Source of the DNA: Aotearoamyces nothofagi
Lineage: Eukaryota; Ascomycota; Leotiomycetes; Leotiales; Tympanidaceae
Assembly: GCA_015345905.1 (NCBI GenBank)
Contig: JADDTR010000029.1
Location: 186,001 to 250,000, forward strand
Direction of reading: 5' to 3'
Length of the DNA stretch: 64,000 bases
Shown one piece after another: positions 1 to 64,000 of this stretch. The stretch's first letter is position 1; every line of letters starts with the position of its first letter. Made by a program: the position numbers and the translations under genes. A model generated the notes under the pieces. It searched no databases, was not told where the DNA came from, and was given only the letters and a program-made list of their open reading frames with translations.

Positions 1-466
1 GTCAATCAGATCCTTCCAAGACGAGCCCGTCTTGAATGACCTTGTCCTGGTAGTCTTTCTATTAGTGAAGTTTGATGTCCAGTCAAGGCACGTGACCCCA
101 GTCATGCCAGAGCTTGCAGTTGAAATCTGATGAACTGTTTTGCTGCTCTCAGCTCCGACTAATCGTACGACTCCATCACTCCATGCAATGGCAAGTAGAT
201 GGCCTGGAATAATGTCAGCCTTGTGTCTGCCAGGGGCCATTGTCTGTACCGTTTGGCTTCCATCCAATTCTTTCCACACGCAAGTCACCACCTTTCCGAG
301 TCACACCGTACACCCTTTGACCATTCAGACGTTGTACTAGGACCTGTTGATCATTACTTCCCAGTGCAACCAATTCCATAGACGGACAGTATGCCATCAA
401 GCCAGGATCACCATTTTGATGTAAGGTCTTCTCGCCAATGACCTTCAACACTACCTCTGCCGCCAT
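1..466 (-). CDS. APC4: Anaphase-promoting complex subunit 4, N-terminal part (runs off the left edge)
   Basis: Apc4 is a scaffold subunit of the APC/C ubiquitin ligase that drives mitotic exit. Two exons are visible: 250-466 (start ATG at 466) and 1-203, joined across a short GT-AG intron (204-249) with the frame kept. The translation shows the family's N-terminal WD40-like blade: a segment around GLMAYCPSMELVALGSNDQQ, then RLNGQRVYG, a GWKPNG turn completed across the intron, and LLAIAWSDGVVRLVGAE. About 140 residues are present; family members are usually about 700-850 residues, so most of the gene lies outside the window. The frame is open at base 1. The identification rests on recognising the Apc4 WD40 pattern by eye. 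Confidence 0.85.
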
Positions 467-935
467 GCTAAGTTATTATCGAGCTTTGGGACCTAGATTA
501 TCGAAAGGTCACAAGGCAAAAATCATGATTTCGCAGTCAAATTCCTCGAATCTGAGCTCTCGTCATATGTCTGCTGCATATAGTCACGAGGTAGGCATGC
601 GTTAAGAAGTCGCTCGCGATTGACCTTGTTACGCTAAGCGAGCTTCAAATCTTTTCGAATCTGGATCTTTAATATAATGATATTGAATCACAGTACACAC
701 AGTAGTATAAAGTCGATTACAGCGGTAAGTGCTTCACTATTAGATTATATATGTTTGTTCGATGTAATTTTTGGCATAATGGTTTCTGAACTTTTAAAAT
801 TTGGCTCGTAAGACACAAGATGGCATCTATGCTCTCTAAAGTGGTTCAATTAACTATGATATAGCCTTAAGAGGGCCTTCATTCCCACGCCATGCTCCAA
901 GCATCCACAAAAACTTGCATACAGTGTCACGTCAA
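467..935. other. Intergenic, Apc4 upstream / delta-COP downstream
   Basis: AT-rich spacer that holds the Apc4 promoter and the 3' end of the delta-COP gene. No open frame, RNA gene or repeat was seen. Confidence 0.6.
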
Positions 936-2694
936 TTACTCAATTAAATATGAGTCCGTGACTGATCTGACTTCCTTGGAGAACGTCACATCTTCGTTTA
1001 TATCGAGCAATGTCACTGATTTGACCTATTTGACAATTAGCATCATCTGCTAAATAGCCTATAATGACCATGGAATGGAGTTACTTACATCGACATCCAC
1101 AAAGGGCGTAGTCTTTGCAAATTTGACTTGCATTGGAAAGAACTCATTTTCATCATCTGCTTGTGCTTCAAATTCGAAAGATCCCGTGCTATTGTCCTCA
1201 TCAATTGTTCCGATCTTCCATTCTAGGCTATCTCCTGATACCTCACAAGTAGCATCGAAGCTTGAAACCACCGGCTCACTGGTGGCGTAGGGGATTATCA
1301 CGGTTACATCTTTCAGTGAGTCACCCCCGGTGAGTTCGTATTCGATGGTAACAGTATAGCTATCATCTGATCCTTTATTCACCCAGACGGTAAAGGTAAT
1401 GGGTACAGCGCTGATATCCTCAGCTTTGGGTGTGGCTCTCCAGCGAAGGACGCCAACAGAATTGTTTACGGGGAAGCCTCTTGCGGCGTTGCTCATTTGG
1501 ATAGCTTTAGAGCTTGTGAAAAGAGGTCGATCAACATTAGGATGAGTTCTGAATTGAGCCCCATGGCTAGCATTCGCGGTGAGATCCAGCTTGACCTTGG
1601 TTAATGTTTCATCAGAAATTCGTAATTGTAGATCGCCCTTGACTTCGAGGGAGTTCAGCGAGCCTTCTCTAGATAATTTCGCAGTAATTGTTTCCGCAAT
1701 TGTGACATGGATCGCGTCTCGGTCTAGGGATGGAGTATTTGCTGCGGGTGTGTGGTCGATGGCGGCTATCGTGGGATGATTTGGCACCAATGGTGTTGAC
1801 TCCTCGACTTCGGCACCCATGTCACCTCTGACTCGCTCAAACATGTCCGTTGTCTTTGACTTCTTTCCTAGCTGCATGCCCTTACCCTTCAGTGCAGTTG
1901 CCCTGGAAGTAGGTTAATAAAAGTTCTAGTAAGATAAAGCAAGGAGACGAACTTGTATGACTTGTTCTTCTCGGCTTCGTAAGAGTCGTACGTATCCGTG
2001 GCAGCAGGTCTTGAAGGAGCGGTATAGGTAGGATAAACAGGTGTGCGTGGTACTGCATTTCGTCCAGTTCTTGAAACCTCCTTTCGCTGCATTTCTAGCT
2101 GCTTGGCTTTTCTTTTGCGTTCTTCAGTGGCCTCCAATTCCTTGTTCTACACATATGTCAGAATCCGAGCTAATAAAACTGAAGTGATAATTACCCTAGA
2201 AATGATCTCTTGTATTCTCTCTTCATGACTCTCCATCTCCAAGAATGTCTTGATTTGAGCAATTGTAAGATTCTCTCGATACCCGAGAGTAACCAGCTCA
2301 TCGAAGGCGCTCAACAATTCGTACGCGTTTCTCAAGATTTCCCGTTCGTCCAAGCTTTTGCATGTACTAGTTACTACCTGTGCGAATAAATGCAGCGAGT
2401 CGATATCCTGCAAAATGTTGGATTGTCGATTTGTGATAAGGACCATGTAGAGCTCGTCGAGAGGCTGATATACGAATCGCACATTGTCCTGCTCGACTGT
2501 AGTATGCTGAGTACTGCTATCTGCAAGCTTTGGGAAGGATGAGAGGAGTGCTTCGACTCTTGATCGTTGCATTTCACGGAATTGCCTTGACAGGACAGCC
2601 TTGCCCCCCCTGGTACAAATCGATGCTGCGAGGACGACCTGTGAAATACGTTAGCATTGCAATAGCCTCAAAAGAATCTCACTGCCCTTACCAT
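936..2694 (-). CDS. RET2: Coatomer subunit delta (delta-COP)
   Basis: Subunit of the COPI coat that carries retrograde Golgi-to-ER vesicles. The model has five exons: 2692-2694, 2195-2638, 1953-2146, 1089-1902 and 936-1025, giving 514 residues, the normal size for the family. Exon 1 is only the ATG; the protein then begins MVVLAASICTRGGKAVLSRQ, the conserved delta-COP start. An N-terminal longin-like domain (about 1-140) is followed by a charged linker (ERKRKAKQLEMQRKE), the GKGMQLGKKSK segment, and a C-terminal mu-homology domain (about 270-514) ending in FSKEVRSVTDSYLIE. The third intron has an unusual GTTCGT donor. The gene is head to head with the acidic-protein gene at 3260. Confidence 0.93.
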
Positions 2695-3259
2695 CGTGAA
2701 TAGCTTCGCAATTAGAAGTGCTGGAAAATATTGGTCAATTGCTCTAATTCCGTAACCCTTTTGAACACGGTATTGAGTGTTCGCGAGCTCCGACATGGGC
2801 GGTTTTGGATGTCACGTGCAATATTCCGCGCCTAAGGAGCTAGCGACTACTTCAACAATCCAGCTCCTAGCGACCGCGACATCATTCTCATCAAAGACTA
2901 ATCTTAACGCTTGGACTACCTTCATCTGTAATCAAGTGAATTTCAAATGCGAATCTTTCTCTTAATACAGCCTGAATTCGTCACTTCCTGCCGCTCAGAT
3001 TATTGTACTGCACGCGTCTTCTTTTGCCTCAAACCCCGTCTTTCCGTTTCCAGCCTGGAGACGTCCGCAGAGTCTCTCACCAACACTGTTGAGATGAAGT
3101 GATCTGCAGCTTTCCCAGCACTCGGACGATCCTAAGAACTACAAGCCGACCTTTAAATATCACACTTGAGCTTACGCCACTGATATTTACTAATCTTCCA
3201 AGCAAGCACATACGTACGCCTTACTAGGGGTTCGCCTCAGAAAAGAGCCGACCAGTTCG
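2695..3259. promoter_or_regulatory. Divergent promoter region, delta-COP / acidic protein
   Basis: A 565-bp spacer between two genes transcribed away from each other. It must hold both promoters. No clear TATA box or named regulatory site was identified. Confidence 0.5.
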
Positions 3260-5751
3260 ATGACAGCTATCGACGTAGAACTTCCATATCTCCTTCCACT
3301 TGAAATGGCGGACGACAATATGGAGATCTCTTCTGAGTTCGCCGAGCATGCTATGGACGATATAGATATCGACATAGATCTTGCCACCGACCAACATGAC
3401 GAAGATCATATTCTTGAGGACATCAAGTCAGATGCAGGCTTTGATAGTCACGCTGATGAGCATCATGTGTTTTCTATAGCGGGTAACGACGATATCATGA
3501 TTGACGAAGACAACGCCTCCATCCCTATGGATGATGTCGATCTTGTCCGGGAAGACGAGCTACAGATTTTAAAAGAGGAGGTAATCGATCCTCCGGAGAT
3601 TGTAGTGTCTGATGTTACTAGTGTCGATAACAGTGGCTTCGATCAAGCACATGATCCGGAACTCACGACTGATCTAAATGGCACATCTAGCTCTAATTTG
3701 GAGGAAACACAACCATCTGATACTTCTATCAGAGATTTAGGAACCCAAGAGGAATTACCTGAGACCTCGGTATTTAAGGACGTAGAATCTACAGAACCCA
3801 AGAGTGAACCTCAGAGTACTACAACACCCACACGCAACTCTTCGCCACAACAAGAACCACCTTCTACGAATGGCACTAGCCCTAGGGCAACTCCTCCCTT
3901 GACGGAGAAACTATTAGATTTAAAACAAGAGCCTTCGAAGGAAGAAGCTGTAGACGAGAACACGGAAGCCTCTGCCGCCCAGATAGCAGACAATGGCTAC
4001 GATGAAGTAGAAGAAATTACAGACGATCATGGGGATGTTGCATCCATACGAAGAGCCACTGTCATATACCAGGACAACGAATATGCTCTCATTGCGTCAT
4101 CGGAATCCGATGACCCTGATACATTCTTTTTGAAAGATGATTCACTAACACTTGCCCCTCTTCCCAAATTCTTTGAAGCTCTTCGAGATGTTTTAAGTGA
4201 TGATCTATCTTCTGAGGATGAGCTGTGCTTGATAGTCGACGACCTTGGCCTTGAGACTAGTGAGGTAAGCCTTCTATTTTGATTCTATCTAGTATATATT
4301 AATATTTTTATAGACATCTAAATCAATCAGTGACATAACCTTCTCCCAGATTATGGATTTGCACGATCATCTTTTACGTAATGATGGGGTTGACTGCCCG
4401 GGGCCACTTTGCATTACTCTGTGCATTAAACCCGAGTTTTCCAAGAGACTTTTGACTCTGGGCTCAGAGGCCCAAGAAGGAAAAGGATTGTCTGACTTTG
4501 TTACCTGGGACGAAGAGTCTCAGAATTTGCAAGGGAGTGATGGGCTTGATGAACATGACGATGACGGTGGTGAGGAACGTGCAAATACTAGTGCGGTCAA
4601 TAGTGTTGGAGAGACAGTAGAAGACGAAACATATCAGGACTCGGCTCTAGATCAGCTTAACCAAAGCACATCTGACGATCCGGAGCTATTCGAAGTCCAA
4701 GAAACCACAGCAGGCTCTGATACGGCGGTTCCAACTGATGCCATACACCATTCTTTGCCTCAAAGTGGTGACAATAGCCATCAGACACCACGTCGTGCAT
4801 CCACATCCAAGGAAGCACACATTAATTCACAGGAAGTACAAAAAATTCACGAAGAGGTTGATGAAGACGGTGATCTTATTGACTACGAAGACGAAGATTA
4901 CGAGCATGTTCAAAAGACTTCTGATTCCTTTACAACAGCGAAACCAACTGATGAAGACAGCCCTCAAAATGGTACTTTAACCGATCTCTTTACACCTTGC
5001 TTAAAACCTCATATCTGCTTCTGTCCGAAATGCAATGAAGTTCTCGTTGCAGAGTACGAGGCTATCAACGAAGAGCTTTGCCGACGGTCTACTTCGCGGA
5101 TTCCGGATGAGCCCGTTTCTTTATCGCAGCAGGCACAATTCAATGATAACAAAGCTAATACTCATTTAGCACCAATAGAACAATCGGAGACAGGCCATCT
5201 TGTAGACACTGACGCCGAAGGAGAGAGTCTGACTGGAGATGAGTATGCTGGTCACGACACCCCCGACGAGCAACATAATGCTCCAAGTGAGGATCATGAC
5301 CGGACTAGTGAGCGGAACGTGAGTGCCAACAATCATGAAGATGTATTGGCTCGTGGAGCGGAGCTGGACCCCCAAGATACACAACCAAACCCAGAGGATG
5401 CGGATACAGATGAAATTGGTTACGAGGATGCTTTTGATGGCCCTGAATCTAATGAGAATGAGTCTGAAAATACGCTAGTAGCCGACGATTCACAGGACCT
5501 CGATATTGGTGCCACAGAGCTCGATGATGAGATCGACTATGAAGATGATGATCAGCTGGATTTGGGTAACGATCTGGAGCTTGAAGCAGCCGCGAGGACA
5601 TCAGTCACGAATGGCCACTCTGGAAAGAGATCACGGGCGGAAGTCGAGGATGTCTTGGACAGGGGCAGTAAAGGTAGGACATGCAGCTCAAACTATCTTG
5701 GGATACTTTACTAATGCTGCTATCACAGAATCTAAGCGTGTTCGGTCATGA
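3260..5751 (+). CDS. Acidic, probably nuclear protein of unknown function
   Basis: I do not recognise this family. Three exons, 3260-4264, 4314-5673 and 5729-5751, join in phase to give 795 residues. Most of the protein is acidic and low in complexity (runs of D, E, S and T), which suggests disorder. Two segments look folded. Residues about 265-385 hold alternating hydrophobic stretches (ATVIYQDNEYALIASS, LAPLPKFFEALRDVL, LCITLCIKPEF). Residues about 555-590 hold a Cys cluster, HICFCPKCNEVLVAEYEAI, which could bind zinc. Basic patches near the C-terminus (GKRSRAE and, across the last intron, SKESKRVRS) look like a bipartite nuclear localisation signal. A chromatin or transcription role is only inference. 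A later in-frame ATG at 3305 would remove 15 residues. Confidence 0.8.
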
Positions 5752-7033
5752 TATTGCCCCACAGCCTTATCAATTATCGACTGCCTGTATCTTTGGTCAC
5801 AGGTTCAATGCCCCCGACTTTTGCCGCCATCTCCATCGTCGGTGCGCCACTCGTGGCTGATAAGACCAAGCTCTCATTAACGCTACCGTCTTTGGGAAAT
5901 GACGCAGATATGGGTCCAAGTATGTGTGTAATATTCCGGCTGACCTCAATGTCGACAATTTTAAAGCAGCAACGGCCTTGTTCCTTCGGTAAGTGAAAGG
6001 TATAGTATACCCAATATGCAAACTATCTCCATACCCCGTTATCTTCCCCAAAAGCCTTTGATACCCCTCCCTTTTTTAAACTTCTACCACTTCCGAGAAA
6101 GTCTCATAGCAAGTGCATGCTCTTCTATCTTGTTTGATTCTTTCAGATGTTGCATATTGCTGGGTTGTGGTGGGCATTTTGCTGTGGTTTACGGCCTTCA
6201 ATACCAATTCTCATCCATGGACTGCGACAGCTAAGCATAGAGGTGCCTGCATCTTTGCTGTATTTACACAAGCCAGGACTGGAATCATCCCCTATGGAGG
6301 AATAGATACTTGATTGGAGCGAAGGTGGCCGAGTTCTTTGCATTTAGCATTTAGCCTTGACTAGCTTAGCACGTAATAATGAAGAAGCCACAGGACTCAT
6401 TTGGTACCGCGAGAAAATGAACTTGATATGAACGAAGTGATTGTGATTCAGGTGCGACGAAGATTGATTATGAGTAGGCATATTTGAACTCCAAATGCCC
6501 TTTTCGATACTATTTTCGGAACACGAGTGTGGAGCTAAATACGTACGCATTTATCAAATAAGGAGGCACGAAATTCGCTTAGAACGGGACCCTTGCGCGT
6601 GGCTTCGACTTCAACAAGGGAGAGGGCATCTCTAAAACTTCAATCTTGGAAGCCTTCCTGATCCTTTATAGACAATTTGTGCGCATATAAGGGATTGACT
6701 AGCACCAAAGGCGCCAGAGTGATCTACCTCGGCTCGCGATACGTGCACTGATAGACAATCGCTCTTGGGGATTATAGTAGATCAATCTCGCCAAAGTATT
6801 CGAAACGATCTACCTCGTTGTCTTGTATCTCCAACTCCCCACGACTATCGAGACCGCCATTAAGACCCCATACTCCATAGGTCATAGCAGCACTAGGGCG
6901 CGCGCCTCCTACGCGAATTCTTTCCCCATTACTCTCGTTTCAATCTTTTACCACATCATATACTTCGAGCTGGAGCTCGGAAGTGCCAGATTGCATTATC
7001 TACGACAAACTTGATAAGGAGACCTGCGTGAAG
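5752..7033. other. Intergenic, 1.28 kb
   Basis: Spacer between the acidic-protein gene and the NIPA gene, both on the plus strand. It contains only short open frames without recognisable protein character. Probably 3' UTR plus the NIPA promoter and leader. Confidence 0.5.
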
Positions 7034-8662
7034 ATGATAGAAGACAAGTATGCCTTGCCACACCCATCAGGGGCGTATGGACTGGATGTGCCGAATCCTC
7101 ATGAACTTGTTGGGCTGACAATCGCTGTTGCAGGTACATAGGGTTGGCATTGGCCATCACGTCGACAATGGCGATTGGTAAGTCTTCGGAGTTTGACGAC
7201 TTCAACGCGCATGATGCTTACCATATACTCGATAGGCACAAGCTTCGTCATTACGAAGAAGGTACGGCGCGCGAACTCGAAACTATGGTTCATTCGGAAC
7301 CAGACAAGAAATGGGCATGATCGCGTGCTGACAATTGTGACAGGGTTTAATGGACGCAGGCGCAAGACATGGCTTTGAGGGAGATGGTTTTACATATCTT
7401 AAAAGTCCTATATGGTGGGGTGGCATTGTGACCTGTATGCCACAATTGACTGCCGATTATCCTGCCGTTGTGCTAATTTGACCTATAGTGGTTCTTGGAG
7501 AAACCGCGAACTTCGCCGCATACGCATTCGCACCCGCAATTCTAGTTACACCATTAGGCGCGTTAAGTGTTTTGATTGGGGCGGTATTGGGGTCATATTT
7601 CTTGAAAGAAGAGCTGGGAACATTGGGGAAGCTAGGATGCGCCATATGCCTGATAGGCTCAGTCATCATTGTGCTACATGCGCCGCCAGACAAGGAAATT
7701 GAGACTGTTGATGAGATTTTGCACTATGCAATTCAGCCAGGTAAGTTATGAATGTTATACGTGGATCGAAATACTGAACCAAAATAGGGTTCCTCTTATA
7801 TTGCATATCAGTTGCAATTTTCGCTGGCGTCATGATCTATAAGATTGCTCCTCTATATGGCAAGAAGAACCCTTTGATATACATCTCTATATGCTCAACC
7901 GTCGGTTCGGTATCGGTCATGTCTGTCAAGGCATTCGGAATTGCATTGAAGCTGTCACTGGGGGGTAATAACCAGTTCACACATCCGTCGACCTACGTGT
8001 TTGTGATACTGACAGGCGTATGCATTCTAACTCAAATGAATTATTTTAACAAAGCTCTTAGCCAATTTCCAACTTCGCTGTAAGTTAACCAACTCGTAGC
8101 TCTAAGGATAGATGGCTAATTTATATTTAGGGTGAATCCGCTGTATTATGTTACTTTTACTACTGCCACACTATGTGCTTCATTTATTCTGTACGGCGGT
8201 TTCAACACTTCAGATGCCGTCAATACCTTATCTCTTCTAAGTGGATTCTTGGTCATCTTTACGGGAGTCTATCTATTGAACTTGTCCAGAGGAGATCCAG
8301 ATGGACATAGGATGCTGAATGGATACGGGGATGGCATTGCTACAGATCCTCTCTCTGGAATACAAACAAGGAGAAGTATGCAAGCTAGGCGTAGCGTGGA
8401 ACCACATAGGCTTAGTGTTGGAAGCAATGGTTACGGAAGAAGTGACCGAGACGCCCTTATCCGCACATATGATGAAGAAGAGAATGCAGGCTTTGGCCTG
8501 GCAGATTTGGCCGAAGATAGCGACGAAGAAAGCCCAGTTAATGCAAATGGATCAACGAACGGTTCAAATGGTAATATCATAAAGACCGTTAGTGTGTCGC
8601 TGGAACGGTCAAGGTCGAGTTCAAGGTCAGGGAGGATATCACCAAGGGTTCCGCAACGGTGA
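7034..8662 (+). CDS. NIPA-family magnesium transporter
   Basis: Multi-pass membrane protein of the NIPA (DUF803) family, which transports Mg2+. Seven exons were assembled: 7034-7047, 7134-7177, 7236-7261, 7344-7434, 7489-7740, 7788-8079 and 8131-8662, giving 416 residues. The small first exons are supported by the conserved family start [20 protein letters not shown] followed by [14 protein letters not shown]. The core has about nine hydrophobic segments, including the very conserved [20 protein letters not shown] and [15 protein letters not shown]. The hydrophilic C-terminal tail (about 110 residues, with [14 protein letters not shown] and acidic patches) is probably cytosolic. Six introns in a gene this short is many for this window. 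Substrate specificity is inferred from the family only. Confidence 0.9.
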
Positions 8663-9083
8663 TTATGACTTGATCCTACGCTATACGATCTTCACGTGTT
8701 TCATTGTATATGGTCTATGGGTAGGATATTGGTCAAATATCCGGCTAAGATGGTATGGCAAGGTTCTGGTAGTATAGCTGGCGCAAGCGCCTTCTATAGG
8801 ATGTATTGCATGAGGCTCCGGCGTTCAGGTGACTGGCTGTGCCAAAAGGTTTCAGGTTGTACATTAGATGTCCGTATGCGTGTATATAGCGGATCCGTAT
8901 CGTTGACGTAGCTTAAGATGCCTTGGAAAGGCTCACAGAATAAAGGCAAAGTTACTTCACATGGAAAGACTAATCTTGTTTGGAAGCCATCAATTGTTGG
9001 CCATGATTTACAAGCCTGTAGCATGCCTTGAAAGCTAGAACTAAAATGATCCCACACGCCCATCTATCTTAGATACCCCGCGC
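8663..9083. other. Convergent 3' spacer, NIPA / RPS3
   Basis: A 421-bp spacer between the stop codons of two convergent genes, presumably both 3' UTRs and polyadenylation sites. Nothing else was seen. Confidence 0.5.
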
Positions 9084-9927
9084 TTATTGCTCCTCGGCAA
9101 CAACCTCTTCGCCTCCCTGCTCGGCTGATCGTTGTGCCTCTGCAGCAGCTTGGGCAGCCTGGGCCTTCGCACCGTAGTCCTGGGACATTGGCTGAACAAC
9201 ACTCTCCTCCGCCTTTGGCTCAATGATAGTAACAGAGTCAGGGAGTGTCTTTTGAGGACCCGACTTTCCTTCTGGATCCGAACCACGCATGATCTTGACC
9301 TTGATACCAAGGACACCTTGACGGAGTAGAACGTGACGAGTGGCAGAATCAATGAAGTCCTTTGCTGGTTGACCGGAGTGAATCATGAAACCATCGGTGA
9401 ATTTCATGCTCTTGGCACGAGCAGCACGCAGCTTTCCTGAAACAACAACCTCGCAACCCTTCGCACCACTCTCCATGATGAATCGGAGAACACCGTAGCA
9501 AGCTCTTCGGACAGCAAGACCATTGAGAAGTTTGTATCGGAGGGACTCGCATTGGGCGACGGCAGAAAGTCCACGGTTCTGGACCTTAGCGGCGTAGAGG
9601 GAGACGGAGTTTTCTGGGAATTTGAATCGCTTTTGAATGAGGGATGTGAGTTCGCGAATGCGTCGGCCTTGCTCACCAAGGACTTCTTGAGTGTGGGTTG
9701 CGCGAATGATGATATCAGTAACGGTGGGAGTAACGCGGACTTCGACACCAGAGTATCCCTCCTCAGCCAGTTCACGTTGGAAGAACTCGTTCAGCTCGGC
9801 GTAGAAGACACCATCAGCCACAAACTTCCTCCGCTTCGAGCTGTGATGAGATTTTGATTAGATTTGTCAACGTTATGCGAGTGAGATAGAGAGCTTACAT
9901 AGCGGCACCTGGTACACCTGAAGCCAT
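9084..9927 (-). CDS. RPS3: 40S ribosomal protein S3 (uS3)
   Basis: Small-subunit ribosomal protein at the mRNA entry channel. Two exons, 9899-9927 and 9084-9840, join in phase (29 + 757 nt) to 261 residues, close to the usual 240-260. The protein starts [23 protein letters not shown] type-2 domain (about 20-95, [18 protein letters not shown]) is followed by the S3 C-terminal domain ([49 protein letters not shown]). An acidic/Gln-rich tail ends the protein. The gene is divergent from the myotubularin gene, and its promoter lies in 9928-10365. Confidence 0.96.
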
Positions 9928-10365
9928 ATTGTCGGATTAGTATGGAGAAATTGAACCGGAGGATAGGCTCAATTACGTTGTCGTCGGTGGTCGTCAAAAA
10001 TCGCGGGTGTTGAGCGTTTGCGATACTTGCCCGATAGTTTGAAAATGCTTAGGGCACATCAACCCTCTTCTTTCCTGCCGAAGTTTAAGCGATGATTGCC
10101 TTCGACGCTAAGATAAGACGGAACTAGGGCCGATTAGGAGAGAGCCTCGCTAACCTCATTGTGTGAGACGGTAGTAGGTATATACGACTGTTTACTTGTA
10201 ATAAGTTTGACTACCTACTCACATTCGTCGTTTGTATATTGCTACGTGTTAGTTATCGGTGCAGCTTCAAACAAATTCTGATTTTCGAAATGTGTTCTTA
10301 ACACTTAAATTTGTGGTTTGGATAGCTCTGGTGAGAACGTGCTGCAGCATCAACGCGTTCTGAAG
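9928..10365. promoter_or_regulatory. Divergent promoter region, RPS3 / myotubularin
   Basis: A 438-bp spacer between oppositely transcribed start codons. It should contain a strong ribosomal-protein promoter on the minus side. I cannot point to a specific binding site with confidence. Confidence 0.5.
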
Positions 10366-12676
10366 ATGGACAAGATTAAGATATCAAAGGCAGGTATCCT
10401 CAAAGCAAATCCGTAACACGATACTGACCTCGTATATTCAGGTCCCGGGTGTGCAGGCTGTGAGCAACGGTGGCCATGCCTTCAAGGGAACTCTCCATTT
10501 GACGAACCATCACCTAATCTACTCGGGCATCCAAACATCGCCGCCGCCAGGATCTTATAAGAAAAAAGATGACGTGGCTGTGAAGCAACAAGCACGAGAG
10601 ACATGGATCACATATCATATTATAGCATTATGCACGTTCCGACCTACTCCGCCTGGATCCGGGCAGTATTCTTCAATCCGCCTACGAGGCCGAGACTTCA
10701 GCTCCATAACGTTTAATTTTGAAGATCCTCTTCAAGCCCGTGAAGTTTTTGACAGTTTGAAGGCTTTGACTTGTAGACTGGGGCGAATTGACAGGCTATA
10801 CGCATTCAGCTATACCGGTAATCCAGCGGAACGAGCATTAAATGGGTGGGAACTCTATGACGCGAAAGCAGAATGGCGAAGACAGGGCATCAGCGACAAA
10901 GGAGTCGATAGGGGGTGGAGGATATCAAGAATCAACTCCGACTACGCATTCTCCCCAACATACCCAGCATTACTTCCCGTTCCAACCAGTATATCTGACA
11001 ACGTGCTTAATTATGCTGGAAGATATCGTTCAAAGGTTCGAATCCCAGTTTTGACATACCTGCATCCAGTCAACAACTGTTCTATCACGAGAAGCGCACA
11101 ACCAAAAGCTGGCATAAGAAATAATCGCAGCGTGCAGGACGAAAAGCTTGTCAGCGCATGCTTTTCGGCCACCGTTCCTGTAGACGATGGAGAGACATAC
11201 TCAGCACCAAGGTCTACAACATCAAGTCAAATTGACCTCACAGAGGGAGAATTGACAGACACAGAACGGTTAGAAGATGAAATGATTGCTGCGACAGCTG
11301 TTGATGTGACACCAGACCAGCCACACATCTATGGCGCTCAGCAGCATAACCTAATTGTGGATGCTCGCCCGACTGTGAATGCATTAGCTATGCAGGCAGT
11401 CGGCCTTGGTTCCGAAAACATGGATAATTATAAGTTTGCTGCAAAGGCATACCTTGGCATTGAGAACATTCATGTCATGAGAGAATCACTAGCGAAGGTT
11501 ATAGAAGCGATCAAGGATGCGGACTTGACATCATTGCCACCCAACCGAGAGTTGCTTGCCAAAAGTGGTTGGTTAAAGCATATTACTGGCATTCTCGATG
11601 GTGCAAGCTTGATAGCAAGGCAAATCGGTGTCCAGCATTCTCACGTCCTTATACACTGCTCGGATGGGTGGGACCGAACAAGCCAACTGAGTGCACTGTC
11701 GCAAATCCTCTTAGACCCCTATTACCGAACATTGAACGGCTTCATTGTTTTGGTGGAGAAGGACTGGCTTGCATTTGGACACATGTTCCAACACCGCAAC
11801 GGGTATCTGAACAGTGAAAAGTGGTTCGTGACCCAAAACGATGGTCTGGCTGGCACTGCAATCCAACCCAGTAGCCACGACGGACGAAGTGATGTTATCG
11901 AAAACGGACTGGCAAGTGTAAAAAAGCTGTTTGCTAAGAAACCTGTTAGCGATGAGCTTGACTCAGATGGCGAACCAATTCCTGTCGAAGAATCGTCCAG
12001 AGGAAAACGAAGTGCTCCTGCCAAGGGTAGTCTTGCTGAGCAAGAAGCCACAAAAGACAAGGAGACTAGCCCAGTCTTCCACCAGTTCTTGGACGGCGTC
12101 TATCAACTACTTCGCCAATACCCAACGCGATTTGAATTCAACGAGCGTTTCCTTCGACGCCTACTCTACCACCTCTACTCGTGCCAGTACGGTACATTTC
12201 TCTATAATAACGAAAAGTCACGCCTCGATGCCCGTGTCCAAGAACGTACTCGAAGTGTTTGGGACTACTTTCTGTCTCGACGACTAGAATTCATAAACAA
12301 AGATTATGATGGTGGTGAGGTTGATGATCACAAGCGAGGGCATGAGCGTCTTATATTTCCTAAGTTAGACCAGGTGAGATGGTGGCATGAAGTTTTTAAT
12401 AGGACGGACGAGGAGATGAATGGCCCATTCAATGCCGTCACGGAACGCTATCTAGGAGGCGGGTCTACTGAAGGGGTCGGTGTTGGCATTATCACCGGCA
12501 TCGAAACATCAAATACAGTGGCTAAAGCAGGTATGAGACAACTGCCTGCTAATACCGGTGCACTAGCTGGGCTCAGGGACAGCATGTCAAACTTGGGCAT
12601 TGGCAAAGGTAAAGGCGTTTCTGGAAATAAGAGTCCATCAAACCCGAAACAGGCTATGGAGGTGGAGATGCAGTAG
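10366..12676 (+). CDS. YMR1: Myotubularin-family phosphoinositide 3-phosphatase
   Basis: Removes the 3-phosphate from PI3P and PI(3,5)P2 on endosomal membranes. The 752-residue protein has a PH-GRAM domain (about 1-125: GTLHLTNHHLIYSG, ITYHIIALCTFRP, RLRGRDFSSITFNFED), then the myotubularin phosphatase domain with the active-site loop CSDGWDRTSQ (catalytic Cys at about residue 414), followed by LLDPYYRTLNGFIVLVEKDW and GHMFQHRNGYL. The catalytic CX5R is intact, so this is an active family member. Exon 1 (10366-10389) encodes only MDKIKISK. The frame is kept only if the intron runs 10390-10441 with a GC donor and CAG acceptor; the nearby GT (10394) shifts the frame. Exon 2 is 10442-12676. Confidence 0.92.
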
Positions 12677-12886
12677 TATTGTTATAATCATCATAGATGG
12701 CGTTGCAAAGTTAAGGCTAAAGTAATAACTTGGCTGAAGGTAGTGGAAGGTGTAAGGCGTCAAAGCGTTCACGAACAGGCTGCAGTGGATTATGCTCATA
12801 TCTTCATCTTATTTTAGCTCTTCAGAATGCATCTATAGCTTTTGGGGGGTCAGTACACCAACTATAAACTTTGTGATTTGCAATTA
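12677..12886. other. Convergent 3' spacer, myotubularin / PheRS
   Basis: A short spacer of about 210 bp between two convergent stop codons. No further features were seen. Confidence 0.5.
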
Positions 12887-14820
12887 TTATAAGAAGACCT
12901 CCAAATTGACCTCTAATGTACTGACAGGATATCTAGGAAAGATTAGTATATACCAAGGCTAGGGAAATTTTCGAGATGCCTACCTCAGCTCGAACTTATC
13001 CAAGACGGTAGGATGCAAAATGCCGAATTCTCCAATGCGCATTTGTTTGCCGTTTAGTCGCAAATAAATGGCAGCAACATGACCAGGCAAGAAAGTAGGC
13101 TCGTCGATCTCCTCAATCCAGTACCCATCTGCCTTACTTGGATCCTCCTTGACTTCGTAACCAAGCTTCTTGCCCTCGAGGCCTTCCTCATGCGCTATAA
13201 AGACAGTTTTGAGCATCAGTAGTATTCGATCCAGCAAGCCGTGTACGATCTCAAAGCCACTTGTCTTGCCATACCATGCAGCTGCAAAATGCCTTTCATT
13301 TCGGCTCTTTCGTTCCATCGTTAGATCCTTGAAAGCGACATCTGACACCTCGAAGACCTTGATTGGCGCACTGTGCTTCTTGTTCTCTCTGATTGTCTTC
13401 AAGAGACCGGGTAGGAGCGAGGTTCTGACGACTTGGTATTCTGCTGTTTTTGGATTTGCAAGTTTCACAGCTGTATTGCCGTCGTCTTTCCGGTTAAGCC
13501 AGCCGAAGTTCTCGTCGTGGGAGCAGAGAATCAGTGGCATAACTTCACTCCACCCGGCCATTGCAGCTTCCAATCGGACAACATCACCTAGCTTGTTAAT
13601 CATCAAAGGTTTAGCGATAGTAGCAGATTTATTGGGCGAAGATCTCGGAAGATTATTGAATCCATAGGAAATTGCAACGTCTTCCATGATATCACATTGG
13701 TGAAGTACGTCGGCTCTTGTGGGAGGGATCTTAACCTCAATGATATTCCTGTTTTTCGACGATGGTGAGGCTTTGTAGCACATCTTTGTAAGCAACTCAC
13801 TGATTCTCTCTGGCGACTCCGCTAGACCAGTGCAGTTGTTGATATAGTCAACTTCTGCCTCAGTTGTACGATAGGCTAGGTCGGGAGTTTGTCGAGTTTC
13901 ACTATTATGCTCAGAGATGATATTTACCGGCTCAATGGTGAAGGGCTCTGCACAGTATTGAGAAAACATTGAGACCATGATGTTGTTTACGATCTCAACT
14001 TTCGTGTGGTCCGTTGCTGTACACTCGATAAGAACATTTCTGGTATTAAGAGAAATCTTTGAATGGTCTCCATTGATAATGGGTGGCAGGGAGCAGACAG
14101 TTCTCTTCGAGTCATAGATGACAGGGTAGAGGGGCTTGTCACGGATTATGTGGAGGAATTTGCCGAGATGCTTGTCGTTCTCATAGAACTCCATGAGCTC
14201 TTCGCCATTTAGCTTTTTGGTTTGGTTCAACGGTATGAAACTGATATCCTTAGGTGGTAAGGCTTCATATGTGAATGGCCCTTGGATTGTGTCTAGATCG
14301 TGAGTACCAATAGCTACCAACGTCCGTTGTCGAGCAAGGTTTGCGTGTAACTTGTCTTGAAGAGAGATAAAGGAGTCATAGCTCTCCTGTGTGAACTTGA
14401 TATTGCGTAAAATGGCCCCCGAAATGAACGGACGTACACCTTCTGTATTCTTGGACACTGTGATGGTCTCAACCTTCCCACTCGACGGGACGACTAGTCT
14501 ATAATTTGGTAGGGGCGCCTTTCCCAAGAAGATTTGGAGCATGAGAGCTATGCCCTCGAAACATAGCATATCATATCGATTCGCGGGGATCTCAATTTTG
14601 AGTTGCGCGGGTTCCTGCTTTCCATTCACAATGGGCCGGTCGTCATTCGTAGTATCCTCATCGAGTTCGATACCGAATTCGAAACAAAGTACTTCGAACT
14701 CTTCAGTAGTATATCTAGTAATGCGATTAGCAAGATGCTGAGCAAAATCTTTTCGCAGACACCTTACTCTCGGCCCAGCGCTTTGAAGAGTTCAGCCTTG
14801 TCAACACCAATAGTAGGCAT
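12887..14820 (-). CDS. FRS1: Cytosolic phenylalanyl-tRNA synthetase beta subunit
   Basis: Beta chain of the cytosolic alpha2beta2 enzyme that charges tRNA-Phe. Three exons, 14768-14820, 12984-14714 and 12887-12932, give 609 residues, the expected size. The start [20 protein letters not shown] is typical. Further blocks are the B3/B4 editing-like region (about 110-270), the B5 domain ([20 protein letters not shown], around 300) and the core synthetase-like domain ([37 protein letters not shown]). The last exon of 46 nt is needed to complete the conserved C-terminus [14 protein letters not shown]; without it the reading frame stops just after FELR. The gene is head to head with the PP2A scaffold gene. 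Confidence 0.95.
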
Positions 14821-15505
14821 GGCCGCGGCTGGAATTCACTGGAAGAGAACCGAATTCACACAGTTCTATTCCAGCAGTTGGAAAGTAGTGGTAATGAGTT
14901 CTGATGTCGTACAAGTCGTTTTGCGCGTTCTGATACTTTTCTCTCGTGAGTCAAGAAATTGAAGATTGGGGACCAGGTGGTCTGTGCGTTAGCCTGCAGC
15001 TCTAAATCGCATTTCAATGCATCGTAGGTATTTGTGACCTATATCACTCAACCCTTTCGACTTTCCAGAATTAACAAACGATTTGGGCGCGTTAAGAGCA
15101 TTGTACTTTCTAAATTCACAAATCCCTAGAGGTGTGTATTGACCCTTTAAGTCTCCAATGAGGGAGGACTGTAGTCCCTGCCATTCATGGCTGCTAAACA
15201 ACTCCGTCATCCTCTCTACCACTGCACCCCGCGCTATGAAACCATAGCATGGGCATCAAGATGCGCGAAACACGTCGCTGACACTTGCAGAAGTTCCTTT
15301 AGTGTGATTTACTCACTGAGCCAACGGAGTTCATCATTGCTCAACGATTGAGACCCCTCGCCCTGTGGGCAACTTGAACATCGACACGCGATCACCTTAG
15401 GATCTGGGCCACACAGATACGACGCAGACAAGTTAATAACTGGCTACGTTAAGCCGAATCAACAGCACATACAGAACCCGATAGACCATAAGATCACCAT
15501 TCGCC
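14821..15505. promoter_or_regulatory. Divergent promoter region, PheRS beta / PP2A-A
   Basis: A 685-bp spacer between divergent genes. A 77-codon minus-strand open frame (14989-15222) has no recognisable features and is probably chance. Confidence 0.5.
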
Positions 15506-17778
15506 ATGGCCGAAGGTCTGGATAAAACAGAAGAGCTCTATCCCATAGCCGTACTCATTGACGAGCTGAAGGTGTGTTTGATATAATAACTTTCGGGTTA
15601 TCTGTCAGTTTCTGGAGGCTATTCTAATATTTTATCTAGCACGACGATGTCCTCCTACGATTGAATGCCATACATCGACTCTCTACAATTGCACTTGCCC
15701 TTGGAGCGGAGCGCACTAGAGACGAGTTGATACCCTTCCTAGACGGTTCGTAGACGTGTTCCCATCATTGTAAGATCAAACTACTGACGAGATATCGCAG
15801 AATCCGTTGAAGATGAGGATGAGGTCCTTACAGCGTTGAGCGAGGAGTTGGGTAGCTTCGTTGAATACGTTGGCGGTCCAGAATGGGGGCATGTTCTCCT
15901 TTCACCGTTGGAAAACCTCGCCGCCATAGAGGAGCCTCTTGTCCGTGAGAAGGTATTATCGAATGCTCAAGCTATAAGTGATTGCTAATCATCTTTTAGG
16001 CTGTCGAGTCTCTAAATAAAATCTGCGAAGAGCTATCCCCACAACAAGTCGAGGAATATTTTATCCCACTCACGATCCGCCTCTCTAAAGCCGACTGGTT
16101 CACCTCAAAAATCTCTGCAACAGGCCTCTATAATGTTCCCTATAAGAAGGCATCACCGCCGATGCAAGAGCAGCTTCGGCAACAATTCGGACTCCTTGTG
16201 CGCGACGAAACCCCAATGGTACGGAGACAGGCGGCCAATAATCTTGCGAAGTTTGTGAAGGAGATGCCAGCCACGATTGTTGTTGAAGAAATGATACCCT
16301 TATTTCAGCATCTTGCTAGCGATGACCAGGACAGCGTGCGGTTATTGACGGTCGATATTCTCATCGCTATCGCAGAGGTGGTGCCTAAAGAGCAGCAATC
16401 TAGCCATGGAGTCCTGCTTACCGCCCTACGGAGTCTGATTGAAGATAAGAGTTGGAGGGTCCGATATATGGTTGCAGATAGATTTGAAAAGGTAGGCCAA
16501 TACCACTAGATACTACCAGGATGGATACTAATTTTGCCCCAGATTGCGAAAGCAGTTGATGATGAAGTAGTAACACGAGACCTCGTACCAGCTTTCGTAA
16601 AGCTCCTCAAGGACAGCGAGGCGGAAGTCCGAACAGCCATAGCAGGACAGATTCCAGGTAGGAGTCGTTAAAGTCTCCCTTGATCGTCTCGACTAACAGC
16701 ATTAGGATTTTGCACTTTGCTAGACAGGGCAACTCTCCTTAATGATATCATGACGACCATCGAAGACCTTGTCTCGGACAGCTCACAACATGTTCGTGCT
16801 GCTCTTGGTACGCAGATTAGTGGACTTGCCCCTATTCTTGGCAAGCAAGAGTCAGTTTGGTCAGACCCTCCCCCCACACACATGCTAAACGTCTTTCAGG
16901 ACTATCGACCATCTTCTTCCAATGTTTCTTCAAATGCTCAAGGACGAATTCCCTGACGTCCGTCTCCACATCATTTCAAAACTTGAGCTTGTTAACCAAG
17001 GTTCGTGAACCCTGAGCTATTGAAGTGCCCAACTAACGTCTACAATAGTCATTGGTATTGAGCTTCTATCCCAGTCACTCCTACCTGCCATTGTTCAACT
17101 TGCCGAAGATAAGCAATGGAGGGTTCGACTTGCCATCATCGAATATATTCCACTTCTTGCAAGCCAGCTTGGCGTGAAGTTCTTCGACGAGAAACTCAGC
17201 TCGCTTTGCATGGGCTGGCTAGGTGACACAGTGTTTTCTATCCGTGAGGCAGCAACGCATAACCTCAAGAAGCTCACAGAAGTATTCGGTGTTGAATGGG
17301 CGAATGAGGCGATCATCCCTAAGGTTATGGCCATGGGAGCGCATCCAAATTATCTCTACCGCATGACAACATGTTTCGCTATCACCGTAAGTTTGCCTCT
17401 AAGATCTTTAGTGCAAGTCTAATTCCCTGATAGACTCTTGCAACGGTTGTCAGTCTTGATGTGGTGTCAAAGTCAATACTTCCCATGATGGACAAGCTTG
17501 TTGTTGATGACATTCCAAATATCCGATTCAACGTTGCCAAGTCGTATTCAGTTTTGATCAGCGTATTGAAGAGACTACCAAATGAAGGTACTATCTATTC
17601 GCTAGAGAAGTCAGGAAACACTGGCGCAACTCCATCACCTAAGGGCTTGGAATTGATCCAAGAGCGGATACTACCGAATTTGGAGAAGCTACAGAAGGAC
17701 GATGATGTAGATGTCCGCTACTTTGCTACTACAGCTGCGGGTTCGATTTCTGGGGATGCCATGCAAATTTCATCATAG
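15506..17778 (+). CDS. TPD3: Protein phosphatase 2A scaffold subunit A (PR65)
   Basis: HEAT-repeat scaffold that holds the PP2A catalytic and B subunits. Nine exons, 15506-15571, 15640-15745, 15801-15952, 16000-16491, 16543-16657, 16706-16850, 16900-17000, 17049-17386 and 17434-17778, join in phase to 619 residues, close to the family's roughly 590-630. The helical HEAT repeats are evident throughout, for example [60 protein letters not shown] and [19 protein letters not shown]. The C-terminus carries an insertion ([17 protein letters not shown]) within the last repeats. Introns 2 and 7 have GTTCGT donors. It has eight introns, the most of any gene in the window. Confidence 0.95.
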
Positions 17779-18163
17779 ACAGATACCCTAATGCGGTCTG
17801 GTACTGAAAACGCTTCTGTAGGGCTACGAGAAGACATGAAAACATTACTGTCTCATTATAGATCAGGAGCAGTAATATATGTGTACAGTCCAGCCATGTC
17901 AGTGAGGCTAGTTCAAGTGCGTACGATGATTTTCAAGAAGATAAAGAAATTCTATTGCCAGTACATATACCGATACTCTACACTAATTAGGCCCAATGTT
18001 TCTCTTCACCGCCTCCGTATCGATGCTGCCAACATATTCTGCCGCCGTTTTCGACAGATCCCACATGCATCAACCTATCGCGCCGTAGTCGACTTCCAGT
18101 CGTGTCTTCAAATCTAGTATGGTGTAAATTCTATACACGTTGTTCACTCCTTTAATCTTTACA
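17779..18163. other. Intergenic, PP2A-A / Efm4
   Basis: A 385-bp spacer between tandem plus-strand genes, presumably the PP2A-A 3' UTR and the Efm4 promoter. No other feature was seen. Confidence 0.5.
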
Positions 18164-19016
18164 ATGACATCTCAACCATCTCACAAGCCAACTCACCTCG
18201 AACCATCACCTCTTGGAACGAAAGAATAGTACGCACTCTAGCCATCCCTCTACTTAAACCCTTACTGATCAAGATATGTGCTGTAGCTGGGACTCTCTCT
18301 ACTCCACAGAAATTTCCAACCATTTTCTCAACCCTAGCGACGTTGGCACGATTTGGTTCGACGACTCCTCGGCAGAAGATAAAGTAATTGAGTTTCTACT
18401 GGACCCCAAACTATGCCTGGACACGAAGACCTGCAGTTTCTTGGACTTGGGCACAGGCAATGGGCATTTTCTGTTTAGATTAAGGGAAGGCGAGGACAAA
18501 GATGAAGATGAAGAAAAAGAGGACGAAGATGTAGTGCGTGACGGGTTTAATGGTCGGATGATGGGCACAGATTACTCGCAAAACAGCGTCGACTTTGCGC
18601 GGCGGATTGCAATAGACAAAGGCTTTGGAGATGGCAGTGAGAAGCTGGTGGAATTTGTATACTGGGATATTATGAACGATAATCCTTCCGATGTGCTTCT
18701 CAACGGCTCGAACCAGGACGGCTGGGATGTGGTGTTGGATAAAGGCACATTTGACGCAATAAGCCTTAGCGAAGAAAAGGATGCACATGGCCGGCGGATT
18801 TGTGAGGGATATAAGGAGAGAGTCGTGCCGCTTATTAGGGAGGGTGGTATATTGTTGATTACAAGCTGCAATTGGACGGAGGAGGAGCTGAGATCGTGGT
18901 TTGAGGGTGGAGAGTTGGCCTTTTACGAGAACATCAAGTATAAGAGCTTTAGTTTTGGTGGAAAGAAGGGCCAGACTATAAGCAGTGTCTGCTTTAGGAA
19001 GGAAAAAATATCATGA
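18164..19016 (+). CDS. EFM4: eEF1A lysine methyltransferase Efm4 (METTL10 family)
   Basis: SAM-dependent class I methyltransferase; the family methylates a lysine of elongation factor eEF1A. Two exons, 18164-18228 and 18287-19016, join in phase to 264 residues. The junction rebuilds the conserved LGTKEYWDSLYSTEISNH. SAM-binding motif I is LDLGTGNGHFLFRL (about residue 75). It is followed by an acidic insert (EGEDKDEDEEKEDEDV), then GTDYSQNSVDFARRIA and WDVVLDKGTFDAISLSEE, which match motifs II-IV. The C-terminal half ends in SFSFGGKKGQTISSVCF. The substrate is inferred from family membership. Confidence 0.9.
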
Positions 19017-19428
19017 CACGTTACTTTTCGAAATTAAGAATCGTGATATTGCCTACAACATTCATAAATGCAACTAAAAGGGGACTCTGACGCCGTGGCC
19101 GTTGCAAAGTAGAATCCGCCTTGATGACTGATAGTAGCCTTTTTCTCAGTTCCACTAACTAGAGGCAACATTGTGCTGCACAATTTGTCCATTCTAACGA
19201 GAAACTGTCACCTATAAATGGTAGGAGGAATTTATTAGTTTTTTAGTTCGTATTCGAGAACTAAATTAGTTCTCGAACCTCGATTGGCGATTAAATAAGG
19301 TATATACCATAACATAAATAATATTTTAATATAGTTCTTAAGAGTTGATAATTAAAGCCTGTGGACCTTAAAATATCTTTCTGTCTTACATAATCTAGAG
19401 ACCTCAATCTGAAATAAAACGAGTCCGT
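19017..19428. other. Convergent AT-rich spacer, Efm4 / HAK
   Basis: A 412-bp spacer between convergent genes. The part from about 19220 to 19400 is strongly AT-rich and contains the perfect inverted repeat listed separately. Probably the two 3' UTRs. Confidence 0.5.
19253..19277. repeat. Perfect 12-bp inverted repeat (hairpin)
   Basis: TTCGAGAACTAA is followed by one A and then its exact reverse complement TTAGTTCTCGAA. The hairpin sits in the AT-rich spacer between two convergent genes. It could be a transcript-end structure or the remnant of a small inverted-repeat element; the sequence does not decide. Confidence 0.7.
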
Positions 19429-22015
19429 CTATATTTCTTTAACAAAGCCGACCTCAACAAGGTTGTCAGTTGGAATATTCATATCTGCCATTTTCGTCCT
19501 GGAATTCTCTCTTATCCATAGGAACGCCCATAAAAGCACCTTTCTGACAATGTTTGTTCCCTGCCGAATCTTCATCTGCTCCTTGCCCATCACATAAACA
19601 GTTTGCGCAGCATGGGCCTTCTCCAAAATATCGATCTGCAGCTGGATCTCTGGGCTGTGCTGTTTTGAGCTCGCACTGGAGTTGTCTGACAGAGAGTTTG
19701 GATCACGAGTGATGTACAAGACCAACTGCTCAACGATGAGCCGAGCCAGGTCTGGAGATACCACCGTATCGGTATAGCCATGACGAATTGTTAGGCGGTA
19801 GCTTGATGGAATGGAAGTACGGCTAATCACGTAACGCTCGGATTCGGGGATTGAAGGAACAAACAGAGGTCGCATATGGAAAAATACGATGATCTCAGGT
19901 CGAGCAGCAAACTTGCGGACGAACTGCGTGAAGACGATAGGTACCTTGTCGCCGATCTTGTCAAAGTATATGCCGATCCCAGCGACGTTGCGGACTTCGA
20001 CTCCACCAAAAGCCTCTGTGAGGTAGGTTTCGCCGCTGGCGTTGGTGGTCATCAGATGTGAGGGATGGAAACGGTCTTCTCCTTCCGCCGCCCATTGTGA
20101 TTCCTTGCCATAGCGCCAGAGAATGAATGTCGAAGAAAGAATAAAAGATAGAACGAGAGTAAACCAGGCACCTTTGGGGACTTTCACCAAGGCGGAGGAA
20201 AGATAGACACCATCGAGGCAGGCGAATACTAAGAATAGGAAAATTACTATGATGAAGTTAATCCGCCAAACCATGAGAGCGACGAGTGAAACCATGCATG
20301 TAGTGATAAATGTGACAATGATAACGCAGACACCATATGCATTCCCGAGACTAGTTGTCTATTGAAGATGTTAGCATGTTCTATTATTATTGGGCATGGA
20401 CACTTACATTGCTGTATACAGCTGTAACTATGACTGTGCCAATCATTAGAAGCCAATTAGCCAGAGGCATATAGACCTGTCCGTGGAAGATTTTCGACGT
20501 ATGGACCGTTTTGATGTGTGGAAAGTATGACATTTTCATGACCTGTGAGAGCAACTGAAAACTACTGGTGATCATTGCCTGAGAAGCAACAATGGCTGCG
20601 AGTATGGCAATAACGAGACCAGGGTAGAATGCTCCAGGTGGAAGCGTATGGAAGAAGGGATTCGTATATGCAGTTCCATCGGCATCTTGTGAAATGTATG
20701 CTGCTTGGCCAATATATGCCATGAGAAGACACGGATACGCAAAGCAAAGCCATGAGAGTTGGATGGCCCGTTTGCTGAAGGCTCCAAGATCTGCAAACAG
20801 TGCTTCAACACCTGTAAATGACAGTAAAAGACCTCCCAATGATCGCCAACCATCAGTCTTATTTCGTACAAGATATTCCCCCGCGAAGTATGGGCTAAAC
20901 GCCTTCAATACAGCGTAGTCGAACTTGACAAGATTGTAGATGGCGACGCAGAAGTTGAAGAGTAACCAGATGATAACTATTGGCGCGAAACTGCTAGCTA
21001 TCTTAGTAGTTCCGAGAGGCTGGATGAGAAAGAGCAAGATCAAAATAGCACACGAAACACCAACGATAGTTGCGGAACCGATGTCTGGTTGTGCGACTTC
21101 GATGCCCTGGATGGCTCCAAGGACTGATTGCGCCGGGGTAAGAACACCGTCCCTAAGTAAGGTCAGCTATGTAGACAATCATAGGCACAATACAAGTCAA
21201 ACCCCTTTCGGCGTTATCACCAGGGAGGTGCATAGTTTTGTCCGTTTTGAACAAATTATAGTGGACTTACGCCATGACCATGCTTACTCCAAGGACTCCA
21301 ATTATTTTCAAAAATGTTCTGGCAACGGCAGAGTGCTCAATGAAGGAACGCATTGTCTTAGCCACGGGCTTTAACTCTCCAGTAAGAACCCTCTCCATTC
21401 TTACTGTACCAGATATATTGGGGTCTCGTCGTACAATATTGGCGAAGCGCGCGAGAAGTGAATATAAGGCAAAGGTGCCGCCTTCCCCATCGTCGTCGGC
21501 ACTCAAAACGATGAAGACATATTTTATGGTTACCATAAGCGTCAACGTCCATATTATAATCGATAATGCACCAAGCAAGTCATCGTAGGATGGTTGGCTC
21601 GTAAATGTTGAGGAGTAAACGTAGAGAGGGCTGGTTCCAATATCTCCATAGATGACACCGGTTGACTGATAGGCAAGCCAAACGAGGACCCAACCACTAT
21701 ATTTCTACTGAAAGTTAGTAGAACTCGGGCTATTGCGTCCAAAATGGGCCAGAAATTTTCTATAATATTGCATGAGAGCTTCCAGTTGAGTTGTGTCGAG
21801 GCTAGTCCACGATATATCAAGAGGTCAGAATAAAGAGACTTCACCTGTTTCTTTTTGCGATTCAAATCATCATCCGCGATCTTCTTCTGAGCATCTTCGG
21901 AATCATAGCTGGCATCTTTCTCCGAAACCAAAGTCGCTTTGCGCGCAAATAAGGTCGATCCTGGATTTACGGGCTTGATGCCGTCTTGAAACTGTATGCC
22001 AGAGATTTCGGCCAT
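19429..22015 (-). CDS. HAK1: HAK/KUP-family high-affinity potassium transporter
   Basis: Plasma-membrane K+ uptake system of the KUP/HAK/KT family. Four exons, 21845-22015, 21271-21704, 20408-21152 and 19429-20358, join in phase to 759 residues, normal for fungal HAK. The hydrophilic N-terminus leads into the family signature YQSTGVIYGDIGTSPLYVYS. Further conserved blocks are ADDDGEGGTFALYSLLAR, GVSMVMADGVLTPAQSVLGA, LGGLLLSFTGVEALFADLGA and HTSKIFHGQVYMPLANWLLM; about twelve membrane segments end near residue 540. The C-terminal domain is cytosolic (HGYTDTVVSPDLARLIVEQL). An in-frame upstream ATG at 22102 would add 29 residues, but MAEISGIQF is the likelier start. Intron 1 (21705-21844) is longer than the others. 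Confidence 0.93.
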
Positions 22016-23069
22016 GGATTCAATAGTGAGATGGTACAATATGAGAAACTCAAGATTGAGGACTATGAAGAAACGGACAAGTCCATGGGGATTATAGCCC
22101 AAAATAGGGTGTGCTAATTTATATCACAATACATTCCCTCTTTGGGGCCTGCGCGTTGCCACGGTCAAATTTGCAGCTAACGGAGCGGTTAACAGTAAAA
22201 GATCATTAACTTGGTCTAACAGAAGGGGTGCTAGAGAGCCTGTTCCTATCGTCGTGATCAGATTCGAGGAGGCCAAAATGCCTCATTCTAATAGTGCGTG
22301 CCTGTAAAAGAGGCGGGCATTCACGACTGAGAATAAAACAAGATCCGAATATACTGAAAATCCCTCATACATATATGGCAATGATTCATGGGCACCGCCA
22401 CACGGTCGACCATAAATCTCTCAAGTGTCTTTGCCAGCCCCCGTGCCATGACGGCTAATGACGGACGACACAGGTCAAAGATAATGATTGATAGTGATCG
22501 TCAACGGAAATGGCACAGTTCTGGAAGCCGTCATTTCGACACGACGACACCAGATGCTCACTGCGATAGGAAATTCAATGCCGTAGGCCTCTCCCCGATA
22601 GGGGACTGACGGATTCTGGTGAACTTTCTATGATTCCACGGAGGGAAGCTCTCATTAGCCTTATTTATATCACACAGGTTAATAGGCAAATCTCTGGCTC
22701 CCATTCATGGCAATCGAGAAGACCTGAGTATATAGTTTGGTGCGGCTGATATTTGCGCATAAGATGATATAGATCGATGTCTTAGGAAAATGCTTATCTC
22801 GCTCTTCTGCTCTCCGACTCGTCACAATCAATCGGCTGGCATCACTTTGGCGTCTGGCATCTGTTGGATCCAGTCGTGGCAGTCGGCTGCTGTATGCCCC
22901 TCGGTCTATGCTCCCCTAATTCGTAGAAGCCTGAGGACGCACAGCGCGATTACCGATAAGACCTGCAATACCGAAACTTATTTTCTCTTCAGCTCGTTGG
23001 ACTTGCTATTCTCTAGTAGATATTGAACATTGTTTGTGGTTCGCTCATATACCATGGGAAGACAGCAAT
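22016..23069. promoter_or_regulatory. Divergent promoter region, HAK / Rcm1
   Basis: A 1.05-kb spacer between divergent genes. It should hold the HAK promoter, which in fungi usually responds to potassium supply, and the Rcm1 promoter. Short open frames here (for example 22388-22609) show no protein character. Confidence 0.45.
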
Positions 23070-23095
23070 ATGTCTCTTTACTACGAAGCAGCTGA
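23054..23095 (+). promoter_or_regulatory. Upstream ORF overlapping the Rcm1 start
   Basis: An ATG in the strong context ACCATGG opens a 13-codon frame that ends in TGA and overlaps the Rcm1 start codon (23070) in another frame. Rcm1's own ATG has a weaker context (CAATATGTC). If the mRNA begins upstream of 23054, this would reduce Rcm1 translation. Confidence 0.4.
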
Positions 23096-24984
23096 TATTC
23101 TGAAAGCGCCTACTAATGCAGGGGGTAGCTTAAAGTCGAGGATCTTCAGCAACAAAAATCTCAAGTCGCAGCCTGCTCAAATATATGCTCTGGTCATAGA
23201 GACGTGCAAATGGAGTCTTGTCTTGAAGGAAATCATTGAGCAGACAACACTACTTAGCTTGGAACGAAAGGTGTGTGCCAAAGAATTGTCTGTAAACTCA
23301 ATGCTTACCCATATTATAGCTTACACCCATCCTAGCACTACTCCTCGTCCACGATCTTTTACTCGCAAAGCGAGGCATTGCACTCCCCGCAACTCATGGC
23401 CTCCGAACTTCGGTCGAACGCCACAAAGCTAGGCTTCAAGCTGAATTTACTAAGGCGCGGATAAGGAGGAAGTTAGGATCTCTGGACGCGTTCAAACAGC
23501 ATATCGAGGCTGGAGAGGACAATACTTCGAAGCCAATCGAAGCTCCTCATCCTCGTTGGATTCGAATAAATACTCTTAAAACGCAATTGGAAGATCAGCT
23601 CAAGACTACTTTTGCTGGGTATGAGCTCATACGAAATGTGGACGCCGTCAGACAACGTGGACCACCACGTCTTCATATCGATGAACATATCCCCAATTTG
23701 ATTGCCATCCCAGCATCTATTGACCTTACAAAGACTGAAGCCTACACATCTGGAGCCATTATATTTCAAGATAAAGCGTCGTGCTTCCCTGCTTACCTCC
23801 TTGACCCCCTCCCACAAGATGGCGACATTATGGACACCTGCGCTGCACCAGGAAACAAAACTACTCATCTTGCTGCTATTCTTAGGTCTCATATCACTGA
23901 CCCAGAAGATTATTCTCAGACCATTCACGCATTTGAGAAGGATAAGCGCAGAGCGGAAACCTTGACAAAAATGATCACATTGGCCGGCTCTCAAACGTTT
24001 ACAAAAGTCCACTCCGGTCAAGACTTTCTAAAAGTGGACCCCGACGCCCCAATATATAAAGACGTCGGCGCACTTCTCCTGGATCCTAGCTGTTCTGGTA
24101 GCGGCATCGTTGGTCGCGATGACATGCCTGAACTCCACGTGCCATCCCTCAAATCCAGTGCCATATCTAAACCTTTTAACGTCCGATCTAAGTCCACGGC
24201 CAAAGTAGTAGCAAAAGAAGAGCCCCCAAAAGGGACATTGAAACGAAAACGTGATGCACCTAAAGAGGAAGCAGTTGAAGTCATGGTCGATGACGACGGT
24301 GTTCCTACAGCAGTTGGCACCCATCAAGATCTCGAAACTAGACTCACTGCTCTCTCAACATTCCAGCTGGCACTACTCCTCCACGCCTTCTCTTTTCCTG
24401 CCGCACGTAAAATAACATATTCCACATGTTCTATCCACGCAGAAGAGAACGAGCTTGTAGTATTGCAAGCTCTGAACTCAGAAATAGGAAAAGAACGCGG
24501 ATGGCGGATCCTAAAACGAGATGAGCAAGTCAGGGGGATGAGAACGTGGACTGTGCGAGGTGACAAAAAAGTATGTGAAGGAAACGAGGAAGTTGCTGAA
24601 GGATGTGTAAGAGCGAACAAGGGTGACGAGTTTGGGACTATGGGATTTTTCCTTGCAGGCTTTGTAAGGGACGATAGTACAAATATGGCTGCGATCGAAG
24701 CAACGATAGTTCGAGATGAAAATGGGGCGGTTGTGAGAGACATAATGGGAATCCCGGTTCGGGCCATTCCTAACGACGAGCCTAAGCAAGAAGCAAATGG
24801 CCCTCTCGATAATGATGAAGAGGAATGGGGTGGCTTCGGTGACAACGATGCGAATGGTGCTGAAGATAACAAAATTGACAGTGAATCGTCGGAGCCGAGC
24901 ATTTCAAATGCGACTACGAATCCTGAAACTGGGAAACCGGCGGCCAAAAAACGCAAACGAAAGCCTGGGAAGTCGAAACCATGA
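23070..24984 (+). CDS. RCM1: 25S rRNA m5C methyltransferase (Rcm1 / NSUN5 family)
   Basis: NOL1/NOP2/Sun-family enzyme that methylates a cytosine in large-subunit rRNA in the nucleolus. Two exons, 23070-23270 and 23320-24984, join in phase to 621 residues. The start MSLYYEAADILKAP and the junction LERKLTPILALLLVHDLLLA match the family. The SAM-binding motif DTCAAPGNKTTHLAAIL lies near residue 239, motif IV LLDPSCSGSGIVGRDD near 322, and the catalytic-Cys motif TYSTCSIHAEENE near 434, so both NSUN cysteines are present. An insert of about 80 residues rich in K/E separates motif IV from the catalytic motif. A disordered, basic C-terminal tail (KKRKRKPGKSK) looks nucleolar. Confidence 0.92.
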
Positions 24985-25465
24985 GTAGTTATAGAAGTGG
25001 AGATTTCCTAGATATCTGGATGTCTCAACTGAACCCTGCTTAGAAAATTTTATGTTAGGCTACAGCTATTATGGAGTTTTCTATATAATCTATGCGGGAT
25101 CCTACTATGGCACCTTTTCATCCGATTAGCATCGTACTTGAAAATTTCTAGAATGATAAAAAGCTCTTGCTAGCTATCAGTGATATCTCCTAATCGATCA
25201 TAGTCATGATAGCTTACTAGGTTGGTTTTATAACGCTGGCTAGAGATTATGTTGTAGTAAACTTAAATAATATCGAAGGCTGTGCATCAAACTTATATAG
25301 CTATAGACATCGATATAGTAACCCATCATCATATCCCAGACATTGATATAGTAAACTTTCACTATATCCTAGACATTAGTGATCCATGCTAATCAGTCGC
25401 TATCAGCCTTATGGCACGATCCATGATCCTTGCCTTCCTGCATATCTGTGTAACCCCACATCAAC
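24985..25465. other. Convergent 3' spacer, Rcm1 / aminotransferase
   Basis: A 481-bp AT-rich spacer between convergent genes. It contains a loose duplication: the pattern 'catatcc(c)agacatt' followed by 'gatatagtaa' or similar recurs around 25320-25380. No gene was seen. Confidence 0.45.
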
Positions 25466-27007
25466 CTATGTTCCGTTCAACAAATTCTTGTCCTCATCTA
25501 CCTTGAGTGTCTCAAAAACCTCCTTTATCACTCCATATACTCTGTCAACGATCAATTCGACGTCTTCTCGAGCGATGTTATAAGCCGGTGCGATTATTAC
25601 ATGATCACCAGATACTCCATCAACCGTGCCTTGACCGGGATATAGCCCAATGTTCCATGGCTCTTTCACTGCTTTTTCGCTGATCCTATAGGCAATGCGT
25701 AACTGAACGTTAAACGGAGTTTTGTGTTTTTGATCGCGGACAAATTCCACACCCCAAAAGAGGCCTTTGCCTCGAATGTTGCCAACATTCGCATGTGAAT
25801 CGAGCCTCAGATGAAGTAGCTCCCCCATATATGCACCCTGAAGTCGAACATTGTGGAGAAGATTATCTCGTCGAATAATGCGCTGGACTGCAAGTGCTGC
25901 AGCCGATGAAACTGGCATGGCTTGGTATGTTTGGCCATGGGCAAATGCTCCAGAGCCTAAAGATAAAGCCTTAATTACTTTGGGACCAACGATGACAGCG
26001 GCAATGCCCGCGTACCCGCCACCCAAACCTTTACCCACCATCTGGAGATCGGGTACACAGTCCATGGATGGCTCAATATCCGAGTGCTCTGCTTGCCATG
26101 CGTGGAGAGTGCCGGAGCGTCCCATCCCACACATCGTCTCGTCGAGAATAAATAGCGCTCCATACTTCTTGCAGACGCCTTTCATAGATGCGAGGTATCC
26201 TGGAACATAAGGTGCGCATCCAAGAGCAGCACCGGAAATTGGTTCGCAGACAAAGCCGATGACAGTCTCTGGGCCGAGTTCTTGAAACTTTCGATCCAGC
26301 TCTGCAGCCTTCCTATTGACAAATGAGGCATCAGACTCCCCCTCATGGCGTTGGCGATATGTATTGCAAGATGATACCCAGCTGATATTTGTCATCAGTA
26401 CACTCTTATATATCTCCCGCCGTGCAACGTGCCCAGACAATGATAGAGCGCCTAGCGTGTTCCCGTGGTATGAGTGCTCGCGAGCAATGAATCTTGTCCG
26501 CTTTGGTTCGGGCGGGTTTATTTCACGAAAGTATTGCATGCTCATTTTCATTGCAGCTTCTGCGGCTTCCGACCCTAATAGTGAGTCAGTTTAGGAAGTA
26601 GTTAACTATAGGGAGAAATGATAGGACCAACCTGATCCGATAACGAAGACTTTGGCCATTTTGTGGTTTGTGCCTGCGATCAGCTCTTCGGCAAGTTCAC
26701 CAGCAGGGTCCGTCGTGAACTGTAAAGAGTTACAGTAGCAATTCTGCCTCATCTGAGCAATCTTGGCTTCTAGGACCTCTTCGTTCCCATGGCCTAAGCA
26801 TGACACAGCTGCACCACCGGTAGCATCAAAGATCTTTTGGCCATTGCTTATGTATAGATAGTTGCCTTTGGAGCCAACAACCTTCAGGGGGGGAGTATTC
26901 AGGAGCCTGTCCATCAGATATCTTGGGCCCAGTAAGTCATTGGCCAGCTCTTTGCTGTCCACATGGTCGCCGTGGCGAGCTTCCGTCATCACTGCTGATG
27001 GACTCAT
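25466..27007 (-). CDS. Class III PLP-dependent aminotransferase
   Basis: Fold-type I pyridoxal-phosphate enzyme. Two exons, 26632-27007 and 25466-26574, join in phase to 494 residues. Conserved blocks: NGQKIFDATGGAAVSCLGHG (N-terminal strand), FVIGSGSEAAEAAMKMSMQY across the intron, REHSYHGNTLGALSLSGH (PLP ring contact), the cofactor Asp in LFILDETMCGMGRSG, the Schiff-base lysine in LQMVGKGLGGGYAG, and HGQTYQAMPVSSAAALAV. The DETMCGMGR variant belongs to an uncharacterised fungal group, so the amino donor is unknown. The intron donor is GTTGGT. An in-frame ATG at 27124 would add a 39-residue leader rich in L, S and R that could be a mitochondrial presequence. Confidence 0.9.
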
Positions 27008-30000
27008 GACTGATGCCTCGACAGATGCCGTTAAATACCAAAAGGGTGGTTGGTAAAATGATAGCCGACACAGGTTAAGCCAGTGGAGGAGGCGCGATGA
27101 AGGGAGAAGTGGAAAATTGGCCACGGGGGTACGAGTAAAGATGTAGTAGTAATAAGAGGCGAAGGAGAATAAATGATGGAGGCAATGGCAAACTTAAATA
27201 GAGCGAGTGACAGATGGCGAGCTATTTCGTGTCCGAACAAGAAGGGAAGGAAGGTGATCATAATCACACCTTCCGCCGGCAGGATGCAGCCGTTTGGAGT
27301 GAGATAAAGGGCAGTCGAATACACATCTCAGCTGGATACCAACGTAGAACCCTCGACGCTAGATCTTGTCGTTTTGATACAGCTCGAGGACAGATTGGCT
27401 TTGCAGGTGGTGCTTTCTCCATCATCGCCACTCGACGCGGCGCAATTGCCGTGTTGCGTCTACGTCCATCACTGGCGACCCTGCCAGCGTTGAACCCTCG
27501 GCATCACCACGCTCCACTTCCCGTACCACGGACCGCATCCCAACCCTCGGCTTGGGGTGGAAGCCGACGGTCTCAGAAGCCGGAGCGTTGCTTGATGGAT
27601 GATACGAAGAGCAGCAATGGTTTAGCCTTCACAGTTACGGCTGAGAGCACCAGATAATGGCAGTTTACACGCTCGAACTGACTCGTCGGCTCTGCCATAC
27701 GTGCCCGTCATCCGTCTTGCCGGGCGTTAAACAGAGGGGAGGTGAGGCTTTGTGCAGGGCCCATGCAATGCACAGGGCACAGGGCATAGTAGGTAGTAAT
27801 GGGCACCTGCGTTAATTTCCTGTGACCGACTTCCCGTCATCCGCTCCGCTTACATTGTCGAGACTCATTTTCCTCCTGCGCTGTGATGGCCACTTGCCGT
27901 ATGAGTCTACTTAGAAGAGCTCGAGATTGACGGCGCCTGACAGATAAGAATTGTCCTCCCTGCCCTGTTCTAATATCTCATAGGTTTGAAAGGCTGTCCA
28001 AGCCGTCCAAGCGTACCATGCCTGCCACCCATCCCTCAAGGCACGACTTCCACCGTTGCCGCAGTTGCACCCACAAGGATTATTACTGTTCTTGGGAACA
28101 AATCAATCACATTATCTACCGTATGTGCTGCCGAGTCTCCTGTCACTCATACCCGTCTGTGGTGCCGACTGGGGATGATGAGTTACGGTTAACCGCAATT
28201 ACACAGAGATCCGTTCAGACCCGCGTCCAGTACATATGCATAAGCACTATGCAAGTATATCCCTCGACTACATATGTACGAGTATCTGCTGTAGCATGGA
28301 TTACATGGTGTCGGGTCTCTTCGTCGTACGTGAAAACAGCCATCCTTCGCGATGTCAACGTTCTTTGGTATCGGAAACCCAAGTATTTCGTTGTAGGCTG
28401 CCCGGATTCTTTGATGCAACAGGCCACCGACCAACGTTCAGCGGGCCGTCACATTGGCCTCCAGCGACCTGAGCCGAGTCATGTGCAATACTGGTCGGCT
28501 GAAAAAGAACCGTTTGATTCGATATTGGCTGTTTACCACTCGGCATATGGAGAATTGGAAGGTCAAGTTCCCGTCCCGATGAATATGAAATTGACGTCGT
28601 CGCTCGGGAAGAGGAGTGGGCTAATCGTGGCTGACACTCTGCATGTGCCTCCTTATGCAGTGCACCGAAATGCAACGATTGGATATTTTTATGGGAGATA
28701 TAGTAAACGACAAACGTTTTGCAGGGATGAACTACAGCTTATAAGCAACTTCTCAACGGCTATTAGCTGGAAGGCGAAATTTGATCGTACAAATGGGCGA
28801 ACTATTTGATATCATCGGCTTCAGACCCCTGTCGCCTGTTGTCATTGAGCCGACTACAGAGAAGGAAGGCTCGGGATGCCGAGTCGGAAGGGGGACTCGG
28901 GGCAGGTGACATGTTGTTACAAGCCGTTAATATCCGTGTTTAAGGATATTTATCGAGATGGTGGTTGTGTTGTAGTAATGATGATGGGCGTAAGCTAAGA
29001 ATATGATAGGTCATTAAGAGGTCACAGAACTCACAAATCACGAGTAGTTCACAAAAAGTCAGCATTCATGCACGTTGGTCACATATGGGCAAGGAAGATT
29101 TCTAAAGAAGGCTAACGGGAAGAAACATACCGTTAAACCTACTGACCCATTTAGAACGGCTTTGTGCTTGGGAGCGGCTTGATGTTGTAGGAGTTTACTG
29201 ACTGCCGAGCAAGGTATTCTAGTTCTGCTTCACGCCTTCTTTCCACGGCCGAGTCTTATTGATAGCCACATCTAGCATCTAGTATGGGATAAGAAGGTGC
29301 TTGGCTTGTCTAGGGCATTGCTGCTGAGTCCGTGTGCATTTTTCTATCCTGATGATATTAGGCTGGATGTTGCATTATGATCTACTGTCCAGTCGAAAAT
29401 GAACCCGACCTTGAACGTGGTACCACATGTTGCTGGATTTCTGATCATCCGTCGAAGCCATCAAAAGACTTGAAGGATGAAAGTCCTTAATGCAAGGCCA
29501 GTGTCTATCCCTACCATCGGAGTTTATTTATCGAAGAGCTTTCTGGCAGGCAGTTCCATTCACATCGAGCTGCATTCCTGAACCTTCTTCAATGGTTCAT
29601 CATCTTCCTAGTAAGATCGTGTTATCGACAAACACGTTCATCCCATTATGTCAGTCATTATCACACGCTTCAATGTCAATAATCCAGAATCACCTAGTAT
29701 GTTGAATAATATGATCTAGTTTAATTCGATTGCCACGATTCTTTTGACTATGAGACTACTCGAAACCGAAGCATGCCCGCGGAGCAAGGGACGAATCCCG
29801 GGATTGCTAAAGGTACCGAGAATGAGGAATTCATCCAAAAATCAACAATTTAGGAGACCGTCGTCATAAATTGGGTTAAGCTGTATGTGGGGATTAACAA
29901 CGAGATTCCCGTGGTGTTGATGGGCTTTACCTTAGACTGATACACACACCTGAGGAAAACTAGCCAAGTCACGTGTCATATTGGCAACTTTTTGTTGTGG

Positions 30001-30570
30001 GTGTTATCACCAGCCAATCATAATTCGTTTCTATTCAAACAAGAAAGGAAAACAGAAAAGTATCAAAGGCGAAAAAATAAAAACCACTACACTACACCCT
30101 CAGAAGGGCAATGAATTCCTTTGTGGCTTAATTTCGACGTCAGTTATTACACAATAGATATATTCATATTGTGATAATACCACGGATTGATTATTTGCAC
30201 GAGCGATAATATACGATTCCAGACAGTGGTGACTGTGAAATCTCAACTTTAAAATCACGCGGCACGCGACGCGAACTGCCTGCCACTTAGTAAACTCAAC
30301 GATCGCAAAACAGACGCTGCCATTAGTTTCCCTGTGCGACAACGTCAACATTACCAGCACGCATTCCCAGTCACGTCTGGTGTTTCCGTTTACGATAAAC
30401 ACAGAGTCTTTCTCCATAGGCTTGTCTCCCCTGGCTTCATTGCCCCTTCTTTCGACACGCAGTGGCGCATCGTACCTGCGATCGCTACTGCCTACCCCTC
30501 GAGATCCTCGAAGTTGTCACCGATCATCCATCATCATACAAAGAGATTGACTTGACTGGCACTCGCAATC
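27008..30570. other. 3.56-kb gene desert upstream of the forkhead gene
   Basis: The longest stretch in the window without a recognised gene. It lies between divergent genes (aminotransferase minus, forkhead plus), so both promoters and possibly a long forkhead 5' leader are here. A purine-rich segment lies at about 30040-30080. Open frames at 27214-27657 and 28018-28809 lack recognisable domains. Unannotated non-coding transcripts are possible. Confidence 0.5.
28018..28809 (+). CDS. Uncertain 263-codon open frame
   Basis: An ATG-initiated open frame in the gene desert. The translation is rich in C, H, S, Y and R, shows no membrane segment, domain or repeat I recognise, and other frames on both strands are also partly open here. 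It could be an orphan gene, a decayed gene or chance. I give it as a candidate only. Confidence 0.2.
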   Translation: MPATHPSRHDFHRCRSCTHKDYYCSWEQINHIIYRMCCRVSCHSYPSVVPTGDDELRLTAITQRSVQTRVQYICISTMQVYPSTTYVRVSAVAWITWCRVSSSYVKTAILRDVNVLWYRKPKYFVVGCPDSLMQQATDQRSAGRHIGLQRPEPSHVQYWSAEKEPFDSILAVYHSAYGELEGQVPVPMNMKLTSSLGKRSGLIVADTLHVPPYAVHRNATIGYFYGRYSKRQTFCRDELQLISNFSTAISWKAKFDRTNGRTI

Positions 30571-32748
30571 ATGCCTCCCTCCGTCAAACGTAGCCAGCGT
30601 GTAAAGCGTCAGTTCCCTACCGATGGACCCGACGACGTCGATTCCCCGAATACATCACCAACCCAGCCAAAGCGCAGAAAGGTAGGCTGTCTATATGCTC
30701 ATTCAGGCATACATGCTAATACTGGAGTAGATAAGAGAAACCATCCAGCAGCCAGATATCGAGCCAAACAGACTTCCGAAAACCGGGGCCGAGTTGGACA
30801 TAAGCCGTGAAGAACTTCTCACGCAGGTCTCGGAGCATCTTATGCTGAGGGATGATTTCGTACAAATTGCCAAAGACTGCGATAATCGCCTCCATCGGAG
30901 AACGGGAATTAACGTTTCCGCATATGCAAAGATTGCAGGGAAAGACTGGACATTCTATATTAAACGCCTGAATATCAACATCGGTCGTCCACCGGAAGGT
31001 TACGTATCAACGGCAAATGGGGAAGTCCCAAAGTACCCTGATGCTAGCAATGAAGGAAGTGAAGTTCCAGCTAGGGATGGTACGGAAAACAGCAGAATAC
31101 ACGTTGATCTCGGCCCAAACAAACTGGTTTCTCGCCTTCATGCAGAAATCTACTACGATACCGATGATGAAGTCTGGTTCATTGTGGTCAATGGAAGGAA
31201 TGGCGTCAAGCTTGATGATCAACCCCTACGTCGTGGGCAGAAATTGAGACTAAGTAGTGGGAGGGTAATTGAGATTGGCGGAGTCGAAATGCTTTTCGTA
31301 CTACCTGAAGACGATGGAAGCCTCAAAATCAATGACAAGTATCTTCGAAGAGCTGGTCTCATAGAGCCGGAACATGATGACAATGAGGGCAATGGAGACC
31401 AGGGAAATCCAGACACAAACGCAGGATCTTCGGGATCTGGGCAAAATGGTTCGAATGGTCTTCCACCCATTGCTCCAGCACCGCCTGATTACAGGAGACC
31501 TGACACACCGGTCAAACAGCGAAGCAAAGGGCCATTCATGAATAATTCACCTGCATACAGGTCTACTGGAGGCATAATGATGACTAGCTCTGATCAGGGT
31601 CCAGACCTCTCTCTTGAATCAAACCAACATATCAAGCCTAACTATACATATGGCCAGCTGATTACGCAAGCTATTCTGAATAATCCTAAAGAGGAGGAAA
31701 CTTTACAGGGAATTTATGCTTACTGTCAAAAGCACTATGCATTTTATAGAAAGATTGAAAGCGCGAAGGGTTGGCAGGTATGTTGGTATTCCTGCTACAT
31801 TAGAGTTTTAACTGACTTTTACAGAATTCTATCCGTCACAATCTATCACTTCATGCTGGATTCAAGTTGAGGCCACGCGAGAGTCATGAACCAGGAAAAG
31901 GCGGCTGGTGGAGTTTTAAGGAGGAAAATCGACAAGCATTTATTGACGACGCCTGGGGTGGCAAGACTGGTCGCAAGTCACGTTCGCCTGTTGATTCCAC
32001 TCCGGGGAGGAATCCCCGTACGACTCATGGCCCAGGAGATAGGAGTGGGGGTTCCCCGGTGCGAAAATTCAAACGATCGCCACCATCCGATTCCCCAACA
32101 CTGAGCTCCTATCCTTCCAATGGCCCTAACCAGACACCTGATCGTGGCAATCGTCTTCCACAGCCTATGCATGATGGTCTACTTGGAGATGGAAGCCCTC
32201 TACCGCGGCACCGCCGAGGCGGTGCTTCCGTGTATGGTTTATCAGACAATGTCCCAGGTTCACCGCCAGTTCTTTCTTCATCTTACGCTGCTGAAGATGG
32301 TCATCCCTTAATCACTCCTGCTCCCACCCGGAAACACCCCTATCTAGCCCCACCTAGCACTGCACAGCGACCAAGTCAGCATATGCCTACATCCTCTCCA
32401 GCACCATTCTGGAGATATGCAGATATGGGAAATACACCTTTAAGAGGTATTGGTTATGACCTCAGTCCTATTAAGGATTCCGGTCTTACCATCTTGCCCC
32501 AGAGTAGCAGTCCACCAGGACGAGATTCGGCTGCTAGTCCTTCACGAAGTACTGGCCAAATCAAGACTGAACTCCCTGATGTCGAGGATGTTGAAGAGGA
32601 AAAGCCAGCTTGGGATCTCACGAGGTTAGTCAATTCATGATAGTAAGTGGCACAAGCTAATCTTTATAGGAAATTCCAACCGATTTCCAACTTTCATACT
32701 TCTAACAAGGGTATCATGATGATTAATGCTACTAAAGGTCAGGCCTGA
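30571..32748 (+). CDS. FKH2: Forkhead transcription factor with FHA domain (Fkh1/Fkh2 type)
   Basis: Cell-cycle-type forkhead factor. Four exons, 30571-30681, 30731-31777, 31825-32624 and 32670-32748, join in phase to 678 residues. An FHA phosphopeptide-binding domain lies at about 100-210 (LNINIGRPPEGY, LVSRLHAEIYYDTDDEVWFI, NGRNGVKLDDQPLRRGQKLR). The winged-helix forkhead domain spans about 336-425 (KPNYTYGQLITQAILNNP, then, across the third exon, NSIRHNLSLHAGFKLRPRES and GGWWSFKEENRQAF). The C-terminal half is Pro/Ser-rich with many SP/TP sites, as expected for CDK control. The last small exon (ending NATKGQA) is inferred from a GTTAGT donor; reading through instead ends the protein at 32640. 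FKH1 versus FKH2 orthology is not settled. Confidence 0.9.
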
Positions 32749-33294
32749 GCTTACCATGCCGTCTGAAGGATGATAATGGGATATTATTGACACCATCACC
32801 ATGGGCATACCTTCTGTACAAGTCTTGTTTTCAGTGGCGTTTTCAAGCAATGTGTATTTGTCTTATGAAATGAGCGTCTGGACCTAGCTGAGCTTTTTTG
32901 TACAGATATGTCCAAAGGAAACAGGGAGTAACCTATCGTGCGTTGTATTTCTGCTGGATCATCAATTATCTGCTCTGTTTCTTCATGTAATATAGCTAGA
33001 CGATAAGAAATTATGACCGAAGCTTGATTTGTTAACTATCATGTCAATCAAGTCCAGCTATTGCCACTTTCATCTCTCTTTATATACTCGACTATGCTAC
33101 TCGGTAACTCAAGGATACAAGGCTCCTGTTAAATAACTTGAGCTTCTTGACATTAGGTTAACTTACTTAACTTGCAGCTAACTTGACTTGCAACCTATAT
33201 TTAGAAAGAGCTCCCGAAAGCCATATAAACCTTTGTATTATTTTGATGTCCTACCAACCTGGTAGCGCGCTAGTATAGATTACATTTTCATACC
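32749..33294. other. Convergent 3' spacer, forkhead / SAP18
   Basis: A 546-bp AT-rich spacer between convergent genes. The segment 33110-33190 repeats the word 'taacttgagctt / taacttacttaacttgca'. Otherwise nothing was seen. Confidence 0.45.
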
Positions 33295-34217
33295 TCACCA
33301 CCTATCCCTTCCTCTCGATCCTCCACTTCCAAACCCACCCCTACCACCACCTTCACCTCGATCGCCAGCAGGACCCTCAGGTACCCTCTCTCCTCTCCTC
33401 CACTCGCCACGTGGCACCTCATTTCTTCCCAACCCAAAGCCGCCACCGCCAAATCCACCTCCTCGTCCTCTATCCCTATCTCTACCAAAATCTCTATCTC
33501 TGCCTCTGAAGCCACCCCCGAACCCATTTTCCCTACCTCCTCTGTTGCCAAACTCATAATCCCGTCCTCGTCCTCCTCGTCCCCCAAAGGCTGCATATGG
33601 AGCTGCCGTGTGTGCAGCAGGAATGGGTGGCAAAGGTGGTGCTACCGCTCCCGAAGCCGTAGGTGGGAGAATAGCAACGGCAATGTAGTCACCAATCACG
33701 AATTTGCAACCCCCCAGCGCGACTTCTGAATCGCCTGCTAGTCTACCATCTGCTGGAGCATCAGGGTCTTCGGGGGTGTTGAGTTCGTCGCCGAGGACTA
33801 CGCTTCCGATATCTTTTGAGACATACCGACCAGATGTGGATGCCGAGCTGTTCGATGGCGATGGGAAAATGAGGCGGTAAGAGAGACGCGTGCCGATGGA
33901 GGGCGAGGGGAGGAGGGAAGGAAGACTGTCAACGAGGTGATGGGAGAGCTCTTGAAGGGTACAGTTGGACCACGTGGAGAGAGAGAGATGTGGCGGCAGA
34001 GGATGTTGGAATTCACTCAGTCTGCAGAGTCAGATAGGACATTAGTGTAAGAAGTTCTGGAGATTAAGGTAAGGGCATGGCAAGGCCAATGAGAGAATTT
34101 TCAGGTAGGTAGACGAGGCTGAGAGACGTACGGGGGGAAAGCGCCTTCACGGTAAAAGATTTTGAGGTGGAATGGGACCGTAGTTTGACGGTCGATCTTT
34201 GCCAGCGGTGTAGCCAT
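33295..34217 (-). CDS. SAP18: SAP18-family protein with an RG/RGG-rich tail
   Basis: SAP18 belongs to Sin3-associated and exon-junction (ASAP) complexes and acts in repression and splicing. Two exons, 34132-34217 and 33295-34021, join in phase to 270 residues. The SAP18 ubiquitin-like fold covers about 1-170: MATPLAKIDRQTTVPFHLKI, FYREGAFPPLSEFQHPLPPH, CTLQELSHHLVDSLPSLLPS, IGTRLSYRLIFPSPSN, GRYVSKDIGSVVLGDE and KFVIGDYIAVAIL. The last roughly 90 residues are Gly/Arg-rich (GGRGGRGRDYEFGNRGG, RGRDRDFGRDRDRGRGGG), typical of RNA-binding proteins, so the protein is nearly twice the length of animal SAP18. Its start codon is 361 bp from that of the splicing factor Prp18, on the other strand. Confidence 0.88.
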
Positions 34218-34578
34218 TGTAGGGTATGTACACTGTGGTTATTGGTCCATGAGAGATGGTGTTGTGCAGTTGTCGAGTTCGAATCCGGGACGCAAGGCTT
34301 CGAAAGTTTTGGTTGCAAACTCGCCAAGTCGATTTGTATGTTTGCTCTCCTTCACAGCCTCGATAACAATCGGCCTTCGTTGTTTGCGCCGACGTATCGC
34401 ATACCTCGTAAAAACAAATTACTGAAGCAACGCTCATATGACTTTACTATTTTAAATATATTACATCTTGCATAACCTCCGTTCCGGTTGCCTCTTTCTT
34501 GCGCTCGCCATAGGCCTCAGGCGACGTACCGGAGGACTTCAACAAGATCCGCCCAAGAAATCCCAAACAGCCGCAGTT
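34218..34578. promoter_or_regulatory. Divergent promoter region, SAP18 / PRP18
   Basis: A 361-bp spacer between divergent genes of RNA processing. The ends of a weak palindromic pair (CCTCCGTTCCGG and GTACCGGAGGAC) lie near 34478-34535. No known site can be named with confidence. Confidence 0.5.
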
Positions 34579-35663
34579 ATGGATTTCGCCTCTCTAATGT
34601 CGAAAGAGATATCCAAATCCAAAAGTCCTCAGTCCTCAGAACCTGCGAAGAAATACCAAAAGCGGTCAGACGTCGAAGCCGAACGTCGCGCCGCATACCT
34701 AGCATCCCAACATGCCACAGAAGCCGAGAAAGAAGCCAAAGCTGTGCAGAAGCGGAAGCGTGAAGAAGAAGAGTCAATAGCCGCGAAAGAACGTGAAGAG
34801 AAGCGCCGCCGGCTTGCAGAGGAGTCGAGGAAACGGAGAGAGGAGGCGGAAAAGGCAGAAGAGAAGGCAAGGCGGAAGAGGCTTGGCCTGCCAGAGTTGG
34901 TGGAGGAGGAAGTCGAAGAGGAAGCTGTAGAAGATGATATCAAGGACGAGGAATTGATAGAGAAGTTGCGTGAGATGGGCGAGCCGGCACGGCTGTATGG
35001 GGAGAGTCATAAGCAACGATTGAAGAGGTTTAGGAAGTTGGGCATTGTCATGACGAAGGGACCGATACCGACGAGCCTCGAACTGGTGGACGAGAAGGAC
35101 ATGAAGGTTGATACTGTACCGGATGCGTCAGATGTGGAGGGGAGGAAATATCTTTTCCGAAAGCTGGCAAGCTACTTTACTATGGTGCTGAGGGAATGGG
35201 AGGCGGCTTTGGACAGGGAAGAGAAGAGGGACACGTTTGCGAGCAAGGCGGCGTACAATGCCATGGTACAGAGTAAGGAGAATATGACACCGGTATGTTC
35301 ACAGGAGACTCTCTTTGAGCCAAGCTGACATAAATGCAGCTGTTCCGCAAGTTCGAGAAAGGCGACCTTGACGACGGTGTACTGGAACCAATCGTCGAGA
35401 TTGTCAAAGCAGCTCAAGAACGACGCTACGTCGACGCAAATGACGGGTACCTTCGGCTCAGCATTGGGAAAGCAGCGTGGCCCATTGGAGTGACTATGGT
35501 TGGTATTCACGAGCGTAGTGCACGAGAGAAGCTCCACGAGAGTGATAAGGGACACGTTATGGGTGATGAAGTGACGAGGAAGTTCCTGCAGAGTATCAAG
35601 AGGTGTCTGAGCTTTGCACAAGTCAGGTGGAAGCCGGATGATATTAGGCAGTTGATGGGATAG
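34579..35663 (+). CDS. PRP18: Pre-mRNA splicing factor Prp18
   Basis: U5 snRNP-associated factor for the second splicing step. Two exons, 34579-35292 and 35340-35663, join in phase to 345 residues, the family's usual length. The start MDFASLMSKEISKSKSP is typical. A long charged coiled-coil region (about 45-130, dense in E, K and R) precedes the PRP4-like/SFM segment ELIEKLREMGEPARLYGESH, with KQRLKRFRKLG. The C-terminal helical Prp18 domain (about 200-345) includes MVLREWEAALDREEKRDTFA, FRKFEKGDLDDGVLEPIVEI, DGYLRLSIGKAAWPIGVTMV and CLSFAQVRWKPDDIRQLMG. Confidence 0.95.
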
Positions 35664-36013
35664 TCTAATTGATATATTGTCCCTCTATTCTCCTGGTTTC
35701 TCGACACTAAACTCTTACCACCACCAACGTCATTTATTAAATCCCTCCCTTCTCTCTTTATCCGAACCAACATCTGAACTACGGTAGCATCTGAGCCAAC
35801 ATCTATCCCAACACCAACACCGACACCATCTCCCCAAAAGGCAATGAGCAACGACCAACCCACCAACATAGTCCCAAATATAAATATAGCCCTCTTCTTT
35901 CCCACCCGAATAAAAACCGATACTGTATATAATAAGTACCTACCTACTTACCTAGTGCGCACCACCCCCCTTGCCAAAATTAGTATAGTACAGTACTGTA
36001 GTAATCTCAGACC

Positions 36014-36220
36014 ATGGGATCCCACCCAAGAGATTCTCCGTATGGCAAAGCGAGCCGATATCTCGATGCAGTAGCTCTCTTCAGTTTGCTACTGCTACCG
36101 CTACTGTTATTCCTGGCCTGGGAAGCCCGGAAACACCTGACCAATCGACCGCCGACGATGCGAATCGTGGTTCCTAAGATGCTGTACGGTAGGACCTTCT
36201 TCGGGGGAGATAGGGCGTAG
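36014..36220 (+). CDS. Possible small single-pass membrane protein (68 aa)
   Basis: An ATG open frame with one clear hydrophobic segment (VALFSLLLLPLLLFLAW), a basic flank (EARKHLTNRPP) and a short polar tail. No family was recognised. It could be chance in this composition. Confidence 0.25.
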   Translation: MGSHPRDSPYGKASRYLDAVALFSLLLLPLLLFLAWEARKHLTNRPPTMRIVVPKMLYGRTFFGGDRA

Positions 36221-36610
36221 TAGGGCAAAGTAAAGCAGGACAAAGAAAAGTAAGCCAACCTACTACTTACGGTCTGATCGGCCGGTAGACACAGGCCCGT
36301 CGATACTTATCACTAAATCCTGGTAGTGCACTGCTGTCCTGTATACAGACTCGTGTATACCGGCTCATGACCACTAAACTCGCGGCACTTCCCACCTCCC
36401 TCCCACCGCTCATAGCATCTATCTCCTCTCCTCAAGCTCCCGCGTCGCGCATGTCATGCCATGCCTCCTATCCCCATCAGTACAACGACATACGTACTGC
36501 ACCGGCTATAACCAGACAGACGGATAGATCCTCTCGAAGCCCGGATAATAACAATAGCCAAAAGAAAAACCAACATGATATCGCAACCAAACACAAGCTC
36601 GGACTGGATT

Positions 36611-36636
36611 TACTATACTATACTATACTATAGTAT
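36611..36636. repeat. (ACTAT)n microsatellite
   Basis: About five copies of the 5-bp unit ACTAT. The same unit recurs at 40002-40033. Confidence 0.8.
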
Positions 36637-37537
36637 TGTGTTCTAGCGCAAATCATCAAGTCTCGCGATCCCGACAAAGCGATGCTATCCTAGCCATACC
36701 ACGATAGGAATCTCGCTCTCCCCCCCCTCTTCGGACTCCCTCCAAGCAGGCCTCGCTCGTTCGCTTCGCCTGGGGCATTCGTCAGCCTTTTTCCTTCCCT
36801 CTGGCGCCTGCGCGCGCTGCGTGGCGTTGCGTGGAGCGGGCGCGGCGTATTTTTTCTTCTTAATTAATCTCGTTAATTTCCGGAGCGCAAGAGAGTGAGT
36901 GGGCGAGGGAGAGAGAGAGAGGGGCGCGCTTGGGTGGGTGGAGTTTTGACGCGCGGAAAGAGGACCGGCGTCGGTCGGGACCTTGGCCCCCGCCGGGTCG
37001 AGGGCCCCGTTGGGCAGTTGGTGGGGGGATGGGCCATGGGAACTTGGAAAGCATGGAAATAGATGCACAGTTGTGCTTTTTAGGTGGGCAGGTACGTGGA
37101 GTGTCTGGTGTATGGGTTTTATGAAACTACATTATACACCTTTTCATATTTGCTTTTAAATGTAATATCAGAATGGTCAATAAAAAATCAGCCAGGTCAA
37201 AAATGGAACATGGTTAAAGTTGAATGGATAGTTGGAATAGACAGCAATAGCACAGCTATACAAACTGATCCCTGGATCAGAGATCTCTGCCAACATAGCC
37301 AAAGCCAAGACCCGAACAAATCCTTGCCAACTATTATGACATTACATAAAAGATAGCCGAAACACAAAGCCAAGCAAGATATGATGATGTCCTTTTTTCC
37401 CAGTCCATCTATCCGTCCGTGAAAAGTCATGGCCGGCCAAACTAGCCAACGCCGTCTCTATATGCAGGTCATGGCGTAGCATATCGAATGGCCGGGTGTA
37501 TTTGAATCGAAAGGCGTTAACGCGATAAAGGCATGAC

Positions 37538-38152
37538 TTATGCGAAGAAGACAGCAGCAAGACCAGCAAGGCCTGCAAGCAGGACAGAGCCCGAGAAGCT
37601 TGCAGCTGAACCAGTGTAAGCTGTTGGGGTTGGGCTGACGACCGATGTGGTACCGTTACTGGATGAAACTGGGACAGAGCTGGCAGATCCGGTGGAGCTT
37701 GCTACAACGGATGATGCGGAGACAGCTGTGACAGAGGATGCAACCACTGCGACTGATGAGGCAACGACAGCGGATGTGGTAGCCTCAACAGATGAAGAAG
37801 CTGGGCAAGCGTTGACGGTAACAGTGACAACTGCTGGAGCGGAAGATGCAACTGCAACGCTGGAAACTGGTGCAGCAGATGAGGATGCAAAGACGTAGGC
37901 GGAGGTGGAGTTGGCTGGGACGGGGTAGGAGACGGCCGAGCTGGTGGACAAGGTGGTTGGGACGGCGACCGAGCTGGTCAGGACAGCGGCCGAGGAAGCT
38001 GGGTAGCTGGTGGTGCTGGTAACGGTGCTGCGGGCTGGGCAGTTGGTGACGGTGGCAGCGCACGAGGTGATGGTGATCTCCTCGGTGACGTAGGAAGTGC
38101 TCTGGGCAGCAACGGCGCCAATCAAGGCAAAGGCGGCAACGGTGAAACGCAT
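37538..38152 (-). CDS. GPI-anchored Ser/Thr-rich cell-wall protein
   Basis: Intronless, 204 residues. A signal peptide (MRFTVAAFALIGAVAAQ, cut near residue 17) is followed by a domain almost entirely of S, T, V, A and P, which is expected to be heavily O-glycosylated. Two Cys-containing segments stand out: TITSCAATVTNCPA near the start and TVTVNACPASSS in the middle, so four cysteines may pair. The C-terminus (GSAASFSGSVLLAGLAGLAA then VFFA) is a GPI-attachment signal, with Gly/Ser near residue 180 as the likely omega site. The protein probably ends up covalently attached to the wall. It resembles abundant small wall proteins of filamentous fungi, but I cannot name an orthologue. Confidence 0.85.
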   Translation of the reverse strand: MRFTVAAFALIGAVAAQSTSYVTEEITITSCAATVTNCPARSTVTSTTSYPASSAAVLTSSVAVPTTLSTSSAVSYPVPANSTSAYVFASSSAAPVSSVAVASSAPAVVTVTVNACPASSSVEATTSAVVASSVAVVASSVTAVSASSVVASSTGSASSVPVSSSNGTTSVVSPTPTAYTGSAASFSGSVLLAGLAGLAAVFFA

Positions 38153-38649
38153 CTTGATGATTTGAAGGGTATCTTGAGAAAGATTATACTGGGAGAACGG
38201 GAGGTATAGGGGGGTTGAGGGCGGGCTGGTGCTGAAGAGCGGTAGACTGGAACTTGTTCTGTAAAGAATGGACGACCGAAGTCAAAGGGATCAAGTACGA
38301 GAGTGGTAGAGTTGAAGCTTTGTGGGTGAAGAGGAGAAGAGGAGGAAACGGAGGGTGGACGGATGGGATATAAGCCAGCGTGGGAAATTAGCAGCCGGGA
38401 TGCGGACAGGCTAGCTGTGGAAGCAGTAAGTAGAAGACGAGGAAGAAGAGGAGAGAGAGCAGCAGGGGCGGCAGCAGGGGGGGGCCTGTCCCCTGGAGCC
38501 GTTGCTGACGAGCCCTAGACGGGGTAGGGGTAGGGTGGTAGGGGGGTGGTAGGGGGGGGATGGCGAACGTATTGTGCATGCAGGAACAGTGGGAGTGGGC
38601 AAGAGGACGGTAAGGACGGTAAGACGGTAAGGACCGAGGAGCTGCCATC

Positions 38650-38661
38650 TACAGTACTGTA
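38650..38661. repeat. 12-bp palindrome TACAGTACTGTA
   Basis: A perfect palindrome, identical to the one at 35989-36000. Partial copies occur at 40292-40310, 40735-40765, 41350-41365 and 63618-63632. Confidence 0.7.
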
Positions 38662-38664
38662 CTT

Positions 38665-38724
38665 GGCCTGTGGCCTGTAGCCTGTGGCCTGTAGCCTGTG
38701 GCCTGTAGCCTGTAGCAGCCTGTA
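38665..38724. repeat. 8-bp tandem repeat GCCTGTRG
   Basis: About seven copies of GCCTGTAG/GCCTGTGG, the two variants alternating in the middle copies. A short related stretch appears near 39808. Confidence 0.85.
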
Positions 38725-38792
38725 GATAACAGGGGGGCTGCAGTGAACCCGGCCGCTGCCAGTGCCACTCTCGCAGCGTGGCCGCGAAGAAG

Positions 38793-38840
38793 TGGGCGGG
38801 CAGGCAGGCAGGCGGGCAGGCGGGCAGGCAGACCGGCAGG
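38793..38840. repeat. (GGCA/GGCG)n tandem repeat
   Basis: GC-rich 4-bp units GGCA and GGCG in mixed order over about 45 bp. Confidence 0.8.
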
Positions 38841-39026
38841 CCAGCGTCGACTCCCTATGCGCCGAGACAGACGGTGCTGCGGCAGCATCGACGAATGGCA
38901 GCGCGCGGAGCCGTGGGCCTGCAGGAACCCGGGCCACTCCAGGCGCTGCTAGCCTGCATTGGGGCGGCGGGCTCAGGCACGGCGGGTACTGGATTAGCCG
39001 TAGCGTGCCTGGCGGTGCCTGGAGGA

Positions 39027-39067
39027 GCCTGACAATGCCTGACAATGCCTGACAATGCCTGGACAAT
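39027..39067. repeat. 10-bp tandem repeat GCCTGACAAT
   Basis: Three exact copies and a fourth with one extra G. Confidence 0.85.
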
Positions 39068-39350
39068 GGACGGGGCGTCCGGGGGGGGCAGGTGGCCGAA
39101 CGGACCTATAGCAGCCCGGGGTGGTGTTTCGATTTGAGCACAGCATCCATCAGCCCCCAAGTACCTGGAGGGACAGCAGGAAGCAGCCTGGCCGGCGCGA
39201 GATGACGATGTGCCCTGGCCGACGGCCGTTGCCAGCTGACCGGTGCCTGCTGGCCGCTGGCCGCTGGCCGCTGGGCGTTTTTGTTTTGTCGATGGGCATT
39301 TCCACCCTTGGCTGCAGCAGTCCTGCAAGTTCGTTCTGTGCCCTGCACCG

Positions 39351-39382
39351 TACTGCACTACGGTACTGCACTACGGTACTGC
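39351..39382. repeat. 13-bp tandem repeat TACTGCACTACGG
   Basis: Two and a half exact copies. A related CAGTCCAGTGCAGT stretch follows at 39481-39523. Confidence 0.8.
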
Positions 39383-39602
39383 GAGGCCACCCAAGGCCGG
39401 CTAATGCAGGAACTGACGCTGCCGGCCCGCACTACAGTACGTCCTGTGCTGTTTGTACTGGATGCGAGCGGCGACTACGGCAGGTCCAGTGCAGTGCAGT
39501 CCAGTGCAGTGTAGTGCAGTCCAGCTGACGCACAGCTCACGCGGACGCTGGTGCTCTTCGACTGGTGTCCCTGTCCCTCCGTCTCTTTCGTCTCTTCCCC
39601 CC

Positions 39603-39789
39603 GAATACGCTGTACTGTGCTGGATACGCTGTACTGGATACGCTGTACTGGATACGCTGTACTGGATACGCTGTACTGGATACACTGTACTGGATACGCT
39701 GTACTGGATACGCTGTGCTGAATACGCTGTACTGAATACACTGTACTGAATACACAGGATTACACTGTACTGGATACACTGTGCTGTAC
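39603..39789. repeat. 14-bp minisatellite GGATACGCTGTACT
   Basis: About thirteen copies, with variants at fixed positions (GGATAC/GAATAC, ACGC/ACAC, GTACT/GTGCT). Because 14 is not a multiple of three, the array reads through in all frames with a 14-residue period. The internal word GTACTG links it to the palindromes nearby. Confidence 0.92.
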
Positions 39790-40001
39790 CTGCCACTGCT
39801 TCCTGGCAGCCTGTAGCCTGCCTACCTACAACCTCTCTGTAGCCCGTCTGTAGCACCTGCACGCCCGCTGGAAGCCTTTCTACCCCCCCCTCTGACCCAG
39901 CGCTCTCTGCTCTGCGCCGTCCCACCGTCTCCTCCCCATCTGGCACTCTGTAATCCCAAATCCCTTCTACCGTAAGCAGATCGCCAGCTTGTACTTGGAC
40001 C

Positions 40002-40066
40002 TATACTATACTATACTACACTACACTACACTATATATCTATTTTCTATCTTCTATCTTCTATCTT
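40002..40066. repeat. Adjacent (ACTAT/ACTAC)n and (TTCTATC)n microsatellites
   Basis: A 5-bp array at about 40002-40033 is followed directly by a 7-bp TTCTATC array of about three copies up to about 40066. Confidence 0.8.
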
Positions 40067-40182
40067 GCCGACACTACTGCCCTGTGCTACGCACCAAGAA
40101 AGAGGCCGCCGTCCACCTCAACAGAATCTAGCGCAGTACAGCCGTCATACCCCCCAAGCTACTTGACCCAGGTACAGCGCCA

Positions 40183-40262
40183 GACTGTCGCCGTCGCCGT
40201 CGCTGTCGCCATCTTCGTCATCGTCATCGCAATCGCCATATCGCTATATCGCCATCGCCCGC
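40183..40262. repeat. GTCGCC/ATCGCC triplet-rich stretch
   Basis: An imperfect 6-bp pattern (GTCGCC, GTCATC, ATCGCC and similar) over about 80 bp. Its translation is an alternating V/A/I run, which explains a false membrane-like open frame. Confidence 0.7.
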
Positions 40263-40900
40263 CGTCCGTCTCGTACGGTAATGCACAGTAAGTATAGTAC
40301 TGTACTGTATATCACGGCATCGTATTCTCGAGATTGTTTGCGCCCCCCTTCCTCGCACTGCCAGATTAGCCATGAAAAGCCTCATCTTCCACATCCTGTC
40401 TGTCTCATGCTGCTACAGTACTCGCTACGCGGCTACTCCACTCCACTCCACTCCACTCCTGATCGACAGCCGCCCGACTGCCGCCCTTTGCATTCCTCAT
40501 CTCGCGCCTCCCTTGACACCAATGCTTATTTTGTTGTCCTCGATCTTCCTGTCTGCCCCCTCCCCCTCTCCTTCTGTCGTGCTGATTTCGTGCTGTGCTC
40601 GCTCCTGCTCTGCTCTGCTCTGCTTAGCCCTTTTGTGGGAGATTGCATTTTGTGCGCGTTCCCCCTAAAAGGCCGGTGATCTCGGTAACGTCGGTAGCCT
40701 CTCCACCTTGTACTGTGCTACTGTATTACATTACTGCAGTACAGTAGTACAGTACAGTCATGCCCAGTAATACAATAATACAGTAATACAGTAGTATAGT
40801 AATACAGTATTGCCTATCGCTGGTGACTGCGAGTTGCCGCCATGCGTGACCCCGGTGTGCTGTGTAAATGATCTGGACATCGGATAGTTGATGGTTGACA

Positions 40901-40928
40901 CCCACTGCCCACTGCCCACTGCCCACTG
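40901..40928. repeat. 7-bp tandem repeat CCCACTG
   Basis: Four copies. Similar (CACTC)n and (TGCTC)n runs lie at about 40434-40458 and 40602-40624. Confidence 0.85.
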
Positions 40929-41591
40929 GACATCGCGAGGTGGCATATATATTACCAGTACATCATCTATATAGCCTGGAATCCTGTATATGGTGAATTG
41001 ACGAGAATCACCAGCCTTACGGTACGGCCAGACAGCCACCTCCTTCCCGTACTCGGCAACCATCTGTACCGCGGTAGGAGACAGCCCCGACTGCCCAATG
41101 TGCCAATCCATACGGTCCATAGCCATCCGCCAATCTACTCTACCTCACTCTCTATATCCATGCATCGCCTTCCATCTGTCCCTCATCTCGCATCGCTGCA
41201 GATCTCCCCCCCCCCTGAGACCTGGGAAAATCAAGTGCTGCTCCGTATGCATACATACTTGCGTGCCTATTTATACCACCCCCCAGTCCGCCCGTCTCAC
41301 TAACTAATTCGCCCATCCCTGTTTCTTGCTGCTGCCCCCCTTTTGGCCAACAGTACAGTACCCGTACTATATCAGTCTCTCAAGGAGAAATGCCCCTTTC
41401 GAGCCTACCGACCCCATCATCACTATCAGCATATTACAGTACGGCAAAATGCTTCATTACATTTTCGTCGCTCTATTATCGTCTCCTCGTCGAGACTCGA
41501 AAATTCATCTAACCACTAGACAGCCTAGCAACCCATGCTTAAAACTCCTCCGGCAATACAAAATACCCCGTTGCTGCCTACTGCCGGTATA

Positions 41592-44363
41592 TCAATGATC
41601 ATGCTCAAATCCTGATTGTCCCAGCCCTAATCCAATGTCCTTTGCTCTCCCCTTGAGTACCGCCTCAAGTGCACGTCCAACGGCATTCAGATCGCCGAGC
41701 AGGGTAACGTGACCGCGGTCACTTCTGATCCTTCCACCTTTAACGCAATGATATCCCTCTGGCAACATCGCTTCCTTGGCTAGACATACTCCGTCGCCGC
41801 TTGCGAACGCTAAATCATCGTAGACATCGGCGCACGGAATACCATCCCTTCCATCAACCTTTGCAGCGTAAACCGTTGGGATAGCTTTGTTATAAATTAC
41901 CGCGAACGGAGGGTACCGGTTTGCCCTTTCGTGCGCCGCATTATGGGCTAGTTCAATCTTGAATTGCTTGATTTCAGGAAGGACTCGACCCAAGTAAGCC
42001 AATGAGGCTGGTCGTGACAAGGTTACGGTGGTAGAAACAGAAGAGTTAGTACTCTGGCCCCGACTGACGGGATTTTGCATATTCCCTATCTGAGGAGCGA
42101 GGGAGCGACCAGTTACGCCAATATCACGTATCGCATTAGCTGCGCGAGCGGCTGGATTCGGCTCAGGCGGCTGTGATGACTGGCCTTTACCTTGTTTGGC
42201 AAGCGCAGTTGAGGATGCCGATGTTGACTGAGATGCTTGAGAGAGCTTTTTGAGAGCAGCGTTCGATGATTTCCTTCCAGGAAGTTGAAGATTGGGTAAG
42301 CTGCCTGCTCGAAAGATGTGGGCTAGAGCACCGGTGGGTTGGGCCTTAGGAGGCAATGGTGGATCTGTAACAGGGGACCATCGGTATTTTATCCAGTCAT
42401 CAACATTAAAAAAATCTACAAGGTAGGACTCCTTTGTTTTCTGATCGATGAATCCATACCCATCCAAAGGCAGGAGTAAAAAGCTTGTACGTAAGGTAAA
42501 ATTGACTTGAGCCGTCAAGACACGAGAGCTGAGAAGAACTGGGTCTCCGTTTCGCAGAGGACCAAGGATATTGATACATGACTGCGGAACTCCAGGATAA
42601 ATAACGCCAGAAAATAGCTCAGGCCGTTTGTTTACAACGTGCCGTGTAATCAATCCACCTAGGCTGTGTGCAATGACAAGAGCACCGGTCTCCTTGCCAA
42701 CAGGCTTGTTCGATGGGAGCGTTTCCAAGAACTCGGTGAGTTTTCTACTCAATAAATGTGGACTGAGTCTCCAATCATAGCCGTAATCCCAAACTCGTAA
42801 TGTCCCATTTTTTGCATTTTCACTCTCTTGCAGCTTCCTAAAGAGTCGCCTCGATATGTCAACAGGTCCAACATTGGTGATCATTCCAGAAGGGAAAATA
42901 TGTTCTTCCATTCTTTCTTCGTCTTCCGGTTCGAGTCCAACCTCCATGTTCACTTTACGGATATTCAGTCCAACTTTTACAGGAACCCATAGTTGACGAT
43001 GCGGCGGCTTTGCTGATCGAAGGATCGAGCCCCTATAGCCGCCCATAATAACAATATCTCCGGTCAAGTAAGGCAAGACATGATCAAGAACGCTAGTATT
43101 TGGCCCATCGGGCACGGAGCGCAGGGTTGTAGTCGCTGCTTCGGGCCCGCTTTTTGAACCTTTCGTGGTACCAGTAGTAACTGTCGGGCTGGAGACCACA
43201 GATGCCCTTTTCTTTGCGTAACCTGGTAAAATACCTTTCCCTACGTTAGCATCACTCTTTGACTTTGTGGGCTGAGCTCCACTACTGAAAGCAGAGGCAA
43301 AATTCATGGTAAAGTCGAAATTGGGCATACTGGGCATATTTGGCATTGTCGGTAATCTAAAGCTTGATCTGTCTTGAAAAGAATCCCTAATAGCTTTGAC
43401 TCTAGAATTGACCATTTCGTGGTGGTCTTCAAATCGTGTATCATCGCCCAATGATGAAGTTCGTGAGAGTGAGTGGTAAAGAAGAGAGTCGTCTGAAGCA
43501 ACCCGGCGGATGGGAAGTCCTTCACCATAACCAGATTCTGATGATAAATCCCTAGTAGTATTATCGAGAGTGTTTCCATCATGCGCGCCCTCCGCGGGTG
43601 TCCCTCTTCTTGGTATGGATGCGGAAGTTATGGGTGGAGTTGGTGAATTTGGAGGCGATGCGTCAAAGCTTTTGCCTGAAACCGTAGAAGCTGTATTCTT
43701 TACCCGGTTTGCACTATTGGATGAAAAAATTGTCGTGGAGGGCATGTTGGGAATAAGGCTTCCCTTAGGCAGGGAAGGTAACATTTTCTTGAGAGCGTCT
43801 GCACTTCCTGAAAATGATCGACGTTTGGTAGGAGCGAGGGCATCTCTTAGAGCCGATCGAGTTGCCTCCGGGCGATATATGATGAGAGGTTTAGGACCCG
43901 CCTGCCAAGGGGTTGGAAATCCCGAGTCTTGTATTTCGGGAGACGGTAGTTTCCCAGGTGAGGTGGCTGGGTCACTTCCCCATGACCCTTCTTGTGGTCC
44001 ATCACCCCCCAAAATCTCACTAAGCCTTACTGCAGAATTTGGGGGTGTATCGTCTCCATCACTCTCGAACAGACCTCCTCCCTCCAAATCGTCCATAGCC
44101 GCAGCCTTCTCCGCCGCAGGAGTTCTGACAGACGTCAGTCGAGTCGCAGCCTGACTGATCGAGACTTGAAAGATAGACTCCGCATCTTCATCTGATATAT
44201 TGGCAATGCTCAAGACCTCCTCCCCGTCCGACTCGTCATCATCCTGCGGGCCTCCTAGAGACGGGCCAAGTGGCTCTTTTCGAGGCGATCTGGAACAATC
44301 TTGTTCATCTGTAACTATAGCCGAGGGCCCAGGAATAATATCGGTGCTTGGCATCGCTGCCAT
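41592..44363 (-). CDS. LCAT-like alpha/beta-hydrolase (lipase/acyltransferase superfamily)
   Basis: Intronless, 923 residues. The first 400 residues are Ser/Pro/acid-rich and probably disordered. The LCAT-type hydrolase region covers about 440-690: HVLPYLTGDIVIMGGYRGSI, LWVPVKVGLNIRKVNMEV, LRVWDYGYDWRLSPHLLSRK, the nucleophile elbow ALVIAHSLGGLITRHVV (Ser near 563), and FSGVIYPGVPQSCINILGPL. After a second Ser-rich linker (690-790), a conserved C-terminal segment includes FAVIYNKAIPTVYAAKVDGR, GDGVCLAKEAMLPEGYH and RSDRGHVTLLGDLNAVGRAL, which could hold the acid and His of the triad (His in the last). No signal peptide is seen, so it is probably cytosolic. Substrate unknown; a phospholipid or sterol ester is likely. 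Confidence 0.88.
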   Translation of the reverse strand: MAAMPSTDIIPGPSAIVTDEQDCSRSPRKEPLGPSLGGPQDDDESDGEEVLSIANISDEDAESIFQVSISQAATRLTSVRTPAAEKAAAMDDLEGGGLFESDGDDTPPNSAVRLSEILGGDGPQEGSWGSDPATSPGKLPSPEIQDSGFPTPWQAGPKPLIIYRPEATRSALRDALAPTKRRSFSGSADALKKMLPSLPKGSLIPNMPSTTIFSSNSANRVKNTASTVSGKSFDASPPNSPTPPITSASIPRRGTPAEGAHDGNTLDNTTRDLSSESGYGEGLPIRRVASDDSLLYHSLSRTSSLGDDTRFEDHHEMVNSRVKAIRDSFQDRSSFRLPTMPNMPSMPNFDFTMNFASAFSSGAQPTKSKSDANVGKGILPGYAKKRASVVSSPTVTTGTTKGSKSGPEAATTTLRSVPDGPNTSVLDHVLPYLTGDIVIMGGYRGSILRSAKPPHRQLWVPVKVGLNIRKVNMEVGLEPEDEERMEEHIFPSGMITNVGPVDISRRLFRKLQESENAKNGTLRVWDYGYDWRLSPHLLSRKLTEFLETLPSNKPVGKETGALVIAHSLGGLITRHVVNKRPELFSGVIYPGVPQSCINILGPLRNGDPVLLSSRVLTAQVNFTLRTSFLLLPLDGYGFIDQKTKESYLVDFFNVDDWIKYRWSPVTDPPLPPKAQPTGALAHIFRAGSLPNLQLPGRKSSNAALKKLSQASQSTSASSTALAKQGKGQSSQPPEPNPAARAANAIRDIGVTGRSLAPQIGNMQNPVSRGQSTNSSVSTTVTLSRPASLAYLGRVLPEIKQFKIELAHNAAHERANRYPPFAVIYNKAIPTVYAAKVDGRDGIPCADVYDDLAFASGDGVCLAKEAMLPEGYHCVKGGRIRSDRGHVTLLGDLNAVGRALEAVLKGRAKDIGLGLGQSGFEHDH

Positions 44364-45342
44364 GGTGACTTCTCAATTTGACATTGCTGGTGAGGTAGCA
44401 ATTTATGGGGGATTGACGGGAAGCTGACGAGTCCCGGAAGGGGCGGGAGACCTGTGGAGAAGAGCCAGTTAGTCAGATCTGCTCACGGGGAAGCTGCACG
44501 GAAGGCACGAGAAACGAACATTCAGGCTCTACCGTTCATCGTCATTGTCGTACAATTCAATCCTAAAGTGTCGTAGGTACGAAGCGTTGCTTGGAATTCG
44601 TCCTTTGCTCGTATGATTTGCGCATGCCAGTGAAGCTACGAATTCGTCCTTAGAAGTCAGACTTAGCGTAACGCGGTAAACTGTGCTGATAAACAAGATG
44701 CACATTCTGGAATGTCGAGTTTAACTCCAAAAGAAAGATTCACATCGTGGGAAAGATACAGTACTCGACATTCATCCTCGAATGGCGCATCATGTAGGAC
44801 AGGACAAGTAGTATACGTCATGGTTAAGACGCTCTCGAGCAGAGGTTCAACGACGTGACCCTTCAAAATGCCTCGGTACTGATATCTTCGGATCGGAACA
44901 ATGGTGATGTGCATGTCTGATTTGTGATTAAGCTGCATAAAGCACAACCTATGATCCGTCCTCCGTGTCATCATGTATCTCCAGCTGCGATCTGAGTAGC
45001 GCCTAATCTATAGGAGCCCTTCTGTCAGGAGCCATTATTTTTACTGTAGAATATGATAGAATCTCGCCGGTAGAAATATGAATAAAGTTAGGAATACAAT
45101 ATATTCTGAATGCTATAATAGGTGTACATATCCATACTTGTCTTGTTTCCAGCACAGTGCATGAGGTACCCTATCTAAACCCTCGTGGTCTCCAGGGATG
45201 GCAATCTGCACACCTTTAGACGGGTGGAGGCCGGCATCTGTTCAATTCACCGGCCGTCTATGCCCGTGACCGAGGAGCCGCTTCACCCGTTTAATCAATT
45301 CAGGCGTATAAGGAATAATAAGGCGCGCTAAGGTAAAACTCA
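44364..45342. other. Intergenic, LCAT-like promoter / tRNA upstream
   Basis: A 979-bp spacer. The left part should hold the LCAT-like promoter and leader. Nothing else was recognised. A 103-codon minus-strand open frame (44663-44974) lacks protein character. Confidence 0.5.
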
Positions 45343-45471
45343 GCCGGAATGGCGCAGTGGTATGTTTTCCACTCCTGAAGATTACTTCGGGATATCGAGT
45401 ATTAACGTGTCAATAGGTAACGCGTCGCACTTGTAATGCGAAGATCCCCAGTTCAATTCTGGGTTTCGGCA
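45343..45471 (+). tRNA. tRNA-Thr (anticodon UGU) with a 57-bp insert in the D-loop
   Basis: Without the insert the gene gives a standard 72-nt cloverleaf. Acceptor stem: GCCGGAA with TTTCGGC (7 bp with one G-U). Anticodon arm: TCGCA, loop CTTGTAA, TGCGA (anticodon TGT, reading ACA). T arm: CCCAG, loop TTCAATT, CTGGG. Discriminator base: A. The A box (TGGCGCAGTGG) and B box (AGTTCAATTC) of the internal Pol III promoter are both intact. There is no intron at the usual 37/38 position. Instead 57 bp lie in the D-loop, between GCGCAGTGGTA and GGTAACGCG. A T5 terminator follows at 45480. Confidence 0.85.
45360..45416 (+). other. D-loop insert of the tRNA-Thr gene (intron-like)
   Basis: The borders are ambiguous because GGTA is repeated at both ends: 45360-45416 or any shift up to 45363-45419, always 57 bp. 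In the first register it begins GTATGT and ends AATAG, with TATTAACG upstream of the end, exactly like this genome's spliceosomal introns. It also contains an 8-bp hairpin (TCCTGAAG, loop ATTA, CTTCGGGA; 45373-45392). Whether it is removed, and by which machinery, cannot be told from sequence. Confidence 0.75.
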
Positions 45472-45479
45472 GACAAATC

Positions 45480-45484
45480 TTTTT
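45480..45484 (+). terminator. Pol III T-run terminator of tRNA-Thr
   Basis: A TTTTT run 9 nt after the tRNA end, followed by further T-rich sequence to about 45550. Confidence 0.75.
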
Positions 45485-45818
45485 CTTTTGGTGATCTCTT
45501 TTGGTGGTTTCATGCTTTTTTTGTGTTTTTGTTGTGTTTTTTTTGTTTCGCCTGAATAAGCGGAACGGAGAAAACGCGGGGTATCACCATTAGACCTAAT
45601 TTAACAGTTGGGATAAGCCACCCAGCAGAATAGGACCGTCTCTCTATTCTCGCCATGACCTAATGTGATATTTTACTTGAGCTTTGGTCCTTTTTTCAGA
45701 TGTTGTTCAACACATCTAACATGTGGTTAAGTCCATCTTGGACCCTGAGAAGTTGTATGATATACATTAGGGATCGCTATCTTAATCATAATCATAGACC
45801 TCATAAACCAATATCGAC
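45485..45818. other. Intergenic, tRNA / myosin light chain
   Basis: A 334-bp spacer beginning with a T-rich stretch (45481-45550). Presumably the 3' UTR of the minus-strand EF-hand gene. No other feature was seen. Confidence 0.5.
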
Positions 45819-46731
45819 CTATTCCTCCTCCTTTGCATCCTTGGCATTCTCACCAGAGATAGCTCCCACAAATTCCTGGTATTTAAAAACCTCACCCCTC
45901 TTTCCCATGCCCACATCTTTTCCAAATGCTCTCCTACCGCTAAACCCATGTACAACCTTATTAACCTCTCGCTCTGTCAAAGGGCTCTCACCTGGTTCAG
46001 GGGCGGTGTGTAAGAGCGCATCTCGGAGTTCAGCTAGGTCTATTTGCCCACTGTCATCATCATCGAATGCAGCAAGGGCGGAGAAGAGTTCAGTAGGAGG
46101 TGATAGAGATGCGAGGAGTGTTGAAATTTGAGTAAGAAAAGTTGGTAGCGTGAGAGTCTGCGAGGTTGATGGCGGAAAGAAGGGTGCTACATCTGATGAA
46201 GAAGAGGGTAGGCCTGCAAACCAATTAGTCGTCTGTTGGTCCTTACCGATGAAATGGCCATAAGTGCATACCAAGTTGTCTCAACATATCCGCTACATCA
46301 TCTCTTTTAACTACACCATCACTATCACGATCTAATATCTGAAACCCTTCCCGCAATTCCCGAACCTGTCCTGGCCGCAGCTTCGAGAGCGCATTGGCAT
46401 CGGGCTGCGTTTGTGGCGAGCCTATCATTGCTCCTGCCCTTGGGCTCGAGCTCGCTCCCCTCGTTGGCGACAATTCCTGTTCTCGTTTGGGTGTTATACC
46501 TGCTACGAGACCCCGAGGTGTCCAGCTGTTGGCATCAGTACTGGGCGTAACGGGCGCAGCAAGCTTCGAAGGCATCCCCATGGTCTTCGTGGGGGAAGCT
46601 GTGGGAGTAGTAGTGTTTGTGGTAGTGGAGTTTCTTAACGGGGAAGGAGACGCGGGGGATTCTGGTCTGCGGAATGGAGATGATCGAGGAGAGCCATAGG
46701 AAAGAGGAGACGGTTTGTATGAAGTTGGCAT
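45819..46731 (-). CDS. EF-hand protein, probable myosin regulatory light chain
   Basis: Calmodulin-superfamily protein that resembles fungal myosin regulatory light chains, which bind the IQ motif of myosin II at the actomyosin ring. Two exons, 46272-46731 and 45819-46213, join in phase to 284 residues. The first roughly 110 residues are a Ser/Pro/Thr-rich disordered extension with several SP sites. EF-hand 1 is at about 125-155 (LREGFQILDRDSDGVVKRDD, a full DxDxDG loop). EF-hand 3 is near 205 (ALAAFDDDDSGQIDLAELRD). The others are degenerate (GFSGRRAF, KYQEFVGAIS). An upstream ATG at about 46831 followed directly by GTAAGA could be a start-codon-only first exon adding two residues. Confidence 0.82.
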
Positions 46732-47366
46732 CGACTAGGTGAAAGCTACAATTAGTCCATGACTACTGTACGTAATGTATATGATGCAAGGTAAAAGATA
46801 GCTGCAACGCGTCACATTAAGCTCTTACCATGGCTGGTTGCTGGGGGTTCCCTGCCCTGGCAGGACTGCTAGGAAATAGAATAGAAGTATAGTTGTGGAG
46901 GTACAGAAGCACCAAAATTGTAGGTTTGCTGGTACAGAATATATCTCCAAAACTGATCAAGCCTAAGACTAGTGAACGGCTGCTGTGGTGTTGTATGGAT
47001 TCTAGATGTCTCCCAGCTTGATGTAAACAAACCGTGCGGCTGCCGAAAGCTTGCCTGCGCCGCCTTGCTGCGCGCTAAGATATCGCCCAACCTTAAATTC
47101 CTAGGCTTGTCAGGGGAAAATACATTGCGAGTAAGGGGTCCAAGTCATCCTTGGCTCTGAGTATCCTCATGCCTCCGCACATAACCATACTTCAGCATTA
47201 AGAGAATCCCGACCCTCTTGAAACTTATGCAATTCGAATCTAGCCTACTCACGAACCCATTCAGCGAGAAATCGCATATTCTTAAGCTGTAGCATGCTTT
47301 CGGGCCGCGTTTAACAAGCGCATCGAACATCCCTCACTACAGCTTGGCCCATCGACTGGTACGTTG
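46732..47366. promoter_or_regulatory. Divergent promoter region, myosin light chain / AFI1
   Basis: A 635-bp spacer between divergent genes, both linked to cell polarity or the cytoskeleton. No defined site was recognised. Confidence 0.45.
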
Positions 47367-49906
47367 ATGGCGTCCCCGCAAATAGCCCATCAGGCAATGT
47401 ATCGCCCGCCTACAAATGGCACTACAAGTTCAGCTGGGAGTGCAATCAATCGAAGGACCTCTCTCTCCTCCTTTCCCTCCTCTCGTTCACCGTCGCAGAT
47501 GTCGCGTCACTCGCGCCCTTCGAGGTCTCCTCAACCGCCCAGGCTTGACACTCGACTGTCAGACCCAAATTTTGCCTCGAACTCGAAAACTCCCTCCAGC
47601 GGAGTATCTTCTCAGCACTCGTCATTATCGGCGCCTCGCAAATACAATCCAGATGCCCATCCACCTAGAAAGCTGAAATCACAATACCCTCGTAATGATA
47701 CAGAAAACCATGTGGAGTATATACTTGTTGCGTCCTTCGATATTGATAGAGGCCCGATTATGGAACATCAATACCCTGTGGCAATCACGGGGGATGAGCA
47801 TATGTTGGCGGAGCTGATGTTGCCTGATCAGGCCCATGTCCGTAATCAGGATTGGACTATTTTCTTCCTACACAAAGATACTACACAAGAAGAGGAGGAT
47901 GCAGCGGTGAAGGCGGAAAAGCGTAGACGAAGGCGGAGGAAAAGGGACATAGTCGCGGGCCTGGTTGTGCCGGATGAAGATGAGGATGCTGAACAAGATG
48001 ACCTTTCAGAGCTAGGGAATGAGAGCTCTGATGATAGTGAGCCAGAAGGCGGCGAGGGCCCTCCTCTCATATATGTTTTGAATTTAGTGAACACCAAGCA
48101 AGACAAGACGGCAAAGAGAGGGGCTGTTGTTAAGGCAATGGCAATCTGCACGCGCCACCCATTTTTACACATATATAAGGCAAGTCTCTCTTCTATATAT
48201 AATCTATAAATCTAACATGCTATAGCCGTTATTATTGTTAGCCCTGGAGGAATACTTCAAGGCACCCCACCCGACGACGCTGGCGTCATTGTATAATGCT
48301 GTTAATACCATGGACCTATCCCTTATGCCACGGCTGACACTCCTGGAGAGATATTTGTTACAAGCCAGTGAAAACAAGGATCTTTTTGTCGAAAAGTTTG
48401 AACAGTTGATTCAGATGCGCATTGCTGAGGATAGCGGTGATCGACATCCAGACCCTTCTACTATAGATTTCTCTGTAAGTCCAGAGAGACGTCGGGATTT
48501 CTCTCGAAATGGGACAAAAGCCCATGTTCAGATGCATTCAGAGTACTCCGTTCCTAGAGATACCCATGAATTCGAGACGCGGGTTATCTATAATGGTATA
48601 CCTATCCCGATTAAAGTTCCAGTTGCAATTTCTCCTGAGACTGTCGGCGACTTTTCTCTCATAAAATTGATACAGACTTTCGCAGAGCCGCATGCAAAAT
48701 CACCTCAACCATTCACTCTACATCAGCACCTTACCACTGGCGGTGCTTATACCCACCCTATCATAGTCCTCGTGAACGCTATGCTCACGCAGAAGAGAGT
48801 CATATTCCTTGGCTACAACCGTCCATCTGGCGAAGTAGCTGAAGCTGTTCTTGCAGCTTGTGCATTGGCTTCAGGTGGAATTCTTCGTGGGTTCACACGG
48901 CACGCCTTTCCATATACGGACCTGAGTAAGATAGACGATCTTCTCAAGGTCCCAGGATTCATTGCTGGAGTGACAAACCCAACATTTGAGAACCATCCTG
49001 AATGGTGGGACGTTCTCTGCGATTTGCCTACCGGTCGAATGAAGATCAGTAATAGGATGGAGCCTGCCCCTCTTACTGAAGGCTTAGTTTATTTCCAGCA
49101 ACAGAACCCCCAAATTTCTAGCGCAGCAAGTGTAGCTAATTCCCTAGGGCCCTCTACAAATGATCCCACAGGCGATGCAGCATTCTTGAACGATGTATTA
49201 CGAAGTATTGCTGCTCGCCATGGGGAGGGTGTTATTCGCGCAAAATGGAGAGACTGGGTGAGCAAATTTACACGAATAGCTGCGGCTTTTGAAGAAAGCG
49301 TGTATGGAGCAAGTGCACTTTATATCGGCGGTGGTGAAGCAGATATTGCCGCCATCGGTGTTACCGGCCATGGGTATGTCTGGAGTGATGAAGCAGCGAA
49401 GCAGAGAGAACTTGCTGGTGGGGTGAGCAGGATCGAAGGATGGCGAAATACTCGAAGCTACTATAGCTATATCCAGGCAAGTATCATTTCATGCCATGAG
49501 GAGTATTGACTAACAGACATAGGATCTCGCCCAACTCTATACGTTTCGCCCTCTGAAAGCTCTTGATTTGCATCATTTACACGATCGTCTTCGCACTCAG
49601 AAGTTAACCCCTGCAGCTTCACGCGAAATCTACCTAACATTATCAAAATTTACACATTCATACGATGAGATTTGCCAACTACTCACCGTCGCGCCGGAAT
49701 CGCACGCAGGGCTGTTTTATGTCGCTTTAGGATTGTTTCACAAGGACCACGACGTGAGGTTGAAAGTAGTAGATCTTTTGGAGAGAATCGGTGAGCACGA
49801 GGCTGGTCGGCACTGGTGGACCGCATTGAGTCGATTTGAGAAGCTTGCCTTTATCAGGATTAAAAGGGAGGCAGAAGCAGATATGAGAACTACTTTGAGT
49901 AGCTAA
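47367..49906 (+). CDS. AFI1: Afi1/MesA polarity protein (Arf3-interacting, DENN-like)
   Basis: In yeast Afi1 anchors the GTPase Arf3 at polarised cell-surface sites; Aspergillus MesA acts in hyphal polarity. Three exons, 47367-48179, 48226-49476 and 49523-49906, join in phase to 815 residues. The Ser-rich N-terminus (1-105) leads to the Afi1 N-terminal domain: [50 protein letters not shown]. An acidic/basic linker (about 190-240) is followed by [39 protein letters not shown], and a DENN-like core ([40 protein letters not shown]). Both introns use a GCAAGT donor instead of GT; the protein frame and conserved sequence (HIYK-PLLLL and SYIQ-DLAQ) demand these borders. Confidence 0.9.
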
Positions 49907-50250
49907 GAAGGCGGAGGACCCGCGAGGAGTTCTGGATTTGCGACACGGCAAAGCTAGTGCTTGCAAGGTAAATGATATGAATCACGGGATTACGATCACG
50001 ACCAGGATGACTTTTCTTATTCTGGAAGCTGGATTGGGACTATCGGAAATTTGCAGCATTATTATTGAGCTTGAGAATACATTTCCTTATTTGGGTGTGG
50101 AGCCGCCGGGATTGATAGCGGGGTCCTTAGTCGAGGGGTAGCTGTAACGTCATTAAATATTCAAACAGGCCGTCAACTACCTTATTCTCACAACCACAAC
50201 CACTATATCCAGTATTCGTGAATTGTGCAAGATATCGATTAAGTCTCAAG
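49907..50250. other. Intergenic, AFI1 / S-formylglutathione hydrolase
   Basis: A 344-bp spacer between tandem plus-strand genes. No other feature was seen. Confidence 0.5.
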
Positions 50251-51253
50251 ATGTCATTCAAAACTACAGCAACTATCGCTTCTTTTGGAGGAAAACTCCT
50301 TAAGCTCACTCACAATGCGCATACTACAGGCACTGAAATGGCCCTGAACTTGTATCTCCCGCCTCAAGCCTCTCAACACAAAGTCCCTGTCCTTTTTTAC
50401 CTCGCTGGCCTTACGTGTACAGGCGATAACGGAGCCGAGAAAGGATTCTTCCAATATGGCGCAAGCCAAAAAGGCATAGCTGTTGTGTTTCCCGACACAA
50501 GTCCAAGTACGTCTAAGCCCTGTTTCTACTATTAAATCACACCTAATCTAGTATAGGAGGACTTAAAATACAAGGCGAAGATGACGCATATGACTTCGGT
50601 TCCGGTGCGGGGTTTTACATTGATGCAACAAAAGAGCCGTGGTCAAAGAACTACAACATGTACAGCTATATCACCTCCGAGCTCCCCAACGCTCTCTACA
50701 ACGAGTTCTCTGAACTGGATAGCTCCAGAGTCAGTATTACCGGCCATTCAATGGGTGGTCACGGCGCCTTGACATTGTTCTTGAAGAACCCAGGAAAGTA
50801 TAAGAGTGTCAGTGCCTTTGCGCCAATCAGTAATCCGAGCAAGGCACCGTGGGGAGAGAAAGCCTTCAACGGGTACCTTGGCGATAATAAGGAGCAATGG
50901 AAAGAATGGGATGCGACAGAGTTAATTAAGAAGTGGAAAGGAGACTTGGATGTGCTGATAGATGTGGTGCGTTCCTAACTGTTAACATATAAAAGCCAGT
51001 ATATTAACAGTCTTAGGGAATGAATGACAACTTTTACAAGCAAAAACAACTTCTCCCAGAAAATTTCGTCCAGGCCGCCAAAGAAGTGGGCAAGAGCCAA
51101 GGCGTGGTGGTGAGATATCAAGATGTAAGATGCTTGTTGGCGCACTAAATACTCTTGCTGACCTGGGAATAGGGCTATGATCACAGCTACTACTTTATTT
51201 CCACATTCTCGACCGACCACATCAACCATGCCGCTAAATACCTCTTTGCATAG
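50251..51253 (+). CDS. S-formylglutathione hydrolase (esterase D)
   Basis: Hydrolyses S-formylglutathione to formate and glutathione, the last step of glutathione-dependent formaldehyde detoxification, in the cytosol. Four exons, 50251-50506, 50557-50966, 51017-51124 and 51173-51253, join in phase to 284 residues, the standard length. Family blocks: [76 protein letters not shown], the nucleophile elbow [12 protein letters not shown] (Ser about 150), [20 protein letters not shown], and the catalytic His region [12 protein letters not shown] in the last exon. All three triad positions appear intact. Confidence 0.95.
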
Positions 51254-51584
51254 TATGTCTCACCAGCTGCTTCTTAAAGCATACCAACTTACCTTCATAG
51301 AAGCGAGTTCAATAAACGACAGAAATTGTAGTTAACGAAAATACAAATATCACGTTTACATATCTCACAGGTTGTGATACAGGTGGACTGTGGCAGTGTG
51401 CAATACGGATGTGAAGATCTCCATTATTTTTGCTTTTATTTAACAGTCCACTATGGAGACTTTCTAGATCCGGGACGCCAATTTTTGTACCCTAACCCGA
51501 GTCCAATACAATGCCATGCATGTCGCTAAGTAATCACAAGTGAGCAAGTGGTCGAATATCGGAGCAAGGCTCCTCTCGCGTTTC
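51254..51584. other. Convergent 3' spacer, SFGH / RPB6
   Basis: A 331-bp spacer between convergent genes. Nothing further was seen. Confidence 0.5.
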
Positions 51585-52301
51585 TCATGTGAGAAGTTCT
51601 TCGCACGTCCAATCCTCGTACCTTGAAAGATATTGTTAGAATGATTAAAAGAGCGACTAAACAAGAATAGACTGACCATCCATCTGGCATATATCGTCTA
51701 ACAATTAGTGGAATCTTCTTCTCGGACAACTCCTTGATTGCAATCTGTAGTGGATCCGTCTCTCCCTCAAGGTCAACGAGCACAGGTGCATTCATACTAT
51801 GCTGCAGTTAGCACCCCATCCAAAACGATGCCCCCAAATGAGCTTCAGAAAAGAAATAAGGTCGAACCTAATCTGCAAAGCCCTTGTGCCTAAAATTCTC
51901 GCTCTCTCATACTTCGTCATATACGGCGTAGTGGTCCTCTGATCATTTGGAATCTTCTTATCCTTCGGCGCCTTATCACCTCCCTTTCCTCTAGTAGCTG
52001 CAGCTGCTGGGTCACCCGAGACGACTACACCTCGATCGCCAGTTGTGAGGAGCTGGTCAGGGTTCTGACCGGCTTGGATATCGTCTACATTACCATTCGT
52101 CTCGGCCTCGGGATCATAGGGCTCAGCTGGCTCTTCTGGATCATAGTCGGGTTCATCATTTTCGTATCCTGGGGATAATCTGAGAGGGGGTTGATCAGGA
52201 TGCTGTATTAAGGAAGGACAAAGGGTTTGCAACGAGGGGCTCTTTGCGCGAGCACCGCAGACTCACCCTCCAGCATCATCATCTCCACCAAAATCAGACA
52301 T
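51585..52301 (-). CDS. RPO26: RNA polymerase I/II/III shared subunit Rpb6 (RPABC2)
   Basis: Small omega-like subunit common to all three nuclear RNA polymerases. Four exons, 52267-52301, 51868-52179, 51677-51796 and 51585-51621, join in phase to 167 residues. The acidic N-terminus ([20 protein letters not shown]) is typical of the eukaryotic protein. The conserved core is [60 protein letters not shown] and [15 protein letters not shown]. The four-exon model is needed to reach the invariant C-terminus. Intron 2 has a GTTCGA donor. The gene is head to head with TFIIIA. Confidence 0.95.
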
Positions 52302-52638
52302 CTTGTCGATATAATAACCAAGTGCTTGAGGTCTTGCGCAGAAGTCGAGGTGTCACTGAAAACGTTGTTTGTGGTGATGGACTCGATGTCTAGTTGATCA
52401 CAGAAATTTGGAGCCTTGTCGCAAGAAGCTCGGCGTAGAAATTTGAACGCTCAGGCTTGAATTCTCTCGCTAAGAGATTACACTAAGTCACTACTGTCCC
52501 CGACACATAAACGGGGTTGGAAATTAAGGTTTGCAAGGGGTTAGAACATTTTGAATACATACCGCCTCGAACATTTTGTTCCAAACACACCCCCAACTCG
52601 ATATTCTTTTTAACAATACATCTGCAGATGGTTACAAT
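52302..52638. promoter_or_regulatory. Divergent promoter region, RPB6 / TFIIIA
   Basis: A 337-bp spacer with start codons of a shared polymerase subunit and a Pol III factor facing away from each other. No named site was recognised. Confidence 0.55.
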
Positions 52639-54378
52639 ATGGCAGATGTAGGCACGAAGCGTAAGGCGACGGGCTCGCTGGAAGATGCTGCGAAGCGGAT
52701 GCGTATCGAAAAGCCCTCGTTGGTTGGTATGATAAAAATTGACTCCATTAATATTATGCCAATGCTGATGCAGGCCACAGATTCTGACAATCACGAAGTT
52801 GAATACGAAGACGAGGACAAATATTCAGATCAGCAAGATGGAGATGTCTCGGAAGATGGTGAATCTCATCTCGTAGATACTCCCATCACTCCATTCTCGC
52901 CATCCCGAAAGTTTCCATCCGAGCACAAGACCATCAAATGCACCTACGAAGGCTGTACTAAGACGTTCAACAGACCCGCCCGGCTACTATCCCACATACG
53001 ATCCCATACAAATGAAAGACCTTTTGTATGCCTCTATGATGATTGCGACAAAGCATACCTAGAGGAGAAACATCTGAAGCAACACATCAAAGGATCCCAT
53101 ACGCATGAACGGGAACATCAATGTGATTGGGAGGGATGTGGAAAGAGTTTTCTGACCGCTACAAGGCTACGAAGACACCAAGCTGCACATGCAGGACATG
53201 AAAGGTTTCGATGCATAGGGTTTCCTCCATGCGACCAGACATTCAGGAAGCATCAAACTCTGCAACGCCACATTCGTTCGGACCATTTCGAACTTGCTCC
53301 TTTCCCGTGCACACATATTGATCCTGTCACTCAGTTACCTTGTAATGCAGGATTTGACTCTGGCGGGGCTCTACGGAAGCACGAAGATAGAGTCCATGGA
53401 GCCCTGCGATTCTGGTGTGACGAATGCATTTCATCAGGTCCCTTAAGCAACGGCGGCGCTTCTACCCAAGTTGGATTCACCACTAAAGCTGAGCTTCTGA
53501 GGCACTTCCGCAACGAGCATGCAAATTGCTTATTTTGCGATCTCAAATGTTCTAGCCAACGTGAGCTGCAGAAGCACGTCGAGACGTATCACTCAGCACC
53601 AAAGTCCTCAGTACCGGCCTCCAAGAATGTCCCATGCACATACCCGGGCTGTGGCAAGAAATTCACAAAGAAATATAATCTCAGTGTCCATGTCCGTACA
53701 GCTCACAATGGAGAGCGATTTATCTGTGGACAATTCGACTTAGCCAAGTCCCTCGAACTCGCCTCCTGGGATGGCGAAAGCGCTTGTGGCAAGGATTTCG
53801 TCTCAAAAGTTAACCTAGAAGACCATGTCAGGACGCAACATCTCGGCATTCCAAGTGTTGTCAACGCTAGAAGAATCAAGAAGAGCGGCGTCGGAGCCAA
53901 GCCCCGAAAACCAAAGGATGAGAACAACGACGCCATCAACTTGCTAACCGGGGCTAGCTATGCTCAGGACGAGACTCGCAACATATCCTGCTTTCTCCCC
54001 GACTGTCCCTGGATGTTCACGCGCGAATATGACCTGCAACTCCACCTCCGGAGCAAGCACGGCTTCGATTCTACCGGCATCGAGACCACCATCGACGACT
54101 CGCTAGTCAATTTCGAGGCCGAAAGTTTCGCCGAAGATGCCGGCCGTGTACAGTTAGACCTGTTGTACGATCAAGCCAACTTGGACTGGGAGATGCAGCA
54201 ACGGACTGCAGATGGAGGTCCATTTTGGATTGGTGCAGACCAGAATGTCGAGACGACATATCACGATGGCGATGCATGGTCCCAAGAAGAGGCCGAAATG
54301 AGGAGATTGATTGATCTGGATGCTACTTCAAGTACGCAGTATTCGCCATTTTTGGATCCATCTTTGGAACAATTTTGA
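52639..54378 (+). CDS. PZF1: Transcription factor IIIA (C2H2 zinc-finger protein)
   Basis: Binds the internal control region of 5S rRNA genes to start Pol III transcription. The spliced model (52639-52722, 52774-54378) gives 562 residues. Ten C2H2 fingers can be counted, starting near residue 95: CTYEGCTKTFNRPARLLSH, CLYDDCDKAYLEEKHLKQH, CDWEGCGKSFLTATRLRRH, CIGFPPCDQTFRKHQTLQRH, one with a long Cys spacing, a split sixth (CDECISSG...LLRHFRNEH), CLFCDLKCSSQRELQKH, CTYPGCGKKFTKKYNLSVH, a ninth with a long insert, and CFLPDCPWMFTREYDLQLH. The spacing irregularities in fingers 5-6 and 9 match fungal TFIIIA. The 51-nt intron keeps the frame open if retained (579 residues). The C-terminus is acidic. 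Confidence 0.87.
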   Translation: MADVGTKRKATGSLEDAAKRMRIEKPSLVGMIKIDSINIMPMLMQATDSDNHEVEYEDEDKYSDQQDGDVSEDGESHLVDTPITPFSPSRKFPSEHKTIKCTYEGCTKTFNRPARLLSHIRSHTNERPFVCLYDDCDKAYLEEKHLKQHIKGSHTHEREHQCDWEGCGKSFLTATRLRRHQAAHAGHERFRCIGFPPCDQTFRKHQTLQRHIRSDHFELAPFPCTHIDPVTQLPCNAGFDSGGALRKHEDRVHGALRFWCDECISSGPLSNGGASTQVGFTTKAELLRHFRNEHANCLFCDLKCSSQRELQKHVETYHSAPKSSVPASKNVPCTYPGCGKKFTKKYNLSVHVRTAHNGERFICGQFDLAKSLELASWDGESACGKDFVSKVNLEDHVRTQHLGIPSVVNARRIKKSGVGAKPRKPKDENNDAINLLTGASYAQDETRNISCFLPDCPWMFTREYDLQLHLRSKHGFDSTGIETTIDDSLVNFEAESFAEDAGRVQLDLLYDQANLDWEMQQRTADGGPFWIGADQNVETTYHDGDAWSQEEAEMRRLIDLDATSSTQYSPFLDPSLEQF

Positions 54379-54908
54379 TTTGGAAGAGAAACTTCTATTA
54401 CGTCCTACTACAGCGCAGTTATGAGAGTCATATTGCAGAATTTGCATCTTGCTGTTTCAGATATCCATTGGCTTCATCAAAGCTTGCAAGTGCCGGTACT
54501 TTGCCTTTTATTGGGAATTGTTTCGAGGGCGGCTATAATACATAAATGTCAAATTGCACCACTGAATGAACCTTTACTTTGTTTTCGTCTTAATGTTCCG
54601 ATTCGGATACTTTTACAGCAGCTCTGCAGCATACCACCCACCCGCCTCTGCCCTTCCTAAAGCATCGCCAAAAATCCCTTATAAACAATGCCAAGCCGTA
54701 TACTAATGGCAATCAAAGCAAAACTACAGCGATAACCCAAGCAGTATAAATAAACACTCGTACGCCAGCCATCGATGCACCAATCCACCCGAGACAGAAA
54801 AACATCGACCTTATAGCATTTTGTAAAGGCCGGGTGTAGATATTGAAAACAGCAAAATCAAGACGCGAGAACATCATTTCTTCTAACATGACAAGGATAT
54901 GGCTAGAA
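54379..54908. other. Convergent 3' spacer, TFIIIA / Whi5-type repressor
   Basis: A 530-bp spacer between convergent genes. No feature was recognised. Confidence 0.5.
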
Positions 54909-56126
54909 TCACCTTTGAGATCTCAATCCCATCAAGGAAAGCAACCCGTCTGCAGCTCGGCCCTTGACTATGCTGCTTGTCAATTCCTGACCTATGCTAT
55001 CTCTTGCATAGAAACCAGGGCTCTCACAGTGGCAATGGGCGCGAGGATGTAAGAGCGCGTCTCGTGACCGAGCTAGTACGGGGGTGGCCAAAATACGATC
55101 GACTGACTCCTGGGATTTCGACGGAGAGGTGGTAGGTGAAATGTTATTCGCGTTATGGCGACGCGCCGAAGGACTAGCAGATGTTGGTGGAGATGATGGT
55201 ATGCATATGGGGTTCCCTTCTACTTGCATGGCTTCCTCCCCGGGTCCTGCTTCTCGTTTGACGCGTGACGAGTATGTGGTCCAGGAGGGGAGTTGAGTTC
55301 GCGCATTTGGAGGCTTTATTTGGAGCTGTGACAAAGGTAGGTTTGTCTGATTCGTCTTGACTTTATACATTGCTACTTGAAGACGGAGTCGGAGAGTTTT
55401 CGCAAGCTATAACTGGTCAGTAAACTAATTATAAGAGAATGAGGAAGATCAATACACACTTCTCTTACTTCGCCTGTCTGCAATGCGATGCTTAGAGCTG
55501 GTATATCTGCTACTGGTATACTTGGGGGTGCTGGAAGAGGGGCTAGATCTTCCGGCTCCGTGATGGTTGTATTCTGCGAACCTCCCATCTGATCGAATGA
55601 AGAGGGTGGGGTAGGAGATTCGCGAGGGGTCTCAGAGCTAGACTATACAAATCGTCAGTTGTAGCTAGATGATGAAAACGCTTGCCGATGATGAATAGCA
55701 ACTTACTCCGATTAACTCTCTAGACTTGAGAACATCTTGGCCGACATTCTCTCGAGCCACAATACGGGTATCCGCTGTGTCTTCTACGATATTCTCCATT
55801 TCTGATATGGTTTCTACGCGTGCATATTTCGCCTGTCCCATTGTTGCCTCCGCTCCCTCATCTAGAGCAGCGAACTTCCTCTTCGCGGCCCTAGCTGGAG
55901 AACAAGGAACTTTCAGCACTGGCAACAGTGGCGACAGCCTGGGGGACAATGACAGCAACAGCTTTGAGACCTTTTCCGGACTTTGCGTATTCGAGATGGT
56001 GTTGGCCGTGGGACCTGCAAGCTTCTTAGGGCTGCTGCTCGCAGCGGGCGATTGCATAAGCTGCTGGTTGATATCAAGAGTACCGAGTGCAACTCTCATT
56101 ATGGGAGCTGAAGCTTTGGATGCCAT
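54909..56126 (-). CDS. Whi5/Nrm1-type G1/S transcriptional repressor (GTB motif)
   Basis: Three exons, 55707-56126, 55469-55642 and 54909-55406, join in phase to 363 residues. The signature is the short GTB (G1/S transcription factor binding) motif assembled at the start of exon 3: LAKTLRLRLQVAMYKVKTNQ followed by TNLPLSQLQ. In Whi5, Nrm1 and fungal relatives this motif docks onto SBF/MBF to repress G1/S genes. The rest is Ser/Pro-rich and disordered, with many SP/TP sites (for example TPRESPTPPSS and SLSPRLSP), as expected of a CDK target, and a basic patch PARAAKRKFAALDEG that could be a nuclear signal. Whi5 versus Nrm1 cannot be separated from sequence alone. Confidence 0.8.
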
Positions 56127-56918
56127 TCAGTCAGATGGAGATGCACGCGTTGAAGGGATGGCTGTCTAAAAGGCGCGGTCTGGAAGTTGTGCCGTGGAAA
56201 GCGCGTTGGAATTGAGTTGCTGCGTCTACCCCACGCGTAAGTTAAGAACCGGCGATGAATGTAAACACAAGAAATCAAAATAGCACCTTTACGATTTCGC
56301 AGGACTTACGGGGATTGGTTTGAGCTCCTGGCAGAACCAGAGTCGATATTGAAAAATGCGATTGGAGTAGGAGATGCAGTGCAAGAGTTCTTTTCTCAAT
56401 CAAGTCGCGTACCTCGAGAAAGTTGAAGCTCGTGCAATGTGCCTCGCGGTGGACCATAGACGGATGTTCCCGAAGCACCCTTGCAGCCTGGAGTGCCTGG
56501 GCAGCCTGGCATCTTCGACACCCTTACTAGCGCCTAAAACCCCAGCCACAACCAGGTGACTGAACGGCTGGCGGCCATGGCACGTGCCTTGCGGCCTGGT
56601 AGCCTGAATATCGGGTGGAGGGGCATAACAAGAATAATATAGAGGCACTAGCATTATGGGATCTCGAATATACCATAGGACAGAACGACGAATACGAATA
56701 TAACTCCATTCTATTGATGCATGAAATCTTTATTTGAGTCTAGACTTGACGCGCAGAAGCTCAAAAATACAGAACCTCCCGGAATTTCTGTTACTAAAAT
56801 GTCCTGTTGACGCCTTGCTGGCCGTTTTGCTATGTGCCTCTTGAAGAGATTGGCCCTTTTCCACATTGTCTTAATATCCTAAACTCCCAGCTTCTTCGAA
56901 ATCCAAAAGAACCATTTA
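56127..56918. other. Intergenic, Whi5-type promoter / Med15 3' end
   Basis: A 792-bp spacer between two minus-strand genes. Short open frames on both strands lack protein character. Confidence 0.5.
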
Positions 56919-59900
56919 TTATTCCACGTCCATTGAATATGAAGAGCTGTCAAATGCGAATGGTTTGTCAAACATCGAGGGGTCGACGTAATCATCCCAT
57001 GATTGAAAAGTATTTGCCGAGTTGTCTGCATCAAGCATCACCGTTTCATCGACACCACCGACGTTAATACTGCTGAAGTTAAGAAGATCATCAGCATCTC
57101 CAGCCGGAAAGGGTACCCAGGTGTCGTCGAAAATGTCTAGGTTGATGGTCAAGTCAACACCATCCGATATGTCGCTATTTGGCTCCGAGACGCCATCTTT
57201 ACTAGATTCGGGCGTGTCATTTGGTGTGATCGAGCGATAGACGTTCATATCTGAAATGGCACCTCCAGCACCGGTTTCAAACTTGGAAAAGTTGTGCAAC
57301 AAGTCCTGAGGGTTGATAGATGAGGCTGCCCATAATTTCTGCTCTGCAGCGAGGTCTGTCTTTGAATCGTCATTTTTAGTTCCTTTCGAATCAGACAGGT
57401 TGCTTTTGGATTTATCGACGTTTGAGACGTTCGAACCGGTGAGACCACTCTTTTCGACAGATCTTGTTTGTAGATCCGCTTGGCCCTGTGAAGCCGAAGC
57501 GATACCTGAGGGTGACCCTACAGCCTGCTTCGGCGTTCCATCTTGATTGAGGCCCAGAACCGTCGCAAGCTCACCCAATACATACTTAGGTGGATCAGCA
57601 AGAGGCTTGCTATGCTCTGCATCTCGATGCTTAGCCAACTGCTCCTCAGTGTCAAAGGGATCATTGAAGTAGTGATCACAATCCGTCTCCGAGCAGTGCC
57701 ATTTCACAGGTAACTTCTGCGCCTCCCCGCGAGCCTGCTTTTTGATCTCTGGCGAGATAGTCTTATTGACTAGAGGCGATGTCGTCGTTGGGGGTGTCTG
57801 CTGTCCAATGACTGGAGTTGAAGTTGCACTGTGTTTTGCCTTTTTGGAAACAGGCAGACGAAGATTTTCCTGCGTGAGTTCGGTCTTTCCATATATCGGC
57901 GTACCATGGGGTGATCCAAGATGAAACGGAGGCTGGGCTGACGTAGGTGCAGCCGGTGCGTGCGCGGTGCGATTGTTGGTACGGCCTTGGAGCTTGTTTT
58001 GGACTTGCTGCTTCTGCTGCTGTTGCAATTGCTGGAGGTTCGCTGCATTCAGAGGAGTGGCCTGTGGAGGCGGTACAGTAGGCAAGCCGCCCTGGGCTTG
58101 TGCTGTTGAGTTTGCACCAGTTCCTGATTTTACAAATCCAGGATACTTTGCTACGACATTTCCTATCATGGTGGTAGCTAAGGCGTAAGCCTGCTCAAGA
58201 TCAGAGGTCGTTAGAGAGAAAGTCTGTTTCGGTTGTTGCATTTGATCATCTTCGAATTGCGGTGACAATTTAAGATACTGAATATGTTAGTAAAAGACCG
58301 CTAATATGGAATGGAGACAAGTACAGATCGGAAAAATTGCCTAAGACGCGTCTCGTCATGGGTCAAGGCAAACCATCTTGCCACTACTTTCTTCACGCTC
58401 TGTAGTTTTGGCGCTGCCTGCAGCAGCTTTTTCTTCATGTTATTTCTAGCCTCGGCTGACATTGGAATATCGGCGAGGGGTTCGAATTTTGCAGCTTCTT
58501 CCTCTTCGATAAGAGTACATCTTTTAACATCCTCGGGGGTTGCCTGGACCATGGTTGGCTTGGCATGACCCTGGCGGGTGCGGAGAACTTGCTCATATTG
58601 TTTACGCTGCTCCGGCGAAAGGGCTGCGATCTGGGCAGGAGTTGGAAGTGGACGCTGCTGCAGGGGATTCTGATGGTTCTGCGTCTGCTGAGGGACGGGC
58701 TGAAGAGGTTGAGTATTAGGATTTGGTACTTCCATAACATCGTCACTTTTCGAGCGCTTCAAGCTTTTCTGCGCCTGCGGAGGCGATGCGTTTTGAGCAC
58801 CCGCACGGGCTTGATTCGATTTACCACCACGCCCAGGTACCGGCGTAGGCTTAACAGATTCCGTTGATGCTGACTGTGGTTGCTGACGCATTTGCCCAGG
58901 AACCACCTGGCCTGTCTGCGGTCTTGCGGTCTGCTTGACATTTTGATTTTGAGCCAGCTGGTTCTGACCTTGCTGCGGAACATTAGAACGTTGCACAGCA
59001 CCTTGGGTTGCGCTCTGGTGAGGTGCCATTTGCGGCATCTGCAACATCTGCACCTGCATCTGTTGCTTTTGAAATCGTTGCATATATGCATTCCTGATAA
59101 TCATCGCTTTGATTTCCTCATTACTCATAGAAGCCCATTTACCACTAGAATGCGCTCTTGCCTTCTCAATATCTGCTAGGGATATTTGTGGAGGAGGTCC
59201 CAATGTAGCCACGTTGAAGGGTAGCCCGTTCTGAATCTGCGGTTGTCCCATCGGTGCCACTGGCGCCATTCCAGGCTGGGGGTGGGGCTGGCCCGTATGC
59301 TGCTGGTTGGGCATTCCACCAGATTGTAGCCGTTGCTGCTGTTGCTGCTGAGCGTTCCTGTTTCGGAGTACGTTCTGATAATGCATTCTTTGAAAGTGTT
59401 TTATCTGTTCCAGAGCGTTAGGGTTGTTTCCAGGATTCTGGCTTACCCATTGTCTAAGCTGGCCCCACCTTTTGATTTCCGGGGGAACTTGCCGCACAAC
59501 ACTGGAAGATAAGAGGGACTGCGGAAATTCCATGTGGTCGATCTGGCTGAGAGCATGCTGTTCCGCTGGATTTGGTGCTGCCTGCATGCTGCGGGCCTGG
59601 GCTTGAGTCTGTTGTTGAGGCATCCGAGCCATTTGTTGCTGAATTAACATCTGCTGTTGTGGGTTCATGGCTGCCATGTTAGGCGGAGGACGCTGTCCTG
59701 TTTGACCACCCGCCATGAACTGTGCAGCCATCTGGTTTGCCATATTCTGTTGGTTAAACTGTGGTTGCTGACCAGGCTGATTCGGGCGAGAAGCCTGGCC
59801 GTTTCCTTGTATCGGTGCTTGAGGCTTCCCCTGCTGACCTGGATGGTTCCCACGGTCGTTCCACTTGACGATAACCTCGTTCAATTTTTCGGGCGGCAGC

Positions 59901-60516
59901 GTAGCAAGTTTCTGTCGCTGTTCTTGTGTCATATTTTGAGGGAAGACCGGACCATTTGCGCCATTCATAGGTGTACCATTCATAGCATTACGCTGGTTCA
60001 GTGGTACAAAACGTGGGTCGATGGCCTGGCCAAAATGTTGGGTGTTTGCTTGATTTATCTGCAGAGGATCAATTGGACCTTGTTGTGTCGCTCTCAGAGG
60101 AGTGTTCAGTGTAGACATTGCCGGGCTCTGCTGTGGTGGCATTGGCCCCATCCCCCCTGGCTGGCCATGTAGAGCGATCTGTTGATTTTTGGATTGATTT
60201 GTTGCTCGTATCTGCGCCTGCGCTTGCACTGTAGCATAGTTTATTTTCTCTTGCTGTTGCTGTTGAGCATTAAACTGCTGTTGCTGTTGTTGTGCCCTTA
60301 GAGTTGGGTTGGGTGCCGTCCGTTGGCCGTTTGGGGTTGGCACTTGCCCGGGGAAATCATTGATCGCCTGAGGAGTGATATTTCCTTGTGCGGCACTGGC
60401 CGGCACAACCATCTGGCCCGCATCCTGTGCAAGTACTCCAGCCTGTTGCTGACCGATCAGGTTCTCGACACTGCCGAGGAAGGATCCAAAGTCTGGATTG
60501 CCTCCTATCTGCTGCC

Positions 60517-60557
<41 letters not shown>

Positions 60558-61818
60558 TGACCTTGACCATTCATAATGGCAGGGTTACTAGATCGTTGCT
60601 GCTGCATCGATACTGCACTCGGTGGCCTCTTAGCATTAATGGGCATGGGCTGACCCTGTTGTTGGCCCCCATTTTGAGCATGCCTTGCCCTCTCTTGTCG
60701 GAGACGGGTTATGGCCTGGTTTCGATAATACATGAGCAAAGGGTCAATGCCTTGCTGCTGATAACGTAACAGCTGTGCCGGATCAATCCTCCCCTGCATG
60801 CTCATCCTAATGTTGTTTTTGTCCTCATCGGACGCATTCGCCATCAATCGATTGCTCAAGTTAGTTATTAAGGCTTGATCTGCCTGAGAGAGCTGGTTCT
60901 GATCACCTTGCTGTCTATTATTCGGTGCACCTGGCTGTTGCTGTTGCTGTGGCTGTTGCATAGCCATCTGGAACTGCTGGTGAGGTTGCGCCATGTTTTG
61001 AGGAAGTCCATTACTCATCATTCCCACAGGTATCTGTGAAGGCTGCTGCTGGTTTGGCAACGGAGATGCTTGCATTTGATGTTGAAGGTGATGAAAACTT
61101 TGCTGTGGCGGTTGCTGGCCCATACTAGCCCTAGTAATTTGTCCCTGCATGCTGCCCTGATTGACCATCCCAAGGGCGTGTGCCTGTGCCTGTGCCTGTG
61201 CCTGAGCCTGAGCCTGAGCCTGGGCTTGGGATTGGAGCTGTGCTTGTGTGTTCAACGATATCTGATTTCGAGCTGCCGTCAATTGCTCTAGTTTATCGCG
61301 AAGCGTCTTCAGGTATGTTTCCTGTAGCGGTTAGTGGCGGAGTGCGAATGCGTAGGCTTCATGAGATCAATCTTACCCTATCCGGAGCGTTATCAAAGCT
61401 GCCCCTTTCAAACTGCAAAGCCATCACACATATCCTCTGAAGGTCGTGATGTCCGTTGTTGGCTAATCGTAATTGAGTAACTCTTGAGAATGCATCATGT
61501 GGTTAGCTAAATGTTCTGAATACAGTAGGCGAACAGCAACGGGGCGTTTAATCATTGCAATTTTGAAATGAGATGGACGAGAAGAGAATGGACCATCCGA
61601 TCGTGAGCTACTCACATGTGCCAGACTTGACTTAATCGTTCTGCTACTCCGACATTTGTCTGCCAACCTGATACGGCAACAGAATACTGATGGATGCTAT
61701 TCGCTAGCATCTGCTGCAGAGCAGTGCCTTGCGCTTGCACTTGTTGCTGTTGCTGCTGCTGCTGCATCATCATCGGATTGCCTCCAGCTCCGCCCATGTG
61801 CTGGAAGTTTCCTGCCAT
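56919..61818 (-). CDS. MED15: Mediator tail subunit 15 (Gal11/Med15)
   Basis: Tail-module subunit of Mediator that receives signals from activators. Four exons, 61616-61818, 61377-61482, 58325-61321 and 56919-58277, join in phase to 1554 residues. The N-terminal KIX-like domain (about 25-125) is built from three exons: LQQMLANSIHQYSVAVSGWQ, NVGVAERLSQVWHIVTQLRL, ANNGHHDLQRICVMALQFER, RETYLKTLRDKLEQLTAARN. A Gln-rich middle follows, with a QA dipeptide run (about 115-135) and a poly-Q run near residue 360. Another conserved segment (about 1050-1100: RNNMKKKLLQAAPKLQSVKK, VARWFALTHDETRLRQFFRS) spans the last intron. A C2H2-like segment (WHCSETDCDHYFNDPFD) lies near 1300, and the C-terminus is acidic. 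Confidence 0.88.
60521..60553. repeat. (CTG)n trinucleotide run encoding poly-Q in Med15
   Basis: Eleven uninterrupted CTG units (CAG on the coding strand), flanked by further CTG/TTG codons, inside exon 3 of MED15. Probably length-variable. Confidence 0.95.
61180..61240. repeat. 6-bp repeat TGCCTG/AGCCTG encoding Gln-Ala in Med15
   Basis: About eight to nine hexamers, first as TGCCTG and then as AGCCTG, giving an alternating QA tract just after the KIX-like domain. Confidence 0.9.
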
Positions 61819-61864
61819 AGATGCCAGCGATCATGAAGCAAAGCACGGTATGGTGAGAAGCAGA

Positions 61865-61901
61865 CGAACCTGACGAACCTGACGAACCTGACAAACCTGA
61901 C
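61865..61901. repeat. 9-bp tandem repeat GAACCTGAC
   Basis: Four copies, the last one AAACCTGAC, 47 bp upstream of the Med15 start codon. It lies in the 5' leader or core promoter. Confidence 0.9.
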
Positions 61902-62331
61902 GTTAAACAATGGTACCGCGACCAAGCGGTAGACGCCAGTAAGTCGTTGGCGGTATGAGGATCTGAGGCCGAGTTTCTTTGAAAAAGATTGTTTTGGGTA
62001 GAAAATGGAAGTGCAGTATGAATATGATGATCTACGGCCGTCGACAATAATAGGCGGCAAGCCGTATTGCCTGCGAGCTGCCTAGGGCTGCCCAACTACC
62101 GCCACATAGAGCTAAACGTTGCGTTGCACGGGAGCTCGTGACTGGTACTTCGTCTTCGTTTGCTATGCAGGGTGAGTTGTGCAAGGTGTCGCCGTCTCGT
62201 CTCGTCGTATGAGTCTATCGCCGTTGTTGTTGTCGTTGTTCGGTGAGATGGAGTGGTGAAGTGAAGCAGGATGGAGCAGAAGCAAAGAGGAAAGCAGAGA
62301 GCAGAGGAGGCCAGACCGGGAGTAGAGAGGG

Positions 62332-62354
62332 GGAGAGAGAGAGAGAGAGAGAGA
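62332..62354. repeat. (GA)n microsatellite
   Basis: A dinucleotide run of about eleven GA units in a wider GA-rich stretch (62260-62360), about 500 bp upstream of MED15. Confidence 0.9.
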
Positions 62355-62585
62355 GGGTCGCGAGTCGCAATGCTCGAAGTTTGGCACTGTAGCAGGGAGC
62401 GATTGCCCGTTTGCAAAACAAGGCTAACGGACCTTAAACTCGTGAGCCTATTTTACTACCTAAGCTACCTAAGGTAAGGTAGTCCCTCTAGGGCCTTTAG
62501 AGTACGACTCTGCCAATATTAATGGAGCACCGGAGCCAGTATTAATACTCCGCAATAAATAAAGCATAAACAATAACAATGTCCG

Positions 62586-62650
62586 CAGCAGCCCAGCAGT
62601 CCAGCAGTCCAGCAGTTCAGCAGCTCAGCAGCTCAGAAGCCCAGCAGTCA
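62586..62650. repeat. 9-bp CAGCAGTCC-like tandem repeat
   Basis: About seven diverged copies of CAGCAGTCC/CAGCAGCTC. Confidence 0.85.
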
Positions 62651-63787
62651 GGCCATGAGACCGACGCAGGCTATCTGATCTGGCTACATAAGGTAGTCAT
62701 GCTCGCCGACCAGCGATCATCCGCTGCCTGCGTGCTATGAGTAGGTACAGGTACAGTTTAGTAGCCACGGAGTAGCAGTTAGTGGCAAGGTACAGGTAAG
62801 GTAGTTTACGAGTTGCAACGTATGGTATGTACGGAAGTGCCTAAACTGCTGACCACCTGTAGCGGTCGAACAATAAATAACAAGTAAATGGCAGGGCCTG
62901 GAGCATTTGGTGGCACGGCGGTGATACAGGGATTGCGCAGAATGAGAAGTGTTCTCGTGCTTGCAACTGCACTGGTGGCTTTTGTTCTCGAGTGGTCATC
63001 CACCGACTCGAGTACGGAGCAGGAGCAGGAGCAGGGCGAAACGGATTCGCGACAACTGAGGTGGCAATTGACTATGCAGGCTGGCAGGCTGTAGAATAGC
63101 GAGGACCCCTGGAACAGGCGAATCGAACATGGAAATCTGCATCTCCAATAACCAAAGGCTCCAAAGAAGGCCCGAAGCAGCAGTTTTACTCGTTACTTAT
63201 TAATTTGGAAGTTAGCCAAGGGACGTGGGCACTTGCTGCGTCGCTGCTCGAGAATGAGGCATGGGGGGGGCAGTCAGAGATGGGGGGTTCCGGGGGGGAG
63301 GATGGAGGAGAATGAGCATTACAGCTGGCACAACGCCCGCACACACGCCTCTCTTCTCGTCTGCATGCGATACACACCCATATACCTACCAGCCACCCCA
63401 CACATACGCCATAGTAATCATCTCACTCACTCACCGCAGCCCGCAGACCACACCCTGCGGAATAGCCATGCCCACGGTCCGAGAGAGGGAGAGGGAGATG
63501 GGGAGACACACTGTAGAGTACCGCACCGTACCGTACGTACAGAACGGTATACACATAGCCAGCACATCCAGTGCCCGTAGGCGAGTAAGGTATGTACTGT
63601 GCGTACTTGTACCATACGTACAGTATTGTACGAAATGAGGTGGGAACTCGGATGCATAGGTAGGCAAGGCGGTCCTCATCCCTGCCCTCGACGGAGACCA
63701 TGGGTCCTGGATGCGGTTAGGGCAACGCAGGGCCAGCAGGGCTAACAGGGGTTAGCGGCCAGTGTGGCAGGCGCTACAGGGCAGCAG

Positions 63788-63888
63788 GACGCACTGAGAG
63801 GCACTGCGAGGCACTGCGAGGCCCTGGGAGACACTGGGAGACACCCTCCAGGGCATCTGGCAGGCATCTGGCAGGCATCTGACAACCG
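63788..63888. repeat. 10-bp GAGGCACTGC and 11-bp AGGCATCTGGC tandem repeats
   Basis: Two short arrays side by side. GAGGCACTGC-type units with variants (GAGGCCCTGG, GAGACACTGG) are followed after a few bases by three AGGCATCTGGC-type units. Confidence 0.85.
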
Positions 63889-64000
63889 CCTCCGGGGGCG
63901 TTTGGGCGTCGTTTAAGGCCTGCCAGCGGCATATCCAGCATCCCCAGCACCCCTAGTCCGACGATCAGTGATGCGATAGTCCCGGGACTTCTCTCAGGTC

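Follow-up and report, generated by a model that had tools for sequence, protein, structure and literature searches.

The tRNA-Thr(UGU) gene of Aotearoamyces nothofagi (contig JADDTR010000029.1) raises the question of what kind of sequence interrupts its D-loop and by which machinery it would be removed. The gene lies at positions 45343-45471 of the window, i.e. the whole 64,000-nt stretch of DNA that was analysed, and an insert of 57 nt (45360-45416) separates its G18 from G19. Introns of nuclear tRNA genes are regarded as substrates of the tRNA endonuclease. The first-pass annotation had left three interpretations side by side: a spliceosomal-intron-like or transposed element, an ectopic tRNA intron cut by the endonuclease, or a dead gene. 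Among these, the spliceosomal option has gained ground, and the transposed element, the endonuclease intron and the dead gene have lost it. The insert is considered here, with a probability of roughly 0.9, to be a U2-type spliceosomal intron in a tRNA gene transcribed by RNA polymerase III (Pol III).

Anatomy of the interrupted tRNA-Thr(UGU) gene

The elements of the locus, read from the sequence unless another source is given, are as follows:
45307..45323, + strand: upstream AT-rich element TATAAGGAATAATAAGG, a Pol III promoter type common in the genome
45343..45359, + strand: exon 1, 17 nt, tRNA positions 1-18
45350..45360, + strand: A box TGGCGCAGTGG of the unspliced gene, its last G being the first intron base
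45360..45416, + strand: spliceosomal-type intron, 57 nt, GTATGT...TTAAC...AATAG
45360..45365, + strand: 5' splice site GTATGT
45373..45392, + strand: intronic 8-bp hairpin, TCCTGAAG / CTTCGGGA, from the RNA fold of the unspliced gene
45402..45406, + strand: branch-point word TTAAC, presumed branch A at 45405, 11 nt before the intron end
45414..45416, + strand: 3' splice site TAG
45417..45471, + strand: exon 2, 55 nt, tRNA positions 19-73
45451..45459, + strand: B-box core GTTCAATTC, from the T-loop-core pattern search
45480..45484, + strand: T-run, presumed Pol III terminator

The 57-bp D-loop insert of the first-pass annotation is confirmed. Indeed, the exons, joined at the predicted junction (...GCAGTG to GTAACGCG...), give a 72-nt sequence that ARAGORN identifies as Thr(tgt); in its unspliced form the gene is wrongly called Leu(caa). 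Removal of the 57 nt raises the structural tRNA score from 42.5 to 60. The GGTA repeat, the GTATGT start, the AATAG end, the branch-like word TATTAACG and the 8-bp hairpin that had been described are likewise all present, according to the sequence and the RNA fold. The Rfam tRNA match at this locus covers the 3' part only (45407-45463, 30.9 bits), and ARAGORN in bacterial mode predicts no tRNA in the whole window. By structure alone the excision point is ambiguous, with 27 placements within 1 point of the best; a single one of these is a GT-AG placement (score 60 against 61 for the best).

The A box of the unspliced gene agrees with 8/8 constrained positions of the consensus. The idea that the introns rebuild the A box is given no weight: it is true of the window gene and of some others, but a 7/8 match within 110 nt can be due to chance. 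With a cloverleaf, the conserved positions, the Pol III boxes and a terminator, the gene has the anatomy that a functional tRNA gene would be expected to have.

Split tRNA genes in the genome

In the Rfam tRNA search of the genome, 63 of 791 candidates were scored; it gave 39 matches, many of them long, and because many isoacceptors were missing from these a T-loop-core search was undertaken. A second split gene was met, namely a tRNA-Cys gene (L029) with the D-arm insert GTCAGT...CACTAAC...TAG. Split genes were sought without the use of splice signals, by T-loop cores and then T-runs, a layout found in 29 of the 30 tRNA genes then in hand. The T-loop-core patterns gave four lists, of which the first comprised 100 of 215 places and the others, which are complete, 51, 86 and 72 places. 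The tRNA-like 3' ends were chosen by eye, 20 + 18 stretches were taken (some identical with low-scoring Rfam places), and every candidate was scored as a tRNA with all excisions of 30-120 nt. Two score classes appeared: genes scoring at least 54 unspliced, and genes scoring at most 48.5 unspliced that reach at least 54 only after an excision.

In all, 57 tRNA genes were resolved, of which 23 carry a spliceosomal-type insert (24 inserts) and 34 do not. GT-AG borders were set for 21 genes of the second class, the GT-AG placement being chosen among structurally equal ones, and tRNA-Ala(UGC) (L091) and tRNA-Thr(AGU) (L126, with two such introns) were added to give the 23 genes. These two genes and that of the initiator tRNA-Met (L090) were found by reading the sequence, outside the structural screen; L091 and L126 are absent from the placement test and from the signal counts that concern the first 21 genes. 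Another gene, L024, was dropped from the structural screen, which it had entered through a wrong 5' end only. A T-loop-intron pattern occurs at 19 places, four of which were read: one is a tRNA (L126), one (L124) resembles an mRNA intron of a zinc-cluster gene, and two are neither. After splicing in silico, ARAGORN recovers the expected anticodon in 20/23 genes, the misses being Ile-UAU, Val-UAC and Ala-UGC; before splicing it does so in 0/23, so that such genes can be missed by tRNA annotation.

The 57 resolved genes do not make up the complete tRNA set, since some loci were left out (L028, L067, both L079 genes and the first L075 gene) and four isoacceptors are missing: neither the T-loop-core nor the Rfam search of the genome found genes for Asp-GUC, Phe-GAA, Lys-UUU or Val-AAC. 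A tRNA-Asp D-arm pattern had 127 places, of which 100 were listed, and the 17 that were read held no tRNA. As for the loci left out, L067 (on C9) and L028 (on C23) are tRNA-like and are explained neither by a 37/38 intron nor by one GT-AG intron. L079 comprises two tandem Gly-UCC-like genes, with two T-T mismatches common to both acceptor stems (GCTTCCG opposite CGGTTGC), and these genes may be pseudogenes or edited. A side observation concerns L075:682-848, a tRNA with the anticodon CGU whose body resembles that of its Met-type neighbour and for which a 37/38 intron of 94 nt is predicted.

The recurrence of the same arrangement in 22 other tRNA genes makes the tRNA-Thr(UGU) insert more than a chance feature, and for the same reason a local assembly error, which the first-pass annotation had kept in mind, is an unlikely cause.

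The distribution of inserts among isoacceptors bears on the proposal that they are insertions that inactivated redundant tRNA copies. Eukaryotic D- and T-arm insertions usually affect one of many synonymous genes and, because other copies exist, have mostly been taken for pseudogenes, as stated in section 5 of PMC4090602. In agreement with this, at least seven isoacceptors of A. nothofagi (Asn-GUU, Leu-AAG, Ser-GCU, Ala-AGC, Thr-AGU, Ala-UGC, Tyr-GUA) have a sister gene without an insert, and the split Ala-UGC gene L091 has an acceptor mismatch (score 54). However, no second tRNA-Thr(UGU) copy was found in the 25.5-Mb genome (55 contigs; pattern search with up to 3 mismatches, and DNA similarity), so that the several intact copies which, according to the first-pass annotation, would mark this locus as a pseudogene were not found. 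The initiator tRNA-Met likewise has one gene by direct search (pattern with up to 3 mismatches, genome), and it carries a GT-AG intron. All resolved genes carry an insert for Cys, His, Gln-UUG, Gln-CUG and others, including both genes found for Lys-CUU and both for Ser-AGA. Furthermore, stems, terminators and splice signals are all retained, and the changes that separate the split Asn-GUU gene from its intronless sister leave the stems paired. Inactivation is thus disfavoured and highly improbable.

Signals of the inserts and comparison with other introns

As delimited, all 24 inserts are 50-76 nt long, have GT...AG ends and contain, 9-16 nt before the 3' end, the branch-point word YTRAY. The 5' splice site is of the extended type (GTRNGN or near): among the first 21 introns, GTAAGT was found 6 times, GTAAGC 5 times, GTATGT, GTGAGT and GTAAGA twice each, and GTCAGT, GTATGG, GTTAGT and GTACGT once each. 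The stricter word YTAAY is present in 19 of these 21 introns, compared with a mean of 2.8 and a maximum of 9 in 2000 shuffles. The insertion sites lie in the D-arm, at positions 24-29, in the T-stem or in the T-loop, namely at 8/9, 9/10, 10/11, 13/14 (2), 18/19 (4), 19/20, 24/25 (3), 26/27, 28/29 (3), 51/52 (2), 52/53, 53/54 (2), 57/58 and 61/62; none of the 24 is at the canonical 37/38 site. This series of GT-AG inserts with a branch-point word in 23 tRNA genes strongly supports the spliceosomal-intron-like option.

When the inserts were placed by structure only, the GT-AG excision was within 1 point of the best in 20/21 genes, where 0.93 would be expected in sum; with L067 included, it was among the best excisions in 20/22. 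The two misfits are His-GUG, for which the GT-AG excision scores 53.5 against 57.5 for another excision, and L067, which passed the structural screen although none of its GT-AG excisions comes within 3 points of the best.

The element ATAAG[CG] occurs within 70 nt upstream of 12/21 intron-bearing and 22/34 other tRNA genes, and in 48/1828 70-mers of the window; the intron-bearing genes thus share an upstream element with the other tRNA genes.

Canonical introns of the same genome provide an internal comparison. Introns at 37/38 are very frequent in this genome and measure 8-94 nt; among the 34 resolved genes that are devoid of a spliceosomal-type intron, the structural scorer predicts one in 28, with lengths of up to 83-94 nt. 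It calls L010 intronless, and the 88-nt length of this gene suggests a 37/38 intron there too. Both kinds of intron reside in tRNA genes and are predicted together in 16 of the 23 split genes, but the canonical ones have a fixed site after position 37, and only 1 of 43 rows (42 distinct introns, L024 being counted twice) has GT-AG ends. YTRAY is found in 2 of the 14 canonical introns of at least 25 nt. The splice signals of the spliceosomal-type introns are therefore absent from the 37/38 introns as a class.

This comparison also bears on the alternative that the inserts are ectopic introns like those of archaea, Cyanidioschyzon and nucleomorphs, with cleavage by the tRNA splicing endonuclease at a bulge-helix-bulge (BHB) motif and subsequent sealing by tRNA ligase. 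According to PMC4090602, some eukaryotes do have such introns in the D- and T-arms, and the introns of these three systems resemble the present ones in occupying the D-, anticodon and T-arms, with several per gene; however, they are attributed there to the endonuclease and a BHB wherever a mechanism is given, those of nucleomorphs are 3-24 nt long, and section 5 of that article describes no GT-AG or branch-point signals for them. At the exact borders, at least 3 of the 4 central pairs of a BHB can form in only 1/21 introns, as against 20/43 rows of 37/38 introns; if the borders are slid by up to 3 nt, this becomes 13/21 (35/43 rows), so that the BHB test favours the spliceosomal reading at exact borders only. 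The eukaryotic endonuclease is said, in the same section of PMC4090602, to measure distance and to need no such helix. Cleavage by this enzyme would leave the GT-AG ends, the branch-point word and its fixed spacing unexplained, and the 37/38 introns do without these signals. The parallel with archaeal and Cyanidioschyzon introns drawn in the first-pass annotation is thus not supported, and an endonuclease origin of the inserts is very unlikely.

The inserts could also be copies of one mobile element, introner-like or a transposon, inserted in tRNA genes. The GGTA repeat flanking the tRNA-Thr(UGU) insert, its 8-bp hairpin and the sites shared by some introns (e.g. four at 18/19) would fit such an origin. 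However, outside the signals the best core score between two tRNA introns is 4, against a shuffled maximum of 5 (4875 pairs), and a DNA similarity search of the genome with the whole tRNA-Thr(UGU) gene returns only the gene itself. As the tRNA introns have no shared sequence beyond their splice signals, the transposed-element option is disfavoured, and a common mobile source is exceedingly improbable; a mobile origin would not exclude spliceosomal removal. Group I and group II introns are longer than these inserts, and were rejected on that ground.

The mRNA introns of one window gene resemble the tRNA inserts in length and branch-point word. Indeed, the gene for the PP2A scaffold subunit (15572-17433) has eight introns of 47-68 nt, placed by homology and also set as GT-AG by hand within the homology gaps, and YTRAY is found in seven of the eight, 9-13 nt from the end; joining of open reading frames was too noisy to yield more.

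Furthermore, both U6 genes above the Rfam cut-off (L101 on C3, L102 on C1) are split by a GC-AG intron, GCAAGT...CTAAC...AG, of 48 and 47 nt, respectively, between GAAACG and ATACA, just before the ACAGA region. The Rfam U6 model is drawn across the intron and its 5' stem is mispaired; once the intron is taken out, L102 regains a GTGCC-TTCG-GGCAC stem. At the place where L101 has ATACAGAGAAG, L102 reads ATACATAGAAG, and the two introns are clearly related (core score 11). By contrast with U6, and as a point against the spliceosomal reading, none of the 16 matches in the genome to 5S rRNA, another Pol III gene, contains an insert, each being 120 nt long.

According to PMC10484740, an mRNA-type intron is present in the U6 gene of S. 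pombe and of some other fungi; as here, a short spliceosomal intron interrupts a structural RNA made by Pol III. The difference is that the hosts are here tRNAs, with at least 23 genes affected at a variety of positions, and that U6, unlike tRNA, itself takes part in splicing. Spliceosomal introns are also known from nuclear rRNA genes of ascomycetes (works cited in PMC2586383 and PMC11782384), which are likewise mRNA-type introns in non-coding RNA genes, but the hosts named in this connection are Pol I transcripts and no tRNA. Searches of the PMC literature yielded no description of a nuclear tRNA gene with a spliceosomal intron; an earlier report may exist outside it.

Proposed processing and its consequences

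Transcription by Pol III and removal of the inserts by the spliceosome, with the endonuclease reserved for the 37/38 introns, would be the most economical reading. In brief, the unspliced tRNA-Thr(UGU) gene has an intact A box, B box and T-run, and Pol III would transcribe it in its entirety. From this transcript the spliceosome would excise the 57 nt as a lariat, with A45405 as the presumed branch point, and join G18 to G19; folding of the D-arm and maturation of the tRNA could follow only afterwards. An additional 37/38 intron, where a gene has one, would be removed separately by tRNA endonuclease and ligase. Within this scheme we infer transcription, actual splicing, the order of the steps and the use of the mature tRNAs.

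From the gene sequences it appears likely that much of the nuclear tRNA complement of this fungus depends on the spliceosome and that two splicing machines serve it, often on the same precursor. The introns would have entered these genes many times, each at a site of its own, and reverse splicing into Pol III RNAs, which are abundant, may have been the route. As a spliceosome-free gene was not found for the initiator Met, Cys, His or Gln, translation would depend directly on mRNA-type splicing.

If this holds, the supply of tRNA needs the spliceosome in at least one fungus, and the spliceosome regularly acts on Pol III transcripts beyond U6. The tRNA-Thr(AGU) gene L126 would then have three introns of two kinds. 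The tRNAscan-SE 2.0 paper (PMC8450103) describes a limit of one intron for eukaryotic tRNA genes, and nucleomorph tRNA genes with two or three are mentioned in PMC4090602. The handling of uncapped Pol III RNAs by the spliceosome, the order in which the two machines act and the entry of introns into genes would become testable in this organism.

Elsewhere in the window, positions 36001-40000 differ from the rest in being GC-rich (0.565); the GC skew is positive there, and the reading frames are repeat-like and of low complexity. A phenylalanyl-tRNA synthetase beta frame shares 85% identity with its counterpart in Amorphotheca resinae, and the relatives recognised among the matches listed are Leotiomycetes.
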